From Spinacia oleracea (Eukaryota > Streptophyta > Magnoliopsida > Caryophyllales > Amaranthaceae): a stretch of 64,000 bases of DNA. Positions 1-64,000 of the stretch are shown piece by piece (within the stretch, counting starts at the first letter, position 1; each line of letters opens with the position of its first letter). A program made the translations under genes and the position numbers. The notes beneath the pieces are model-generated. The model did no database searches. It was not told the origin of the DNA and saw only the letters and a list, made by a program, of their open reading frames with translations. The DNA lies in the NCBI RefSeq assembly GCF_020520425.1, contig NC_079488.1, forward strand, positions 90,439,285 to 90,503,284. The letters run 5' to 3'.

Positions 1-142
1 TAAATAGCAGGTTCGGGGTGAAATGAAAAGGGTGGTCGAGATTCGTTATTTTATAGGAGATGCGTTGCCAAGTGGAGATTTTATGTTCTCATCATCGAAC
101 CTTCCCTTTCGGGAATGGGGACAAGAGTAGGTGTCTACAACT

Positions 143-474
143 ATTTTTGTCTGCAAGATGAATATATAATTATTCTTATTTTTATAGTAATTTTTTTACA
201 GTTAAAATTACTTTTCTATATGATATAGTTACTCTTTGGATAGAATAATGATTCCTATCGAAATGACTATATTATTATTATTTTTTCATAGTTACTATTC
301 TGAAGATATAGTTTCTTTACAGAACCTATAGTTTCTATAATTTTCTATTTTTGTCTCCAAGAATGAATATATAATTATTCTTATTTTTATAGTAATTGTT
401 TTACAGTTAAAATCACATTCCTATATGATATAGTTACTCTTTGGATAGAATAATTATTCTTATCGAAATGACTA

Positions 475-505
<31 letters not shown>

Positions 506-567
506 TTTTCATAATTATTATTCTGAAGATATAGTTACTTTACAGAACCTATAGTTTCTATAATAGA
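143..567. repeat. AT-rich tandem duplication, two units of about 200-220 bp
   Basis: A segment beginning ATTTTTGTCT and ending CCTATAGTTTCTATAAT occurs twice in a row, at about 143-340 and 346-567. The second unit is longer mainly because of a (TTA)n expansion near 477-505. No coding potential is visible. The first 140 bases of the window hold nothing I recognise. Confidence 0.75.
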
Positions 568-607
568 AGACGCCGATTACCCAGTTCACGTTAATTTACA
601 AAAACAC

Positions 608-639
608 CCTGGTCCACGCTAATTATAGCGTGGACCAGG
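608..639. repeat. Perfect short hairpin, 14-nt arms
   Basis: The arms CCTGGTCCACGCTA and TAGCGTGGACCAGG are perfect reverse complements around a 4-nt loop. It lies between the tandem duplication and the Stowaway MITE. It could be a structural part of an unrecognised transposon end; no function can be assigned. Confidence 0.7.
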
Positions 640-673
640 TCCATGCAAGTGGATTGCATAAAATTAGATACTA

Positions 674-921
674 CTCCCTCCGTCCCAGATTAGTTGTTAC
701 ACTTCTAAATTAGAAATGACTCCACAATTATCATATTGTCTATCTCTTCCCACTAATTTTTTTTTTGTCCCCACACCCTCTCTCATTCAATTAAAAAAAT
801 ACCCCACTAACTCCTATTACATCTACTTTTCAATAAAATAACAATTGATAACCACACTACTACTTATCGCATTAAACTGTGTGCACAGGAGAGTATAACA
901 ACTATTTTGGGAAGGAGGGAG
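674..921. mobile_element. Stowaway-type MITE, 248 bp
   Basis: Terminal inverted repeats CTCCCTCCGTCCC and GGGAAGGAGGGAG match at all but one position and are flanked by TA on both sides. TA target sites and this TIR are typical of Tc1/mariner-derived Stowaway MITEs. It has no coding capacity. Confidence 0.85.
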
Positions 922-1619
922 TATATACATAAAATATTATTTTAAGAGTTGGGTGAGTCTGAGGTGAGTCTGAAGATAATGTGTAAAAATAGGGTGGATT
1001 TTGTGTGAGTCTGGATAATGAAAAAGTTAGTGGAAAGCTGATGTGGCAGAGTCTGGAGATTGAAGGTGAGTCTGGGAATAAACTCACCCTGAGTAGTAGA
1101 GCAAAAACTGATTATCCATAATCAATAGTATAAAAATAATATCACTACAACAAAATAAGCTTTTAACAGCGTTTTTTTCATTTATAAGCGCTGTGAATTA
1201 CTAGCGCTGTTAAAAAAATAATAGCGCTTTTAATAAGCGTTGTTGATGTTGCCACATTTAATAGCATTCAATATATAAGCGCTGTCAAATCTCTTCTAAT
1301 GACGAAAACTTTAACGCACTCAACAACCAATTTAGTATGAATAAAATTAGTAGAATTTAACTAAAAACGATGATATTTGTGAACGAAATCTGTATTTTTC
1401 GTCGTGCTTTTTTTCTTAAGGTTTTTTATTTAATAAAATACCTGTAATATAAAATAAAAGCAACAATTTAAAGCTTATGCTAATTTAACAATTGAAATGA
1501 TATATACGGTCTAATTTCATTTCTATCATATCAAATGTGCGTCTCACTGTCTCATAACTTAAAAATAATATACAACAATCTATTATCTTCGAAAAAAACA
1601 AAGAACTATAAATGTTATA

Positions 1620-1878
1620 CTTCCTCCGTCTTTTAATACTCGCAACGTTTGGACTTTTGCCACTATTCATATAATCTACTTTGACTATTCTTAGTGCTTT
1701 TTATATAAGATAAAACATAGTCATGTGAGATCTTGTTAGATTCGTCTCAACGTGTATTTTCAAAATATTAACTTTTTATAATTTTTGCATAAAGAGAATT
1801 TAAGATATAAATGATCAAAGTTGTGCATTGGCATGCGTGAAACTAACAAACGTTGCGAGTATTAAAAGACGGAGGAAG
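1620..1878. mobile_element. Stowaway-type MITE, 259 bp, nested in the CACTA
   Basis: Long terminal inverted repeats (about 31 bp, starting CTTCCTCCGTCTTTTAATAC) are essentially perfect at both ends and are flanked by TA (1618-1619 and 1879-1880). The near-identity of the arms suggests a fairly recent insertion, later than the host CACTA. Confidence 0.9.
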
Positions 1879-2054
1879 TATAATTCTATTAACTTAAATT
1901 TAACACACTAAAATTACAAAATGGCAAAAGTTTATGTTCACATATCTTCGCAACATCGCTCTTACGTGACTTTTTAAAACCTGTAATTGTACCAGTAGTA
2001 CCATTCACCAATCTGCCCTTCAGACTTAAGTTCTTTAGTAGCATCACCCTTGTA

Positions 2055-2460
2055 CCTAGCTACAAATGAAGTTTAGTGGGTGCTATTCTAAGATTCAATT
2101 GATCAATCCAAGGTTTCTTCCCTTTATCAAAGGCTTCATAAACAATAGTTTCTTCTCCCAACCCTTTTAATCTCATATAATCACTTGATAAACATCTGAT
2201 ATTATTGGAATTAATCTCACAACCGTCTCATAAGGCTCTTCGAAACGACGACGTTGCTGAAGCAGCTCAAGACCTTCAGCATCTAACTCCCCCGTTCTTA
2301 TACCCTGAAACAGTTTAATAAGTTTTACGTCAGATAGCCTGAAGACTGTTTTCAGATCCATTTCTAACTGAAACGAACTATTCCAAGATTCTCCAGTATA
2401 TGCTCTAATGTCTTGCTTCTTTCTTATTGAATTATTTTGAATAAACTGGTTCTTAAGATC
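2055..2460 (-). pseudogene. Unassigned coding-like fragment inside the CACTA
   Basis: On the minus strand a stop-free stretch of about 95 codons runs from about 2460 to 2173. It contains ESWNSSF, KTVFRLSDVKL and EEPYETVVRLIP. A second frame at 2165-2055 contains GEETIVYEAFDKGKKPWIDQ. The amino-acid composition is varied rather than simple-sequence, so it looks like real exon material, probably captured like the GAD exon in the same element. I do not recognise the family. It could instead be an eroded piece of the transposon's own gene. Confidence 0.4.
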
Positions 2461-4793
2461 GTTTTAATTGCAGGTACCCCTTGATGCCTTCAAATTAAAA
2501 TTCATACCCCTTCAAGTTTTCTAAGTATGACTAACAACCTTTGACATTTAAAAAAAATAAGTGTGAAGAAAAGAATTTTCCTGGGAAATTCAAAGGACAA
2601 AATATCTAGGAGGCAATGAATTAAGACCTCATTTAAACTGGTTTAGATGATACTGAGAACCTGAGAGGCTGAAACTCCACTTAATTATTCAAACTGAATA
2701 TGACTAATACATGTGCCCGAAACTAATACATGTGCCCCAAACTTGCAAGGAAACACAACTCACAGCTCTGAGCCTCTGACACCTACAACAGTTACTCTGG
2801 ATATGATTTACCATCACTCCGAAACTACTGCTTTCCACCTCATCATTACATCTAAGTTTTTGAGAATCCCGAAGGGGTTGGGAAAATCGTTTACCTTTAA
2901 ATTTGTTAACTATGAGAGATCTTTTTCTAAGGAAACTTTCTCATATATGACCTTTATAAACACACTTTTGTCAGAAAGGACCCTGTAAAAAACAAGGTGG
3001 CAAATTAAGGCCCTTATAAATGGTTTTGGTTGCAAGGAAGGAAATTTTTCCGGTTTTCTAGTGTTGACCTCAAATCTCTGGCATTGACTCTCACCGCAAG
3101 TGGCTAACCACCCCCCGCCCCAACACCCACATCCCCTCCTTTTACCCATGTTTTCATTGTACGAGAGACCAACATCTATGGAGGGAACTTGTATGGACTA
3201 TGGTTAACAAATTAAAGTTGCACCCTTTCTTGGCTAGAAAATAGAAACACGAATCTCTTAAGAACTTGGATCAGAGCGTCCCATGAAGGTGATGCAGAAC
3301 TATAGATGGACTCACTACAGGTATACCACTTAAGATGAAAGTAAACAGACCAATAATTGTATTATACAAAAAAATTTACTTAGTAAAATTTCTCCCTTTG
3401 AGGTAGGACCCTAGAAGAACCAAAGAATCATTGCAGAGGAAGAAGCAGCAAAAAATGACATGCTGCCCACATTATATAACATACAGAACTACTGAATCGT
3501 GAATGTTTCAATATCTAACCCACATACAACATTTCAAAATTTGACTCAAATTCAGCATAAATAGCAAAATTCAAATATGCTCCTTAAAACAGCTTGCACC
3601 ACCACATACATATAGGTTTGCAGTATTGTGTTAGTGGAAATTCTAGCGCTAACGACTATACGTTCATCTTGCCAGTTGCCACTCATATAAAACTCAAAAA
3701 GTAACAAAGGCAACATTCAATTCAAGGTTGGAAGAATAGGGGTCAGACAGAGACGGAATGCAGAAAAAATTAGAGAAGAAACTAGGCAGATTGAAATGTA
3801 AAAATGCAATTCAGACAATCTTGTATTAACATGAGACAAATTAAAGAATATCCTTCATCCAAACCCAATCATATTCGGAACCGGATACATTAGAGTTCCT
3901 CAAACCCATCTTAAAAGTTAAAACTATATGCAATAACCACCATGGACCTGCTATTTGTTTTGAGGCAAATACATTATAAACACTAATCAAAGATAGAACA
4001 CTCACCAGCTCATGAACAAAAACTCAGTGTCAAACATTAGATAGTATTCTTGAATTCTTCTTTGCTCAAAAAGCTACTTGGTGTATCTATCACCTACAAT
4101 CATATGAAATCCCCAAACTAGTCAGCATAGATTTTATTGTTAGTGCTAATTTCCCTTTGATCCACAACCGTTAAGCACTTGGATAGCTGAGAAACAAGAA
4201 GAAATTGTGAGTTGTGACTACACAATAACACAAACATATGAAAAATGACACCTTCAACAACATCAACTAACAACAAACACAACAATTACAACAACAACAA
4301 AGTTGCAACAACAACTGATAGTTAAGGTCTAATTCCTAAAAGAATATTTCTGAAATCATATTATCAGAAACCAAGCAAATCTCTAACATCGAGTGTGAAG
4401 AATGGTAAACCAGGATATCAAATTGTTATATGAAACTAGAAAAATTAGTTACAATTGATAAAAACCTGGAAAGAAAAATTAAATTGCTAATTTAAAATAC
4501 ATACTCACAATTGATAATTCAACCACACATCCGTCGGGAACTATGTGCCCTAGATAAGAAGTAGAAGTCGACAGAGAAGAAGCCCAATTAAGAAACCCTA
4601 GTTTTAGATTGAAGGAAATCCTTCAATTTAGCCAAATTCAACCTTGGATTTGATAAGCTGCTTCCATCGGTATCGATCTATCTGAAATCTTAACCAATTT
4701 TCCAATTACAAAATCAAAATCAAAATTAATTTACCACAAATATGATCAACGATAGAGATATAATCTTCAGATTGTATGGATAAAAAATAATAC

Positions 4794-4879
4794 CTGGGTA
4801 GATAGGCCCGAACAAATCTGGAAGAGAGAGTGGAGTGAACGGAAGCATCAGATGCAGATGCAGTTTTCGAGAGAGACAT
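4794..4879 (-). pseudogene. GAD: Captured first exon of a glutamate decarboxylase gene
   Basis: The minus-strand ATG at 4879 opens a frame reading MSLSKTASASDASVHST, then SSRFVRAYLPR. This is the conserved N-terminus of plant glutamate decarboxylases (known form: V/S-L-S-K-T-A-S-x-S-D, then SRxVRxSLPR), the cytosolic PLP enzymes that make GABA. A donor site AG|GTATTA follows the LPR codons at 4794/4793, where the family's next exon would continue with FKMPE. No later GAD exon is present. The roughly 200 bases upstream look like native 5' UTR and promoter (pyrimidine-rich leader), so promoter and exon 1 were probably captured together. By itself it can encode only about 28 GAD residues. The assignment rests on a short match. 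Confidence 0.7.
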
Positions 4880-5191
4880 TTTCTTTTTTGTTTGATGAAT
4901 TTGATTGAGTAATTGAGATTGTGGAGAGAATGAGAAGGAAGGTGTAAGTGTGTAACCAACCGAAAGTAGTGGGAGATAGAAGGAAGAAAGGGGTGGGAAG
5001 GAGTGCAAGTCTGGAACTGGGAATGTCGTGTATGTCAATTCGTAAATAAAATTAAAGTGCTACAGTTTTATTGAAAGATGCTTTTTATCAGCAATAAAAA
5101 ATAAAACGCTGTTATTTGATATAAATAATAGTGTTTTATAAAAAGCGCTATTAATTAGGTGCTGTTAATTGACGTTTATGGCGTAGTGTAT

Positions 5192-5499
5192 GACGTATAA
5201 ACCAAGACAGATGTGTTTTCATCATAAATTAGCAAATCAGTTTTAAAATGGTATATTGAAAGTGACTGTCAACGGGAAGACGGGAAGGATTCGAAGCATG
5301 GCGATTGGTAGTGTTAGAACATGTAAAGATACTGCAGTACTAGTAAGAAAGTTGTGGCATATTAATTTGCAATTCACAAGTTCACAAATCATTACTTTGG
5401 ATACTCTTTGTATCATTTTAGGAAATCTTAATATGAACAAATAATGCAAAAGTTGATATCAGAAGATAAGGAAAATGAAAGATATAATACATACTTATT
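5192..5499. other. No gene seen
   Basis: Flank of the CACTA element. Small open frames here lack similarity I can recognise. It may belong to the eroded older CACTA gene whose pieces lie just to the right. Confidence 0.5.
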
Positions 5500-5602
5500 G
5501 ATAACTGCTTTAGTGAACTCGAGGATCTCCTTTCTTGCACCAGTCGGATCCAACTAATACATGCACTGCTCTATTCCAAGGGCTAATGGTTGCTAACATC
5601 CA
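5500..5602 (-). pseudogene. Ulp1-like (C48) peptidase remnant of an old CACTA accessory gene
   Basis: The minus strand reads WMLATISPWNRAVHV, then after a frame change LDPTGARKEILEF. This matches the plant pattern HWMLVxINPxxxxVYxLDPxG around the histidine and aspartate of Ulp1/SENP cysteine peptidases. Such domains are often attached to plant En/Spm-type open frames. The catalytic histidine position is not conserved (serine precedes the tryptophan) and there is at least one frameshift, so it is dead. The next pieces of the same gene are at 6424-6529 and 10452-10754. The stretch 5603-6423 lies between them and shows only weak open frames. Confidence 0.45.
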
Positions 5603-6423
5603 GCTCCAAATGTTCACAAATTATAAGAGAAATAATAACTATCAATAAAATTCAACACTTTAACTATCTTCAGAATCAAAAGAAAATAAAGTTAGAAAAT
5701 TCACATTGCACCTACTTCTCATTACCAGGTGCAAAGAATAGTTCAATGTGATTATTTCCCTCGCTACACCCAAAGAAACGAGCTAAACATTCAGATCGAT
5801 CAGATAAAACATTACTATCGCAAAATCCATACGTACTCAAAATTCCTTCGTCTTAACATCTTTCTTTCTAATGCCTTCTCCCATCAAAAGTAGGACATAA
5901 AATAAGTTAATGAACAAAGAAATTCTAAATCAAATTAGAGATATAACAACGGAAATGTACTTACTTCATGCAAATATTCAAGTGAGTTGCTCCAATCTCT
6001 TCTTAGAAACACCAATCAAGGATGTCCTCATAATCAAGCATAACACTACCACATGTTCATTAAGAAAAACCCTTTTTGGGATACTGAATAAGATGGTTTC
6101 ATCCCTCTTTCTCATTCTCGTAGCTTGATTTTTCAAAATTTGCAACCAATTAGTAGACACCTTTTTATGGTCCTCGACGGTGATAACATATTTATGAGTA
6201 GTTGATGATTGGGATGATGCCAATCTTGGGGATAGAGTGGTCATCTCTTTTTCTCGGTGCGCATCGGCCTTTTCATACGAACAATATATATCACATGATA
6301 AAAGAAATATACTCATATAAATTTCCACAAAAAGTGAGGTTAATACATTTTTTGGAAGAATCAAGGGAATTGGCCTACCAGTAAAATTGCCATTAGCTTG
6401 ACAAACAAATATCTAATTCATCA

Positions 6424-6529
6424 TTTGGACATGGTAAGCGAGCACGAGGCAAAATATCTTATGTGATAGTGACTCAATTGGGTTGTGATGTCTGATCCAA
6501 CGACCCTCATTAAACCACCATGTTCGCGC
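6424..6529 (-). pseudogene. Plant En/Spm-type transposase (Transposase_24-like) fragment, left of the hAT
   Basis: The minus strand reads REHGGLMRVVGSDIT, resembling the motif EHGGRVRGVG that ends the plant transposase (Ptta/En/Spm) domain. The preceding part of that motif (DILARALNK) is on the far side of the hAT insertion at 10452. The two parts abut through the 8-bp hAT target duplication, which supports one ancestral frame. It is decayed and non-functional. Confidence 0.5.
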
Positions 6530-9500
6530 CAGGCCCGGTGGTGGCCCTGTGCAACCTGGTCAACAGCACAGGGCCACCCAAAAATAAAGGGCCCAATCGA
6601 AAAGTCCAACTACCTATTAAAAAAAATGCTCTTAATCTCAGCGAATTGCGAAACAGACGTTCATATACTTCAGGCATTCAATTCAACTTCTAGGAAATCG
6701 AAAATCACGGGCTTCATGGCATTGAAAAATGAAAATCAATCACCTCACCAACTTCCCAAATTTAATTTTCCTACTTTCCTTCCTCAATATTCAATCTCCA
6801 TAACTCCATTCAATCACCATGATTCATCTCCCCTAATTTAATTTTCTTTCCTATTCCAAAATCTCAATTCCAAAAATATTGTTTTCAATTTTCAACTGAA
6901 ATTTCACATCAGATTATCAATTTGACCGAAAAAAATATTTTGCCATCAATGGAACCGATAATTTCGCAACAAACGGCTATATTTTCCCCCTTTAAATTCT
7001 TCTACTTTTTTCAAACAAATCATCAATTTCATATTTTCATTCGAAGAAAAAAATTATCAGATTTAGATTTGGGGATTTAGTGATTTGTTGAAGATGAAGA
7101 ACAAGATTCACAGAGCCAAAGGTATTTTCTTCTTAATTTCGTTATTTTACAATGGAATTTCCGATTTTTTTATTTTAAAATTGATTTTTTCGATTTTTTT
7201 ATTTTTCAATTGAATTTCCGAAAATTTTACAGTTCCTTATTTTAATTCGTTATTTATCAAAATTTCGTTATTTTTGATTTATTTTCGTTCAGAATTTCGT
7301 TCTTAATTTCGTTAATTTCGATCAAAATTTCGGTATTTTCGTTCTTAATTCGTTATTTTCGATTCTTAATTTGTTATTTTCGTTTCTTAATTCGTTATTT
7401 TCGTTTTATTTTTGTCAAAATTTCGTTATTTCGTTATTAGTGACTTATAGTTTTTCTTTTTTCCTTCTTTTGTTTTGAAGCTAAAGAGTAAAGATTAGGA
7501 GAAGCCGATAAGCCGATAATATCAGGTTGCATCGGTCCATCTTTTACTTTTAATTGCATTTTTTGTATTTTATTCTTTGTTAAATAATTTTTGGAATATT
7601 ATTTAGTTTCTAATTATGCCTCCTAAACGAAAGCATAAATCTGGATATGAGAAACGTGAAAAGAAGAGAAAAGAAGAGGAATTCAATATTTCTCAAAGAG
7701 GAGCTCTTGATAAGTTTGTCGTAAAAGAGCCTCGTGTTCATATTGATGAAAATCAAAATATTGATAATGTTAATGTTGAAATTCCTGAAAATGTGGTTAT
7801 TGATGAGAATGTTGGTATAGAAAATCAAAATTTTGATCATGAAAATGTAGGTGATGTACCCATTGAAGATGATAATGTTGATAATCAAAATGTTACTCCT
7901 GAAAACGTTGATACTAATTTGAATAATTCTATTCATAATGAAGATGATAATCGGGAGGATAATGGTAATGATAATGTAGAGCACACAAACCCATTTGAAC
8001 ATACATTTGATATATTTGATCCAAGAAATTGGGATGCTCTTGATTCTAAAATGATTGATTTGGTAGTGATGAAAGGTCCTAAAAGAGATTCTTCCATTGT
8101 GAAGGGTCCTAGAGATAAATTTTCTAGACGATTTACTGCTAATTTGTTCACTAGAGTTTTATCAAATGGGGAAAAGTGCGATAGAGAATGGCTTGTTTAT
8201 TCCAAAGAACTTGATAGAGTATTTTGTTTTTGTTGCAAAGTTTTTAAAAAAGGGATCGGTAGAGGGTTATTAGCGAATGAAGGTTTTAGTGATTGGGCAC
8301 ACATAGGTGAAAGACTTAGAGAGCATGAGATAGGCATGGAACATGTTAAGAATATGGCCACTTGGTATGAGTTACGCCTAAGACTCAATAAGAATAAAAC
8401 TATTGATAAAACGTCTCAAAGACTAATTGAGAAAGAGAAGGAGCATTGGATCAATGTTTTAAAAAGAATTATTTCAATAGTAAAGTTCCTTGCTAAACAT
8501 AATTTGGCCTTTCGTGGTTCTAATGAGAGATTGTATCAAAATAGCAATGGAAACTTTTTGGGCTTAATTGAAATGTTAGCCGAGTTTGACCCAATTATCC
8601 AAGAGCATGTAAGACGTATTACAAATGATGATATTCACGTTCATTATCTTGGACATACCATCCAAAATGAGTTAATACTTTTGCTTGCTTCTGCAATTAA
8701 AACTGAAATTATTAAAAAAATTAAACAAGCAAAGTATTTCTCAGTGATACTTGATTGTACCCCTGATGCTAGCCACCAAGAACAAATGTCTTTGATAATA
8801 AGGTATGTGAATGTTTCTTCGAATTCTGTTACCATTGAGGAATCTTTTTTAGGATTTTTAAATGTTAATGTTACTACTGGCCAAGGACTTTTTGATGTTA
8901 TACAAAACGAGTTGAAAAATCTTGATCTTGATATATTTGATGTGCGAGGACAAGGTTATGATAATGGGTCAAATATGAAAGGAAAACATCAAGGTGTGCA
9001 AAAGAAATTTTTAGATATAAATCCGAGAGCCTTTTATACTCCTTCTGGTTGTCATAGTCTTAATTTGGCATTGTGTGATATGGCTAACTCTTGTGGTAAA
9101 CCTAAATTTTTTTTTGGAACTATTCAACGCATTTATACAATTTTTTCCAATTCTACTAAGAGATGGCAAATTTTAAAAGATAATGTAAAAGGATTGACCC
9201 CAAAATCATTGTCGGCCACTCGTTGGGAGAGTCGTGTAGATAGTGTCAAAGCTATAAGATCTCAAATGTCATCTTTTAGAGAAGCTTTACTTGAGGTATC
9301 GGAATTAACTGAAATTGATTCCAAAATACAAAGTGAAGCTAAATCCTTAGCAGAAAATGAGCTTGGTGATTTTGAGTTTTTAATATCAATAGTTGTTTGG
9401 TTTGAAATATTATCTGCAATTAATATTGTTAGCAAACTTTTACAATCAAAAGATATGCTTATTGATGTTGCTATGGACAAAATAAAGGGGTTAATATTGT

Positions 9501-10451
9501 TTTTTGAAGGATATAGAGAAACTGGTTTTTATAATGCCTTGGAAAATGCTAAGGAAATTGCCCTAGATTTGAACATTGATCCAGTATTTCCTGAAAGGCG
9601 TATAATTCGTAGAAAAAGACAGTTTGATGAAAATTCAAGTACCCCATCAGTTCAGTTATCCGGAGAGGAGTCTTTTAGAGTTAATTATTTTCTTTGCCTA
9701 GTTGATCAAGCCATTGTTTCTCTTAATAAGAGATTGGAGCAATATAAAGATTATGATGCTATTTTTGGTTTCTTGTTTACTTCTGACTCATTACAATCAT
9801 TAGATGATGCAAGTTTGAAGTCTTGTTGTAGTAATTTTGAAAAGGCATTGAAACATAATGAGCATTCTGATATTGATGGGAATGAATTATATGTGGAGCT
9901 AAAGTTACTGAGAGAACTATTACCTCGAGGAAAGATTGGACCTATGGATATATTAACCTTTTTAAAAGGCTTAAATTGTTTTCCTAATACAATTGTTGCT
10001 TATAGAATTTTATTGACTATTCCTGTGACAGTTGCATCTGCAGAAAGAAGTTTTTCAAAATTGAAGTTGTTGAAGTCTTACTTGCGGTCTACCATGCTAC
10101 AAGAGAGACTTAGTGGATTAGCATTGATAGCAATTGAGAACGACCTTTTGGAGACCGTCCAATATGAAGACTTGGTAGATGAGTTTGCTTCTAAAAGTGT
10201 TAGACGAATGATGCTTTTTAAGTAGAAAAGATGATTGAGATGTTATTTAAATTTTAAATAAAGGTTTTTTGTATTGAGATGTTATTTAAATTTTAAATGA
10301 AGTTTTTTTGTTTAAATTTTTCGGAATAAAATTGTTATGCTCGTAAAGTAATATTTTGATTATCGCACATTTTATTTAAATATTAGGGGCCCCATTTTTT
10401 AGATTTGGACAAGATTAGAACAGGGCCTCCGAAAAGTTCAAGACGGCCCTG
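6530..10451 (+). mobile_element. hAT transposon, 3.9 kb, apparently complete
   Basis: The ends read CAGGCCCGGTGG on the left and, inverted, CAGGGCCGTCTTG on the right, with a shared inner GGCCCTGT block. They are flanked by the 8-bp duplication GTTCGCGC / GTTTGCGC (7 of 8 identical), the hAT target size. The interior encodes one long open transposase. Between the left end and the gene (6600-7610) is an AT-rich leader with a plausible 5' UTR intron (donor AAAG|GTATTT near 7122, acceptor in the 7480-7530 region). It is inserted into an older CACTA-type gene on the minus strand. Confidence 0.87.
7616..10225 (+). CDS. hAT-family transposase, zinc-finger MYM/TTF-type with C-terminal dimerisation domain
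   Basis: An uninterrupted frame of 869 codons with an ATG start; it catalyses cut-and-paste transposition in the nucleus. Order of parts: a lysine/arginine-rich N-terminus (residues 4-22, likely nuclear signal); an asparagine/aspartate-rich acidic stretch (43-130); a TTF-type zinc finger around CFCCK (204-208) with a downstream H-x4-EHV pattern; a DUF4371-like segment; the RNase-H-like core with VILDCTPD (catalytic D about 380) and GQGYDNGSNM (D about 449), then SATRWESR; and a C-terminal hAT dimerisation block, ASAERSFSKLKLLKSYLRS (about 805-825). Length is usual for plant ZMYM1-like transposases. The intact frame and nearly matching target duplications suggest recent activity or recent arrival. 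A domesticated gene is less likely, since TIRs and target duplications remain. Confidence 0.9.
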   Translation: MPPKRKHKSGYEKREKKRKEEEFNISQRGALDKFVVKEPRVHIDENQNIDNVNVEIPENVVIDENVGIENQNFDHENVGDVPIEDDNVDNQNVTPENVDTNLNNSIHNEDDNREDNGNDNVEHTNPFEHTFDIFDPRNWDALDSKMIDLVVMKGPKRDSSIVKGPRDKFSRRFTANLFTRVLSNGEKCDREWLVYSKELDRVFCFCCKVFKKGIGRGLLANEGFSDWAHIGERLREHEIGMEHVKNMATWYELRLRLNKNKTIDKTSQRLIEKEKEHWINVLKRIISIVKFLAKHNLAFRGSNERLYQNSNGNFLGLIEMLAEFDPIIQEHVRRITNDDIHVHYLGHTIQNELILLLASAIKTEIIKKIKQAKYFSVILDCTPDASHQEQMSLIIRYVNVSSNSVTIEESFLGFLNVNVTTGQGLFDVIQNELKNLDLDIFDVRGQGYDNGSNMKGKHQGVQKKFLDINPRAFYTPSGCHSLNLALCDMANSCGKPKFFFGTIQRIYTIFSNSTKRWQILKDNVKGLTPKSLSATRWESRVDSVKAIRSQMSSFREALLEVSELTEIDSKIQSEAKSLAENELGDFEFLISIVVWFEILSAINIVSKLLQSKDMLIDVAMDKIKGLILFFEGYRETGFYNALENAKEIALDLNIDPVFPERRIIRRKRQFDENSSTPSVQLSGEESFRVNYFLCLVDQAIVSLNKRLEQYKDYDAIFGFLFTSDSLQSLDDASLKSCCSNFEKALKHNEHSDIDGNELYVELKLLRELLPRGKIGPMDILTFLKGLNCFPNTIVAYRILLTIPVTVASAERSFSKLKLLKSYLRSTMLQERLSGLALIAIENDLLETVQYEDLVDEFASKSVRRMMLFK

Positions 10452-10754
10452 GTTTGCGCTTATTTAATGCTCTTGCTAAGATATCATATCGACCATTAGC
10501 AACGATTTCATCTCTTTGAGCTTGAGCTCCTTTGCTATCTGCAATTTGAGAATGGAACGAGTTTTATGAGGTACTTATTCATGGCAGTTTAAATTAAAAA
10601 ATGTATGTTTTTAGAAGAGTCTCGTGTGAATATCTTACTAGTGCTTCATAAATTTCCTTATTAATGGGATTTTCAAAATTTAAAGCTCCATCTTCGAGAC
10701 AAGAATGAGCTTTAATCCAAGTCAAATTAGAGGCACGTATGACAAATGGACTCC
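10452..10754 (-). pseudogene. Plant En/Spm-type transposase (Transposase_24-like) fragment, right of the hAT
   Basis: The minus strand holds an exon-like piece, 10754-10639, after an acceptor TTGCAG, reading SPFVIRASNLTWIKAHSC and ending ENPINKEIYEAL before a donor GTAAGA. After a short intron comes a second piece reading QRDEIVANGRYDILARALNK up to the hAT target duplication. The patterns WIKAH and DILxRALxxxEHGG are those of plant Transposase_24/Ptta proteins of CACTA elements. Splitting by the hAT and the loss of flanking exons make it non-functional. Confidence 0.5.
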
Positions 10755-11885
10755 TGCAATTCTTTGATGTTATTTTGAATGTTCCCTTGAAAAGTTGATA
10801 TGTATCTTTTTTTTTAATGATGTAAGGGTGGTATCACACCAACTTTGATTTTGATCATGGATGCCTTGATTTTTTTTTTGGTTTTTGAAACCTATTTTTT
10901 TTATACTTGAACTCTTTATTTCTTAAAAGATATGATCTCTATTATAGATAGTTCATGATATTTTGCAGTGCTCTTTCTTTTGTTCTAAATTTGAGATTTT
11001 CATTATGAAATCCATATGCATGGCAATGAAAATATGAAATATAGGATTGGTTAATTTGGCATGTAAGTTTAAGTCGAGATAATCTTTTCATGTTAGTCGT
11101 CTTTATCAACTATGGGCTTAGTGGGCTTCTATATAAGCGGTGCTCATCTAGAAGATAATGGATTTGAATTCTTGGCTCCTACCAGGCTACCACACACCAA
11201 AATGTCTTACGTGCTATAAAACTATCAAAGCCTGGTTTGTCATTTTTTCATATATCTTGTACATTCACCTTTAAATACAGTGATGGTTAACATTACATGT
11301 CTCAGTTATTTTCCGGTTTTACCAATTCGTAAAATGACAGCTAAAGGCATTATATTGATTGTGGCTCCAGTATTTATTAGGACTCTATACAACTTGACTT
11401 TATCGAATTCAGCATTTACATACAAAGCTTTAGTGTGTAAGTTACCGATTATAGCATTCCTAAAGATTTGTTCATGATAAGTGCCTCCTGAGATGGGGCT
11501 AGGGAGTCAACAATAGTTTTATTAGTGTTAGTTTTATTAAGCATGTTATATAAACCATAAGGTGAAAGTGTGGGTGGGTGCCGGCCCCGATGGTGGTGGT
11601 GTTGGTTTTGTTGGGTCATTTTCACAAACACCTTAGCTGCATCCCTTGCTTCACCTATTTCATAGACTAAAGAAAAAAACAGAAGTGGAGAAAGATGGTG
11701 GGACAACCCTTGTTCTGATAGTATGCCGCGTAGCTCCTCCTTTATGTTTCTTCGTCTTCTTCCTTTACTCAAACTCTACATAGTTAATTACTTCCTTTAC
11801 TCTCCTAACACATAACCGCTAATTCCAATAGCGGTTTTGTAAACCGTCATTTAAATTGGCGGTTTATTTTTAAACCGGAAAAAAG
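10755..11885. other. No gene seen
   Basis: AT-rich intergenic DNA. The longest frames are short or lack an ATG (for example the minus frame 11449-11772 opens with TTG). A small inverted motif with GCGGTTT / AAACCG lies at about 11830-11875, beside the following MULE. Confidence 0.5.
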
Positions 11886-13245
11886 GATTTTTCATGAAAT
11901 GCCCATGAGATTTCTCCAAACGCACCAAATACACATGCGCGTTTTAAATCACATAATATACCCCTATTTTTTTTTTTAAAAAAATGCACCAATTGCACCA
12001 AATGCCCTTAAATATCTTTAATGACTAACGACCGTTAACTCCATTAGTATTAACCTCTAATTGCCTCTAATAAACTCTAGCTAACAAATACAATTGAATT
12101 TGAAGCCCAAAACTAAAGAACAATAAATCTGAAAATTGAAGAACAAAACCCATAAAATTGAAGAAGATAATATGAAATTTTTGAGAGTTTAATTCCTAAA
12201 ATAAAAAAAATCTAAACTACAAATTCGAATTCGAGTGGCTCTATTCTCTCTCTAATATACCTAAATTCTGCTGTTTTTCGCCCCTTGCTGCTACTACTAC
12301 TATGCTAAGCTCACAAAGAACCCAACTCCAAAATCTAAAATTTGGAAACCAACGAAAATCAAAATCTGAAAAACATAAAACAAATCATGCTGCGCTATAT
12401 TCTCTATCTCCTTTAATCGCAGTTGCTCCCTCGAATCAAAAAGAAGAACATAAATGCTGAAGAACGAATTCGAGAACGAAGTTCTGATTTGTATTGGGCG
12501 AGGTAGAATAGCAGCAGTTGCGATTAGGATAGAGAATAACACATAGTAGTTAGAATTAGATTAGAGAATCTGAAACAATTCGTAGATTAGAATGAATTTC
12601 GTTTTTAGATTTTAATTTCTTTTCCGATTTTGTTTTCTTAATTTCGTTCTTGGGGCTGAGTTCTTCTGCCGGAAGAGATAGCAGCAGTAGCAGCAAATAG
12701 CCGAGTAGAATAGCAACGATTGGCATTAGAGTAGAGAGGGACTGTAATCGAATTTGTAGTTGAGAATTTAGGAATCAAACTCTCAAATTTCAGATTATCT
12801 TTTCCAATTTTTCTAGTTTATTTTGTTCTTCATTTCCAGGTTTATTTTGTTCTTCATTTTCAGATTATCAAACTCTCCAATTTTTCTGCAGTGCTATTCA
12901 CGATTTCAATTCACTCGAAAATCTAGGTTCGAATATTTGGGGGTTTGGGTTAGCAATTGACGTGAGATTGAGAGGAGAGAGGAGAGTGAGAGGAGAGAGG
13001 GGATTTAGAGTCAATTAGGGTTCATTAGGTGTTAATTAGGATTAATTAGGCTCATCAACAGTTAATTAGGGTTAAATTAAGATTAGTTAGATTAATTAAG
13101 AGTTAATGTTAACGGAGTTAGACTTCCGTTAAGTCTAGAGGCATTTGGTGCAAATAAATTTAAGTAGGGGTATATTATGTGATTTGAAACGCACATGTGT
13201 ATTTGGTACGTTTCGTGAAACTTCATGGGTATTTTATGAAAAACT
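11886..13245. mobile_element. Mutator-like element (long TIR, non-autonomous), about 1.36 kb
   Basis: The left end (TTTTTCATGAAATGCCCATG...) and the reverse complement of the right end (TTTTTCATAAAATACCCATG...) match over roughly 150-190 bp, including CACCAAATACACATG and CACATAATATACCCCT. Terminal repeats of this length point to a MULE. I could not settle the 9-bp target duplication because both flanks are A-rich. The interior has no transposase and is itself partly inverted (12230-12300 against 12670-12770). It lies about 0.37 kb upstream of the CASPL5A start codon, so it may affect that promoter. Confidence 0.65.
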
Positions 13246-13618
13246 AAAAAAAATTATTTTGTTAATCTTGCTTACGTGGGCGGTGGAGTATTAACCTAAA
13301 TTGTGACAATTTTAAAATTTTACCGTCTTTCAATATTATTACCGGAAATCACTTCAGAATAGAGTGCTCAAATTTCCCTGTCTTGTTCGAGTTGTTCCTT
13401 TATTATTATTGAAGACTGAAGATTACAAGTAAACTTTACCAAATACTTGCAGACCACTATAGAAAAAAGAGAAAAAAGGTACCCGTATTCCTAAATTCTC
13501 TTAAAAACCCAACAATATTCTTCAAATTTTTTCGAATTAATCACCATTTTGATCGGAAATTTTGATTAGATTTCATCAACAATCAATTAATCTTCATCGT
13601 TTATTCATTATCGTTAAA

Positions 13619-16600
13619 ATGAGTCACCCGGCGGTTCACCCGGTGGACGTGCTACCGGAGCCACCAGCTGATAACGCCGCCGCCGCTGCAGCGCCAAGAG
13701 TTCGAATGAAGGATTTTCCGGGAGTGGCGGGGTCCCCATGTGGGCTATTTTTGCGTCTCGCGCAATCCTTCTTTGCCATTGGAGCTTGTCTTGTTATGGC
13801 AACTACCAGTGATTTCCCCTCCGTCTCAGCTTTCTGGTGATTTTTTCAATCATTAGTTCTTCTGATTATTATTGCTGATTTGCTGTTAATTACTCAACAA
13901 TGGATTTATTTTTGTTGATTAAATAATGGGGTAGATTTGACTTTTTGTGGGTATTTGTTAAAATTGAAGTTGTCGGGTTTTGATTTAGGTTTGTAATTGT
14001 AAGTTTCTGGGTTTTGTGTGAGTTACCATTGTTTAGTAGTTGCATTTTACCTGATTTGCATGTTGCATTTATGTAATTGGTATTGTGGAGGGAGCTTGTG
14101 GGGTGGGAGGAGAAGGGAGTGAGAAATCAGCTTATCAACTGTTGATGTTGCTTGATGAATGCGTTTTATTGGCCATGGGTTCTTGGTTAAAGTGAGTTGA
14201 TTTCGTGTTTTCTCAAGGAAATGCGTTCTATTATTTGCAATTCTGCTATTTGGGGTTGAGGTTTATCCTGTGATTATCTATACCGGTGGTTTTGTTATAA
14301 TTTGAGAAATGACTGTCTGTCATAGTGTCATCCCTTCACACCTTACGGCTTCGCCTGTAGTTAAGTGGAAAGTATCATGTAATGCTGCTGCTGGGAACTT
14401 GAGAGAAATTGTGAAACTATTTTATTACACTTTGTGTGGAAAAGGATGAATGTAGTCATTGTAGTGAATCAAACTGGTGAAGTTTTGTGCTTATTATGGA
14501 CGACGAACAGTTACCAATGGTGCACATTTACAGCACCTTTTTTAAAAATTGGGAAGGTGAGGTGTGATGAATTGAGCTTTCAAGGTTGTCTTAAAAGGTA
14601 GATTAGTCCAAGAAAGCTTGTAGTTTTCTTTGAAGGCATATGCTCAGGAGGGTACTGACTAGGTTATGGGGGGTGGGGGGGTTCTAGAAAGGAAAAAGAA
14701 CTAATGCCGTTACATATAACCTATTAAAGATTGTATTGCTTTTACAGTAAATTTTCAGTACACTTCAGAACCTTGATTTACATGACTTCATAGCGTAACT
14801 TATGCATGAGTTCTCATCTTCTACATTTTTGTATTAATGTCAAGTGTTTATTTGTGCTCCCAGCTTCCTTGTTGCAGCGTCTGGCTTACAAATCTTATGG
14901 AGTCTTTCATTGGTGGTGTTGGACATTTATGCTATATCAGTGAAGCGTAAATTTTGCAAGCGTGGAGCGCTCATTTTGTTTACTGCTGGTGATATGGTAT
15001 GATGAATTTTCTACGTTTAAGTGTCACGATTCCAAAGGCATCTTGCGTTTGTTTACTTGATGAGTGTTAGAAATTTCTAATAGAAGTTCATGTCCAAACT
15101 CTACTAGAGGCATGTACAATTTATTTCGCTATCCCCTTGTGATAACCCATAGAACCATCAATAACCACTTTTTGGAATGGTCTATGTTTTTGTGGAATAA
15201 CAATTATGAGATTATGTGTCTGAACTAGAATATTCATCTTCTAGGGAGTTATGTTTACTAAATTGTATAGAGAGATGTTTCTAACATGCATTATGTAATA
15301 GTAGTCTCAAATATTCTTCTTATCATATTCTCATCTCTTATGCGAACAAAAGTTAATCTTCAACTCCCAAGGTTTGGTGGCTAGTAAAACCTATAGAAGT
15401 TATTTTGGTTTGTTGTCATAGAAGTGATGTTCGCTAGGTTTGGGTTTTCCATTGCAAGAGATATTGGTATTCCTAAGCTTATTCTAGATTGGATTGCTTA
15501 TGGGTCATATCTCTAACTCAAAAGACGAATTAGGATCTTGGTGTCTTGATGAAGCTCAAAATGCGGTGGTTGCTTTTGCATGAGTACTAAAAAGTTCTTA
15601 TATGCACTATCAACTTTTATTTAGTTCTATTGTGGGTATTAACTTTTCAATATTTTTAGATGATTGCCCATTAATAGTCCGATTTTTTCACCATACATAT
15701 ACTTACTCTGTTCTTTTCTAGTTGACGCACTTTATTTTTCCACGCATATTAAGAAACGGTGACAAAGGAAGGTACTAGACAATAATACCCCAACCCACTA
15801 ACACACTACCCATGTACCCCACATACCCATATAAGGGTTGAATTAGAAATATACATTACATAACTTACCAAAATATGAAGTGTGTCAATTAAAAAGAATT
15901 TTCCAAAAAGTAAAGTGTGTTAACTAAAAAAGAACGAAGGAAGTATTATTCCCACCTTTTTAATGGCTTCCCATTTCCCAACATTAGAATTTACTATAAT
16001 TAAAAGAGGAGAGAGAAACCCCAAATTTTCTCCTTAATTTTCTTCTCTCTTTCAGACCGCGAAAGGTTATTTTTTATTTTAAAGTAATTGTTTTATGTAT
16101 TGTGTGGCACAGTTTTCTAGAGACTCTTAAAAAATCGAAGACTAAAAAGTTACGTGAGCCTTCCATAGTCCCCTTTCTTCTTTTTTTTCTTCTCAAAAAG
16201 GCTTTTAATTTCAGTATGATTACTATTTTATCCCTTTGTGACAACAAGTAATACTATTTTGATATATTTTCATACAGAAAATAAGTACCACAAAAAAAAA
16301 TAAAAAATTGTGTGCCTTGCCTAAGAAAGGATGTGCACCTTCGCCTTGGCTTTCGCACCTTGGTAAGCCTCGCCTTTTACAATAAGATTCCCATCGTTCA
16401 GAATGTATGAAATAATCCAACGTTCTCTTCCCTAATAGTTGGTTATAATAGATCTTTCTACCTTATTTTTTTTATTTGCTTTAACAAAACTATTCAAGTA
16501 TCACTTAATCAAGCAAGTTACTTTTATTCTGTAACAGTATTGCTTGATTCTATGATACAAAATCACGCAATTATCTTACAATCAAGCAAGTTTGGTGGAA

Positions 16601-17404
16601 TTGTCATGAGGAATTACAGTCTGTTGAACTACTTGTATACATCTTTAAAGGTGGAATCTGATTAATATGGGTTGGAAAATTGGTCAGATTATTGGTGTGC
16701 AAATTTCCTTGCCATTGAAGTATGATTTCTTCAATTTTTTTTGGTTTTGGCTGCTTGGCCTATTATATTATATTGTACTACGAGTATACAACTATCAAAG
16801 AAAGGTTCTGAGTCCTGTCTAAGTTTTTTTTTGCCTCATGTTTTGCGGTTATGTGAAGCAACGTTGTATTGTATGTGGTCATACCTGACATACCCCTATC
16901 CCAGTGTACCTCTCTTGAGGTTCTGGCGTCCTGCCTTAAATGTTTTTTGCCTCATATTTTGGGTTGATTGGTGATGATGACGTGGTCAGTTTTCTCATTC
17001 AAAGACTCTTGCTTGAAAACCGTTGATTGGTCTACAGTTTACTATATTCCAACTAACCATTGTTCAAAATTGTGAAACATCTGTTTTATGCAGAAAGTTT
17101 ATTGCCTTGTCTTTCCTTCCCCCCCCCCCCCCCCCCCCCCCCAATTCTTTCTATGCAGATTTCAAGGTTGCTCATAAATCATAATTCAACTTTTATTTTG
17201 TTCGTGTTACAGATCACTTCTACGCTCATATTTTCTGCCGCCTGTGCGTCCGCCGGTATCACTGTCCTCATTGACAACGATCTGCAGAGCTGTTCCAAGA
17301 ACCACTGTGTTCAGTTTGAAACCTCGACAGGCATGGCTTTTATGACTTGGTTTTTTTGTTTACCTTCTTTTCTACTGAATTTCTTGTCATTGAATTCTCA
17401 ATGA
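13619..17404 (+). CDS. CASPL5A: CASP-like protein, subfamily 5A (three exons)
   Basis: Four-span membrane protein of the Casparian-strip membrane protein-like (MARVEL-related) family, expected at the plasma membrane. Exons: 13619-13836 (donor CTG|GTGATT), 14864-14996 (acceptor CCCAG|CTT, donor ATG|GTATGA) and 17213-17404 (acceptor TTACAG|ATC, stop TGA), giving 180 residues. The N-terminus has SHPAVHPV, then [10 protein letters not shown], the 5A signature. Membrane segments are at about 42-61, 72-96, 108-137 and 158-178. The family's conserved arginine in segment 1 (R46, LRLAQ) and aspartate in segment 3 (D116, AGDM) are present. [13 protein letters not shown] near the end matches the subfamily. 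The upstream in-frame extension has no ATG. Intron 2 (2.2 kb) holds a Stowaway MITE and a poly-C run. Biochemical role within subfamily 5 is not established. Confidence 0.87.
15706..15943. mobile_element. Stowaway-type MITE, 238 bp, in CASPL5A intron 2
   Basis: Left end CTCTGTTCTTTTCTAGTTGA pairs with the inverted right end CTTCCTTCGTTCTTTTTTAG, and TA flanks both sides. The arms are diverged, so it is older than the MITE at 1620-1878. Confidence 0.75.
17119..17142 (+). repeat. Poly-C run, 24 bases
   Basis: An uninterrupted run of C about 70 bases before the CASPL5A exon 3 acceptor. Length may be imprecise in the assembly. Confidence 0.9.
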
Positions 17405-19426
17405 CAAATACATGGGTAGTCCGTCCATTCATGCCCGGGTCATAGGTGTATAGCTCTTATGTATATTGTGTTGAATATGTTATTTTAAAAAGGATACAGT
17501 TGTGAGGGTGTTTTGTTTAGTTTTCATGCAAGTTGAAGGTAATCACTTGTCTTGGACTTGTAGTGCCCTTTAGTGCTTTAGTATAGATGCTATGGAACTA
17601 ATGGAAGATATGTCCATTCTCTGTGAAATGAGATTCTGAAAGTTACTTGTGTGCAAGAAGGCTTTCAATCACGAACTAGATCAGTGTTATACAAACAAAT
17701 ATTGATTTTGTTGAACTTGGTCATGATCCAGATTGATTTTTTCCCCCAGTTTCTTATTATTTAATAGTTCTCTTGGGATAATGAGAGGCAGTAAAACAGG
17801 TATCCACTAGAAGTGCAAATGTTACATTTGTCCTCCTATCACATGTATTAGCATTAACGAAACTTCAAGGGACATACCGGGTCGAGATTGGTGGTGAATG
17901 CTAGAAACTCTCGACTCTCTCGTGTCCTTTTAGTTTCTGTGTATTGTTTTTGTTTCAACTTATCCAATGCCAAAAGCAGTAGCGGAGTAGCGGACATCTG
18001 TAACTATGTAAGGATTACTATATCAATAAATCATCCAAAATTCAGGTGCAAAGTTTGAATAGATGATCTCCATCTGTTCAAATTTGGGAAATCAACGTTT
18101 TCTTTAATTTGTTTGATATCAAATTTTATTCTTTAACTTTAGGTTATGCAAAGTATCAAAGTAATTTCTTAAGTTACTTTGTAGTTGTATTTCTTGTTTA
18201 TTAGTATTGGCGATGAATGCTAGAAACTCAGTGGTATTAGCAACCACTTTGTATAAGACAACAAAAACAACCAACCTCTGGTGGTGCTGCAATTCCCGCG
18301 ATTGCAGGGTGGATTCTGCGTCATAGAGGCTGCTTTAAGGTTAACACCGATACCTGTATCATTGCGGGCATGACGCATGCTCTTTTTGTGTATCTGCTGC
18401 ACAAAAATTGACTGTCAGGTGGAGCATGGAACATGTTTCAGCTGAACCTGCTACCGCTACTGCTAGGCGGCGAGCTGTCAAATTGCAAATTATAGTAGCC
18501 GCGGCCAAGCGAAATCCGTTTCCTGTTGCACTTGACAAAAGAGCTAAAGCTATGCTTTTGGATTGAGAGGCTTCGCTAACTCGAAGCGCCCCGCTATGAC
18601 TATGAGAATATCTAGAAGACTTTTCTATGTTTTATAAATAATAATGTCATTTTTCTAACTTTTAACCACAACCCTCTTAAGCTTATTCTTAACTAATTTT
18701 GGTGCACCACTAGGATCTTTGAGGGCGAGGATTTCCTTCTCTTAAAGACGTGGCATGTACAGTTGAGATTGGTTGCCCCGAGAAGTTTCGCTCTAATAAG
18801 GTCCTTTTCCTTACCTTAAAAACATATACGAGTATATGTTCCAACTCTATTTGGAATCAGTAAAAGCTTTGATCCCATTTATCTTACCCTGAGAACTAGC
18901 AGGTGTAAAGTGTAAACCCATCATTGAATTTGTTTTCATGCATGGCATACCTCAGCAGCTAATTCCCATTGAGGTATATCCTTCATATTTGTAAATGTTT
19001 CTTCACAAGCTATAACTACCAATCTACAATATCCCTTATCCACATATACGGGGTATAAAATAATAAGCCTAGGGTTACGATGAGGCAAGATTTGTGCACA
19101 ACAATACACCGTCACTTGGGTTTGGAAGAAGGAAATGAAATATGAACTGTTTCGGGAATGAAACAAGTAGTCTCAACGAGGCTTAATTGGTGGATGAGGA
19201 AGACCTTGCTTGAATTGTGTTGAATTTGACTATACCTACACACAAGACACGTTGACAAGCTTTGGTTGATCTGAGGATATCCCCTTCGACGCCTAAGTCA
19301 GTTGATGGTTTCACGTAATAAAGATCTTACTATGTTTAGGTGTGTGTGAAGGCAATAAATGGATATACGTTGGAAAATACCACATATCGACATATATAGT
19401 GTTTGTTGACAAAGGCGGGTGGGTCT
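17405..19426. other. CASPL5A 3' side and repeat-derived DNA; no intact gene
   Basis: The first few hundred bases should include the CASPL5A 3' UTR. Beyond that, short frames such as 18936-19166 (-) have no similarity I recognise. A possible LINE RNase H scrap is listed separately. Confidence 0.5.
18277..18411 (+). pseudogene. Possible LINE RNase H-like (RVT_3) remnant
   Basis: The frame reads SGGAAIPAIAGWILRHRGCF, then KVNTDTCI, resembling the W-x-P-x-x-G-x-x-KVNTDAS start of the RNase H-like domain of plant non-LTR elements. A neighbouring frame at about 18428-18566 (from ATG: MEHVSAEPATATARRRAVKL) could be the next part after a frameshift. Short and weak; it may be chance. Confidence 0.25.
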
Positions 19427-21835
19427 TGTTGATGCACCCCCACTAGTTGTTAATCACGGGGGCACACACAAGTGATAATATTTTTCTCCACTTGACTCAA
19501 TCCTATGGTACTACACCATGTATAGGGTAAGTAAGGGGTCGAACTCTCGGGGATCAAGTGTAGGGTTATGAATAATACAAACAATATAATTCACGCGGAA
19601 AAACCATAAAGCCAGGAATCCAAATAAAATGCCACATAGTCAATTAGCATAATTTAGGTTATATACTATGTGATGCGTGCCTTCCCTAGCTGCTCCCGAA
19701 CCGAATAAGAACAAGTCTTTAGAGCTCCAAGTGTCGCCCCTCTGTATAAAGTCCACGACACGTTCGGATCCGCCTTAAGTTCAACCATCTAGGATATTAC
19801 TAAGGTTTATGCACTCGGGTTAGGCTATAAACTATGTGAGGGCTAGCCTCATATTTATAGAGTAGGAAATAAGGAATTTGAGTCCCACTAGGAAAACAAT
19901 TACCAATCCTTCTTAACCAATTAGAATTATACCTAATTAATCCAATTCTAGTAGGACTAGGAAAACTAAACTTAACACCCAAGTTACTTGGCGACTAAGT
20001 AATCGGACAAGGCTAAGACGCACGCTTATACGCAGCCACGAGGCCCACGATTGGCGCGCGCCTGACCAGGCCCAAGAGTGCCTTGCATTCGGCCTTTGGC
20101 CCGTTTTCTTGGTGCGGCTTGGTTGCTGCTCGCCCACGGTCCTGCCGCGGCCCCACTGCACTGCCTGGCCCATCGCACACGGCTAGGAGCTGGTGCTGGG
20201 CTTCGCACCCAGTGATGTGCGCTCGGCCTTTTGCTTGTCGAGCGATGGGCCGGCTCGCTTGCCGGCTTGTCGCTCGTCGAGCTTCCGATTCGTTTTTCGA
20301 TTCCGGAATCTAGTTTCGTTTCGAACAAATATTTACGTTTCCGTTAATATTTCCGATTCCGGAAATAATTTCCTATTCCGACAATATTTCCGATTCCGTA
20401 AATATTTCAGTTTCCGGCAATATTTCCGATTCCGACAATACTTCTATTTCCGATAATATTTTCCGATACGAACCATGTTTCCGTTTCCGGCAACATCTAC
20501 GACTTGGATAATATTTATATTTCCGTTATGAACCATATTTCCGTTTCCGGCAATATCTTCATTTCCGGAATATTCTTTACTTTGCCTTTTGACGATTTCA
20601 AGCTCCCACTGGAAACGAGATACGTCATTTCCGATTGATCATAAATAGAGTACTTAATGAATAATATATTCACTTAAATACTTGATCCGTTCACGTGCTA
20701 TTTGTGTGACCCTACGGGTTCAGTCAAGAGTAAGTTGTGCATTAATGTTATTAACTCCACTTGAACTGAAGCGGCCTCTAGCTAGGCATTCAGTTCACTT
20801 GATCTCATTGAATTATTAACTTGTTAATTAATACTGAACCTCATTTATTAGACTTATCATTAAATGCAAAATTGGACCAAGGGCATTATTTCCTTCAGTC
20901 TCCCACTTGTCCTTAGGGACAAGTGTGCATTTCCTAATTCATTTGTCGCTTGATGCCTGCTCATGAACATAAGGTAAGAGTAGTCATCCTCATTATGTCC
21001 AGAGGTATTTCTTGGTTTCAGAGTTCAACTGATCAAATAAACAGATAATCATAGCATATGATTCTTCTGAGCACGGCCATGCATTTTTCAGTTTCTAGCT
21101 CTCCGAGTGGCCTTGTACAACTTTCGGCACCTCATCCCGATTTATGGGAGGACAATCCCAATCTTGTGATCTTGAGGCTAGACTTCGTTTGATAGGTGAT
21201 TACCTGAGCGTTGCCGTTATAGTCTCCTTTTACGGTGTGACGCTTGACAACGTCAAAGTAACCAGTTCTCAAACAAGTAATCTCAAATCACTCAGGTATT
21301 GAGGATTAGTGTCTAATAATGTAATGAAATATACTTATGACATATTTTCATCTCTTACAGTAAAGTTTCATAGGTCTGTCCGATACTAATCTTATCAAGT
21401 AAGTATCTATGCAAATGATTGCGACATTGCCATATTCACATAGTTCAAGAAACAGAACTACTAGTCATCTTGCATTCTAGTCGTCTAGCATTTTCTATGC
21501 GTCCACCTTTATAGAAAACTTCCGACCAGGGACCATTTTCAACTTTTGACATTCAACTTCACTTGATAGACATTTCTTAGTCACAAGACTGGTCCTGAAT
21601 ATATTGTCAAATTGAAAGGACTCATCATTTAATACTAAACCAAGATTAAATAGAACATGAAAATATATTTTTCATATATGATAAGTGTTCAACCCCAATG
21701 TTTTACAATCATGAGCCTCTAACCCATCTTTAAAACAACTAATGGAATTCAAAACTATGTTTGACTTCCAGTGCCACAATGTGAGTGTTGCTTCTCACTT
21801 GTTGCATAGGTTTAGTTATCACTTGCCAGACTCAT
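19427..21835 (-). mobile_element. Ty1-Copia LTR fossil: one LTR plus about 0.9 kb of interior
   Basis: Read on the minus strand, a polypurine tract GTGGGAGAC is followed by an LTR starting TGAAGGAAATAATGCC at 20897 and running to about 19427. The left edge is inferred from a TG/CA end and is uncertain. The interior (20898-21835) is the non-coding 3' part of such elements. There is no second LTR and no pol, so this is a broken, truncated copy. The 20030-20280 part is GC-rich and gives chance open frames. Confidence 0.6.
20280..20600. repeat. Degenerate TTCCGATTCCGG-type short repeat array within the LTR
   Basis: Some 14-16 irregular copies of a TTTCCGATTCCGGNAATA-like unit occur in tandem. 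It is part of the Copia LTR (U3 side). Regular phasing is loose, so this looks like slippage-driven growth. Confidence 0.65.
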
Positions 21836-21885
21836 AATCTTACGCTAACGGCAGGTTAACGCCCGTTAACTTTGAGGGCAGTTTA

Positions 21886-22668
21886 TGATATTTTTTTGAT
21901 TTTCATATAATTTTTTAAAAAAAATGCATTACACTCTTAACCTACAATAGTTAATAAATAAATAAATAAATTACACTGAAATGTGTTTTATACGACCATA
22001 CCCAAACAAAAAGCAAAAAAAATTATTTTTTATTTTATGTAAAAAAAGTGCTAAAAAAGTGGGTCCAACAAAATTACTTATAAACCCTAAATATCTCTAT
22101 CTATCTATCTATTAATATATATTAAAAGATACACCAGAAATGACACGTGTCACATCCTGTTGAGTCCTTAATATATTTTTTTATTTTTTTTTAAAAATTA
22201 ATTTAAGAATCTTTTAAAATATCTGATTTCCTAATTCTTTTTCTTATTCTTTCCTTCTTTTTCATATAATAGAAGTATATATGAAAAAATAAATTATGAT
22301 TTCATGTATAACGACAAAGATAAAAAAAAATATACATTATTACTGATTTGAAGAACATATATGTTAGGAATGAAAAAAACCACAGTTTTTTTCTGACATT
22401 TTTGTTTCTATAATATACGTAGTAAGCTATTACAAAAACTCAGTAAAAGAAAAATAGCAAAATATTTTTTGATTTTCATATAAAATTTTCAAAAAATTGC
22501 ATTATACTCTTAACCTACAATAGTTAATAAATAAATAAACAAATTACACTGAAATGTGTTATTATACGACCATACCCAAACAAAAAACAATTATTTATTT
22601 TTTATTTTACGTAAAACAAGGGGTAAAATGTGGGTCCAACAAAATTACTTATAAACCTGAAAGCCTGT
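21886..22668. repeat. About 205-bp direct repeat, copies at 21886-22093 and 22460-22668
   Basis: Both copies run from TTTTGATTTTCATATAA through CTCTTAACCTACAATAGTTA and GTGGGTCCAACAAAATTACT. They differ mainly in small indels. The first copy ends exactly where the Helitron begins; the second lies inside the Helitron. Confidence 0.85.
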
Positions 22669-23031
22669 TATATACACAATCTAGAAAATATGATTATAAC
22701 TGGTATGGTTATCAAATCAATATCATATCCAAAATTTTGGATAGATCGAGGGTACGGGTATGGTTACGGTTGCAGATATTATTCAATTCCAAAAGAAAAT
22801 GACATCGAATAATTGTCTGATAAGTTTTTTTTCTTATATTTTCTCAACTTAATTATTTTTGTCGAAACCCTAAACTCCTAAAATCGCATTAATCACTTTA
22901 CAATCCAAATAAATAATAATAATTTTCTGAAATTTTTCCAACAATCGTTGATAAAAATTGATTTTATTTTATTAAAAACTTAGAACATAATAAAAATGTC
23001 TTATCCGTGCGTTGCACTGGATCTAACCTAG
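22094..23031 (+). mobile_element. Non-autonomous Helitron, 0.94 kb
   Basis: The 5' end is TC followed by TCTATCTATCTATTAATATA and ATTAAAAG, a common plant Helitron start. The 3' end has a small hairpin CCGTGCGTTGCACTGG and then CTAG, with the expected host A before and T after. There is no Rep/helicase gene. It includes a copy of its own left flank. Confidence 0.7.
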
Positions 23032-23125
23032 TTTAATGATATTGCACTGGATCGAAACTTGATGGGCGTTTGGTGAATTATGCCAAAACTCGGGGGTATT
23101 TCATGAATAATCCGCAATTTTAAAA

Positions 23126-23480
23126 GGAAATTTGGTAATATTAATCCAACATTTGGTTGATTTTCTTTTATTAATCTCATCTACGACATATTTTTTAATA
23201 ATCTCACACTTATACCCAACGAATTTTATTGGGCTTAAGGGACATGTTACCGGTGAAAAGTAAACGAGATATCAGTTGATGATGATGACTGAATATATCG
23301 AGGGAGAAGAGATAGAGTACTGACATTTAGGGACATATTACCGCTTACAAAAATTTATGACCTGTTGGGCCCAATAAAAGTCGTAGGGTAGTAAATGTTG
23401 CTTATTAAAATATGTGTCGTATGACTTAATAAAAGAAAATCGACCAAAGGTTGGATATATTAATATTACTAAATTTTCCA
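23126..23480. mobile_element. Foldback (palindromic) element, about 355 bp
   Basis: The left arm starting GGAAATTTGGTAATATTAA and the inverted right arm starting GGAAAATTTAGTAATATTAA match over about 130 bp, including GATTTTCTTTTATTAA and TTTTATTGGGC, around a centre of about 70 bp. It could be a MITE; no clear target duplication was found. Confidence 0.7.
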
Positions 23481-23799
23481 TTTCTAAATGAGTAAATACA
23501 TATTTATTTCTAAATCAATAATTAATTTTCACTTTCAAATCAGTAAATGTTCATTTCTAATTTTTTTTTTATATAAATGTTCATGTTGAATAACACAAAA
23601 TGACGTTATTTTATAGGGGTATAACCGACGTGGCTGTACGCCTGTGTAAACCAACAACAACAATAAAGACTTAGTCCCAAAATGTTTTGGGGTCGGCGAA
23701 CATGAATCGTCATAAGAGATCGTCATTGTTACCAATCAAACCAGAACGGAGCAGGAAGTTAAAAAAAAAAAGTGGAATTAACGAAAGTAAGATAAGAGG

Positions 23800-23913
<114 letters not shown>

Positions 23914-24089
23914 AGATAATAAAAAATAAGTAAAGTTTAAAATAAATGAATAAGTAAATAAGTACATTTCAAAATAGCATGTAAAATTAAAAAAATTTAA
24001 AAGAATTTTTTTATAAAAATTAAATAAGAAAATAAATATAAAAAAAAAAAAATAGAAACAGAAAAATGGAAGCTGTATAAGTCAAATGA

Positions 24090-25128
24090 AGTCATCAATG
24101 TATATTCTCTCCCTCCACTCTGTCCTTTCCAACGCCATATTTTCCTCAATCCCAAGAAAGCTCATATCGTGCTCAATCACCTTCCTACAAGTTTTCTTAG
24201 GTATTCCCCTACCCCTTGCAATCCTATCACTTAGCCACCCTTCTATCCTCCTAATCGGGGCATCACTTGATCTTCTGCTTACATGTCCAAACCATCTTAA
24301 ACGATTTTACATCATCTTAAACTCAATCGGTGCAACCCATACTTTCTTCCTAATAATCTCATTTCTCAAACGATCCTTTCTTGTATGCCCACACATCCAA
24401 CGTAACATGCGCATCTCCGCCACATTCATCTTATGCACGTGACAATGTTTCACTGCCCAGCATTCCGTGTCGTATAACAGAGCAGGTCGAATTTCCGTGC
24501 GGTAATCCCTTTCAATCTTTGGGGCATGCCTGAATCACATAGAAACCCCGTGACACCTTTCCACTTTAACCAACCTGCTTTGATTCTATGGGCCACATCG
24601 CCATCCAATTCTCCATCCTTTTGGATAATAGATCCTAAATAACGGAACATTTCAGAGCCTTGGACAATTTTCCCATCTAAGGTAATCGCTCATGTCTCTC
24701 TATCTTGGACTCAACTAAACTTACACTCCATATATTCCGTCTTGTTTCTACTCAGCCTAAAACCCCGAGATTCCAAAGTTTGCCTCCATAACTCCAACTT
24801 ACTTTCCACTCCTTCTTTTGTTTCATCAATCAACACAATATCATCTGCAGACATCATGCACCAGGGTATACCACCTTCAATTGACCTCGTCAATTCGTCC
24901 ATGACTATAGCAAAAAGAAACGGGCTAAGTGCGGAACCTTGATGCACTCCAAACATAATGGGGGATTCTTCGGTCTTACCAACACTAGTACTCACACTCG
25001 TGCTAACTCCCTCATACATGTCCTTGATGATATCAATATACTTCCTCGGAATTCCTTTCCTACTTAATGCTTACCAAAGAATTTCCCTTGGCACCTTATC
25101 ATACGCCTTCTCCAAATCAATGAAGACC
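24090..25128 (-). pseudogene. LINE reverse transcriptase, C-terminal half (decayed)
   Basis: Minus-strand frames show [20 protein letters not shown], the palm motif of RTE reverse transcriptases, then [13 protein letters not shown], where the usual F/Y-ADD box reads SADD. After these come [18 protein letters not shown] and, in another frame, FRYLGSIIQKDGELDGDVAH and RIKAGWLKW. The motif order matches a plant RTE polymerase, but the frame is broken between blocks. The frame changes and the altered box argue that it is dead. Confidence 0.8.
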
Positions 25129-25133
25129 ATATG

Positions 25134-25345
25134 TGTAATACCCCTAATATAATATTGGCATGAAATATATATTTTTAAATAGTAAGTTTTTGTTGATTTT
25201 ATTTTAAAAGTAAGAGTGTCAAAGTATTAAAATTTGTCCCGAAACTTCTTTTAGGGAGGATAGATTGTAATACCCTGTAATTTTATAACTTTAAGTTTCG
25301 GGACGAAACTTCTTTTAAGGGGGATAGATTGTAATATCCCAATAT
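25134..25345 (+). repeat. Three successive LTR-start segments with polypurine-like lead-ins
   Basis: TGTAATA-type LTR starts occur at 25134, 25269 and about 25331. The latter two are each preceded by the same block, GAAACTTCTTTTA plus a purine run and GATAGAT, the sequence expected just before a 3' LTR. Confidence 0.65.
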
Positions 25346-26730
25346 TTTATAATTTCGTATAATATATTTTATAGTCAAAATATAATTATATCCGTTTTTA
25401 GCTAGTCCCTTTTAATATTTTCAGAAATTTAAAAACGCTATTTTAAAATTAGTAGGACTCTTATTACGAGCACCTATATATAACCCTTTAAACCTATTTT
25501 TTTTATGTAAACCTTGTGCAGCCGTAATTTCACCCTAGCTAACAAATCCTCTTCATTCATTATATATTAGTTGCGTATTACCTCACATCTAACCCAAATA
25601 TCTTTAGCAACCATTGATTTTCATCATACTGATCTATCATATTGATTATTTGGTTATCAAAAGCATACAAGAAAATTTGAGCACACTGTCACCGTAAGAT
25701 GATCATCTCGCTACCCCGCACGCACCTGAGTGTGTGTGTTCATTGCGTACATTATCGTATATTAATTTCGGGAAGGAAATCACGCACACTTAGTCTCTTT
25801 AAATTATTCGTAATTAAGTATTGATTATTATATATAATCATGTATAGGTCTTTGGAGTTGTTTGTTATATATAGTATAAATTTTATGTCTAATTATAAGT
25901 GAATAATGTGATAACGTGTATTAGATAAATGCTCAACTCATGGATAATATTGTTGAGTTAGATTCCTTATTATATTAATCACTATTATTTTGTATATGTG
26001 TAGATATCTAAGGGTCTAGTTTATTTGTGGATTGATATTGGAAATTTGGATTGGGTCAATCTATATATTCTAGAGTTTTAGATCGTTATAGAGTTTCTTG
26101 GCTTTATTAATTAATAGTTAGTAATCACACTTAGTCCCTTCTAATTGTTCGTGTATATTATTAGCTGTAATCACGCACACCTAGTCTATTCAGTTATTTA
26201 TATATATTAATTACTGAGTTATTTATATATATTAATTATTATGTGTACTCTCGTAATGTTAGAAGTTGTTACATATATTATATGTGAAGTTTGCTTAATT
26301 GATTTATCAATGAGATCTTTGTACATGACTTAGATTATTTTGCCTTTGATATATGCTTATAAGGGTTACAGCTGCATTGTTTATATGTTAACTTCTAATA
26401 CTTGATAAAGTGAATTAGCATAGTAGCCGTATAAGATTGAGACTGTAATGCTACAAGTGTTTTATATTGTACCATACGTCTAATTCTATTAGTCTCCGAG
26501 CTTAACGCTATACAACATTATTTTTATGGAAGTTTAGATTAATAATTTTGGGATGATAATTGATCATCTTGTAGTACAATTTCTCTTAAGATAATATATG
26601 AACCGGTTGGAAAGCACATTGTGCTTTATTATTTGGTCGGAGCCATAAGCACGACCCTAGGCTTAATCTACTCTATTGAGTTAAAAACACTCAATGGGGG
26701 GTGTGCACACTTAAAGACTAAGACCTGTTT

Positions 26731-26910
26731 GGTGGTTACATCCAATAGTCCAATACTATTGGGTGGTGGACTAGATTCACATTTTTCTGGTGGTTACATC
26801 CAATAGTTTAATATATACTAATGGGTGGTGGACGCGATCCACATCTCTCTGGTGGTTACATCCAATAGTTCAATATATACTATTGGGTGGTGGACTGATC
26901 CACATTACTC
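26731..26910 (+). repeat. Three tandem copies of a 58-62-bp unit in the solo LTR
   Basis: Each copy begins GGTGGTTACATCCAATAGT and ends with a GATCCACAT-like tract. Copies start at 26731, 26789 and 26851. Confidence 0.85.
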
Positions 26911-27013
26911 AAATGGTGAACTTATAAGAAATTAAAAATAAACCCTTGTTACTTATGGTTATATGTACTAGTTTTATAAGAATTGTTTATCAATTTGTAC
27001 TTATGTGTTTGTT

Positions 27014-27052
27014 AAATTATTATTATTATTATTATTATGATTATTATTATTA

Positions 27053-27093
<41 letters not shown>
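27014..27093. repeat. (ATT)n microsatellite
   Basis: About 26 ATT units with two interruptions, inside the solo LTR. Confidence 0.95.
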
Positions 27094-27095
<2 letters not shown>

Positions 27096-27528
27096 GTCTG
27101 GTTATTCAATAAGCGTTGATTACTCAACTTTTGCTGACGTGTGTGTTTATTTGCTATGTGTGTTTGCGGCCATGTCTTTTTCTTATGGTGGCCCTGCGAC
27201 GATCCTTTTGTAATTTGTCCTCTATGGTGAGCAGTCAAGATTGACTGAAGCAGATTGATCGTGAAGGATGCAGTTACAAATAGAAGAAGCTCGAGTATTA
27301 TCGTTTAGTCTTTTATGACGGTTTAATATTTTTCAGTTGTACGGTTGTAAATAGATCACCTAGCTAGTTGATTTGTAATAGTTTGAGTTTTGTAAGCCTA
27401 AGCACTTGACGGTATAGTCAAGTGTGGCGGTGATACCTCCGATTTAGGGTAAGCTTCCGCAAATTTTAAAAAGTATATATATTATTCTTATTTATTTAAA
27501 GTTAGTAAATCGGGGGTGTTACAATATG

Positions 27529-28517
27529 TAAATCCTTCTTCTTATCCCGATAATTCTCCATTAGTTGATTTATAAGATGAATGGCCTCCATAGTCGATCT
27601 CCCAGGCATAAATCCAAACTGGTTCTACGAAATTTTCACTGTTCTCCTCAATCTTTGCTCAATAATCCGCTCCCAAAGTTTCATAGTATGACTCATTAGT
27701 TTGATTCCTCGATAGTTGACACAATCTTGGACATCACCCTTATTCTTATACAAGGGGATGATAGTACTTTTCCTCCACTCTAATGGCATCTTATTACTTC
27801 CCCAAATCTTGTTGAAAATAGTTGTTAACCGTCAAACCCTTTCTCTCCCAAGCATCTCCAGCCTTCGATAGGTATACCATCGGGCCCCACTGCCCTCTTG
27901 CGTCCCATCTTTTTAGTGCCATTTCGACTTCTCTCTTTTGAATTCTTCGCATAAAGTCTAGGTTAACAATATCCAGAGGGATATTTGTATCCCCAATATC
28001 GCGCCCTTGATCCCCGTTAACAAGTTATCAAAGTAGAACCTCCATCTATCCTTTATTTCCTTATCTCCCACCAAAACTTTTTGATCAACATCTTTCTCAC
28101 ATTTAATCCTCCTGATGTCTCACTTCTTTCTATCTCTCATTCGAGCAAGTCTATAGATGTCCTTTTCCCCTTCTTTTGTATCCAATCTTGCGTAAATATC
28201 CTGATTCACCTTTGCTCTAGCCTCTCTTACGACCTTCTTTGCTTCCCTTTTAGCCTCCTTGTACTTCTCGTAGTTCTCATAACTTCTACATTTTCCCAAC
28301 TCTTTATATCTCGTTTGCTCTTTATCGCTTGTTGCACAACTTCGTTCCACCAAGATGTTTCCTTACTTGGTGGCATGATTCCTTTAGATTCCCCTATGAC
28401 CTCTTTCGCCACTCCCTTTATAGTGTGCTCCATTCTTTTCCATAATGAGTCTATTCCCAAATCCATATTACTGTCCCAAATACCTTCACTTGCCACATTT
28501 TCCACGAATTTTAGTTG
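27529..28517 (-). pseudogene. LINE linker and N-terminal reverse transcriptase (decayed)
   Basis: Minus-strand frames include SKETSWWNEVVQQAIKSKRD and KVNQDIYARLDTKEGEKDIY. At about 27860-27915 the motif KRAVGPDGIPIEGWRCLGE opens the finger region of the RTE reverse transcriptase. The blocks are in different frames. The segment ends at the solo-LTR insertion; the rest of the polymerase resumes on the other side at 25128. Confidence 0.75.
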
Positions 28518-29490
28518 TTACTCCCCTTGAAGTTTCCACCACTTGATCCTAGACTCCACTAGTGGTCTTCTCCTCCTTATATAACTTCTACCTCGAAAAT
28601 CAAGTACCACAAGTCTATGTTGGGTTGATGTACTCTCACCCGTAATCACCTTACAATTGGTGTAGCACTGTCTCAAAGCAATCCTTACTAAAATGAAGTC
28701 AATCTGACTCGTATTACCTCCACTCCTATAGGTTACTAGGTGAGAGTCTCTTTTCTCAAACCAAGTGTTCATTTTACCCAAGTCATATGCCAATGCAAAA
28801 TCCAAAATAGCATTTCCGGCTTCATTCCGATCCCCATACCCAAAATCACCCTGAATGCTTTCAAATCCATCGCAACTCGAGCCTACATGTCCGTTGAGAT
28901 CCCCACCAATGATCAGTTTCTCACTTCTAGGGACACGTTGCACCACTGCTTCTAAATCCTCCCAAAATTCTTGTCTAGTTGAAGCATCTAGTCCTGTTTG
29001 TGGTGCATAAGCACTCACAACAGTTACAATTTCATCCCCTATCACAAGCTTAATACTCATAATTCGATCACTCTTTCGGGATACGTCCACTACATCATCG
29101 ATATATTCTCGGTCAATAAGGATACCTACCCCTAGTTTTTCCCGAATACCAAAGCTTATAACCCCATGGAGCTATTTCTCTTGCTTTGTTTTCAACCCGG
29201 CCACTTGGTCTCCTGCAAACATAATATGTTAATTCTCTTCTTTCTCATAACCTCTACTAATTCGACTGATCTCCCTGTCAAAGAGCCAATGTTCCAAGTC
29301 CCAAAACGCATCCTACTACCCTTACCCTTACCCTTACCCCTGCCCTTACCATGAAACCTTGGATAGTTAACACCACCCTCGGATGACGCGCCGCTTCCGG
29401 GCGATGGCCTTGCAACCCTTATATATTTTCCACTACACCCGAGCCTAGGAAATGTAGCGCACCCTTGCATATTTGAAGCCACCCCTAGGT
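28518..29490 (-). pseudogene. LINE apurinic-type endonuclease domain (decayed)
   Basis: The start reads MRFGTWNIGSLTGRS, then RINILCLQETKWPG, the first two motifs of the exonuclease-endonuclease-phosphatase fold (N and catalytic E). After a frame change near 29190 the 190-codon frame 29090-28518 has VSAYAPQ, IIGGDLNGHVG (D and N), SHLVTYRSGG, QIDFILVR and, at the end, STQHRLVV (final H). These residues are the expected active-site set, so this half is better preserved than the polymerase. Upstream, two diverged copies of a segment like S-x-KY-x-R-x-A-x-x-SPxSGA lie in the leader. Confidence 0.8.
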
Positions 29491-29790
29491 GTAGGGGTGG
29501 CGCGCCGCTTCTGGGCGACGACCCAGCAATCCTCACATATTTTACACTACACCCGGGCTTAAGAGGTGTAGCGCGTCGCTGAGAAGGGGACGCCCCCACG
29601 ATATTCCATTGTCGATTTATGTCATGATATGTGGCTTTGTTTTACTGTTGGCCTCCACCAACCTACCGCACCCTCCTCCTTTATTCGGGCTTGGAATTGG
29701 CAACGAATTATACGCAACACTCACAAGTCACAAGTAAATGCCGGATATGCGACACTCACATATGCAACATTCACAGGCGGAGTTACACCT

Positions 29791-31618
29791 GTACCTGTGT
29801 ATAGCTAAAAATTTGCGGTCATCCTCGCAATGCAACCACACAAAGTAGAGGCAAAATAAATAAGTAAACAACACATATAGGAGTAGGTTGGTTAGCATCC
29901 AGCGCATTACTATATCTGTTTTAGTTATACTTAAATATTTATATGCTAAGGTTATCTCCCTGTCCTTCAACTACTACTGCTATTACTAAGTTGTTTTATT
30001 CATTCTTGAGGCTGTGAATATAATTTATATGGATAATATAAGAATGTTATTAGGCCGGCTTTTAGCCACATATATATTTTGCAAAATATTAATCTCAATC
30101 GATAACTATGTCACGACTCACAACAACACAAGGTTGACAGTCAGAAGGTGCAATAAGCACATGACCTTGCCAAGGGGCCAGCTTCTAGTTTACTTTCTTT
30201 TTCTTGTTTTCCTTAGTTTATTTAAGCTCATGCAAGTTTAAAAAAAAAAAAAAAAACAAAAAAAAAACTATGTCACTATACACTAACAAGGTACATAATT
30301 TATAGTGTAGAGTCTCAATCTGCCCGTATAAAATGAAGACATAGCCTGTGTATAATTTATTTTGTTTTGATTCTCTTCACCTGTATCGTTTTATTCATTT
30401 GAATAATCAATAGTAATACAAATATTCAATTATTAATACAATATGATTGGATAATCATCAACTCTGCAAATTAATTGAATAGTTCAAACCTTAATCTTCC
30501 TCTAACGATATATGGCTTGGAGATGAATTAGATGATGAGACTTTTAGCTTACTTGACTGCTGAGAAGTGTGAATAAGAAGCTATATATGCAATCTATTTC
30601 AAAGAAATTTCATTAAATAATTCAGTTTGACAATTCTAACTATAATGTTCTATTTAGTGAAAAATGTAGTATTATCATCTATCTTCATTTCTTTGTTTAA
30701 TTAATGATCATTTATCCATTTCATTTATTTATTTGATTTCTATATAATTTGATTTCGATATAATTTGATCAAGTTATCACATAAATATTAAATAAAATTT
30801 TAATAAATATGAATATGATCCTCATGCGGAGCGTTTTACAAAAAACTATTCATAAATTTAACCACCATAATCACTTTTACAATTTAACTTGGTTACAAAA
30901 ATGCTCGACTAATTTTGTGGTTTTAATAACATTATTTTTCTTTCTCTTTTAAGGTTTCATCATGGAGTACTTGGTGTAGTATAAGTTTGTTAAATGTAAG
31001 ACAGAATATTCTTGATTATAATATTCTAGGACTTTTAAAATAAGTAGTGCTTACATAGGTGCTAGAAATTTAAATTTAAAAAAATATAAAAAATGGTAAG
31101 GATAAGATTTGCCATCCAAATTTTGGTTGTGGTATATCATGATTGTAACATATTATTGTTTGCTTTTAGTATTATAGAAGTAATTGAGAATTCTAGTTGT
31201 TAATCTTGTCATTGTCTAAGCCCGCAACTCCAACAATTATTCATTTGATTCATCATCCATGTTATCTTACCAAGAACAACTGTTAAGTTGCGACCTTACA
31301 TTTTAGGATGGACCTGCTTTTCCGATTAACTTAAATTAAACTTACTTTTTTTCCCCCCTATTTAAACAATTAACAAAATGCATCTTTACATGGAGTAGCT
31401 TAGGCCGGTGATTATGAAAATATTTTATGTTTTTACTATCTCTTTTCCCAAATATTATAACTAATCAATTCAAACAACTTAACTAGAAGAAAACGACAGA
31501 CCAACCATTGATTTAACAAGCGAAGCGAGAAAACTAGCTACTTTTAAATGAGCAGAAAATAATCCTTCGAAGTTGCTTATTTCTCATTTGGAGTTCGAAC
31601 TCATTTTCTTAACATGTA
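29791..31618. other. No gene seen; AT-rich intergenic DNA
   Basis: Short unrelated frames only, and an A-rich run at about 30240-30268. No RNA gene or element ends that I can support. Confidence 0.5.
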
Positions 31619-33299
31619 TCTATACTAATATATTAAAAGACGTTTTTAAGAACGTATACATATCACGTATATCTAGAGCTGTCAAAAGCTGACCCGATCC
31701 GAGAAACCGACCTGAACCGACCTGTACTTTCAAGGACCCGGACCCGACCCAAGACCCGAAATGTTGTTAAAATATGTAACCCGTAACCCGACCGTATCCA
31801 ACCCGTTAAAACCGACGACCGATTTCGACCCGTTAATGCATGACCCGAACCCGAACCTGGCACCCGATTCAACACCCGATCCGATGTCAACCCGAAATCA
31901 ATTATAACCCGACGAAGCATGTTATTGACCCAACTCGTAACAACGAGTTACCTGATTTTACGCGACCTGTTGACAACCCGATTTGTCATTGACCTAGCTA
32001 AATAATAACTTAAATCAAGTTAATATTATCTTTTATAATTACCTAATCTAGAACAAGTGAAAAGCTTTAAACCAAATTTAACCAAATTTATAAAAGTTAA
32101 TAATAAGGTTAAAACTTGACTAGACCTGATAGTTATCAAACCCGGTCTTAACTCGTGTACGATAGTGAACCCCACCTAAATTTTAACCGACCCAATAATT
32201 ATCCGATCCGAACTTGACTGCTACAAGTCTGACTCAAACCCGACTCGTTAAGACCCGAACCCGAAATTGTACCCGACTAGAAAAAGACCCGACCAAACCC
32301 GACACGAACCCGACTTATACCGAAATGAAAAAATAACCCGACTTAACCCGACAAATAATGAACCTGGTCGAACCCGGCCTACACCCGACCTACACCCGGG
32401 TGATAAATAACCCGACACGACTCGACCGGATCATGACCGGAGACCCGAGATGACCAGACCCGAACCCGACTCGAGTAACCGTTTTGACAGCTCTACGTAT
32501 ACCTCTCATTATTACGTTACCACTGATCAGCATTATGACATGTCATTTACAACCAAAAAAACGTGTAGCAAGAATCGAACACCATACCTCATTTGTTAAA
32601 AGGTACACTTCCTACCATCTTAACCTACTATAAACATATGTTGTGTATTTCCATATAAGCATATACATTCTTTTTACAATAAATAATAATTTAATAAAAG
32701 TGAGTGCAAAAAAAAAGGAAATGATTTATAAATGTACAATGATTACTTTCCTAACTTAGGCCTCAAATTACAAAAAATTCGGGGTAATATAGTGTAATAA
32801 TGAGTAAGAGGGGAAACATTGACGGAGATTAAGTAATTAATCAACTAATGATGAAAAAAAGGATTCAGGTTTGTTTTGATTTCTGATGCGGGGTTTCAGA
32901 TTGGAAAGGTTGTTGGTCGGTCACTATTCTTCTGTCATCATCGCCAATTCGATGAAGATACTATCTATATGGGCACATATTTACAAAAAATAACCCCGAA
33001 ATTATCTCAAAATCTGGGGCGACTCCCGGTCCACACACTAATTTATATACTAAAATGCGTTTCTAGAAAAACTAGACACATGACGCTCTGCTTATAATTC
33101 TTTCACTTCATGTAATCTTCATATACATAAGAAATGTCAAACATGGTTTGTATAAGGTTTGATCAATCAATCTTGAGTTTAAACAATAAATTTTTTATCT
33201 AAAACATGACATGTTTTATCTTATCATTGCGAAAAAAATAAGTAATAGTGAATGTTATTAATAAAGTAACCGGGTGCATTGCCCGAACCCAAAACCTAG
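31619..33299 (+). mobile_element. Non-autonomous Helitron, 1.68 kb including a nested hAT
   Basis: The 5' end TCTATACTAATATATTAAAAG follows a host A. The 3' end has the hairpin CGGGTGCATTGCCCG, a spacer and CTAG, followed by a host T at 33300. No helicase is encoded. Without the nested 830 bases it would be about 850 bp. Its 5' end resembles that of the Helitron at 22094, so they may share a source. A GTTCGATTC box-B-like motif lies on the minus strand at about 32570, but no full tRNA shape was found. Confidence 0.78.
31674..32495. mobile_element. Non-autonomous hAT element, 822 bp, rich in ACCCGAACCCGAC repeats
   Basis: Terminal inverted repeats TAGAGCTGTCAAAA and TTTTGACAGCTCTA are identical. 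They are flanked by the 8-bp duplication CGTATATC / CGTATACC (7 of 8). The interior is dominated by irregular CCCGAAC/CCCGACC runs, probably subterminal transposase-binding repeats that spread through the element. No transposase. Confidence 0.85.
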
Positions 33300-34444
33300 T
33301 TACGTTCACTTTTACAATGTGCATTTATATCTATACTCCCTCCCTATTTTTTTATACCAGATACAAGTTACCCAACACAAGTATTAAAATGTTGCATCTT
33401 ACATAATAATAAAAGAAAATGGGGGTACTTAATAATAAATAAATAGAAAGATATCAATTGGGGGTAGAAAAATTATCAGAAATAGACTTGAGAGTGTATT
33501 AAACAACTCCGATAGAAAAGTTATCAAAAATAGACATAACTTCAAATAAAATACGGTTAGAAATTCTAATTATGACCCCTACAAAAATACGGTGAAATAC
33601 TTTTTAGACATTATTCCCAAAATCTTGGGGATTATTTAGTGAGATAGACTCTTTTCCCCATGTTTTAGATAAAACTAATTTCATTCACCTTTTCATTTCA
33701 AGTTTTTGTTTATAAAAATTATAAATCATCATGATGTTATATCAATTTATTTTGTCGGAAAAATAAAGTTTACATGTAAAAAAAAATGTTACGAGCAAAT
33801 TCTAATGTTATTCATAATCGAAATTAGAACTAAAAATACGAAACGTCTGTAGCACTGCACCAATTGGACTATGAATACAGCCTAGAGAAAAGAACATTTG
33901 TAGAAAATCAGACCATATTTATTTATTTTATTTATTTTTTGTTTTTCTCGATCATGAGTTTATTATTTTGGACCATTACAAAAAATTTATTCTTTTTCTT
34001 CTTTTTGTTTGGTGGGTTTAAAGAAAAGTTAATTCCTTTTGTAATTAATCAAAGGGTTACAATAATTGATGACGAATATTCCTATAAAAAAAAGGATGAC
34101 ATGAAAAAAGAGAAGATAATACTAAACAAAAAAAACAAGGATAATGTACTTATATATATGTGCAATCACCACAAGACAAAAGGTACATACACAAGAAACT
34201 TTAACTTTCATTTATAAAAAAAAGAAAAAGAAAAACCATACAAGCTACAATGGTGGAAAAATAAAACCCAAGAAAAAAAAAAAAAAAACAAAGAGAGAGA
34301 GAGAGAGAAAAAACCAAACACGCCCTTAATAATCATAGCCCAGTGTTGTTTATCTACATTTGTATGGTCTTTTTCCCTCTCCAATCCATCCTTTTGAAAC
34401 CCACAAATTTAAATAGAAATAAAGGATGCTTATTTAATAATTAA
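33300..34444. other. Intergenic; no gene seen
   Basis: AT-rich DNA downstream of PIP2. It includes one Stowaway-like end near 33337 without a partner, and A-rich and (GA)n runs at about 34215-34310. The PIP2 3' UTR should lie at the right edge. Confidence 0.5.
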
Positions 34445-35952
34445 TTAAGCAGTGCTTCTGAACGATCCAAGAGCTTTGATTGCTGCAGCTCTTAGAACGT
34501 ACTGGTGATAGATTGCTGCAACTGCTGCTCCTATGAATGGTCCCACCCAGAATATCCACTGTAATTCATTCCACAACAACAAAGTCCATAAATTAGTCAT
34601 GAACGTACAACGAGTAATTAAAAGAAATATAATTAATTAATCTACTTACGTGTTCGTTCCATGATTTCTCTTGGTTGTAAATGACGGCGGCACCAAAACT
34701 CCTAGCGGGGTTGATTCCGGTACCGGTGATTGGGATGGTGGCCAAGTGAACCATGAATACTGCGAATCCAATAGGAAGTGGTGCCAATACCTTGATAATA
34801 TACCAAATATAAAATTAAATTATGTAATATTCAGTGGGTGAATTGAATTATTTATTATTAATTTATGGGTGAACTTACGGGAACATGGGAGTCCCTAGCG
34901 TTTCTCTTAGGGTCAGTAGCGGCAAAGACGGTGTAGACAAGAACAAAGGTACCAATAATCTCAGCACCAAGACCTGTACCCTTGTTGTAACCATGAGCCA
35001 TAACATTAGCACCACCACCATATCTAACATAGTAAGAACTTTGGAAAGCTTTTACTAGCCCAACACCACATATAGCACCAAGGCATTGAGATATCATGTA
35101 CAAAACTGCCCTTAATAGAGACACCTTCCTTGCAACAAATAGCCCAAACGTCACTGCTGGGTTAATGTGTCCTCCTGCATGTATATATACCATTCATTAT
35201 ATCAAATTCATAATTAAGTAACTAACTAACTAACTGAGGTTGACATGAATGATTAAGGGTCTCTTGCTTTTTAACCAAGGTCTCGGGTTTGAGCCTTGAG
35301 AATGGAAAATATCTCAATTGGGAGGGAGACTGCCCATCGAGATACCTATACAAACTCACGCGGGAGATTAGTCCACTCGCCAAAGGCGGTGGGAACTCCT
35401 CGTAGAAGTACAAAAAAAAACTAACTAAATACAGGAAAAAAAAAAATTGTATTAGCACCCGGTTCACCCTTAGGGCTAATTCGGATTCGAGGCGAGTTCT
35501 GGGTAGTTAGGTTCCAGTCCCCTCCCAATTGTTGTTGCGGGGGATCGAACACGGGTTCTCCCTACCAAATTCAGCCTCAATCACCCCTAAACCCACAAAC
35601 AATTGGAAAAAAAAAAATTAAAGGTATTAATTAATTATTACTTACCGGAGATACCGGCGGTGCAGTAAACAAGGATAAAGATCATGCCACCGAAGGCCCA
35701 AGCGATACCAAGGATTCCAACACCACCACAATCATCGCCACCAGCGGCTGTATCACTCTGAGCACTGTAGCCAATCACAGTAAGAACAGTAATATACAAG
35801 AAGAGAAGAGTTGCAACAAACTCAGCTATGCAAGCCCTATACAATGACCATTTCTTTAGCTCCTCCATGTCAATCAATGGAGCAGGTGGTGGGTCATTGT
35901 AGTCCTTAGCTGAGAATTCAGGCTCCGCCACAGCTTCAACATCCTTAGTCAT
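34445..35952 (-). CDS. PIP2: PIP2-type plasma membrane aquaporin (four exons)
   Basis: Water channel of the plasma membrane intrinsic protein group 2. Exons on the minus strand: 35952-35646, 35174-34879, 34790-34650 and 34558-34445, all with GT-AG borders and reading in phase to 285 residues, the normal PIP2 length. The N-terminus has [12 protein letters not shown] boxes are at 107-109 (GHINPAV) and 228-230 (GINPARS). The narrow filter is F87, H216, T225, R231, as in water-selective PIPs. Gating residues H199 and L203, phosphorylation sites S121 (ARKVS) and S280/S283 (GSFRSTA), and the PIP signature HINPAVTFG are present. The short N-terminus and phosphorylatable C-terminal tail place it in PIP2. 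Intron 1 carries two SINEs. A TATA-like box lies about 100 bases upstream. Nothing looks damaged. Confidence 0.95.
35235..35420 (+). mobile_element. tRNA-derived SINE in PIP2 intron 1
   Basis: Contains a box-B-like GGGTTTGAGCC near the 5' side and ends in a run of A at 35412-35420. It is flanked by ACTAACTAA-type repeats that fit a target-site duplication. Confidence 0.6.
35436..35606 (-). mobile_element. Second tRNA-derived SINE in PIP2 intron 1, opposite orientation
   Basis: On the minus strand it reads GGTAGGGAGAACC, then GTGTTCGATCCCC (box B), and ends in a T-rich tail at 35446-35436. A different family from the neighbouring SINE. Confidence 0.6.
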
Positions 35953-36048
35953 GACTGCTAATTACTAATTTCAGAGATCGAGAAAGGTATTGAATATATG
36001 AGGGGGGTTTGAGTGTTTTGTGATGGATGAGAAGAGTGATTACAAGGG

Positions 36049-36057
36049 CTATTTATG
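36049..36057 (-). promoter_or_regulatory. TATA-like box of the PIP2 gene
   Basis: The minus strand reads GCATAAATAGCCC about 100 bases before the PIP2 ATG, leaving room for a 5' UTR of about 70 bases. Confidence 0.5.
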
Positions 36058-36069
36058 CAGGGTTTAGGG

Positions 36070-36517
36070 TATATATGTTTAATTTATTATCTTGGAGTAC
36101 GTTTATATTTTAGTGATATGTTTCAAGCATAATTGTGATTAATGAGTTGGATTATAATTTCATTTACTAATCATTTTGGGCTGTGGGATGACTTAATAAT
36201 TAGCCGTCCAAATGACATTTGGTTTTTGGTTGTCTTAGCTTGCATTGGTCCCACCTTTCCCCATTTCTTCAACGGCTCCCTACTTTTTTTAATCTCTCAC
36301 CATTCACTAATATTATCCTTTTTGTCCCCTTTGTTTAAAAAAGTTTAACTTCATTATTCATTATCTATGGGAACTTTATATTCTCCATATTCTAGAATTT
36401 TCTTATTGAAAATCAAAGCGTAAATGTTATGTTATCAATACAATGGTCAAAAATTGATCCGATCTGAATTTATTTGTATTCGTAAGGTCTATAAATCGAT
36501 CGGAACTCGAAATATTG
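36070..36517. other. PIP2 upstream region; no further gene seen
   Basis: AT-rich DNA that should hold the distal promoter of PIP2, ending at a transposon scrap. Confidence 0.5.
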
Positions 36518-36985
36518 TTAAAAAGGAATTCCATAACCAGTCTCATGTGTCTTTCCTGGGTCTGACTGGTATCTGCTCGTAGCACTGAGTGCGCACGCAA
36601 CATCCGGACGTGTACATATCATAGCATACATTATTGAACCAATCAATGATGCATATGGAATCCCACTCATTTGTCTACGCTCATCCAATGTTTTTGGGCA
36701 CTGGGTCTTGCTTAGAGTCATTCCATGAGACATGGGTAGGTAGCCTCGCTTGGAGTCAGCCATATTGAACCTTTCAAGCACCTTATTGATATAAGTGCTT
36801 TGACTAAGTCCAATCATCCTTTTAGATCTATCTCTGTAGATCTTGATGCCCAATATTTACTGTGCTTCTCCTAGATCCTTCATCGAAAAACATTTCCCAA
36901 GCCAAATCTTGATAGAGTTCAACATAGGAATGTCATTTCCGATAAGTAATATGTCGTCGACATACAATACTAGAAAAGCAGTTAT
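36518..36985 (-). mobile_element. Ty1-Copia fossil: short reverse transcriptase segment
   Basis: Minus-strand reading contains LYVDDILLIGND and, in a second stretch, GLSQSTYINKVLERF and SIMYAMICTRPDVA, typical of the second half of a Copia reverse transcriptase. No LTR or other part is present. It is a truncated, broken scrap that abuts a MULE transposase fragment at about 36985. Confidence 0.8.
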
Positions 36986-37748
36986 GTTTGTCTTGTACGT
37001 CGAATCCAAACCAATAACCAGTGGATATGTGTATAACACCTCCACCATTGTAGGGTGAGATAAGAAGGCACGAGTAATGACTTTACTCGAACGGTCATTA
37101 CACAAGATCCAATTTATGTAGTTGTGCTCTCTTGCTAGATGCAACATCTGTTCAACCACATTTCTTCCTTCTAAAGCTTCTCATCTAATCTTATATTTGA
37201 AGTTGTAAATTTGCCTCATGTTGGGATGTTCTTCTGGATACTTGTTCTTAATGGCCACCATAATGTGTTTTGTCTTAGCTTGTGCATTGTTCATCTCATG
37301 AATAACTTCCTTAGCACCCTAACTAAGACTTCTAACAACGCGGTGACCCTCCGGGCACACAATTAATGTGTGGTTATGTGTGCCACGATCATTAAGCAAC
37401 CCAATAACCCAATTATTTTCTTCTACTCGTTGTTGTTCTCACTTAATAAAAAACCGACAACCGGCCAAATGCCTTACTCTTGGTGTTTAGCCGTTTTGCG
37501 GTCTCTGGATCCCTAGAATTGTTTTCTCTCCTTCCAAGGTCGCATTTCAAGTACTGGTACATTCGACCATATTTTTGCCTCTTTTTGTACGAGCCACCTA
37601 TCAAGATGAATCCTAATCTGATAGCCACTTCCCTTGCCCAATTTGATGCGTTTTCAAAACCATCGAATATTTTATTTGTCATGAATCGATCTCTATAATC
37701 GACACCGTCACCACCATAATCAGGAAGTGGAACCTCGATGTTAGGAAC
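36986..37748 (-). pseudogene. MULE (FAR1/MuDR-type) transposase fragment, two exon-like parts
   Basis: The first part, 37748-37443, follows an acceptor AG and reads PLPDYGGDGVDYRDRF, FENASNWAREVAIRLGFI and GRMYQYLKCDLGRR, the N-terminal FAR1-like DNA-binding domain of MULE proteins. The second part, about 37330-36986, reads NMRQIYNFKYKIR, MLHLAREHNYINWI and TRAFLSHPTMVEVLYTYPLV, then GLDSTYKTN, the start of the MULE transposase core with its first catalytic aspartate (LDSTYKTN). The remainder of the core is missing, replaced by a Copia scrap. There is at least one stop between the parts. Non-functional. Confidence 0.7.
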
Positions 37749-38434
37749 CTATTATTAAAACACAACATTACATTCATATTTAATATTTTTCTTATTTAAT
37801 TTGACGCGAACTTATATTACTAATAATATTAACAATATTAATTAATTAATTAATTTATTCATACGCTAACATATTCAAATTAAGTAACGTACATTGAATT
37901 CATAATTTAACACCATATTCATAATTTTGTACATGAAATTTAATCACCAAAATAAATATCTAAATTATATAATTACACATATTTATTAAGTTATTTTCTA
38001 AGCCGTTATATAATTAAAAATATTTATTAAGTTATTTTCTAAGTTGTTATATAATTAAACATATTTAACAATCGTATTTAAAAGTTATTTAAAAATTATT
38101 TACTAACATTTAACAAATAAATATGTCAACAAATAAACAATTATTTTAAATATTTTATTTAAATATGTCAATAAATAAGTAAAAAATTAATTATATTTCA
38201 TACATTTTATTTCTAATTTTTTTACAGATTTTTTTTCATATTTTTTTAACAGATTTTTTATAATTGTTTTTTATAGATTATATCATATTTTTAAAAACAA
38301 ATTCTAAAATTTCATATTTTTTTAAGAATGTCGAAATTTTTAAAATGGAAACACAATTTTAAAGAAAAAAAAAAGTTTTAAAATTTACCACAGAGGCGCA
38401 TAAAAAAAAGAAGATTATTTATTAAAATATGCGG
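37749..38434. other. Very AT-rich, no gene seen
   Basis: Irregular TTATTAAGTTATTTTCTAAG-type repeats at about 37980-38060 and T-rich runs. Possibly the first intron of the decayed MULE gene. Confidence 0.45.
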
Positions 38435-38593
38435 CTGCCGCCCAGAATTGGCTGCGTTGGACAATGGTGGGCCGCCTGGAAATGGAGGCACCCACCATGG
38501 CTCAGCCGCCCTAGATCTCCGGCTGAGCCATGGTGGGTGCCACCATTTCAGGGCGGCCCACCATGGCCCTACGCCGCCAAATCTGGGCGGCAG
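38435..38593. repeat. Long GC-rich hairpin: 74-nt arms, 11-nt loop
   Basis: Arm 38435-38508 and arm 38520-38593 are inverted copies. The inner 43 positions match at about 40; the outer part has CTGCCGCCCAGA / TCTGGGCGGCAG with scattered mismatches. Composition is strongly GC-rich amid AT-rich DNA. It could be a MITE-like foldback, the GC-rich first exon of the MULE gene duplicated in inverse, or a hairpin RNA precursor. The open frame across it (38429-38638) has no support. Confidence 0.8.
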
Positions 38594-40159
38594 TGGCGTT
38601 TCGATTTAAGAAAAAAAAAATCAAACCTCCGACGATGAGGCTACCCACATGGCCGATGACCACGACATTGAAGGAACGTTATCGTCCATGATGTGGTGCG
38701 TTCCAGGTGGTGGTGCAGTGCAGGTGATTGTGCGGAGTAGGTGGTGGTGCGTGATGGAGCGCAAAAGAAGATGATGGTGGTGCACGGTGAATTGCTGGAG
38801 ATAAAGGGGGAGACGGTGAGGGCCAACTGGCGGTGGAGATGGTGGAGGAGATGGTGGTGGTGGAGAGTTAAACCCTTTTTAATGAACGGTGATGGGTAAA
38901 GTGTCGTCATATATACTGTCAACGTTTGAATAAATATTGTCGTTATATAAATATTGTTATTATTGTACTAAAATATGTCATTATTTCCCATACTTTATTA
39001 CTTTGTTTGATTTTTCAACCTATTATGGAAAAAATACTAATTTGCCCTTGGGTATGTGCATTTTTTCCACTGTCCACCACTGGTGTATCACTCCTCCTCT
39101 ACTTAATATCTTTGTTTCTTTCTCCTCTCTTCATCTCTACATCTTTCTCCCCCTTTCTCTTTCTCTCTCTCTCTCTCTCCCTCTAATTCTTTTTCCTCCT
39201 TCACCCAAATACAACAAAAATCAAGATTATGGTTTTAAATGCTCAAGTTTGACAATGAAAATTCCAAACTTGAAGTTTTGATTGCCAAATTTGATTTTTA
39301 AAACCTCAAATTTGGCATTGGTGAAAGAGAAAGAAGAGTGGTCATAGCGGCGTGATGCAGAGAAGGGGAGGAAGTTGGCGGTTGTAGCTTTCTGATAATC
39401 ATGTGAGTCAATATGATATTTAAAACTATAAATATGAGTTTAAAACTTTTAAAATTTAGATGACTATTTGTCCATTTCATTTTTCGACCCTTTAACTTTC
39501 AATCCCTATTATATGCCTAATGTATTTGTGTATATAAAGATCCTCTATTAGTATCAATATATAGTATACTACTACATAATTCGTTTAAAATTGTTAATGT
39601 GCTACTATTGTATGTCTGCATTATTTGTTTATAAGTACATGCAGTACGGACTACTACCTCCGTTCCATAATGGTATTTACAGTTATTATTTGCACAAATA
39701 TTAAGGGCATATGTAATAAAATGTATAAGAAAATAGGTGAGTATAATAAATTATGGATAAATTAAGAGAGATAGTATAAAAAGTTGGAGGTTAGAGAAGC
39801 GGATATCGGACATGTGTGACAACACACATATCACCCCAACAAAACACACCCACAACATGACAAATAGGAAAAAGGGTAACAAATAAAGACAAAAATACTA
39901 AATGACAAAACACAACAACTAGAACAGAAAAGTAAGAGAGAGAAAGAGAAAAAAGTAGAGAGAAAATGAGAAAAAAAAATAGAGAAATAAAGAGAGGACA
40001 ATATAAAGAGAAAGTGACAAAAGTAAAGAGAAAAAGTACCCTTTTTTATAAAAAATATCATTTCTTAAAAAAACAAGTACCATTTCTTTTAAAAAAACAG
40101 TATCATTTCTTTTAAAACAAGTACCACTCGTATTAAAACAAGTACCATTTTTTTTTTAA
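38594..40159. other. Repeat-rich DNA without a supported gene
   Basis: Contains GTGGTGG-rich sequence (38690-38870), a (CT)n run at about 39155-39182, one Stowaway-like end at about 39656 (CTACCTCCGTTCC) with no clear partner, a short palindrome around ACATGTGTG / CACACATAT near 39808-39832, and about four degenerate AAGTACCATTTCTTTTAAAA units at 40070-40155 next to the large CACTA. Confidence 0.5.
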
Positions 40160-40979
40160 AGTCACTAGAGGAAAAATCTTTATAGGTGGCTCATCAAAGG
40201 TTGCCCTTATACAACAAGAGCCACATTTGAGAAAAAAAATTAATTTCCTTTTTTCTAAAAACGAAAATTTGGAATTCAGTTTCACAAGCGCAGCTTTAAC
40301 GTAATCAAACACAAATCTCATTTTGTCAGCTTCCGTGTTCAGCTCGGGTTGTGTTGCCTCTCCTCCACCTCCGACGGTGAGCCCGAGCAGGAGCAAAAGC
40401 CAGAATCCGGCGACCGGCGGCAAGGTAGTGTCTCATCTCTTTCTTCTCTCTTACACACGTACTCACTTGCACCTATCCATCTTCCTTTTGCTTATAATTT
40501 CTTGATTCCTCTGCAATTGTTTGTTAATCGCAATTCAATTGCATAAACCTAATTTTGCAATTGCAGTTTTTCTGATTTCCTTCAAAAAAACATTATGGGT
40601 TTTCTTATTGCTCAATAAACCTAATTTTGCAATTGCTCAATTTTCTGATTTCCTTCAAAAAAAAAACAATATGGATTGTTCTTCGGATGTTGCAATGTGG
40701 TATTTGTTGGTATTTGGAGAAATTTGCAAATGTAGAAGTTCTGATAATTATTGCCATTTTTGTTGGTATTTTTTGGGGTTTGTTTTTGAATGGTTTAGAC
40801 GATTCATGGTGATCCGAATTCGAGAATTTGCAAATAAAATGGAAAGCGAAGCATTGTTTGTTAGGAATTCTCCATTTAAGTATATGATAGTGTTTATCCT
40901 GCTGACCTAGGGTGGATTGTCTTGAGCATTGATATTCTGGCTTAATGATTAAGATAATTAATTTGAGTTGTATTTCAGG

Positions 40980-41075
40980 GTAAATATTATCCTAGGAGCT
41001 TCAGAAGAAAGAGTGATGCTTTCTGGGATGCATACTGTGGCAGATATATTTTGCTGCAGCTGTGGACAGATATAA
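40980..41075 (+). pseudogene. Captured Yippee-like exon
   Basis: After an acceptor TTTCAG the frame reads VNIILGASEERVMLSGMHT, then VADIFCCSCGQI and stop. This is the core of plant Yippee-like zinc-binding proteins (known pattern VNV-x-G-x-x-E-x-R-M-M-x-x-GMHTVADIFCxxCG), including the second zinc-binding CxxC pair. The following VGWKYE motif and the earlier exons are missing, so only about 31 residues remain. It shares strand with the other fragments in this element. The function in the intact family is a small folded protein of unsettled role. Confidence 0.8.
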
Positions 41076-42332
41076 AACCTGACATTGACTTGGTAGTTCT
41101 AATTGGAAAATAAATGCCCATTACTGATGGGTTTAGATTCTAATGCGTATTTGGGGGAAAAAACTACCTCCCTCAATTCTGTGCTTGTCTTTGGAACTCC
41201 GTCCCTTCTCTACTTCTCTTCTCCGAGTTCTCTCCCATTACTCGATCACCATGGCAAATTTCTCCACCACTGTTATCTACACTCTGCACCAGATTTCTAT
41301 CGCCACCAACACCACTAATCTCTCTCATATATTTTTAGTCATTTAAAATGAAACCAGAATTCTACAAAAATCCAATACATCCGTCAACAATCATCCTGCT
41401 CTTTCAAGTTCTTTCCGTCATCACTGTCAGGTATTCTTGATGCTGCACCTGAAAATTCCATCGCCATAATCTGTTCGTTTTCCCCCTTTGTTTTCGTTTT
41501 TGTGCTATAAATTGTTTCTACTATTATCGTTTTCTCAATTGATAATTTTTCCCCTAAATCTTCTAGTACAAGTTTAATTGAATGATGTTTGTTGACTTTT
41601 ATTTACTTAATCTACTCGAATTGACAGGTTTCAACATGAATTGAGGATTCATGTGCGTTTGAAACTTTAATTGCAGTTTAATTTCTTAAGGGGCGATTTT
41701 AGTATAATTTGATACCTCTACTAGTTGTTTGATTTAGCTTTTTGTTTGTTCAAATGTTTAATTTGATACGTTTAATCGTTGTTTGATTAAGTTTTCAATT
41801 TGTTCTAATATTGTAGCTTTGTGTTTGACTCCGGCATTCTATTTATTTATCACAAAACCGCAAACAATCAAGCTGTCTTGAGCAGCCTTCTAATAGGTAC
41901 GTAAATAGCTCTATCCTCTTGACTTGAAGAGTTTCAGTCAATTGGCTTCATATTCCTTAGATAGCATCATTTGGTATGATATGTGTATAAGCCTTCTTGG
42001 CTTCTTGTGTATCTCTTTTGTTATACAAATGTATCACATTCTTTTTCTTCAAGTTAGGAGGCCTTGGGACGCCTAATACCACCTAATCTCTTCTTGTAAA
42101 TGTACAGTTGTTGCTTTCTTCATTTTGTAGGCAAGAAGTTTTTTAGCATACTCTTGTGCCATGTTTAAGGTTAGAATGGAAGCGTGCCACTCATACATTA
42201 TAATTGTATCTTTTAAGCTTTGTTGATAGTTTCTCCCCTGAACTTAACCATTTTGACAAATTCTTTCCATTACTCTGTTGTTGCATGATGCATGATAGTC
42301 TGAAAACAAAGACTTAAAGGTTACACGACTTT

Positions 42333-42525
42333 GAAAAGTCTGTTCTTATAGACAAGGTGAGTATTTTCTATCTTAATATATTATGTCGTATTAGATATTC
42401 CCAACTTCTAGTTTAACTTGTTTTTCTTTTAACGCATTATGAGGCCCTTGACATTGATTGCGGTTGTGGTAGCCTTGCAATTGAACTAGTTTGGAATACT
42501 GGATGCAGATACACTTTCATTATCC
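42333..42525 (+). pseudogene. Captured cyclopropane-fatty-acid synthase-like exons
   Basis: A piece ending EKSVLIDK before a donor GTGAG (42356) is followed at 42441-42525 by EALDIDCGCGSLAIELVWNT, then GCRYTFII. This corresponds to the SAM-binding motif of plant cyclopropane-fatty-acyl-phospholipid synthases (known form LEIGCGWGSLAIEVVKxTGCxYTGIT). Key glycines are changed (IGCGWG to IDCGCG), so it would not bind cofactor normally. A further open piece at about 42712-42826, with TTKYLLKKARGLE before a donor, could be the next exon (family: QLKYAExKVKEAGL), but that part is uncertain. Confidence 0.6.
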
Positions 42526-43594
42526 AAGATAGTTCTATGTGGCAACCTCTATCTCTCATGTGAGTGTTTTAAACTTGTGTCTTACTTTTATTTTGTTAAA
42601 ATTTCATTTGAGTTTATGCAGTATAATTCATCTTCACTTAACTCACTCTAATTTCTTTCCATTACTACTGTTGTCATTATGTAATTTTTCTGTTGTAGCT
42701 GCTTAAATTTTTGGCTGAAAGAAGAAAACTACAAAATATTTGCTTAAGAAAGCAAGGGGCCTTGAAGCTTTGCAGTTTGATATACAGCAGCGAGTACTTA
42801 AGCTCACTGCAAACAGGTATGCTTTTTTTTTTTTAGTTATGCAGAGTACAATATCTGCAGGTGAAATTTGATACTTTTTCGTGTGTGAGAATTTTTGTTT
42901 TTGAGGATTCATGCTAAAGATATCGGGTGCATCTTTTTCCTTTATCTGGTAAAGAAGCAGTCCACCGATCATGAGTAGACATAACCTGAGCTTTGTGAAC
43001 CACCGTAAAGTTAGACTATACAGACAACCTTTCCTTTCATGGATACTGAGCATTTGGTTGTAATGTCATAACTACCGATGTGTTCTCATGTAGATTGGTT
43101 CTTTGGGATTGATTCGTAGATAGTTCTAAGAGTTCCAACTTGGTTAGAAGAATTTTGATTTTTGGGAATCTATCTTGAGAAACCAGATAATTGTGGCCTT
43201 ATTTATGTCATAGGCTTGTGGCAACTTCCATTGCTCATTTAAGTTGACGATTTAGTTGCTTAAGTATTAATTTGTAACTTGTTATCCAGGTGCGGAGTTC
43301 CAGGCTAATGATTTGGGATTAAAGGTTGAGAACACATCTATCGAACAACTTGGTTTGGCAAGGAAGGTGACAATCACCAAGGATAACACCACCATCATTG
43401 CTGATGCCGCATCCAAAGATGAACTTCAGGCTAGAATTGCGCAGCTTAAGAAAGAATTGTTTGCAACCGACTCTGTTTATGATTCTGAGAAGCTTGCTAA
43501 AAGAGTTGCCAAACTTTCTGGAGGATTTTCTGTTATAAAGGTTGGTGCAGCCACAGAAACTGAGCTTGAAGACCGTAAACTGCGAATTGAGGAT

Positions 43595-45093
43595 TGACAG
43601 GCTAAATCGCACTCCTATCAAAGATAAACCTAACGTTCACCAACTACAAATATAGCAAGGGAAGCAGGGATCATATCCACAGGGAAACAATGTTCTTTCT
43701 ACTATTAATCGGCAATTATAGACTATTGGGAAACAAAAATATGGATTGATTTGTATAATATAACTAGCTAGGACGATAATAAAATAGGGAAAAATCAGAT
43801 ATTAAAAGGTCTAGGGCATAGGTTCGCCGATGAACAACATTCCAGGATGACAACAATCGATAATAATCAATAAAACAGTTAATTAGACTAGCATGCTCTC
43901 TCGAATCGATACTAATCATAGACTTAGAATTAACGGGCTCTCGCTACGTATTAATCCCAATTCCACCTATTGACACAAGCCTAAACATCAAATTGCATCT
44001 CTCGAATCTTAATTTGATATTGCGAAACTAATACAATCAAACCTGCGCAAATCTAATTGCAAAGTAAATAGGAGCAATCAATAGGAATTAACAGCTAAAC
44101 CAACAATCAACAACAATTAATCATCCCTTCATATTCGTTCATGGATTCCCAAAACCCTAGAAAATAAACTACTCACACATATTTAAATTAAACCAAATAA
44201 ACATATTAAATAAAAGCATGATTGAAATTGAATAATAGAATCAGAAATAAAGTAATACCTAAACGAAGAACGAAGGATTAGCTGAAAGATTGAAGCTTTA
44301 AATTAATAAAAGTAGAGTAATTGGAAAATAAAAATTGAAGTTTTAAACTAAGCAATAATAATACGAAATTCCCAGAGAAGAACACCGGCTACTAAAACAC
44401 TAATTTAATATATATATATAGCCTCCCCCTTAAACCTACGGAGAGAAACAAACAAAGGAATACGGTTTAGGGCCGAAAACATGGCACCCCGGTTTGTGAA
44501 AACCTGCCGGTTTTCGGTGCTTCCCAACATAGAAAACCTACAGGTAGCGAAAACCTGACACCCGGGTTTGTGAAAACCTACCGGTTTCGCGCCTAAAATT
44601 AAAATCCTCCTTTTCTCAAAACCTGCCGGTTTTCATAACCCGGCCGGTTTTCGTTGCAAAATTGCACAAAGTCTCTATCTTCAAAACGTCATAACTCCTT
44701 CGTTATTTATCGGAATTAGGAAAATGACCACTCGTTGGAAAGACCTTGAAATTTAGAATCCAACCCAATTAAAATCACTGCATTTGGAGTTGTAGAACTT
44801 GAGTTATGATCAAAAGAGTGGACGAGAGTCGCTTTTCTACTTCTTTCACTATTCGCTTTGCTTGTTAACTCTTCCAACTCAATGTTTGTGCTCTTGAAAG
44901 TACATAATCTCTTGTATTGATTCAAATGAGTAGGAAATGCACAAAAATATGCTACTTTCTACAATGATGAACCTGAAACTACAACCATACTAAAAGGAGC
45001 ACATTAATACTAAAAATCGCTCCGAAGAGCTCATTTGAGATCAAAAAGTACTAAGGGACGGGGGTAAAAACACTATAAAATATGAACATATCA
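43595..45093 (-). repeat. LTR (left copy, 3' LTR in element orientation)
   Basis: Starts TGACAGG and ends ATATCA on the + strand. It contains repeated AAAACCTGCCGGTTTTC-like units near 44495-44660. Confidence 0.9.
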
Positions 45094-48000
45094 AACTTCC
45101 CCAAGATAGATCTTTTCTTGTCCCTAAGCAAAGAAATTATCGATGAATACAAGATCAACTTCACCCCTAACATATTTCAAAACTAAAGACACAATTCTAG
45201 GCAAAATTCAACGAGCATGCATCAATGTCAACCAATCAAATCCACCCAACCACAAATCCTCCCTAACAATCGTCACGCAAAGCGAACCACAAGTGCACAA
45301 TGGAATTCAAGACTAGTGCTCACACACTCGTCACTCATTTATGTGGCGGGTAAAAGATGTACCCGTTCGCTCTCCTCCCAACATATAAGTGAACAATGCC
45401 CTCCCAAACTCACAACACTCGCGTGTCTAGAAAAACATACACTCAACCTAGTAGTCCACTCGAAATGTGTCATGTCATCACTTGCATTGATAAATAACTA
45501 CTTTAATATTAATACGATTCTATGCACAAAGGTCGAAAGGTCTTCAAAGCTTGTAATGATAGGCTAGGTAAGGGTGCGGTAAATTTGGGTAAAATGTGAG
45601 CTTAAAGCCTTGGCTTTGGGGAGCATAAATCCTAGCAAAACCATGATCAACCAAAAATAATGACCACAACTCTCCCACTCAACACATGATAAAACAACAA
45701 ACAAACCACACCATACTTTCTTGCCTTTTTCACAATTATGACCAACCACTCATACAGATATGGACTTACAATACTTGAGTGAAACAATACTTTGAAATTT
45801 TTCTGAGAGTAACGATTTTTTTTTTTTTTTCAATCTCTCTCTTTTTTTTCTTTCTTTTAGAAACCTTCACATTTTCTATTCTTCTCATCTCTTTCATTTT
45901 TCAACTCATTTTTTTTTTCTTTTACAAACAACAAACATGATAAGAAGAACTCCCTTTTTTCAATACTCACTATGCTCGAAAGTACCACACTACAACTCCC
46001 TCACCTCACTACTATTAGCTCCCCCAAGCTAGGCTTGGGACTAGTAACCAATGGGGCTTTCACGGGCTTGTAATATGGTTAGCCACCGAATAAAGGGCAT
46101 AAGCAACAACATGGGTAGAAAAAGAGGGAACAAATGTATCTAATTTCATCTGAAGGCTACCTAAATAGAAAATGCCTTCGTCCTCCTCAATGTGCATGTA
46201 TATGAGTCATAAAACATTACTAATAGTTGCAAACCAATACTCAAAATCAACGACACACCAGGAAACTATCACACATTCCTAACAAAGTCAACTAGCCAAG
46301 CACCAAGTTCACAAATAGTTGGTCAAAGTTGACTCATGCAAAGGCACCAAAATAGTCGAATATTAAATCTCGGTCAACATATCAACAATGCTCGTCATCA
46401 AAAACCAAGAATCAAAACATTTCAATCAAGGGGCACAGGGAAGCATGATCTTGTATTCTTGGAACGTATTTTTGTTGTTTTTTTTTTCAAAAGCGATAAA
46501 CTACTCTAGAAAGCAATAACACATACCTCCCCCAAGCCAAACTCAGCAATGTCCTCAGTGCTTGAAGGAGTGGAGATAGAGGGTCTCAATCTTCATTGAA
46601 CCCCTCCGGCTCCAACTCTTATGTGCCTCCCGCAAAGCGATTGGTTAGTAAATAACCAACCAACGAGCGTAGAAGCTTGTCATGCGCACTCGCACATCTT
46701 TCGTGCAATAAGACATGCACGATAATCAACAACAAATTTGCAAAAAGTCCGAATGAGCTCTACGCCAGTAAGGAGTAGGATGCCTAAAGGAAGAAGAACA
46801 AAAAGAAAAAACAATAACAAAAGAAGAATAAGAAAAGGAAGGAAAAGAGAAAGTAGGCATACTCTCCTTATGGAAGTTGTTTTTGCGGACTATTAATTCT
46901 CCAACCTCAATGATCAACGAAATAGCTCTCTCTGTGTTTTGGAATTCATGGTGGACAGGCTCTTCACCATATAGATCTCTCTGCAAAGCATCCACCTCTT
47001 CTTTGTAAGTACTGTAAGTACCTGCAAAAGATTCACAAAGAGGAACATTCTCTATTGGGTCATTGGGCTTTTGATTTTCGTGGGGAGGAGGAAGATCCTC
47101 AAGCAAAGGTTTTACGGGGAAAGAGAAGGGGAGTGAGACGGTGTAAACGGGGCTAAGAATAACCCTTCTTGGACTTGGAATATGAGGGGTAGGGGTTGAC
47201 ACAACAACAAGGGTTTTATCAACTTCAACTTCCTCATGGACTTGCTCTATAACGTATGGCTTTTCAGTTTCAACAAATCCTTCATCCATTGATCCAACAG
47301 TCACATCATCATCCTCCAACTCATCCTCAACCTCTAGAATAAGTTCCTCCCACTCTTGGTTGCCTATGGGTTCACTCAGTTGACCCCCATCCCCAACACA
47401 ACTCGAATCATTTTTTTCAATAATTTCTTGAACTTTTCTAAATCTCTCAAGAGTAGCCTTACTAGCTTTAATAATCTCATTAGTAGCCTCTTGAGATCTA
47501 GTATCTCAATCTCAGAGTTTAATCTTCTTAATTCCTCTAAGAAGCTATCTCTGCTTTCTGATTCAGGTTAAACAGGATTGGGCAAGGGTTCACAATAATA
47601 CACGGGAGAAGCAACAATGGAATCATGAGGAAAAACGTTGATATCCATGCAAGGGTTAGATAAGTCATTAGAATAGACATGATTACCATAAACATTAGAA
47701 TGCACCTCATTATAACAAGCATTCAAGGGAGAGGGGGTAGAAACATGTAGATTGTGCTCATAATTTGGATTAGCACATGTAACATGAATGGACATTTCAC
47801 GCTCATACAAATCCCTTGCAAACCACATATAGTAATCTCACATATCATCCAAAGACAAGGCTCGAAAATCACCATTAAATCTACTTTCTATCACATTCCT
47901 TGTATACTCATTTAAACCACCATAAGCAAAACCACAAGAATCCCAAAGATTAAGATTGTGGTAACCAATAAAATCATTTAGCCTATCGAAATACACCCAA

Positions 48001-48232
48001 AAAGGCTCATTTACGAACTGAGGGAAAGAATAATAATCCATATTTTCGGGGGGAAAAAAATAAATAAAAAAAAGTAAAAAAAAATAAAAAAAATTTAAAA
48101 ATTAACTAAAGAAAATAAAATATATACATGGTCTCAAAGAACTGGAAGTTCTATGAGACTCAAGAAAATAATCTAAATCATAAAATTAATAGCAGAAAAT
48201 TAAACCGTTTCCCCGGCAACGACGCCAAAATT

Positions 48233-49726
48233 TGACAGGATAAATCGCACTCCTATTAAAGATAAACCTAACGTTCACCAACTACAAATATAGCAAGGGA
48301 AGCAGGGATCGTATCCACAGGGAAACAATGTTCTTTCTACTATTAATCGGCAATTCTAGACTACTGGGAAACAAAAATATGGATTGATTTGTATAATATA
48401 ACTAGCTAGGACGATAATAAAATAGGGAAAAATCAGATATTAAAAGGTCTAGGGCATAGGTTCACCGATGAACAACATTCCAGGATGACAACAATCGATA
48501 ATAATCAATAAAACAGTTAATTAGACTAGCATGCTCTCTCGAATCGATACTAATCATAGACTTAGAATTAACGGGCTCTCGCTACGGATTAATCCCAATT
48601 CCACCTATTGACACAAGCCTAAACATCAAATTGCATCTCTCAGATCTTAATTTGATATTGCGAAACTAATACAATCAAACCTGCGCAAATCTAATTGCAA
48701 AGTAAATAGGAGCAATCAATAGGAATTAACAGCTAAACCAACAATCAACAACAATTAATCATCCCTTCATATTCGTTCATGGAATTCCAAAACCCTAGAA
48801 AATCAACTACTCACACATATTTAAATTAAACCAAATAAACATATTAAATAAAAGCATGATTGAAATTGAATAATAGAATCAGAAATAAAGTAATACCTAA
48901 ACGAAGAACGAAGGATTAGCTGAAAGATTGAAGCTTTAAATTAATAAAAGTTGAGTAATTGAAAAAAAAAATTGAAGTTTTAAACTAAGGAATAATAATA
49001 CGAAATTCCCAGAGAAGAACACCGGCTACTAAAAAACTAATTTAATATATATAGCCTCCCCCTTAAACCTACGGAGAGAAACAAACAAAGGAATACGGTT
49101 TGGGGCCGAAAACCTGGCACCCCGATTTGTGAAAACCTGCCGGTTTTCGGTCCTTCCCAACATAGAAAACCTACAGGTAGGGAAAACCTGGCACCCGGGT
49201 TTGTGAAAACCTGCCGGTTTCGCGCCTAAAATTAAAATCCTCCTTTTCTCAAAACCTGCCGGTTTTCATAACCCGGCCGGTTTTCGGTGCAAAACTGCAC
49301 AAAGTCTCTATCTTCAAAACGTCATAACTCCTTCGTTATTTGTCGGAATTAGGAAAATGACCACTCGTTGGAAAGATCTTGAAATTTAGAATCCAACCCA
49401 ATTAAAATCACTGCATTTGGAGTTGTAGAACTTGAGTTATGATCAAAAGAGTGGACGAGAGTCGCTTTTCTACTTCTTTCACTATTCGCTTTGCTTGTTA
49501 ACTCTTCCAACTCAATGCTTGTGCTCTCGAAAGTACATAGTCTCTTGTATTGATTCAAATGAGTAGGAAATTCACAAAAATATGCTAATTTCTACAATGA
49601 TGAACTTGAAACTACAACCACACTAAAAGGAGCACATTAGTACTAAAAATCGCTTTGAATAGCTCATTTGAGATCAAAAAGTACTAAGGGACGGGGGTAA
49701 AAACACTATAAAATATGAACATATCA
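48233..49726 (-). repeat. LTR (right copy, 5' LTR in element orientation)
   Basis: Same ends and the same internal CCGGTTTTC-like units as the left copy. It abuts the primer-site-like sequence at its left edge. Confidence 0.9.
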
Positions 49727-50429
49727 AAGATGCAAAGAACGCAACTTTTGCTGCCATAGAGGAAGGCATTGTTCCTGGTGGTGGTGCTGCTCTTGTTCAT
49801 CTCTCAACTTGTGTACCTTCTATTAAGGAGAAGCTTGAAGACCCTGATGAACGTCTGGGTGCTGACATTGTGCAGAAGGTAAACTCCATCTCCTGCATTC
49901 AGATTATAGGATATTGGGTCGGACTCCTGCCATTTTAAAATTTGGGCTTCTCGGCTATGCCTAGCCCCGTTAATCTGCGTGTATCTTTTAGAGTTATCTA
50001 CAAATAATAAAATTTCGAACCGGCACTGAAAGCTAACCTGCTTTAACTTCTAGATTAAGTAGAGAATGCAATTTTAGTTGAAGGGTCAGCTTTGGTTGAA
50101 GACCAGATAATGTTTTCTACCAAAGGTCAAACAGAAATGCAGCGTGATACACTAATAGTGTATGTGACTTGAATTTCCTTCTAAATACTGAAGTTATGAG
50201 ATGCTAACATTCAACTCGGTATTTGGTTATCCTTTAAATTCCCCAACGTGATCACATTAGTAAGACATCCTTTGCACTTTTCCAAGTCACCACATAACTA
50301 CAATATGTGGCCATTACCTACTTTATTTCGAACTGTAGTTAAACTAGTAGAATTCTTGATCTTATGAGATGGGGAAAAAAGGGCGAGTTTTGTGTCTAAA
50401 ATAGTTAATCATGTTCTTGCTGATGCAGG

Positions 50430-50570
50430 TTCTACAGGTTCTACAGTGTGATTGAGCCTGGAGACTCCGTACGAGTTATTGGAGAATTTGATAACCAGGG
50501 AACTAGTAATGTAAATCATGACAATAATCTTCTTGTTATACACCCAAACCTACTACTTTCCGGGACTCGG
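50430..50570 (+). pseudogene. DNA2: Captured DNA2 (replication helicase/nuclease) exon
   Basis: A 47-codon open exon between an acceptor GATGCAG and a donor GTAATC reads SVIEPGDSVRVIGEFDNQGT, then DNNLLVIHPNLLLSGTR. The second block matches the start of the Dna2 nuclease domain of plant DNA2 (known form L-I-V-H-P-D-x-L-x-S-G-T-R-V, followed by the Cys of the Fe-S cluster). The exon is open and lightly changed (PN for PD). GTTCTACAG is duplicated at the acceptor, so two acceptors 9 bases apart are possible. No other DNA2 exon is in the window, so it is a captured piece. Confidence 0.7.
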
Positions 50571-50616
50571 GTAATCTTTTCTTCTTTTTGTCAAATCTAT
50601 GCATTATTTTTGTCAA

Positions 50617-52210
50617 ATAGGAATTATTAACCCTTTACATGTTTAATATACTTAGTATTAGGTTTCCAATCCTTATTCTCATCTACTTTGGTCAATTTAT
50701 GCACATTTAAGGCTCTTTTGATCCTTACATGTCATATTTTGACTATAAAAGTTGTTTTTGCTCCCAACTCTCAACTAATGAACCAAAATAGGAATTATTA
50801 ACCCTTTACATGTTTAAAATACTTAGAGCAGGATTATTGGGGAGGATATATATATCCTCTCTTCTACTCTCTCTCCTTTTCTCCTTTTGACACATCACAT
50901 TCTCTTTCTTCCACATCATTTCTCACTATCTTCTTCCTCTTCCTTTTCCTATTTCTATTCTTTTCCACACATCAAAGAGGATCCTCTCTTTTTTCCTCTC
51001 TCTTAGTTTACATACCCCAATACATATTATTTTTCTTATTAAAACATTTAATTTAGGAATAATGATAATTTCAAGTGTTTAAAAAATAAATTAGCCTAAT
51101 TAATTATTTTTCCATTACTATTGATAAAATAAATCGATTTGTAACCTTGAAAATAATAAACTTGTTAATATAACATTAATAATAATTAAAAATATTACAA
51201 TATAATGACAGTAATTAACCAACAATGACAAAAATAAACCGTAACATTGACAAGAATAAAAACATTACTACTAACATTAATTAATGCAATACACTGACCG
51301 TAATTAAAAAAAGTGACAGTAAATGAAAAACAATGACAATGATAAACCTTAACGGTGACAATAATAATAATAAAAATTGCAGTTACTACTAATAATTCAA
51401 AGCAAAAATCTACTACTCAACTCATCTATCAGTTTCAGATACATATGTATGCTTCAAGTTCATCATGAAAAAGATGACATGTATGAAATATGGTTAAAAT
51501 TAGGTTCATTTTATAGAGAAAAAATAAATATAATCGTTGGTATTTTTTTATTTACAAATAAGTTGCCGTTTTTTATTTATTATCGTTATAAAATTATTAC
51601 CGTATGCAAAATTGTTTAAAACTACCCAATTATTAAATGACATGTGGTTTAATATATCCTCTAGCTAACCCAATATATCCTCTCCATATGGAGGATCCTC
51701 TCTTCTACTCCTACATTAAAGAGGATCCTAATTTAGAGGAGAGAGAGTGTAAGGGAGGACATATATCCTCCCCATTGTTGATGCTCTTAGTATTAGGTTG
51801 CCAATCCTTATTCTACGTACTTTGGTCAATTTATGCACATTTAAGGCTCCTTCGATCCTTACATGTCATATTTTGACTATAGAAGTTGTTTTTGCTCCCA
51901 ACTCTCAACTAATGAACCAAAATAGGAATTCTTAACCCTTTACATGTTTAAATACTTAGTATTAGGTTGCCAATCCTCATTCTCATCTACTTTGGTCAAT
52001 TTATGCACATTTAAGGCTCGTTTGATCGTTCTATGTCATATTTTGACTAAAATAGTTGTTTTCGCTCCCAACTCTCAATTAATGAACCAAAATAGGAATT
52101 CTAAATGCTTTTCATGTTTAATTCACTTAGTATTAGGTTGCCAATCCTCATTCTCATCTACTTTGGTAAATTTATGCACATCTAAGGCTCGTTTTGGTCA
52201 TTATAGGTCA
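50617..52210 (+). repeat. About 170-bp tandem repeat, four copies, one split by a MITE
   Basis: Units begin AGGAATTATTAACCCTTTAC and run through AGTATTAGGTTGCCAATCC to CTCAACTAATGAACCAAAAT. Starts are about 50621, 50790, 51923 and 52093. The second unit is interrupted at 50826-51786. Confidence 0.8.
50826..51786. mobile_element. PIF/Harbinger-type (Tourist-like) MITE, 961 bp
   Basis: Ends GAGCAGGATTATTGGGGAGG and, inverted, GAGCATCAACAATGGGGAGG, with an ATATATCC block inside both, flanked by TTA on each side (the PIF/Harbinger target). The interior is AT-rich with no transposase. Confidence 0.75.
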
Positions 52211-52620
52211 TATGTACCTATATCGAGCCAAATGAGCCTTAGATGTGCATAAAGAACTTGAAATGAATCTTAGTAACCTTTAACTAAGCATGTAAAACAT
52301 AAAAAAGGTTTAGAAAGTGTCCTTAGGTTCATTTGTTGATAGTTGGGATCGAAAATGCCATTTTTGGCCATAAATGGCCTATATCGACCCAAATGAACCA
52401 TAGGCGTGCATAACGAACTTGAAATGAGTTTCATAAACATATAAATAATCATATTAATCATTAAAAAGGTTTAGAATGTGGAAATAGGTTCGTTTGTTGG
52501 TAGTTGGGATCGAAAATGCCATTTTTGGCCAAATATGATTTATATCGAGCCAAATGAGCCTTAGATATGCATAAAGAACTTGAAATGAATCTTAGGACAC
52601 TCAGAAAGTTGTTTTCGTGA
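52210..52620. repeat. Second tandem family, about 3 copies of a 140-170-bp unit
   Basis: Each copy has ATATCGAGCCAAATGAGCC, then GTGCATAAAGAACTTGAAAT and TTGGGATCGAAAATGCC. It is partly an inverted relative of the preceding array (shared TTTATGCACATNTAAGGCTC). Confidence 0.65.
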
Positions 52621-52694
52621 CCAATATAATTTCTTCTTTCGCATATGAAACTTAATTTAATTTATTGGTTTGCATGTACGTTGTTCTTTTAAAG

Positions 52695-52799
52695 GTTTTC
52701 AAAACTCCAAGGGAGGGGCCCTTTACCAAAGAGGAGTTGGATGAAGTTTGAGACAAGTGGGATACTTACTTCAACGATTGTGAACTACCCTCAGTGTAA
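52695..52799 (+). pseudogene. Unassigned captured last-exon-like segment
   Basis: After an acceptor AAAG the frame reads VFKTPREGPFTKEELDEV, then an in-frame TGA, then DKWDTYFNDCELPSV and TAA. Continuous sense on both sides of the TGA suggests a once-coding terminal exon of about 34 residues. I do not recognise the source gene. Confidence 0.45.
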
Positions 52800-53044
52800 T
52801 AAATAAAGCAGGCTTGTAGTTATCCATGACTCTTACATTATTTTGTTATTTATCGATTCAATTAATTACATTTGAATTTATTCGGTAATATTATTGGAAA
52901 TTTGAAATTTATATCATTTTTGAGGAATGTCAAGCTAATGTTTGGTGAAACAGTATTCTATAAATTATAATGCAGAATTTTATATTGCAAAATCAGATGT
53001 TATATTGCAGAATATCAGGAATTATATTGCAGATTTTTTTAAAA

Positions 53045-53345
53045 AAAAAACTCAAAAGTTACCCTTGTTTACAACAAGAGCAACTTATGTGAAGCTTATA
53101 AGTTGTCCTTGTTACAAACAAGAGCAACTTATGTGAAGCTTATAAGTTGCCCTTGTTGCAAACAAGAGCAACTTATAAGTTTCACATAAGTTGCCCTTGT
53201 TGCAAACAAGGGCAACTTATAAGATTATAAGTTGCCCTTGTTAAGGGCAACTTTTGATAATTTTACAAAAGTGACCCAGGTTGCCCTTGTAATTGGCAAC
53301 TTATAAGCCTATTTTAAGGGCAACTTATGATGTTTTAATTTTCCT
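53045..53345. repeat. Palindromic subterminal repeat array of the Pack-CACTA
   Basis: About six copies of a unit with TTGCCCTTGTTGCAAACAAG followed by GGCAACTTATAAG, many being internally palindromic and occurring in both orientations. Such clusters beside the TIR are the known binding platform for CACTA transposase accessory proteins. Only one or two related motifs lie at the left end. Confidence 0.75.
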
Positions 53346-53355
53346 CTAGTGAGTA

Positions 53356-53606
53356 CTCCCTCCGTCCCTTAATACTCTGACCGGACACGCTTGCCAATGC
53401 ACAACTTTGACCACCAATTTCTTTAACTACATATTATAAAAACTTATAAAAATATTAATATTTTGAAAATAAATATTAAGATGAAGCCAACAATATATTG
53501 TATACTAACATTTGTTTTCATATACTACAAATAAAATAGGGTCAAAGTGAATTATGTGAATAGTGCAAAAAGTCAAAATGGGTTGAGTATTAAGGGACGG
53601 AGGGAG
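53356..53606. mobile_element. Stowaway-type MITE, 251 bp
   Basis: Perfect terminal inverted repeats CTCCCTCCGTCCCTTAATAC and its inverse, with TA on both sides (53354-53355 and 53607-53608). It sits directly at the Pack-CACTA target duplication. Confidence 0.92.
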
Positions 53607-53874
53607 TATAATTTTTTCATTTTTTCGTATTCATAATCAATCTCAAAAAATAAATTGCCAGCAATTTTTTTTTGTCTTTTTGCTATTTTGTCTTTTGCTC
53701 TGATATGTGTGTCGCCACACATATCCGATATGTATTTGTAGTACCTATAAAAAGGTGGGTGATAGTTACAAAAAAAATGATTAAAATAAGAAAAAGTGAG
53801 TGAGAAAATTGTATTTTTTGTGGGATAAGAGGGGTGAGATGATACAAATTCATGTCCGAAAAAAATATAAAGCA

Positions 53875-55509
53875 CACTACAAGAAAACGCATCTTTTCCG
53901 ACCGCTTAAAATAGTCGGCAAAGTCCTTAAAACAGTCGCTAAAAAATTTAGCGACCGTTATTAGTCGATAAGGGTGGACAGTGTCTTTATGATCGGTATT
54001 TGGGTAATTATCGACTGGAAAGCAGTCGCTAAATAAGTTTAGCGACTGTTTAAGACAGTCGGTAAATTAACGACTGCCTAGCAGTCGATAAATTTACGAC
54101 TGCCTAGCAGTCAGTATTTTAACGACTGCTAAGTCGGTCAGTAATTTACCGACTGTACAAAACAGTCGGTAAATTGCCGACCGTCTTAGCAGTCGGTAAA
54201 TCAGTAATTAGCGACCACTAAACGGTCGGTATTTTTATTAAAAAATTAAAAAAAATCAAATCCATCAACTGAGAATACCCAGTTAATAGTTCGATTTCCT
54301 CAAAGAATATGAAAATAATTTCATTATCCGGCTTCAATGTCGATTTCCTTTATTTGCACCAAAATGTCTAACTCATGATGAACAATTTCCAGAAAACGAA
54401 AAAGGGGATGAATTAACATATACATATAAAAAGAAAATTTAATGAATTTAGAAAAAAGAGTTAAATAAATCCAACCCAACTACAAAAATAAAAATTCAAA
54501 TAATTACATACCAAAATTTCTAATAGAGACTAGATCTGAAAATTTAAAAATCACCAAATTACTAATTCAAACAAACTGGACCAGAAAGACGGAAATCTGT
54601 AACTTCCGACGCTGCTCATGCTCCCTAGCTTCTTACTTCAATTACTTTGTTCTCTCGAGTTATTCACCTACATCCACATATAGAGATACAGAATCATCAG
54701 TAAGAATTTTAATATCAAACAAGAAGACGTAAATAGGAGCTAAGAGCCGGATTAACCATAAACTCATCAAAATTTTAATTATTAAAAACAAAATTGATAT
54801 ATCACAAAAGGGGAGAAGAGAGGACGAAATTAAGAACATAAAAAACGAAAAGAAGAAGGAATATGGGTAGAAAAGTGAAAACATACCATAATACTAGATC
54901 TGGAAATCTAAACTGGAGCAAATTCCTTATAATCGATCCAAAATTGAAGGCTTGATGCGCTGATGTTGTTGTGTTGATGCGTTGATGTTGATTTTTAACA
55001 AGAAAAAAAGTGGGGGAGAGGGGGAGGTGGAGGGGGAGGCAGAGAAAGAGAACAACCGTGAGAGAAAGAGAGGAGGTGAGAGAAAGAGGCGGGTTTCAAG
55101 TTTAGATTAGGGTTTGGGGTGAGGGTGAGGGTGTGGGACTGGGCTTTAATTAGGGTTTGGGTGAGGGTGTGGGTGAGGGCAGTCGGGAATTTAATTTTTT
55201 ACCGACTATTTATTTTGCGGTCGTAAATAATATTTTACCTACTGTTTGGACGGTCGCTAAATAATTTTTTTCCGACCATCTGTTTTGCGGTCGCTAAATA
55301 ATAGTTTACCGACTGCTTGGACGGTCGCTAAAATAAAAAAAATTCGACCATTTGTTTGCTGTCGCTAAATAATATTTTACTGACTGCTTGCGCGGTCGCT
55401 AAATAATTTTTTACCGACTATCTATTTTGCGGTCGGTAAATCTCTTTTTACCGACTAATTTATGAGCAGTCGGTAAACACAGACGTTATAAACGCGAATT
55501 CTTGTAGTG
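53875..55509. mobile_element. Non-autonomous CACTA transposon, 1.6 kb
   Basis: Starts CACTACAAGAAAACGC and ends CGCGAATTCTTGTAGTG. Both ends carry dense subterminal motifs of the form CAGTCGGTAAA / CGGTCGCTAAA (about 53900-54235 and 55180-55480). No transposase is present. The flanking triplets (GCA and ATA) do not match, so either the target duplication has eroded or the element has recombined. Confidence 0.75.
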
Positions 55510-55662
55510 ATATGTAAATAACATTATAAAACGGACTATATAGTGTCAATATTTTTTAAACGAAGGCAGTAGTGCAGAAAGTAATACGAAATTAAGCTTT
55601 CTTACTTGAGAAGAAACATAACTAAATTTAACGTGGCATTCTCCAAAACAAAATGTTACATG

Positions 55663-55950
55663 CTACTTTTTACAATCTCCATATTTTCCATTTTGTAAAG
55701 CATATGAAATCAAGTCATCCTTGATCCTAGTAGCTAAGGAAGAAGAAACCGAAAAACAACCTATTGAAATACGCGACAATGCAAGTCCCTTGCGTTCACT
55801 CTTTTCATCGTGCCATTTCTCCTCTCTTTCCTCTACAATCGTCTCTAAGTTTGGTGGCTTATACGACTTGACCGGGAACACCACTCGCTCCGGCGGAGCC
55901 TCGATCCATGGCTCTAACACCTTCACGGCACCCTTCTTCCCTATTGCCAT
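55663..55950 (-). CDS. Possible small gene, 95 residues, unknown function
   Basis: The minus-strand ATG at 55950 opens MAIGKKGAVKVLEPWIEAPP, followed by ERVVFPVKSYKPPNLETI, a charged EEREEKWHDEKSERKG segment and LALSRISIGCFSVSSSLATR. The composition is varied and balanced, unlike surrounding chance frames. It could be a single-exon small protein: basic start, acidic/charged middle (residues 40-54), mildly hydrophobic end, no signal peptide or membrane span. An (AT)n run lies 120-180 bases upstream on its promoter side. I do not recognise the family; a pseudogene or captured exon is possible. Confidence 0.45.
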   Translation of the reverse strand: MAIGKKGAVKVLEPWIEAPPERVVFPVKSYKPPNLETIVEEREEKWHDEKSERKGLALSRISIGCFSVSSSLATRIKDDLISYALQNGKYGDCKK

Positions 55951-56067
55951 CTTTTGTACTAAAACAAACGCGTACTTCAATTCTAAGTATAAAAACAATC
56001 ACTCACACACAATCTCTCTTAATTTATTATATTATTTTAGGTATGCATGAAAAGTATAAAGGAAGTG

Positions 56068-56070
<3 letters not shown>

Positions 56071-56127
<57 letters not shown>
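56071..56127. repeat. (AT)n microsatellite, about 28 units
   Basis: Uninterrupted AT dinucleotides upstream of the small minus-strand frame at 55663-55950. Confidence 0.96.
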
Positions 56128-56129
<2 letters not shown>

Positions 56130-57599
56130 GTAAAAGAACCAAAATTAGAGGAAATATCTGATGATTGAAGGAACATTGACGGCATTTGAACCACCACGTG
56201 GAAAATGTATTAATGGGCCAAATAATTACAAGTATAGGTGCATGGCTTATTATGGTGCTCCAATCATAATCATTAGTACCCTACCTAGGCCAAAATAAAG
56301 GGACTCTATTACCTTAATTTGTGCGATTACTAGTTAGCCGTTATGTATATACTTTTCATCAAAGCCAAGTAGCCAACGGTCAAAAATAATTGAACAAAGA
56401 AAAATATCTTTCATGAACATTTATTAGTTTGGTGAATTAGTAAGGCAAGTAGTTGCAAGAGTTGGCCTATGAAAGAGGTAATTTCTAATAAGTTTCCACG
56501 TATGTCGGGTGGATCTCTCATAGTACGTTGTTATAGGTCCATCATTTTGAAAACAAGGACATGAGGTGGTGTAGGGGATTCATGTTCATTCGGTATCCAA
56601 ACGATTTCGATATGCGAATTTAAATGAATTTAACAACCCGTTTCGACGAAATGCTTAGATTACAAAATTTGGCTAACACATAAAAAATTATGTCTGCACT
56701 TGATTCTTATAAATCCAACCGTCAAAGGGGAGCCACATATAGTTCATGTATGGTTAATTACGTGTTAGTTTGTACATTTAGGATTTTAATTGAACTTGGG
56801 AAAAAAACCCACGTATTAGAAATTTGCATAATCGAAGGAGTCGCCACCAAACTAATTTAAGCGTGTTTGAAAAGACTTAAATGACTTGGATAAGACACCG
56901 GACACTTGAAATAAAAATAGAGATTTGGTGTCGGGACCGACAACACTTATTCGGATCAACTGAAGTGTATGTGAATTCAATACAAGAATGGTTTTTGTGC
57001 CACAATCCTATATATTCTGATTCTAATTAGGCTAGTTTGAGCATGCTTGATTTAGAACACTTTCAACTAGAATTGGTGATAACTTGAATTTAGTCAAAGT
57101 GATGGGAATCTAGTTTGGTTGTCCAAAAATTATCTTATTAGTCGTGATGCAGTTGATTTGTAGGCATTGTATCTAGCATGTAAAGGAAGTGTACATAAGT
57201 ATAAACATACATCACAATCGAATATAGAACATAGAACTTGAATCAAAATTGCATAAATTGAAAGAAAACATTAAGCATAAATTATCTAAATTGAAAGATT
57301 GAAAAAGTTGATCAGTTTTCAAGACTTTGATTTCAAAGAATCAAGAATGTGCAAGTATGACATCATGTTCTTGAAAGATTCGAAAACATTGATTAACCTA
57401 ACTTTAAGCGAGTTTACTCAACTTAAAGAATCATCGGTTTTGTAAAACAATGAAATTGGATTTTGAATCATCAATTTATACTTAAAAACATGTGCCTTAT
57501 GATACCATAGTTTGGATTTATGCTAATCAAATTAACAAAGCATAATTAATCTCGATCCAGAATCTAATGCAAAATTATAAATTAGATTTAACATACATT
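56128..57599. other. No gene seen
   Basis: AT-rich intergenic DNA. A short stretch near 56830 (GAAGGAGTCGCCACC) is of a type common in plant retroelement leaders, but I cannot bound an element. Confidence 0.45.
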
Positions 57600-58310
57600 A
57601 GATGCGTGTACCTCTACTAGCCTCAAAATCATGAACAAGAACTTCAAGGGTAGTTCCTCTACAAGTATCCACCTGCACGTTCGGATCCACCTTGATTAAT
57701 TTAGCGTAGAATTGCTTCAAGGTTTGGTGGCTATGGAGTTTTTGGATCTTTTAGGGTTTTCTTGGTTGGAGGAAAAAGTGAAATAGGGTTAGGTTTATGT
57801 CCCAAAAACTTAAGTTTTAATATATAAAACCTATTTTACAAGTCAAGGGAAAACCGACCAAGGCACAAGACCTTGACCGGCCATACACATACACACAACA
57901 AGGTTGCGCTGGCCTGCAGATCATGGGTCGTGCAAGCTAGTGTTGTTGCTGCTTTGCTTTGCTGGACTCTTGCTTGTTGTTGCGCGCAAGCGCTTGGCTT
58001 GTAGGCTAGCAGCGTCGTTACGTCTGGCCTCGTATGCGTACCTATGGCCTTGCGGCGAATATTCATTATATAACGTACGACCACCCAATGTCTTGTGATA
58101 CCAAGACTCGTGCGGCCAAGCCCATATCTCACGAGATACAATATACACTTATGATCAAATATCTTATCTTATATTGTATTTTCGATCTATATTATTAGCC
58201 ATTAAATGAATTTTCGACCACTACTCACTGACTTAATTATTCCTGTAATTAATATGAACCTTAGTATTAAACAATGCACCTTGGTTGAAGAACACATTTC
58301 CATCATCTTT
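57600..58310 (-). mobile_element. Possible Copia LTR fossil fragment
   Basis: It has the same layout as the LTR at 19427-20897: a CACGTTCGGATCC-type block (57678), an AT-rich part, then a GC-rich low-complexity part (57840-58100) that yields chance open frames. No TG/CA ends or duplication could be fixed. Broken if real. Confidence 0.35.
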
Positions 58311-58380
58311 GATACGAAGTGAAATAGTTAAGTAAGATAGAAATCGAAAATTTAAGATAGAATTAAATTTACCTGCAAAA

Positions 58381-58560
58381 TAAACCCAGCTACACAAGTA
58401 TTTTCTAACGCAACTATTGTGCGCAATAACATTTCAATCGCATCTTTTATGCGCTAGAATATTTCTAACGTAAAATGCAGTGCACGCTGAGATATTTCAA
58501 ACGCATGTTTCAATGCGCTAGAATTTTCTAGCGCATAAATATTTCTAGCGCATGTATGCA
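58381..58560. repeat. Cluster of short TTTCTAACGCA / GCGCTAGAA motifs
   Basis: About nine irregular copies of a motif like ATTTCTAGCGCAT occur in both orientations within 180 bases. It resembles the subterminal repeats of DNA transposons, but no ends were found. Confidence 0.5.
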
Positions 58561-59740
58561 CTTTTTATTGTTTCCTAGTTCTCTTTCAAGTACGATTTCT
58601 CAACCAGATTGCAGTATAAATAGGGCTTTTCAGAACCTACAAAAATCAGCAGCTAGTATTCTAATAACTAGTTAGGATTCTGAAATTCATACACTTAGCA
58701 CTTCTAGTATTCTGAATTGATTCTTCTCTCTTATTATATAATTATGTTACTTTAAAACAGTGTGAATACTTGTACTTATATTATCTTTATTAGCCTAGAC
58801 CTTAAACACACAAGATATTCAGGACAATCCGACATATCCTGCTAAGTTCCTTTAATTAATTTAAAGCACTCTTTCAACATATTGTTTAGTCTATAATTAT
58901 GTGTGCAATAAATAAACAAGGTAGTAGTATAAAATAACACATGTACCTACGTTGAATCGTTACAAAAGGTTCCAGGCTAGTATAGACCACCTAAGATTGA
59001 TAATGGACATTCTACGTATTATTAACTTTACCCCGAACCTAATCTCTACTCTGTGTACGTATGTTGGGGTGAATTTCATTCGAGATCACAAGGGAACCAA
59101 TTGATAATGTGATAAAAAAATTTGAGCCTTTGCAGATCTGGCATCTGTAGTAGTCTTGTATCACAAAAATAGGGGTTTGTTAGTTTTCTCCGACATGGCT
59201 AAAATTATCTGGCGGCTCCATTGACTAATTAAGGCAGGATAAGTACCTTCCTTAATCGCAAATGCCACTTCAACATAACGAGGGAACGTACCCGCCTTTC
59301 CCCTTAAAAATAGGAGTGGGGTGCGTATCAATTTTCGTCCCCCTCCCAATATTCTAATATTCTCTCTACTCTATGTAATCCTGCAGTTTATATCCTGGTC
59401 TTAAATGCTTGTACTTCTTATCTTATTCTTTTCCCAACCTTAAACAAAAATTCCATAACGTTACTTTAGGGAACTTTGGTTTGGGGAAAATATGAATATG
59501 GTAAGATTACTCTGGAGGAATCGAATCATGATCTACCAGTCAAGAACAAGGTTCTTCATGGGCTAAAGGACATCAATTAATACACGTGCTAAGATTTTAA
59601 AACACAATATAATTCTAACATTATATTGTAGTGTGAAATTTATGTTATGTGTTGCTTTCATCACCCTTTATAAATTGTTCACATAATCAATCTGTTCGAC
59701 AACACCTAATAAGGTGTGTGTGTGTGTGTGTGTGTTTATA
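58561..59740. other. Intergenic; orphan TATA-like motif and (TG)n
   Basis: GCAGTATAAATAGGG at 58611 looks like a promoter core on the + strand, followed by a CT-rich stretch, but no gene follows. It may be part of a retroelement LTR. A frame near 59465-59580 (VWGKYEYGKITLEESN) is unassigned. A (TG)n run is at 59714-59735. Confidence 0.4.
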
Positions 59741-62700
59741 TATATATAGGGGAGGGATCCGGTAAGAACACTTCTTACGGTAATAACACTTTTACACTCT
59801 ACATGTTATATATCGCAGCTTTAGAGTCACAATGCAAAGACACCGGGGAAGATCTTCCCCACACAATGGGATATCGGCAAGAAGACTCTTTAGCCAATCC
59901 GCTTCTTGACCTGCCAACTCAAGAGTAATGAATTCAGATTCCATGGTGGAGCGAGCTAGACATGGTTGTTTTGAGGACTTCCATGAAATAGCACCTCCAC
60001 CCAACATGAACACATAACCACCAGTAGAAACAACTTCATCGTTTTCGGACACCCAATTAGCATCACAATAACCTTCTAAAACATTAGGAAAGAGATTAAA
60101 ATGCAAACATACCTCCATGGTACCCTTTAGGTACCTACGAAAACGATGAAGTGCATTCCAATGTTCACTAGCTACTAGGATTATGACTATATCGACTTAA
60201 TCTGCTTACCACGTAGGAAATGTCAGGACGTGTGCAATTCATCAAAAACATTACACTTCCTATCACCTTGGCATATTGCTCGACACGCTTGGACCCATTC
60301 TTTGTAAGATTTACACTTGCATCATAAAGAGTCTTACATTGCTCCGGCCAAATCATAGCAATCGAACTTCTTCAAGATTTTCTCCACATAATGAGAATGA
60401 CTCATTGAGAACCCATCCTTGGATTTGTTCAACCGGATACCAAGGATCACATCGGCTTCACCTAAGTCCTTCATTTCAAACTTAGTAGACAAAAAAAAAT
60501 TAGTGCAATTCACAACCTGAAGGTTAGTGCCCATAATAAGCATGTCATCAACATAAAGACAAATAATAACACAAGCGAAATCAAAAACCTTAGAATACAC
60601 ACAAGAGTCCGAAAAATTAGTCACAATCCCGTCACTCCTAAGGGTATTATCAAACTTTTCATACCATTTCTTAGGAGCTTGTTTCAAACCATACAAAGAC
60701 TTTTTAAGCCTACACACCTTATGCTCTTGACCCTTAACCACAAAACCTTCCGGTTGAGTCATGTAAATTTCCTCATCAAGATCACCATTAAGAAAGGTCG
60801 TTTTAACATCCATTTGATGGACCACTAAGTTATGAATTTCCGTTAAAGCATCCAAAGTCCTAATGGTGAAAATCTTAGTCACGGGTGAGTAGGTATCAAA
60901 AAAAGTCGATTCCCTCTTTTTGAGTGAAAACTCTAATAACAAGTCTAGCCTTAAACTTATCAATAGAGCCATCGGGTTTCTTCTTATTAGTAAAGATCCA
61001 TTTACAACTTATGGATTTAGTCCCCTTAGGTAAATCACATAACTCCCAAGTATGATTAGACATGATTGAATCTAATTCACTATTAATGGCCTCTTTCCAA
61101 AAACTAACATCTATGGATTTAATTGCTTCACTATAAGTATTTGGGTCTTCTTCTATGAGAAACAAATAAAGAACAATTTCACTCAAATAATCCACACATC
61201 AAAGTCTTGAACAAGAAAAACAGTCAAGAAATTCGGTCCAAAGATAGTCTCTACTCTAAGCCTCTTACTCTTCCTATGTTGGACTTCTTCCACTATATTG
61301 GGAGGAGGAGGATCACTAGGACTAGACAAAGAAACATCCAAAGACTCATCAACACTTGACTCATGCACATGAGAAGACAAAGAAAATTTCAATGGGAAAG
61401 TATGCTCAAAGAAAGCTGCATCCCTATATTAACAAGTAGAATGATCACTCAAAAACAAGAATCTATATGCGGCACTATTATGAGCATAACCTATTAACAC
61501 ACTATCAAAAGTTCTAAACCCAATGGTGGTTTTATTAAAATATGGAAAAGCAACCTTGGCTAAGCACCCCCACACTTTAAAAATACTCATGTTAGGACTA
61601 TAACCTCCATATCTCATAGGGTGTCTAATCCAACTTCTTATGGGGCACTCTATTAAGTACATAATAAGCGGATAAAACCGCCTCCCCCCACATGTTGTTG
61701 GATAATCCGGAACTTAGAAGCATGGAATTCATAGTCTCTTTTAAAGATTTATTTTTCCTTTCGGCAATATCATTTTGTTGGGGGGGATGTGAGGGGAACT
61801 TAACTCATTGATGATTCCATTGGTTTCACAAAATTCTTTTAAGGACCATTTTCCATATTCATCACCTCTATCGGTTGTAAGTCTTTTAATTTTAAGGTCA
61901 TGTTGATTTTCAACATCGGATTATACTTTAAAAATACACTTTTAGCCTCATCCTTAGTTTTGAAAAGATAAACTTTAGTAAACCTTGAAAAATATCAACA
62001 GAAGTCATGTAGTAATTTTTCCCACCTCTACTAGTAGTGCAATTTTTAAAGCCCGTTAAATCCGAGTGAATCAACTCTAACAATTTAGTACTTCTCGTTA
62101 CTACTTTCTTAAATGGTTTTTTAGAATGTTTGGACTCAACACAAATAGTTTAGAGGCTTTGTCAATTTTATCAAAAGAAATCAAGTTCATGTCTTTTAAC
62201 TTTTTCATGTAAGAAACATTTAGATGTCCTAATCAATTGTGCCAAACATACATAGACTAGCTCAACGATATAAGCAAAAGAAGAAGTAATTTCATTATTG
62301 TTCAAAACATTCAACACAAATAATCCTTCACTAAGGTAACCTTTCCCAAGAAAGTCTCCATTCTTAGAGATAACAATCATGTCTGCCTCAAAGAGAAGTT
62401 TTAGGCCGGCTTTGTTGAGAAGGGCAACCAAAACAAGATTCCTCCTAAGGGAGGGAACATACTGAACATAATTCAAAGACAAATTTTTTTCCGGAAAGTG
62501 AGTTTATGTTGGACCGTCCCTTTTCCAAGAACTCCGGCGGTGCTACTATTTTTCATGTAAACAGGGTATTCATCGGTAGCATCCTCAAAGTCCGTCATGA
62601 TTCTCCCGTATCCAAGATCCATTCCACCTTGTTTTCCACCAATTTGGCTTCAACCACCACTGCGGATATCACCTCATTCTTTTCAACAAGGTTGGCTTAG

Positions 62701-64000
62701 GAGGCACAATTGGAGTTACTCTTGTGGAGGCGGTTACATTGATAGGCTTTGTGTCCTATATTTACACACACATAGCAAGCTCCTTTAGTCTTTTGAATCT
62801 TATGGTTGTTAGTGAAGTTTCCTTTGGTTGAATGATTCTTCTTCTTCCCTTTGAACCTATTTTTAGCCATATGAGCACTAGAATCAACCAAGTTAGCTTT
62901 AGAAGAATTCAAAGATAGAGATTAAAACTTATCCTTGAGGCGGTTAGCCTATTCAGTCCTCATATAACCAATGAGTTCTTAAAAGTTAATGTCCTTCTTC
63001 TTGTGCTTCAAAAAATTGCGGTAGTCATTCCATGATGGTGGAAATTTCTCGAAGAGTACATTGGCTTGAAGAGTTTCACACATATTCATACCCTCACCCA
63101 AGATGTCGGAGACGATGTTCTCATAATCATGGACTTGATCCATGATGGACTTGTCATCCGTCATCTTGAAACTGATCCACTTACCAACAACATATTTTTT
63201 CTCACCAGCATCATCGGCTCCATACTTCTTTTGCAAGGTGTACCAAATGGACTTGCTTGACCGATTGGTGTTGAGAAGGTCAAATAAGATTTCATTCACA
63301 TGATGGAGAATGTGAGCCCGAACAAGTTTGTTGTCTTTCTCCTTCTTGGTCAATGCTTCGGCCGTATTCTTGATATCTTCCTCCGAAAGGGAGGGATCTG
63401 GTGCTACCGCCTTACTTTCTTAAATTACTTCAGTCACATCCTCATAGAGCAAATAATCTAATTCTAGTTGCTCAAAAAAATCAACAATTGTTGTGACCAT
63501 CTTTTGTGGTTCTTGCCATCAAGAGGACCCAACTTAGAGAGGTCGGGAAGGGTCTTGCTCATCATAGAGTTAGCCATAACATTAGACATAATATATCATT
63601 TTCAAATTGTTGTATTTTAGGTGTTTTCAAGACTAATATAAACAACAAGAATGTAGGACTTACGAAACTTGTTGTGTCGTGGTAACTAAACCAGTGTCTT
63701 GAAAAGGAGATTCAGTGCAACCGGGGTGCACAATTGTATTCACCGATTCGTTCCCTAAGATTTAATTTACACAACTCTCAACACACAATGGCACTCTTAG
63801 GTATGAGATGGAGTTACTAGAACTTATGCCCAAAAGAGAGGAAGAAAATGAGAAGATAAAATAATGATTTTTCTGTAAAAAAACATGAAGCATGTATTTA
63901 TAAGATTACAGGAGGATACAAAACAACCCAGAGAAATCAAAGGACTCAAGGAATCCAATGGCATTGAACAACCAATTAAACTCATGATAATGAAGGGTAT
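59741..64000 (-). mobile_element. Ty1-Copia element (fossil, broken), running off the window
   Basis: On the minus strand, from right to left: leader/LTR (63600-64000), Gag (62979-63353), a zinc knuckle CYVCVNIGHKAYQC (62750), a protease region (62171-62482), integrase region (about 61400-62100), reverse transcriptase (60334-61195; LYVDDMLIMG, KLYGLKQAPKKWYEK-like text) and RNase H (59792-60118; GYCDANW, SWKSSKQP). It carries many breaks across its genes and is not functional. The left LTR is missing; the left edge meets a GGGGAGGGATCCGGTAAGAA sequence of other origin. The order of parts is that of Copia, with integrase before reverse transcriptase. Confidence 0.88.
63600..64000 (-). repeat. 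Partial LTR/leader of the Copia fossil
   Basis: The minus strand has TATA-like CTTATAAATACATGC near 63900 and then a leader before Gag. The outer end lies beyond the window, so neither its limits nor its age can be given. Confidence 0.5.

Follow-up and report, generated by a model that had tools for sequence, protein, structure and literature searches.

How do Pack-type transposons come to gather pieces of several genes? The question is raised by a stretch of Spinacia oleracea DNA of 64,000 nucleotides (C2:90439285-90503284, hereafter the window), in which an earlier note had recognised a 13-kb Pack-CACTA carrying exon-like fragments of at least four unrelated genes on one strand. Since one assembled genome contains the donors, sister copies that have part of the cargo, and a junction with templated filler, both the order and the route of capture become testable.

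The element is complete and extends over 40163..53351 on the + strand (13,189 bp). It is bounded by a perfect 13-bp terminal inverted repeat (TIR), CACTAGAGGAAAA at 40163-40175 with its exact reverse complement at 53339-53351, and is flanked by an AGT/AGT target-site duplication (TSD) at 40160..40162 and 53352..53354. This is the only perfect 13-bp inverted pair of the CACTA/CACTG type with a spacing of 0.3-30 kb in the 64-kb window. First-order Markov windows, 300 in number, held 0.06 such pairs on average, and a pair with a 3-bp TSD was seen in 0/300; the CACTA-type ends and the AGT duplication described in the earlier note are thus borne out. GTTGCCC/GAGCAAC-type motifs number 10 in the last 300 bp of the element and 1 in the first 300 bp, with none in the 12,589 bp between these end regions. 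The subterminal motifs are, as a side observation, strongly one-sided. By its TIR, TSD and subterminal repeats, 40163-53351 is a genuine CACTA (CMC/EnSpm) element. We take it to be non-autonomous; the Pfam scans of the element took in selected frames. Its left end, with a UTR-like stretch (40163..40616, +), is 94-95% identical to the family copies L021, L027, L028 and L029, and its right end (52197..53351, +) comprises 161-bp repeats, an exon-like piece native to the family, GTTGCCC subterminal repeats and the TIR. A tandem repeat region (50615..52213, +), interrupted by a MITE, is also found in the sister copies L021 and L024.

The size of 13 kb calls for a correction, in that a real CACTA element is present and more than half of its length is nested insertion. 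An LTR retrotransposon occupies 43595..49726 on the - strand, with LTRs at 43595-45093 and 48233-49726 that are 97% identical (38 mismatches over 1,494 aligned sites, K2P 0.026) and a TSD of AGGAT/AAGAT with one mismatch; it sits inside an exon of the CPN60 fragment, which it divides into two parts. The divergence of the LTR pair presumably corresponds to roughly 1-2 million years, at commonly used plant rates, and the minus-strand primer-binding site is one that we take to resemble tRNA-Asp. Two frames of this retrotransposon gave no Pfam match. The second insertion, at 50826..51786 and without assigned strand, is a PIF/Harbinger-like MITE, classified by its TIR and TTA duplication. Both insertion sites are empty in a related copy at C6:106.75 Mb. 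The whole 13 kb can accordingly be ruled out as CACTA cargo, 6.1 kb being the LTR element and 1 kb the MITE; these later insertions make up about 7.1 of 13.2 kb, which leaves a CACTA proper of ~6.1 kb.

The ends belong to a multicopy family. A query of 52590-53360 found the right end at no fewer than 40 places (best 40 of 479 candidates scored). The 39 other scored right ends are 89-93% identical, and 34/39 stop within two bases of the equivalent of 53351. The left 1 kb gave at least 51 matches (best 40 of 338 candidates scored). Six copies with both ends were compared, namely the window element, L021, L022, L023, L024+25 and L029, with lengths of 7.0-13.2 kb. The TSDs match at the called ends in 5/6 of them, the window element included, and in 4/5 of the others (window element AGT, L021 AAT, L023 ATG, L029 GTT, L024+25 GGG); in L022 the left TIR is degenerate, and a shift of one base gives a TSD of TGT/TGT. 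For L027, L028 and L047 the left end alone was seen in the DNA examined. The copies carry different cargo. L021 holds pieces of a thiamine-phosphate synthase (TMP) gene (E 5.8e-51), of a Yippee-like gene and of a phosphatase, the last matching Metallophos just below the cut-off (E 5.6e-4) and appearing PP2A/PP6-like by eye. L029 also holds thiamine-phosphate synthase (E 1.1e-19). L022 has antisense pectate lyase (E 2.7e-16) together with a reverse-transcriptase-like piece below the cut-off, and the same frames are seen by eye in L023. The shared ends make this a multicopy family of the Pack-TYPE kind. The earlier note had proposed a search for copies with the same TIRs and different cargo as its test of serial capture, and such copies were found, with thiamine-phosphate synthase and pectate lyase among their cargo; its opposing case, that TIR and TSD belong to a different, shorter element, fails, as the two ends are found paired in further copies.

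One exon-like piece, at ~52697-52798, was considered as a captured host exon and rejected: it is native to the family, being covered by 40/40 scored right ends. It gave no Pfam match, and its peptide could be read in 5/12 right-end loci, with minus-strand loci left unreversed.

The true cargo consists of five fragments, all on the + strand. A search of the same assembly (894.21 Mb, 242 contigs) yielded a donor or a homologous gene for each: CPN60 and DNA2 have close donors, whereas the genes related to CFA, POLA and Yippee are more distant. The four named fragments (Yippee, CFA, CPN60-alpha, DNA2) are real; the claim of at least four unrelated donors is exceeded by the addition of DNA polymerase alpha, with an exon at 42700-42816. 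The CPN60-alpha fragment runs in two parts from the 3' portion of an intron, with an exon from 43290 (42817..43594, +), to the end of that exon at 49878 and the start of the next intron (49727..49895, +). At 880/948 positions it is identical to a gene at C2:99.21 Mb, which contains additional CPN60 exons and ends in a stop. Its best PDB match is the chloroplast CPN60-alpha chain 5cdj_A; the second part falls below the Pfam cut-off. The DNA2 fragment (50036..50609, +) comprises intron pieces, an exon at about 50438-50570 and the start of the next intron, with a 9-bp duplication at the acceptor. It matches PF08696 above the curated cut-off (E 5.9e-9) and is identical at 426/475 positions to C2:91.64 Mb, a locus with three PF08696 stretches in order. 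The inclusion of introns indicates that capture proceeded from DNA.

The remaining three pieces are more remote from their relatives. The fragment of cyclopropane-fatty-acyl-phospholipid synthase (CMAS; CFA), at about 42147..42514 (+), is identical at 308/413 positions to the homologous gene L060 at C3:11.37 Mb, which matches PF02353 (CMAS). By eye, the acceptor of that gene seems lost in the window piece. The DNA polymerase alpha (POLA) fragment (42643..42822, +), whose exon at 42700-42816 is frameshifted, shows 72% identity over 139 bp to C3:142.72 Mb, where three frames match DNA_pol_B; the window piece itself matches this Pfam family weakly (E 0.094, below cut-off), and a PDB search with it gave no match. 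The assignment to alpha follows motifs that we take to be diagnostic. The same piece adjoins family repeats in L040, L042 and L044/L047, at 83-88%. The Yippee-like fragment (40672..41071, +), assigned from sister copies and a homologue, comprises an intron-like part and an exon from 40979. Relative to the sister copies this exon (40979-41071) is cut in mid-exon at 41071, and a stop comes next; the stretch 40672-40841 is also present in copies without the exon. The piece occurs at four other places with 94-98% identity. No close Yippee parent was found, the best matches beyond these four being 77% over 78 bp and 90% over 40 bp; the former is a gene-like stretch at C1:111.01 Mb, which we regard as the homologue. 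L026 (C6:43.68 Mb), 98% identical to the Yippee piece, was rejected as parent, since it also carries CID-domain and Y-family polymerase pieces. The window's own Yippee and CFA pieces gave no Pfam match, so that their identity rests on the homologues; for Yippee, the longer form in L021 (E 7.5e-4) and C1:111.01 Mb (E 3.2e-4) match Yippee-Mis18 below the curated cut-off. Further downstream, matches of 69-74% were found to about 41440-41660. The stretches 41072-42146, about 42515-42642 and 49921-50035, like the UTR-like part of 40163-40616, fall outside the assigned pieces.

The divergence of the pieces from their relatives suggests an order of events. K2P to the homologue is 0.358 for the POLA exon (116 sites) and 0.195 for CFA (345 sites), values that are inflated if the true donor is a lost paralogue, which would affect POLA, CFA and Yippee most. 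To the donor, K2P amounts to 0.073 for the CPN60 intron (433 sites) and 0.068 for the DNA2 intron (247 sites), and to 0.034 and 0.023 for the respective exons; the intron after the DNA2 exon shows no change over 38 sites. Between the window element and the composite copy on C6, K2P is 0.020-0.036, similar to the 0.026 of the LTR pair. Not all these values fit one clock, the CPN60 and DNA2 exons and the 38 unchanged intron sites being the exceptions, and the relative order of CPN60 and DNA2 capture cannot be set. Divergence nevertheless rises from CPN60 and DNA2 through CFA to POLA, and for this reason capture was probably stepwise. Serial capture is also upheld by the copies with the same ends and other cargo.

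As to the route, L021 is informative. Here a 10-bp spacer is replaced by ~1.2 kb of a thiamine-phosphate synthase gene, which matches C2:101.52 Mb at 90%; the polarity of this change rests on three copies with an undisrupted spacer, the window element, L026 and L030. A stretch of 32 bp separates the element from the clear donor match, and 15 nt of it are identical to donor sequence situated 30 bp inside the match; this 15-mer is absent from the window. The left junction is common to L027 and L029, and the right border is nearly blunt, with ~1 bp overlap. The scar sits in sister copies and not in the window element. The window's own borders show one microhomology and a filler of roughly 115 bp, the POLA|CPN60 border falling in GTATGC, which the CPN60 gene has in common with the POLA lineage. 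Taken together, the scar and the GTATGC border suggest gap repair with template switching.

A different route, joint mobilisation, has been proposed for Pack-CACTA and Pack-TYPE elements (PMC8903248; PMC13317346): two nearby CACTA insertions, their inner ends lost, would transpose as a single unit together with the chromosomal DNA between them. Such an event might account for the border at 41071: to its left lies the part with the Yippee piece, and for the DNA that follows, up to ~41440, the search found no other copy. We nevertheless consider it doubtful for the present element, given that the 12,589-bp middle of the window copy has no GTTGCCC/GAGCAAC-type motif (L021 and L029 have one each), that the donors or homologues are spread over no fewer than two contigs (C2 and C3), and that the thiamine-phosphate synthase insertion in L021 shows loss of 10 bp together with templated filler.

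We favour, with considerable confidence, a non-autonomous Pack-CACTA of a multicopy family that took up at least five host-gene pieces stepwise by repair copying and later received insertions. A CACTA transposase acting in trans would recognise its ends. Donor DNA would be copied into a break or gap of an element already present, the repair switching templates at short matches, POLA most likely being the oldest acquisition, followed by CFA and then by CPN60 and DNA2 at nearly equal divergence; the Yippee piece is confined to some copies of the family. Sub-assemblies, recognisable by their shared junctions, were then inherited and presumably reshuffled among copies. After assembly, the LTR retrotransposon and the MITE inserted in this copy, disrupting most of the remaining coding potential. 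It is an even question whether the family as a whole operates as a modular exon shuffler, in which template-switching repair copies donor pieces into breaks of existing elements. The cassettes formed in this way (TMP synthase, Yippee, POLA, CPN60::DNA2) would then be both inherited and recombined among copies. If so, a single genome would preserve successive capture steps along with a capture scar of a plant CACTA at sequence level.

The fragments of different donors might also be spliced into chimeric transcripts, and perhaps translated, as the earlier note had envisaged. The soybean element Tgm-Express1 makes such chimeras at the transcript level (PMC1947982). In the window element, GT-AG borders are kept by the POLA, CPN60 and DNA2 pieces and fail for Yippee, cut in mid-exon, and apparently for CFA. 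The prospect seems rather unlikely: the Yippee exon is cut short and a stop comes after it, POLA has a frameshift, the CFA acceptor is apparently missing, and an insertion of 6.1 kb divides the CPN60 exon; on the same grounds, a chimeric protein made today is unlikely.

Partial composites occur elsewhere. The window's CPN60::DNA2 join is common to C5:104.66 and C2:29.46 Mb, although the latter copy yielded no left end. One other locus with most of the exon series was found, at C6:106.71-106.75 Mb; no recognised ends were found there, and we read it as a truncated element rather than a donor locus because it carries the family's 161-bp repeats. That the series was a chimeric locus or a cluster of pseudogenes already in place, caught between two unrelated CACTA ends, as this end-less recurrence on C6 might suggest, is scarcely credible, since those repeats are retained there, other copies show the two ends together and flanked by matching TSDs, and CPN60 and DNA2 at C2:29.46 Mb adjoin the family right end with its TIR.

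A limited literature search found no paper joining the spinach genome, CACTA and transposable elements. The present family is probably under-annotated in spinach, which we infer from a repeat survey that lists 290 CMC-EnSpm sequences with a total of 83 kb (PMC6337768). As an element, the window copy is ordinary for the Pack-CACTA kind, and multi-donor capture is already known; the earlier view that so many donors are much less usual for a CACTA does not hold in the light of published multi-donor Pack-CACTAs of soybean and maize. Tgm-Express1, a soybean CACTA of the wp allele, carries pieces of five unrelated host genes, introns as well as exons (PMC1947982), and in this respect is like the window element. 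It differs in its size of 5.7 kb, its position in a host gene intron, its demonstrated chimeric transcripts and its other donors, whereas the spinach element is larger through nested insertions and known here from sequence. The Pack-CACTAs of Arabidopsis and maize (PMC8903248) likewise are non-autonomous, have CACTA ends and enclose DNA drawn from several loci; the model given for them is joint mobilisation, while here a sister copy bears a scar resembling gap repair. Chenopodium CACTAs, including 'Jozin' (PMC8978399), come from the same plant order and share captured gene fragments and tandem arrays, but those described carry fragments of one host gene or superfamily each, beside their own coding domains. 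Finally, the animal Pack-TIRs for which gap filling has been described (PMC8277862) resemble the present family in the microhomology and inserted sequence at their capture borders, and differ in being animal elements that are mostly single-copy.

Additional fragments of DNA2, covering two exon stretches, are located in the spinach assembly (G000) at 154.21 Mb on contig C3, 74.63 Mb on C6 and 165.73 Mb on C4. DNA2 may have been captured by a different type of element as well, since the examined flanks of two of these three loci (L055 and L056) gave no match to the repeats of the Pack-CACTA family. A further composite locus, L026 (G000:C6:43682000-43691000), brings together CID-domain, Y-family polymerase (IMS thumb) and Yippee pieces, which adjoin a relative of the LTR element nested in the window's Pack-CACTA; an exact CACTAGAGG-type end was not found in the 9 kb of this locus that were searched.

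In the sister copies of the Pack-CACTA, the family's 161-bp repeat forms long arrays close to the right end, as seen in L021 (about 5680-8050) and also in L024, L027 and L029, and its copy number seemingly differs from one copy to the other.

Within the window, the right target-site duplication of the Pack-CACTA is immediately adjoined by a Stowaway-like MITE (53356-53609; ends CTCCCTCCGTCCC, TA duplication). A little to the right of the Pack-CACTA lies a second, small CACTA-like element (53875-55509), which is bounded by CACTACAAGAA and TTCTTGTAGTG and whose flanking 3-bp sequences, GCA and ATA, are mismatched. Elsewhere, a perfect 13-bp inverted repeat, TGCACCAAATGCC, flanked by AAT, delimits positions 11994-13152, and this pair possibly represents a short DNA transposon.
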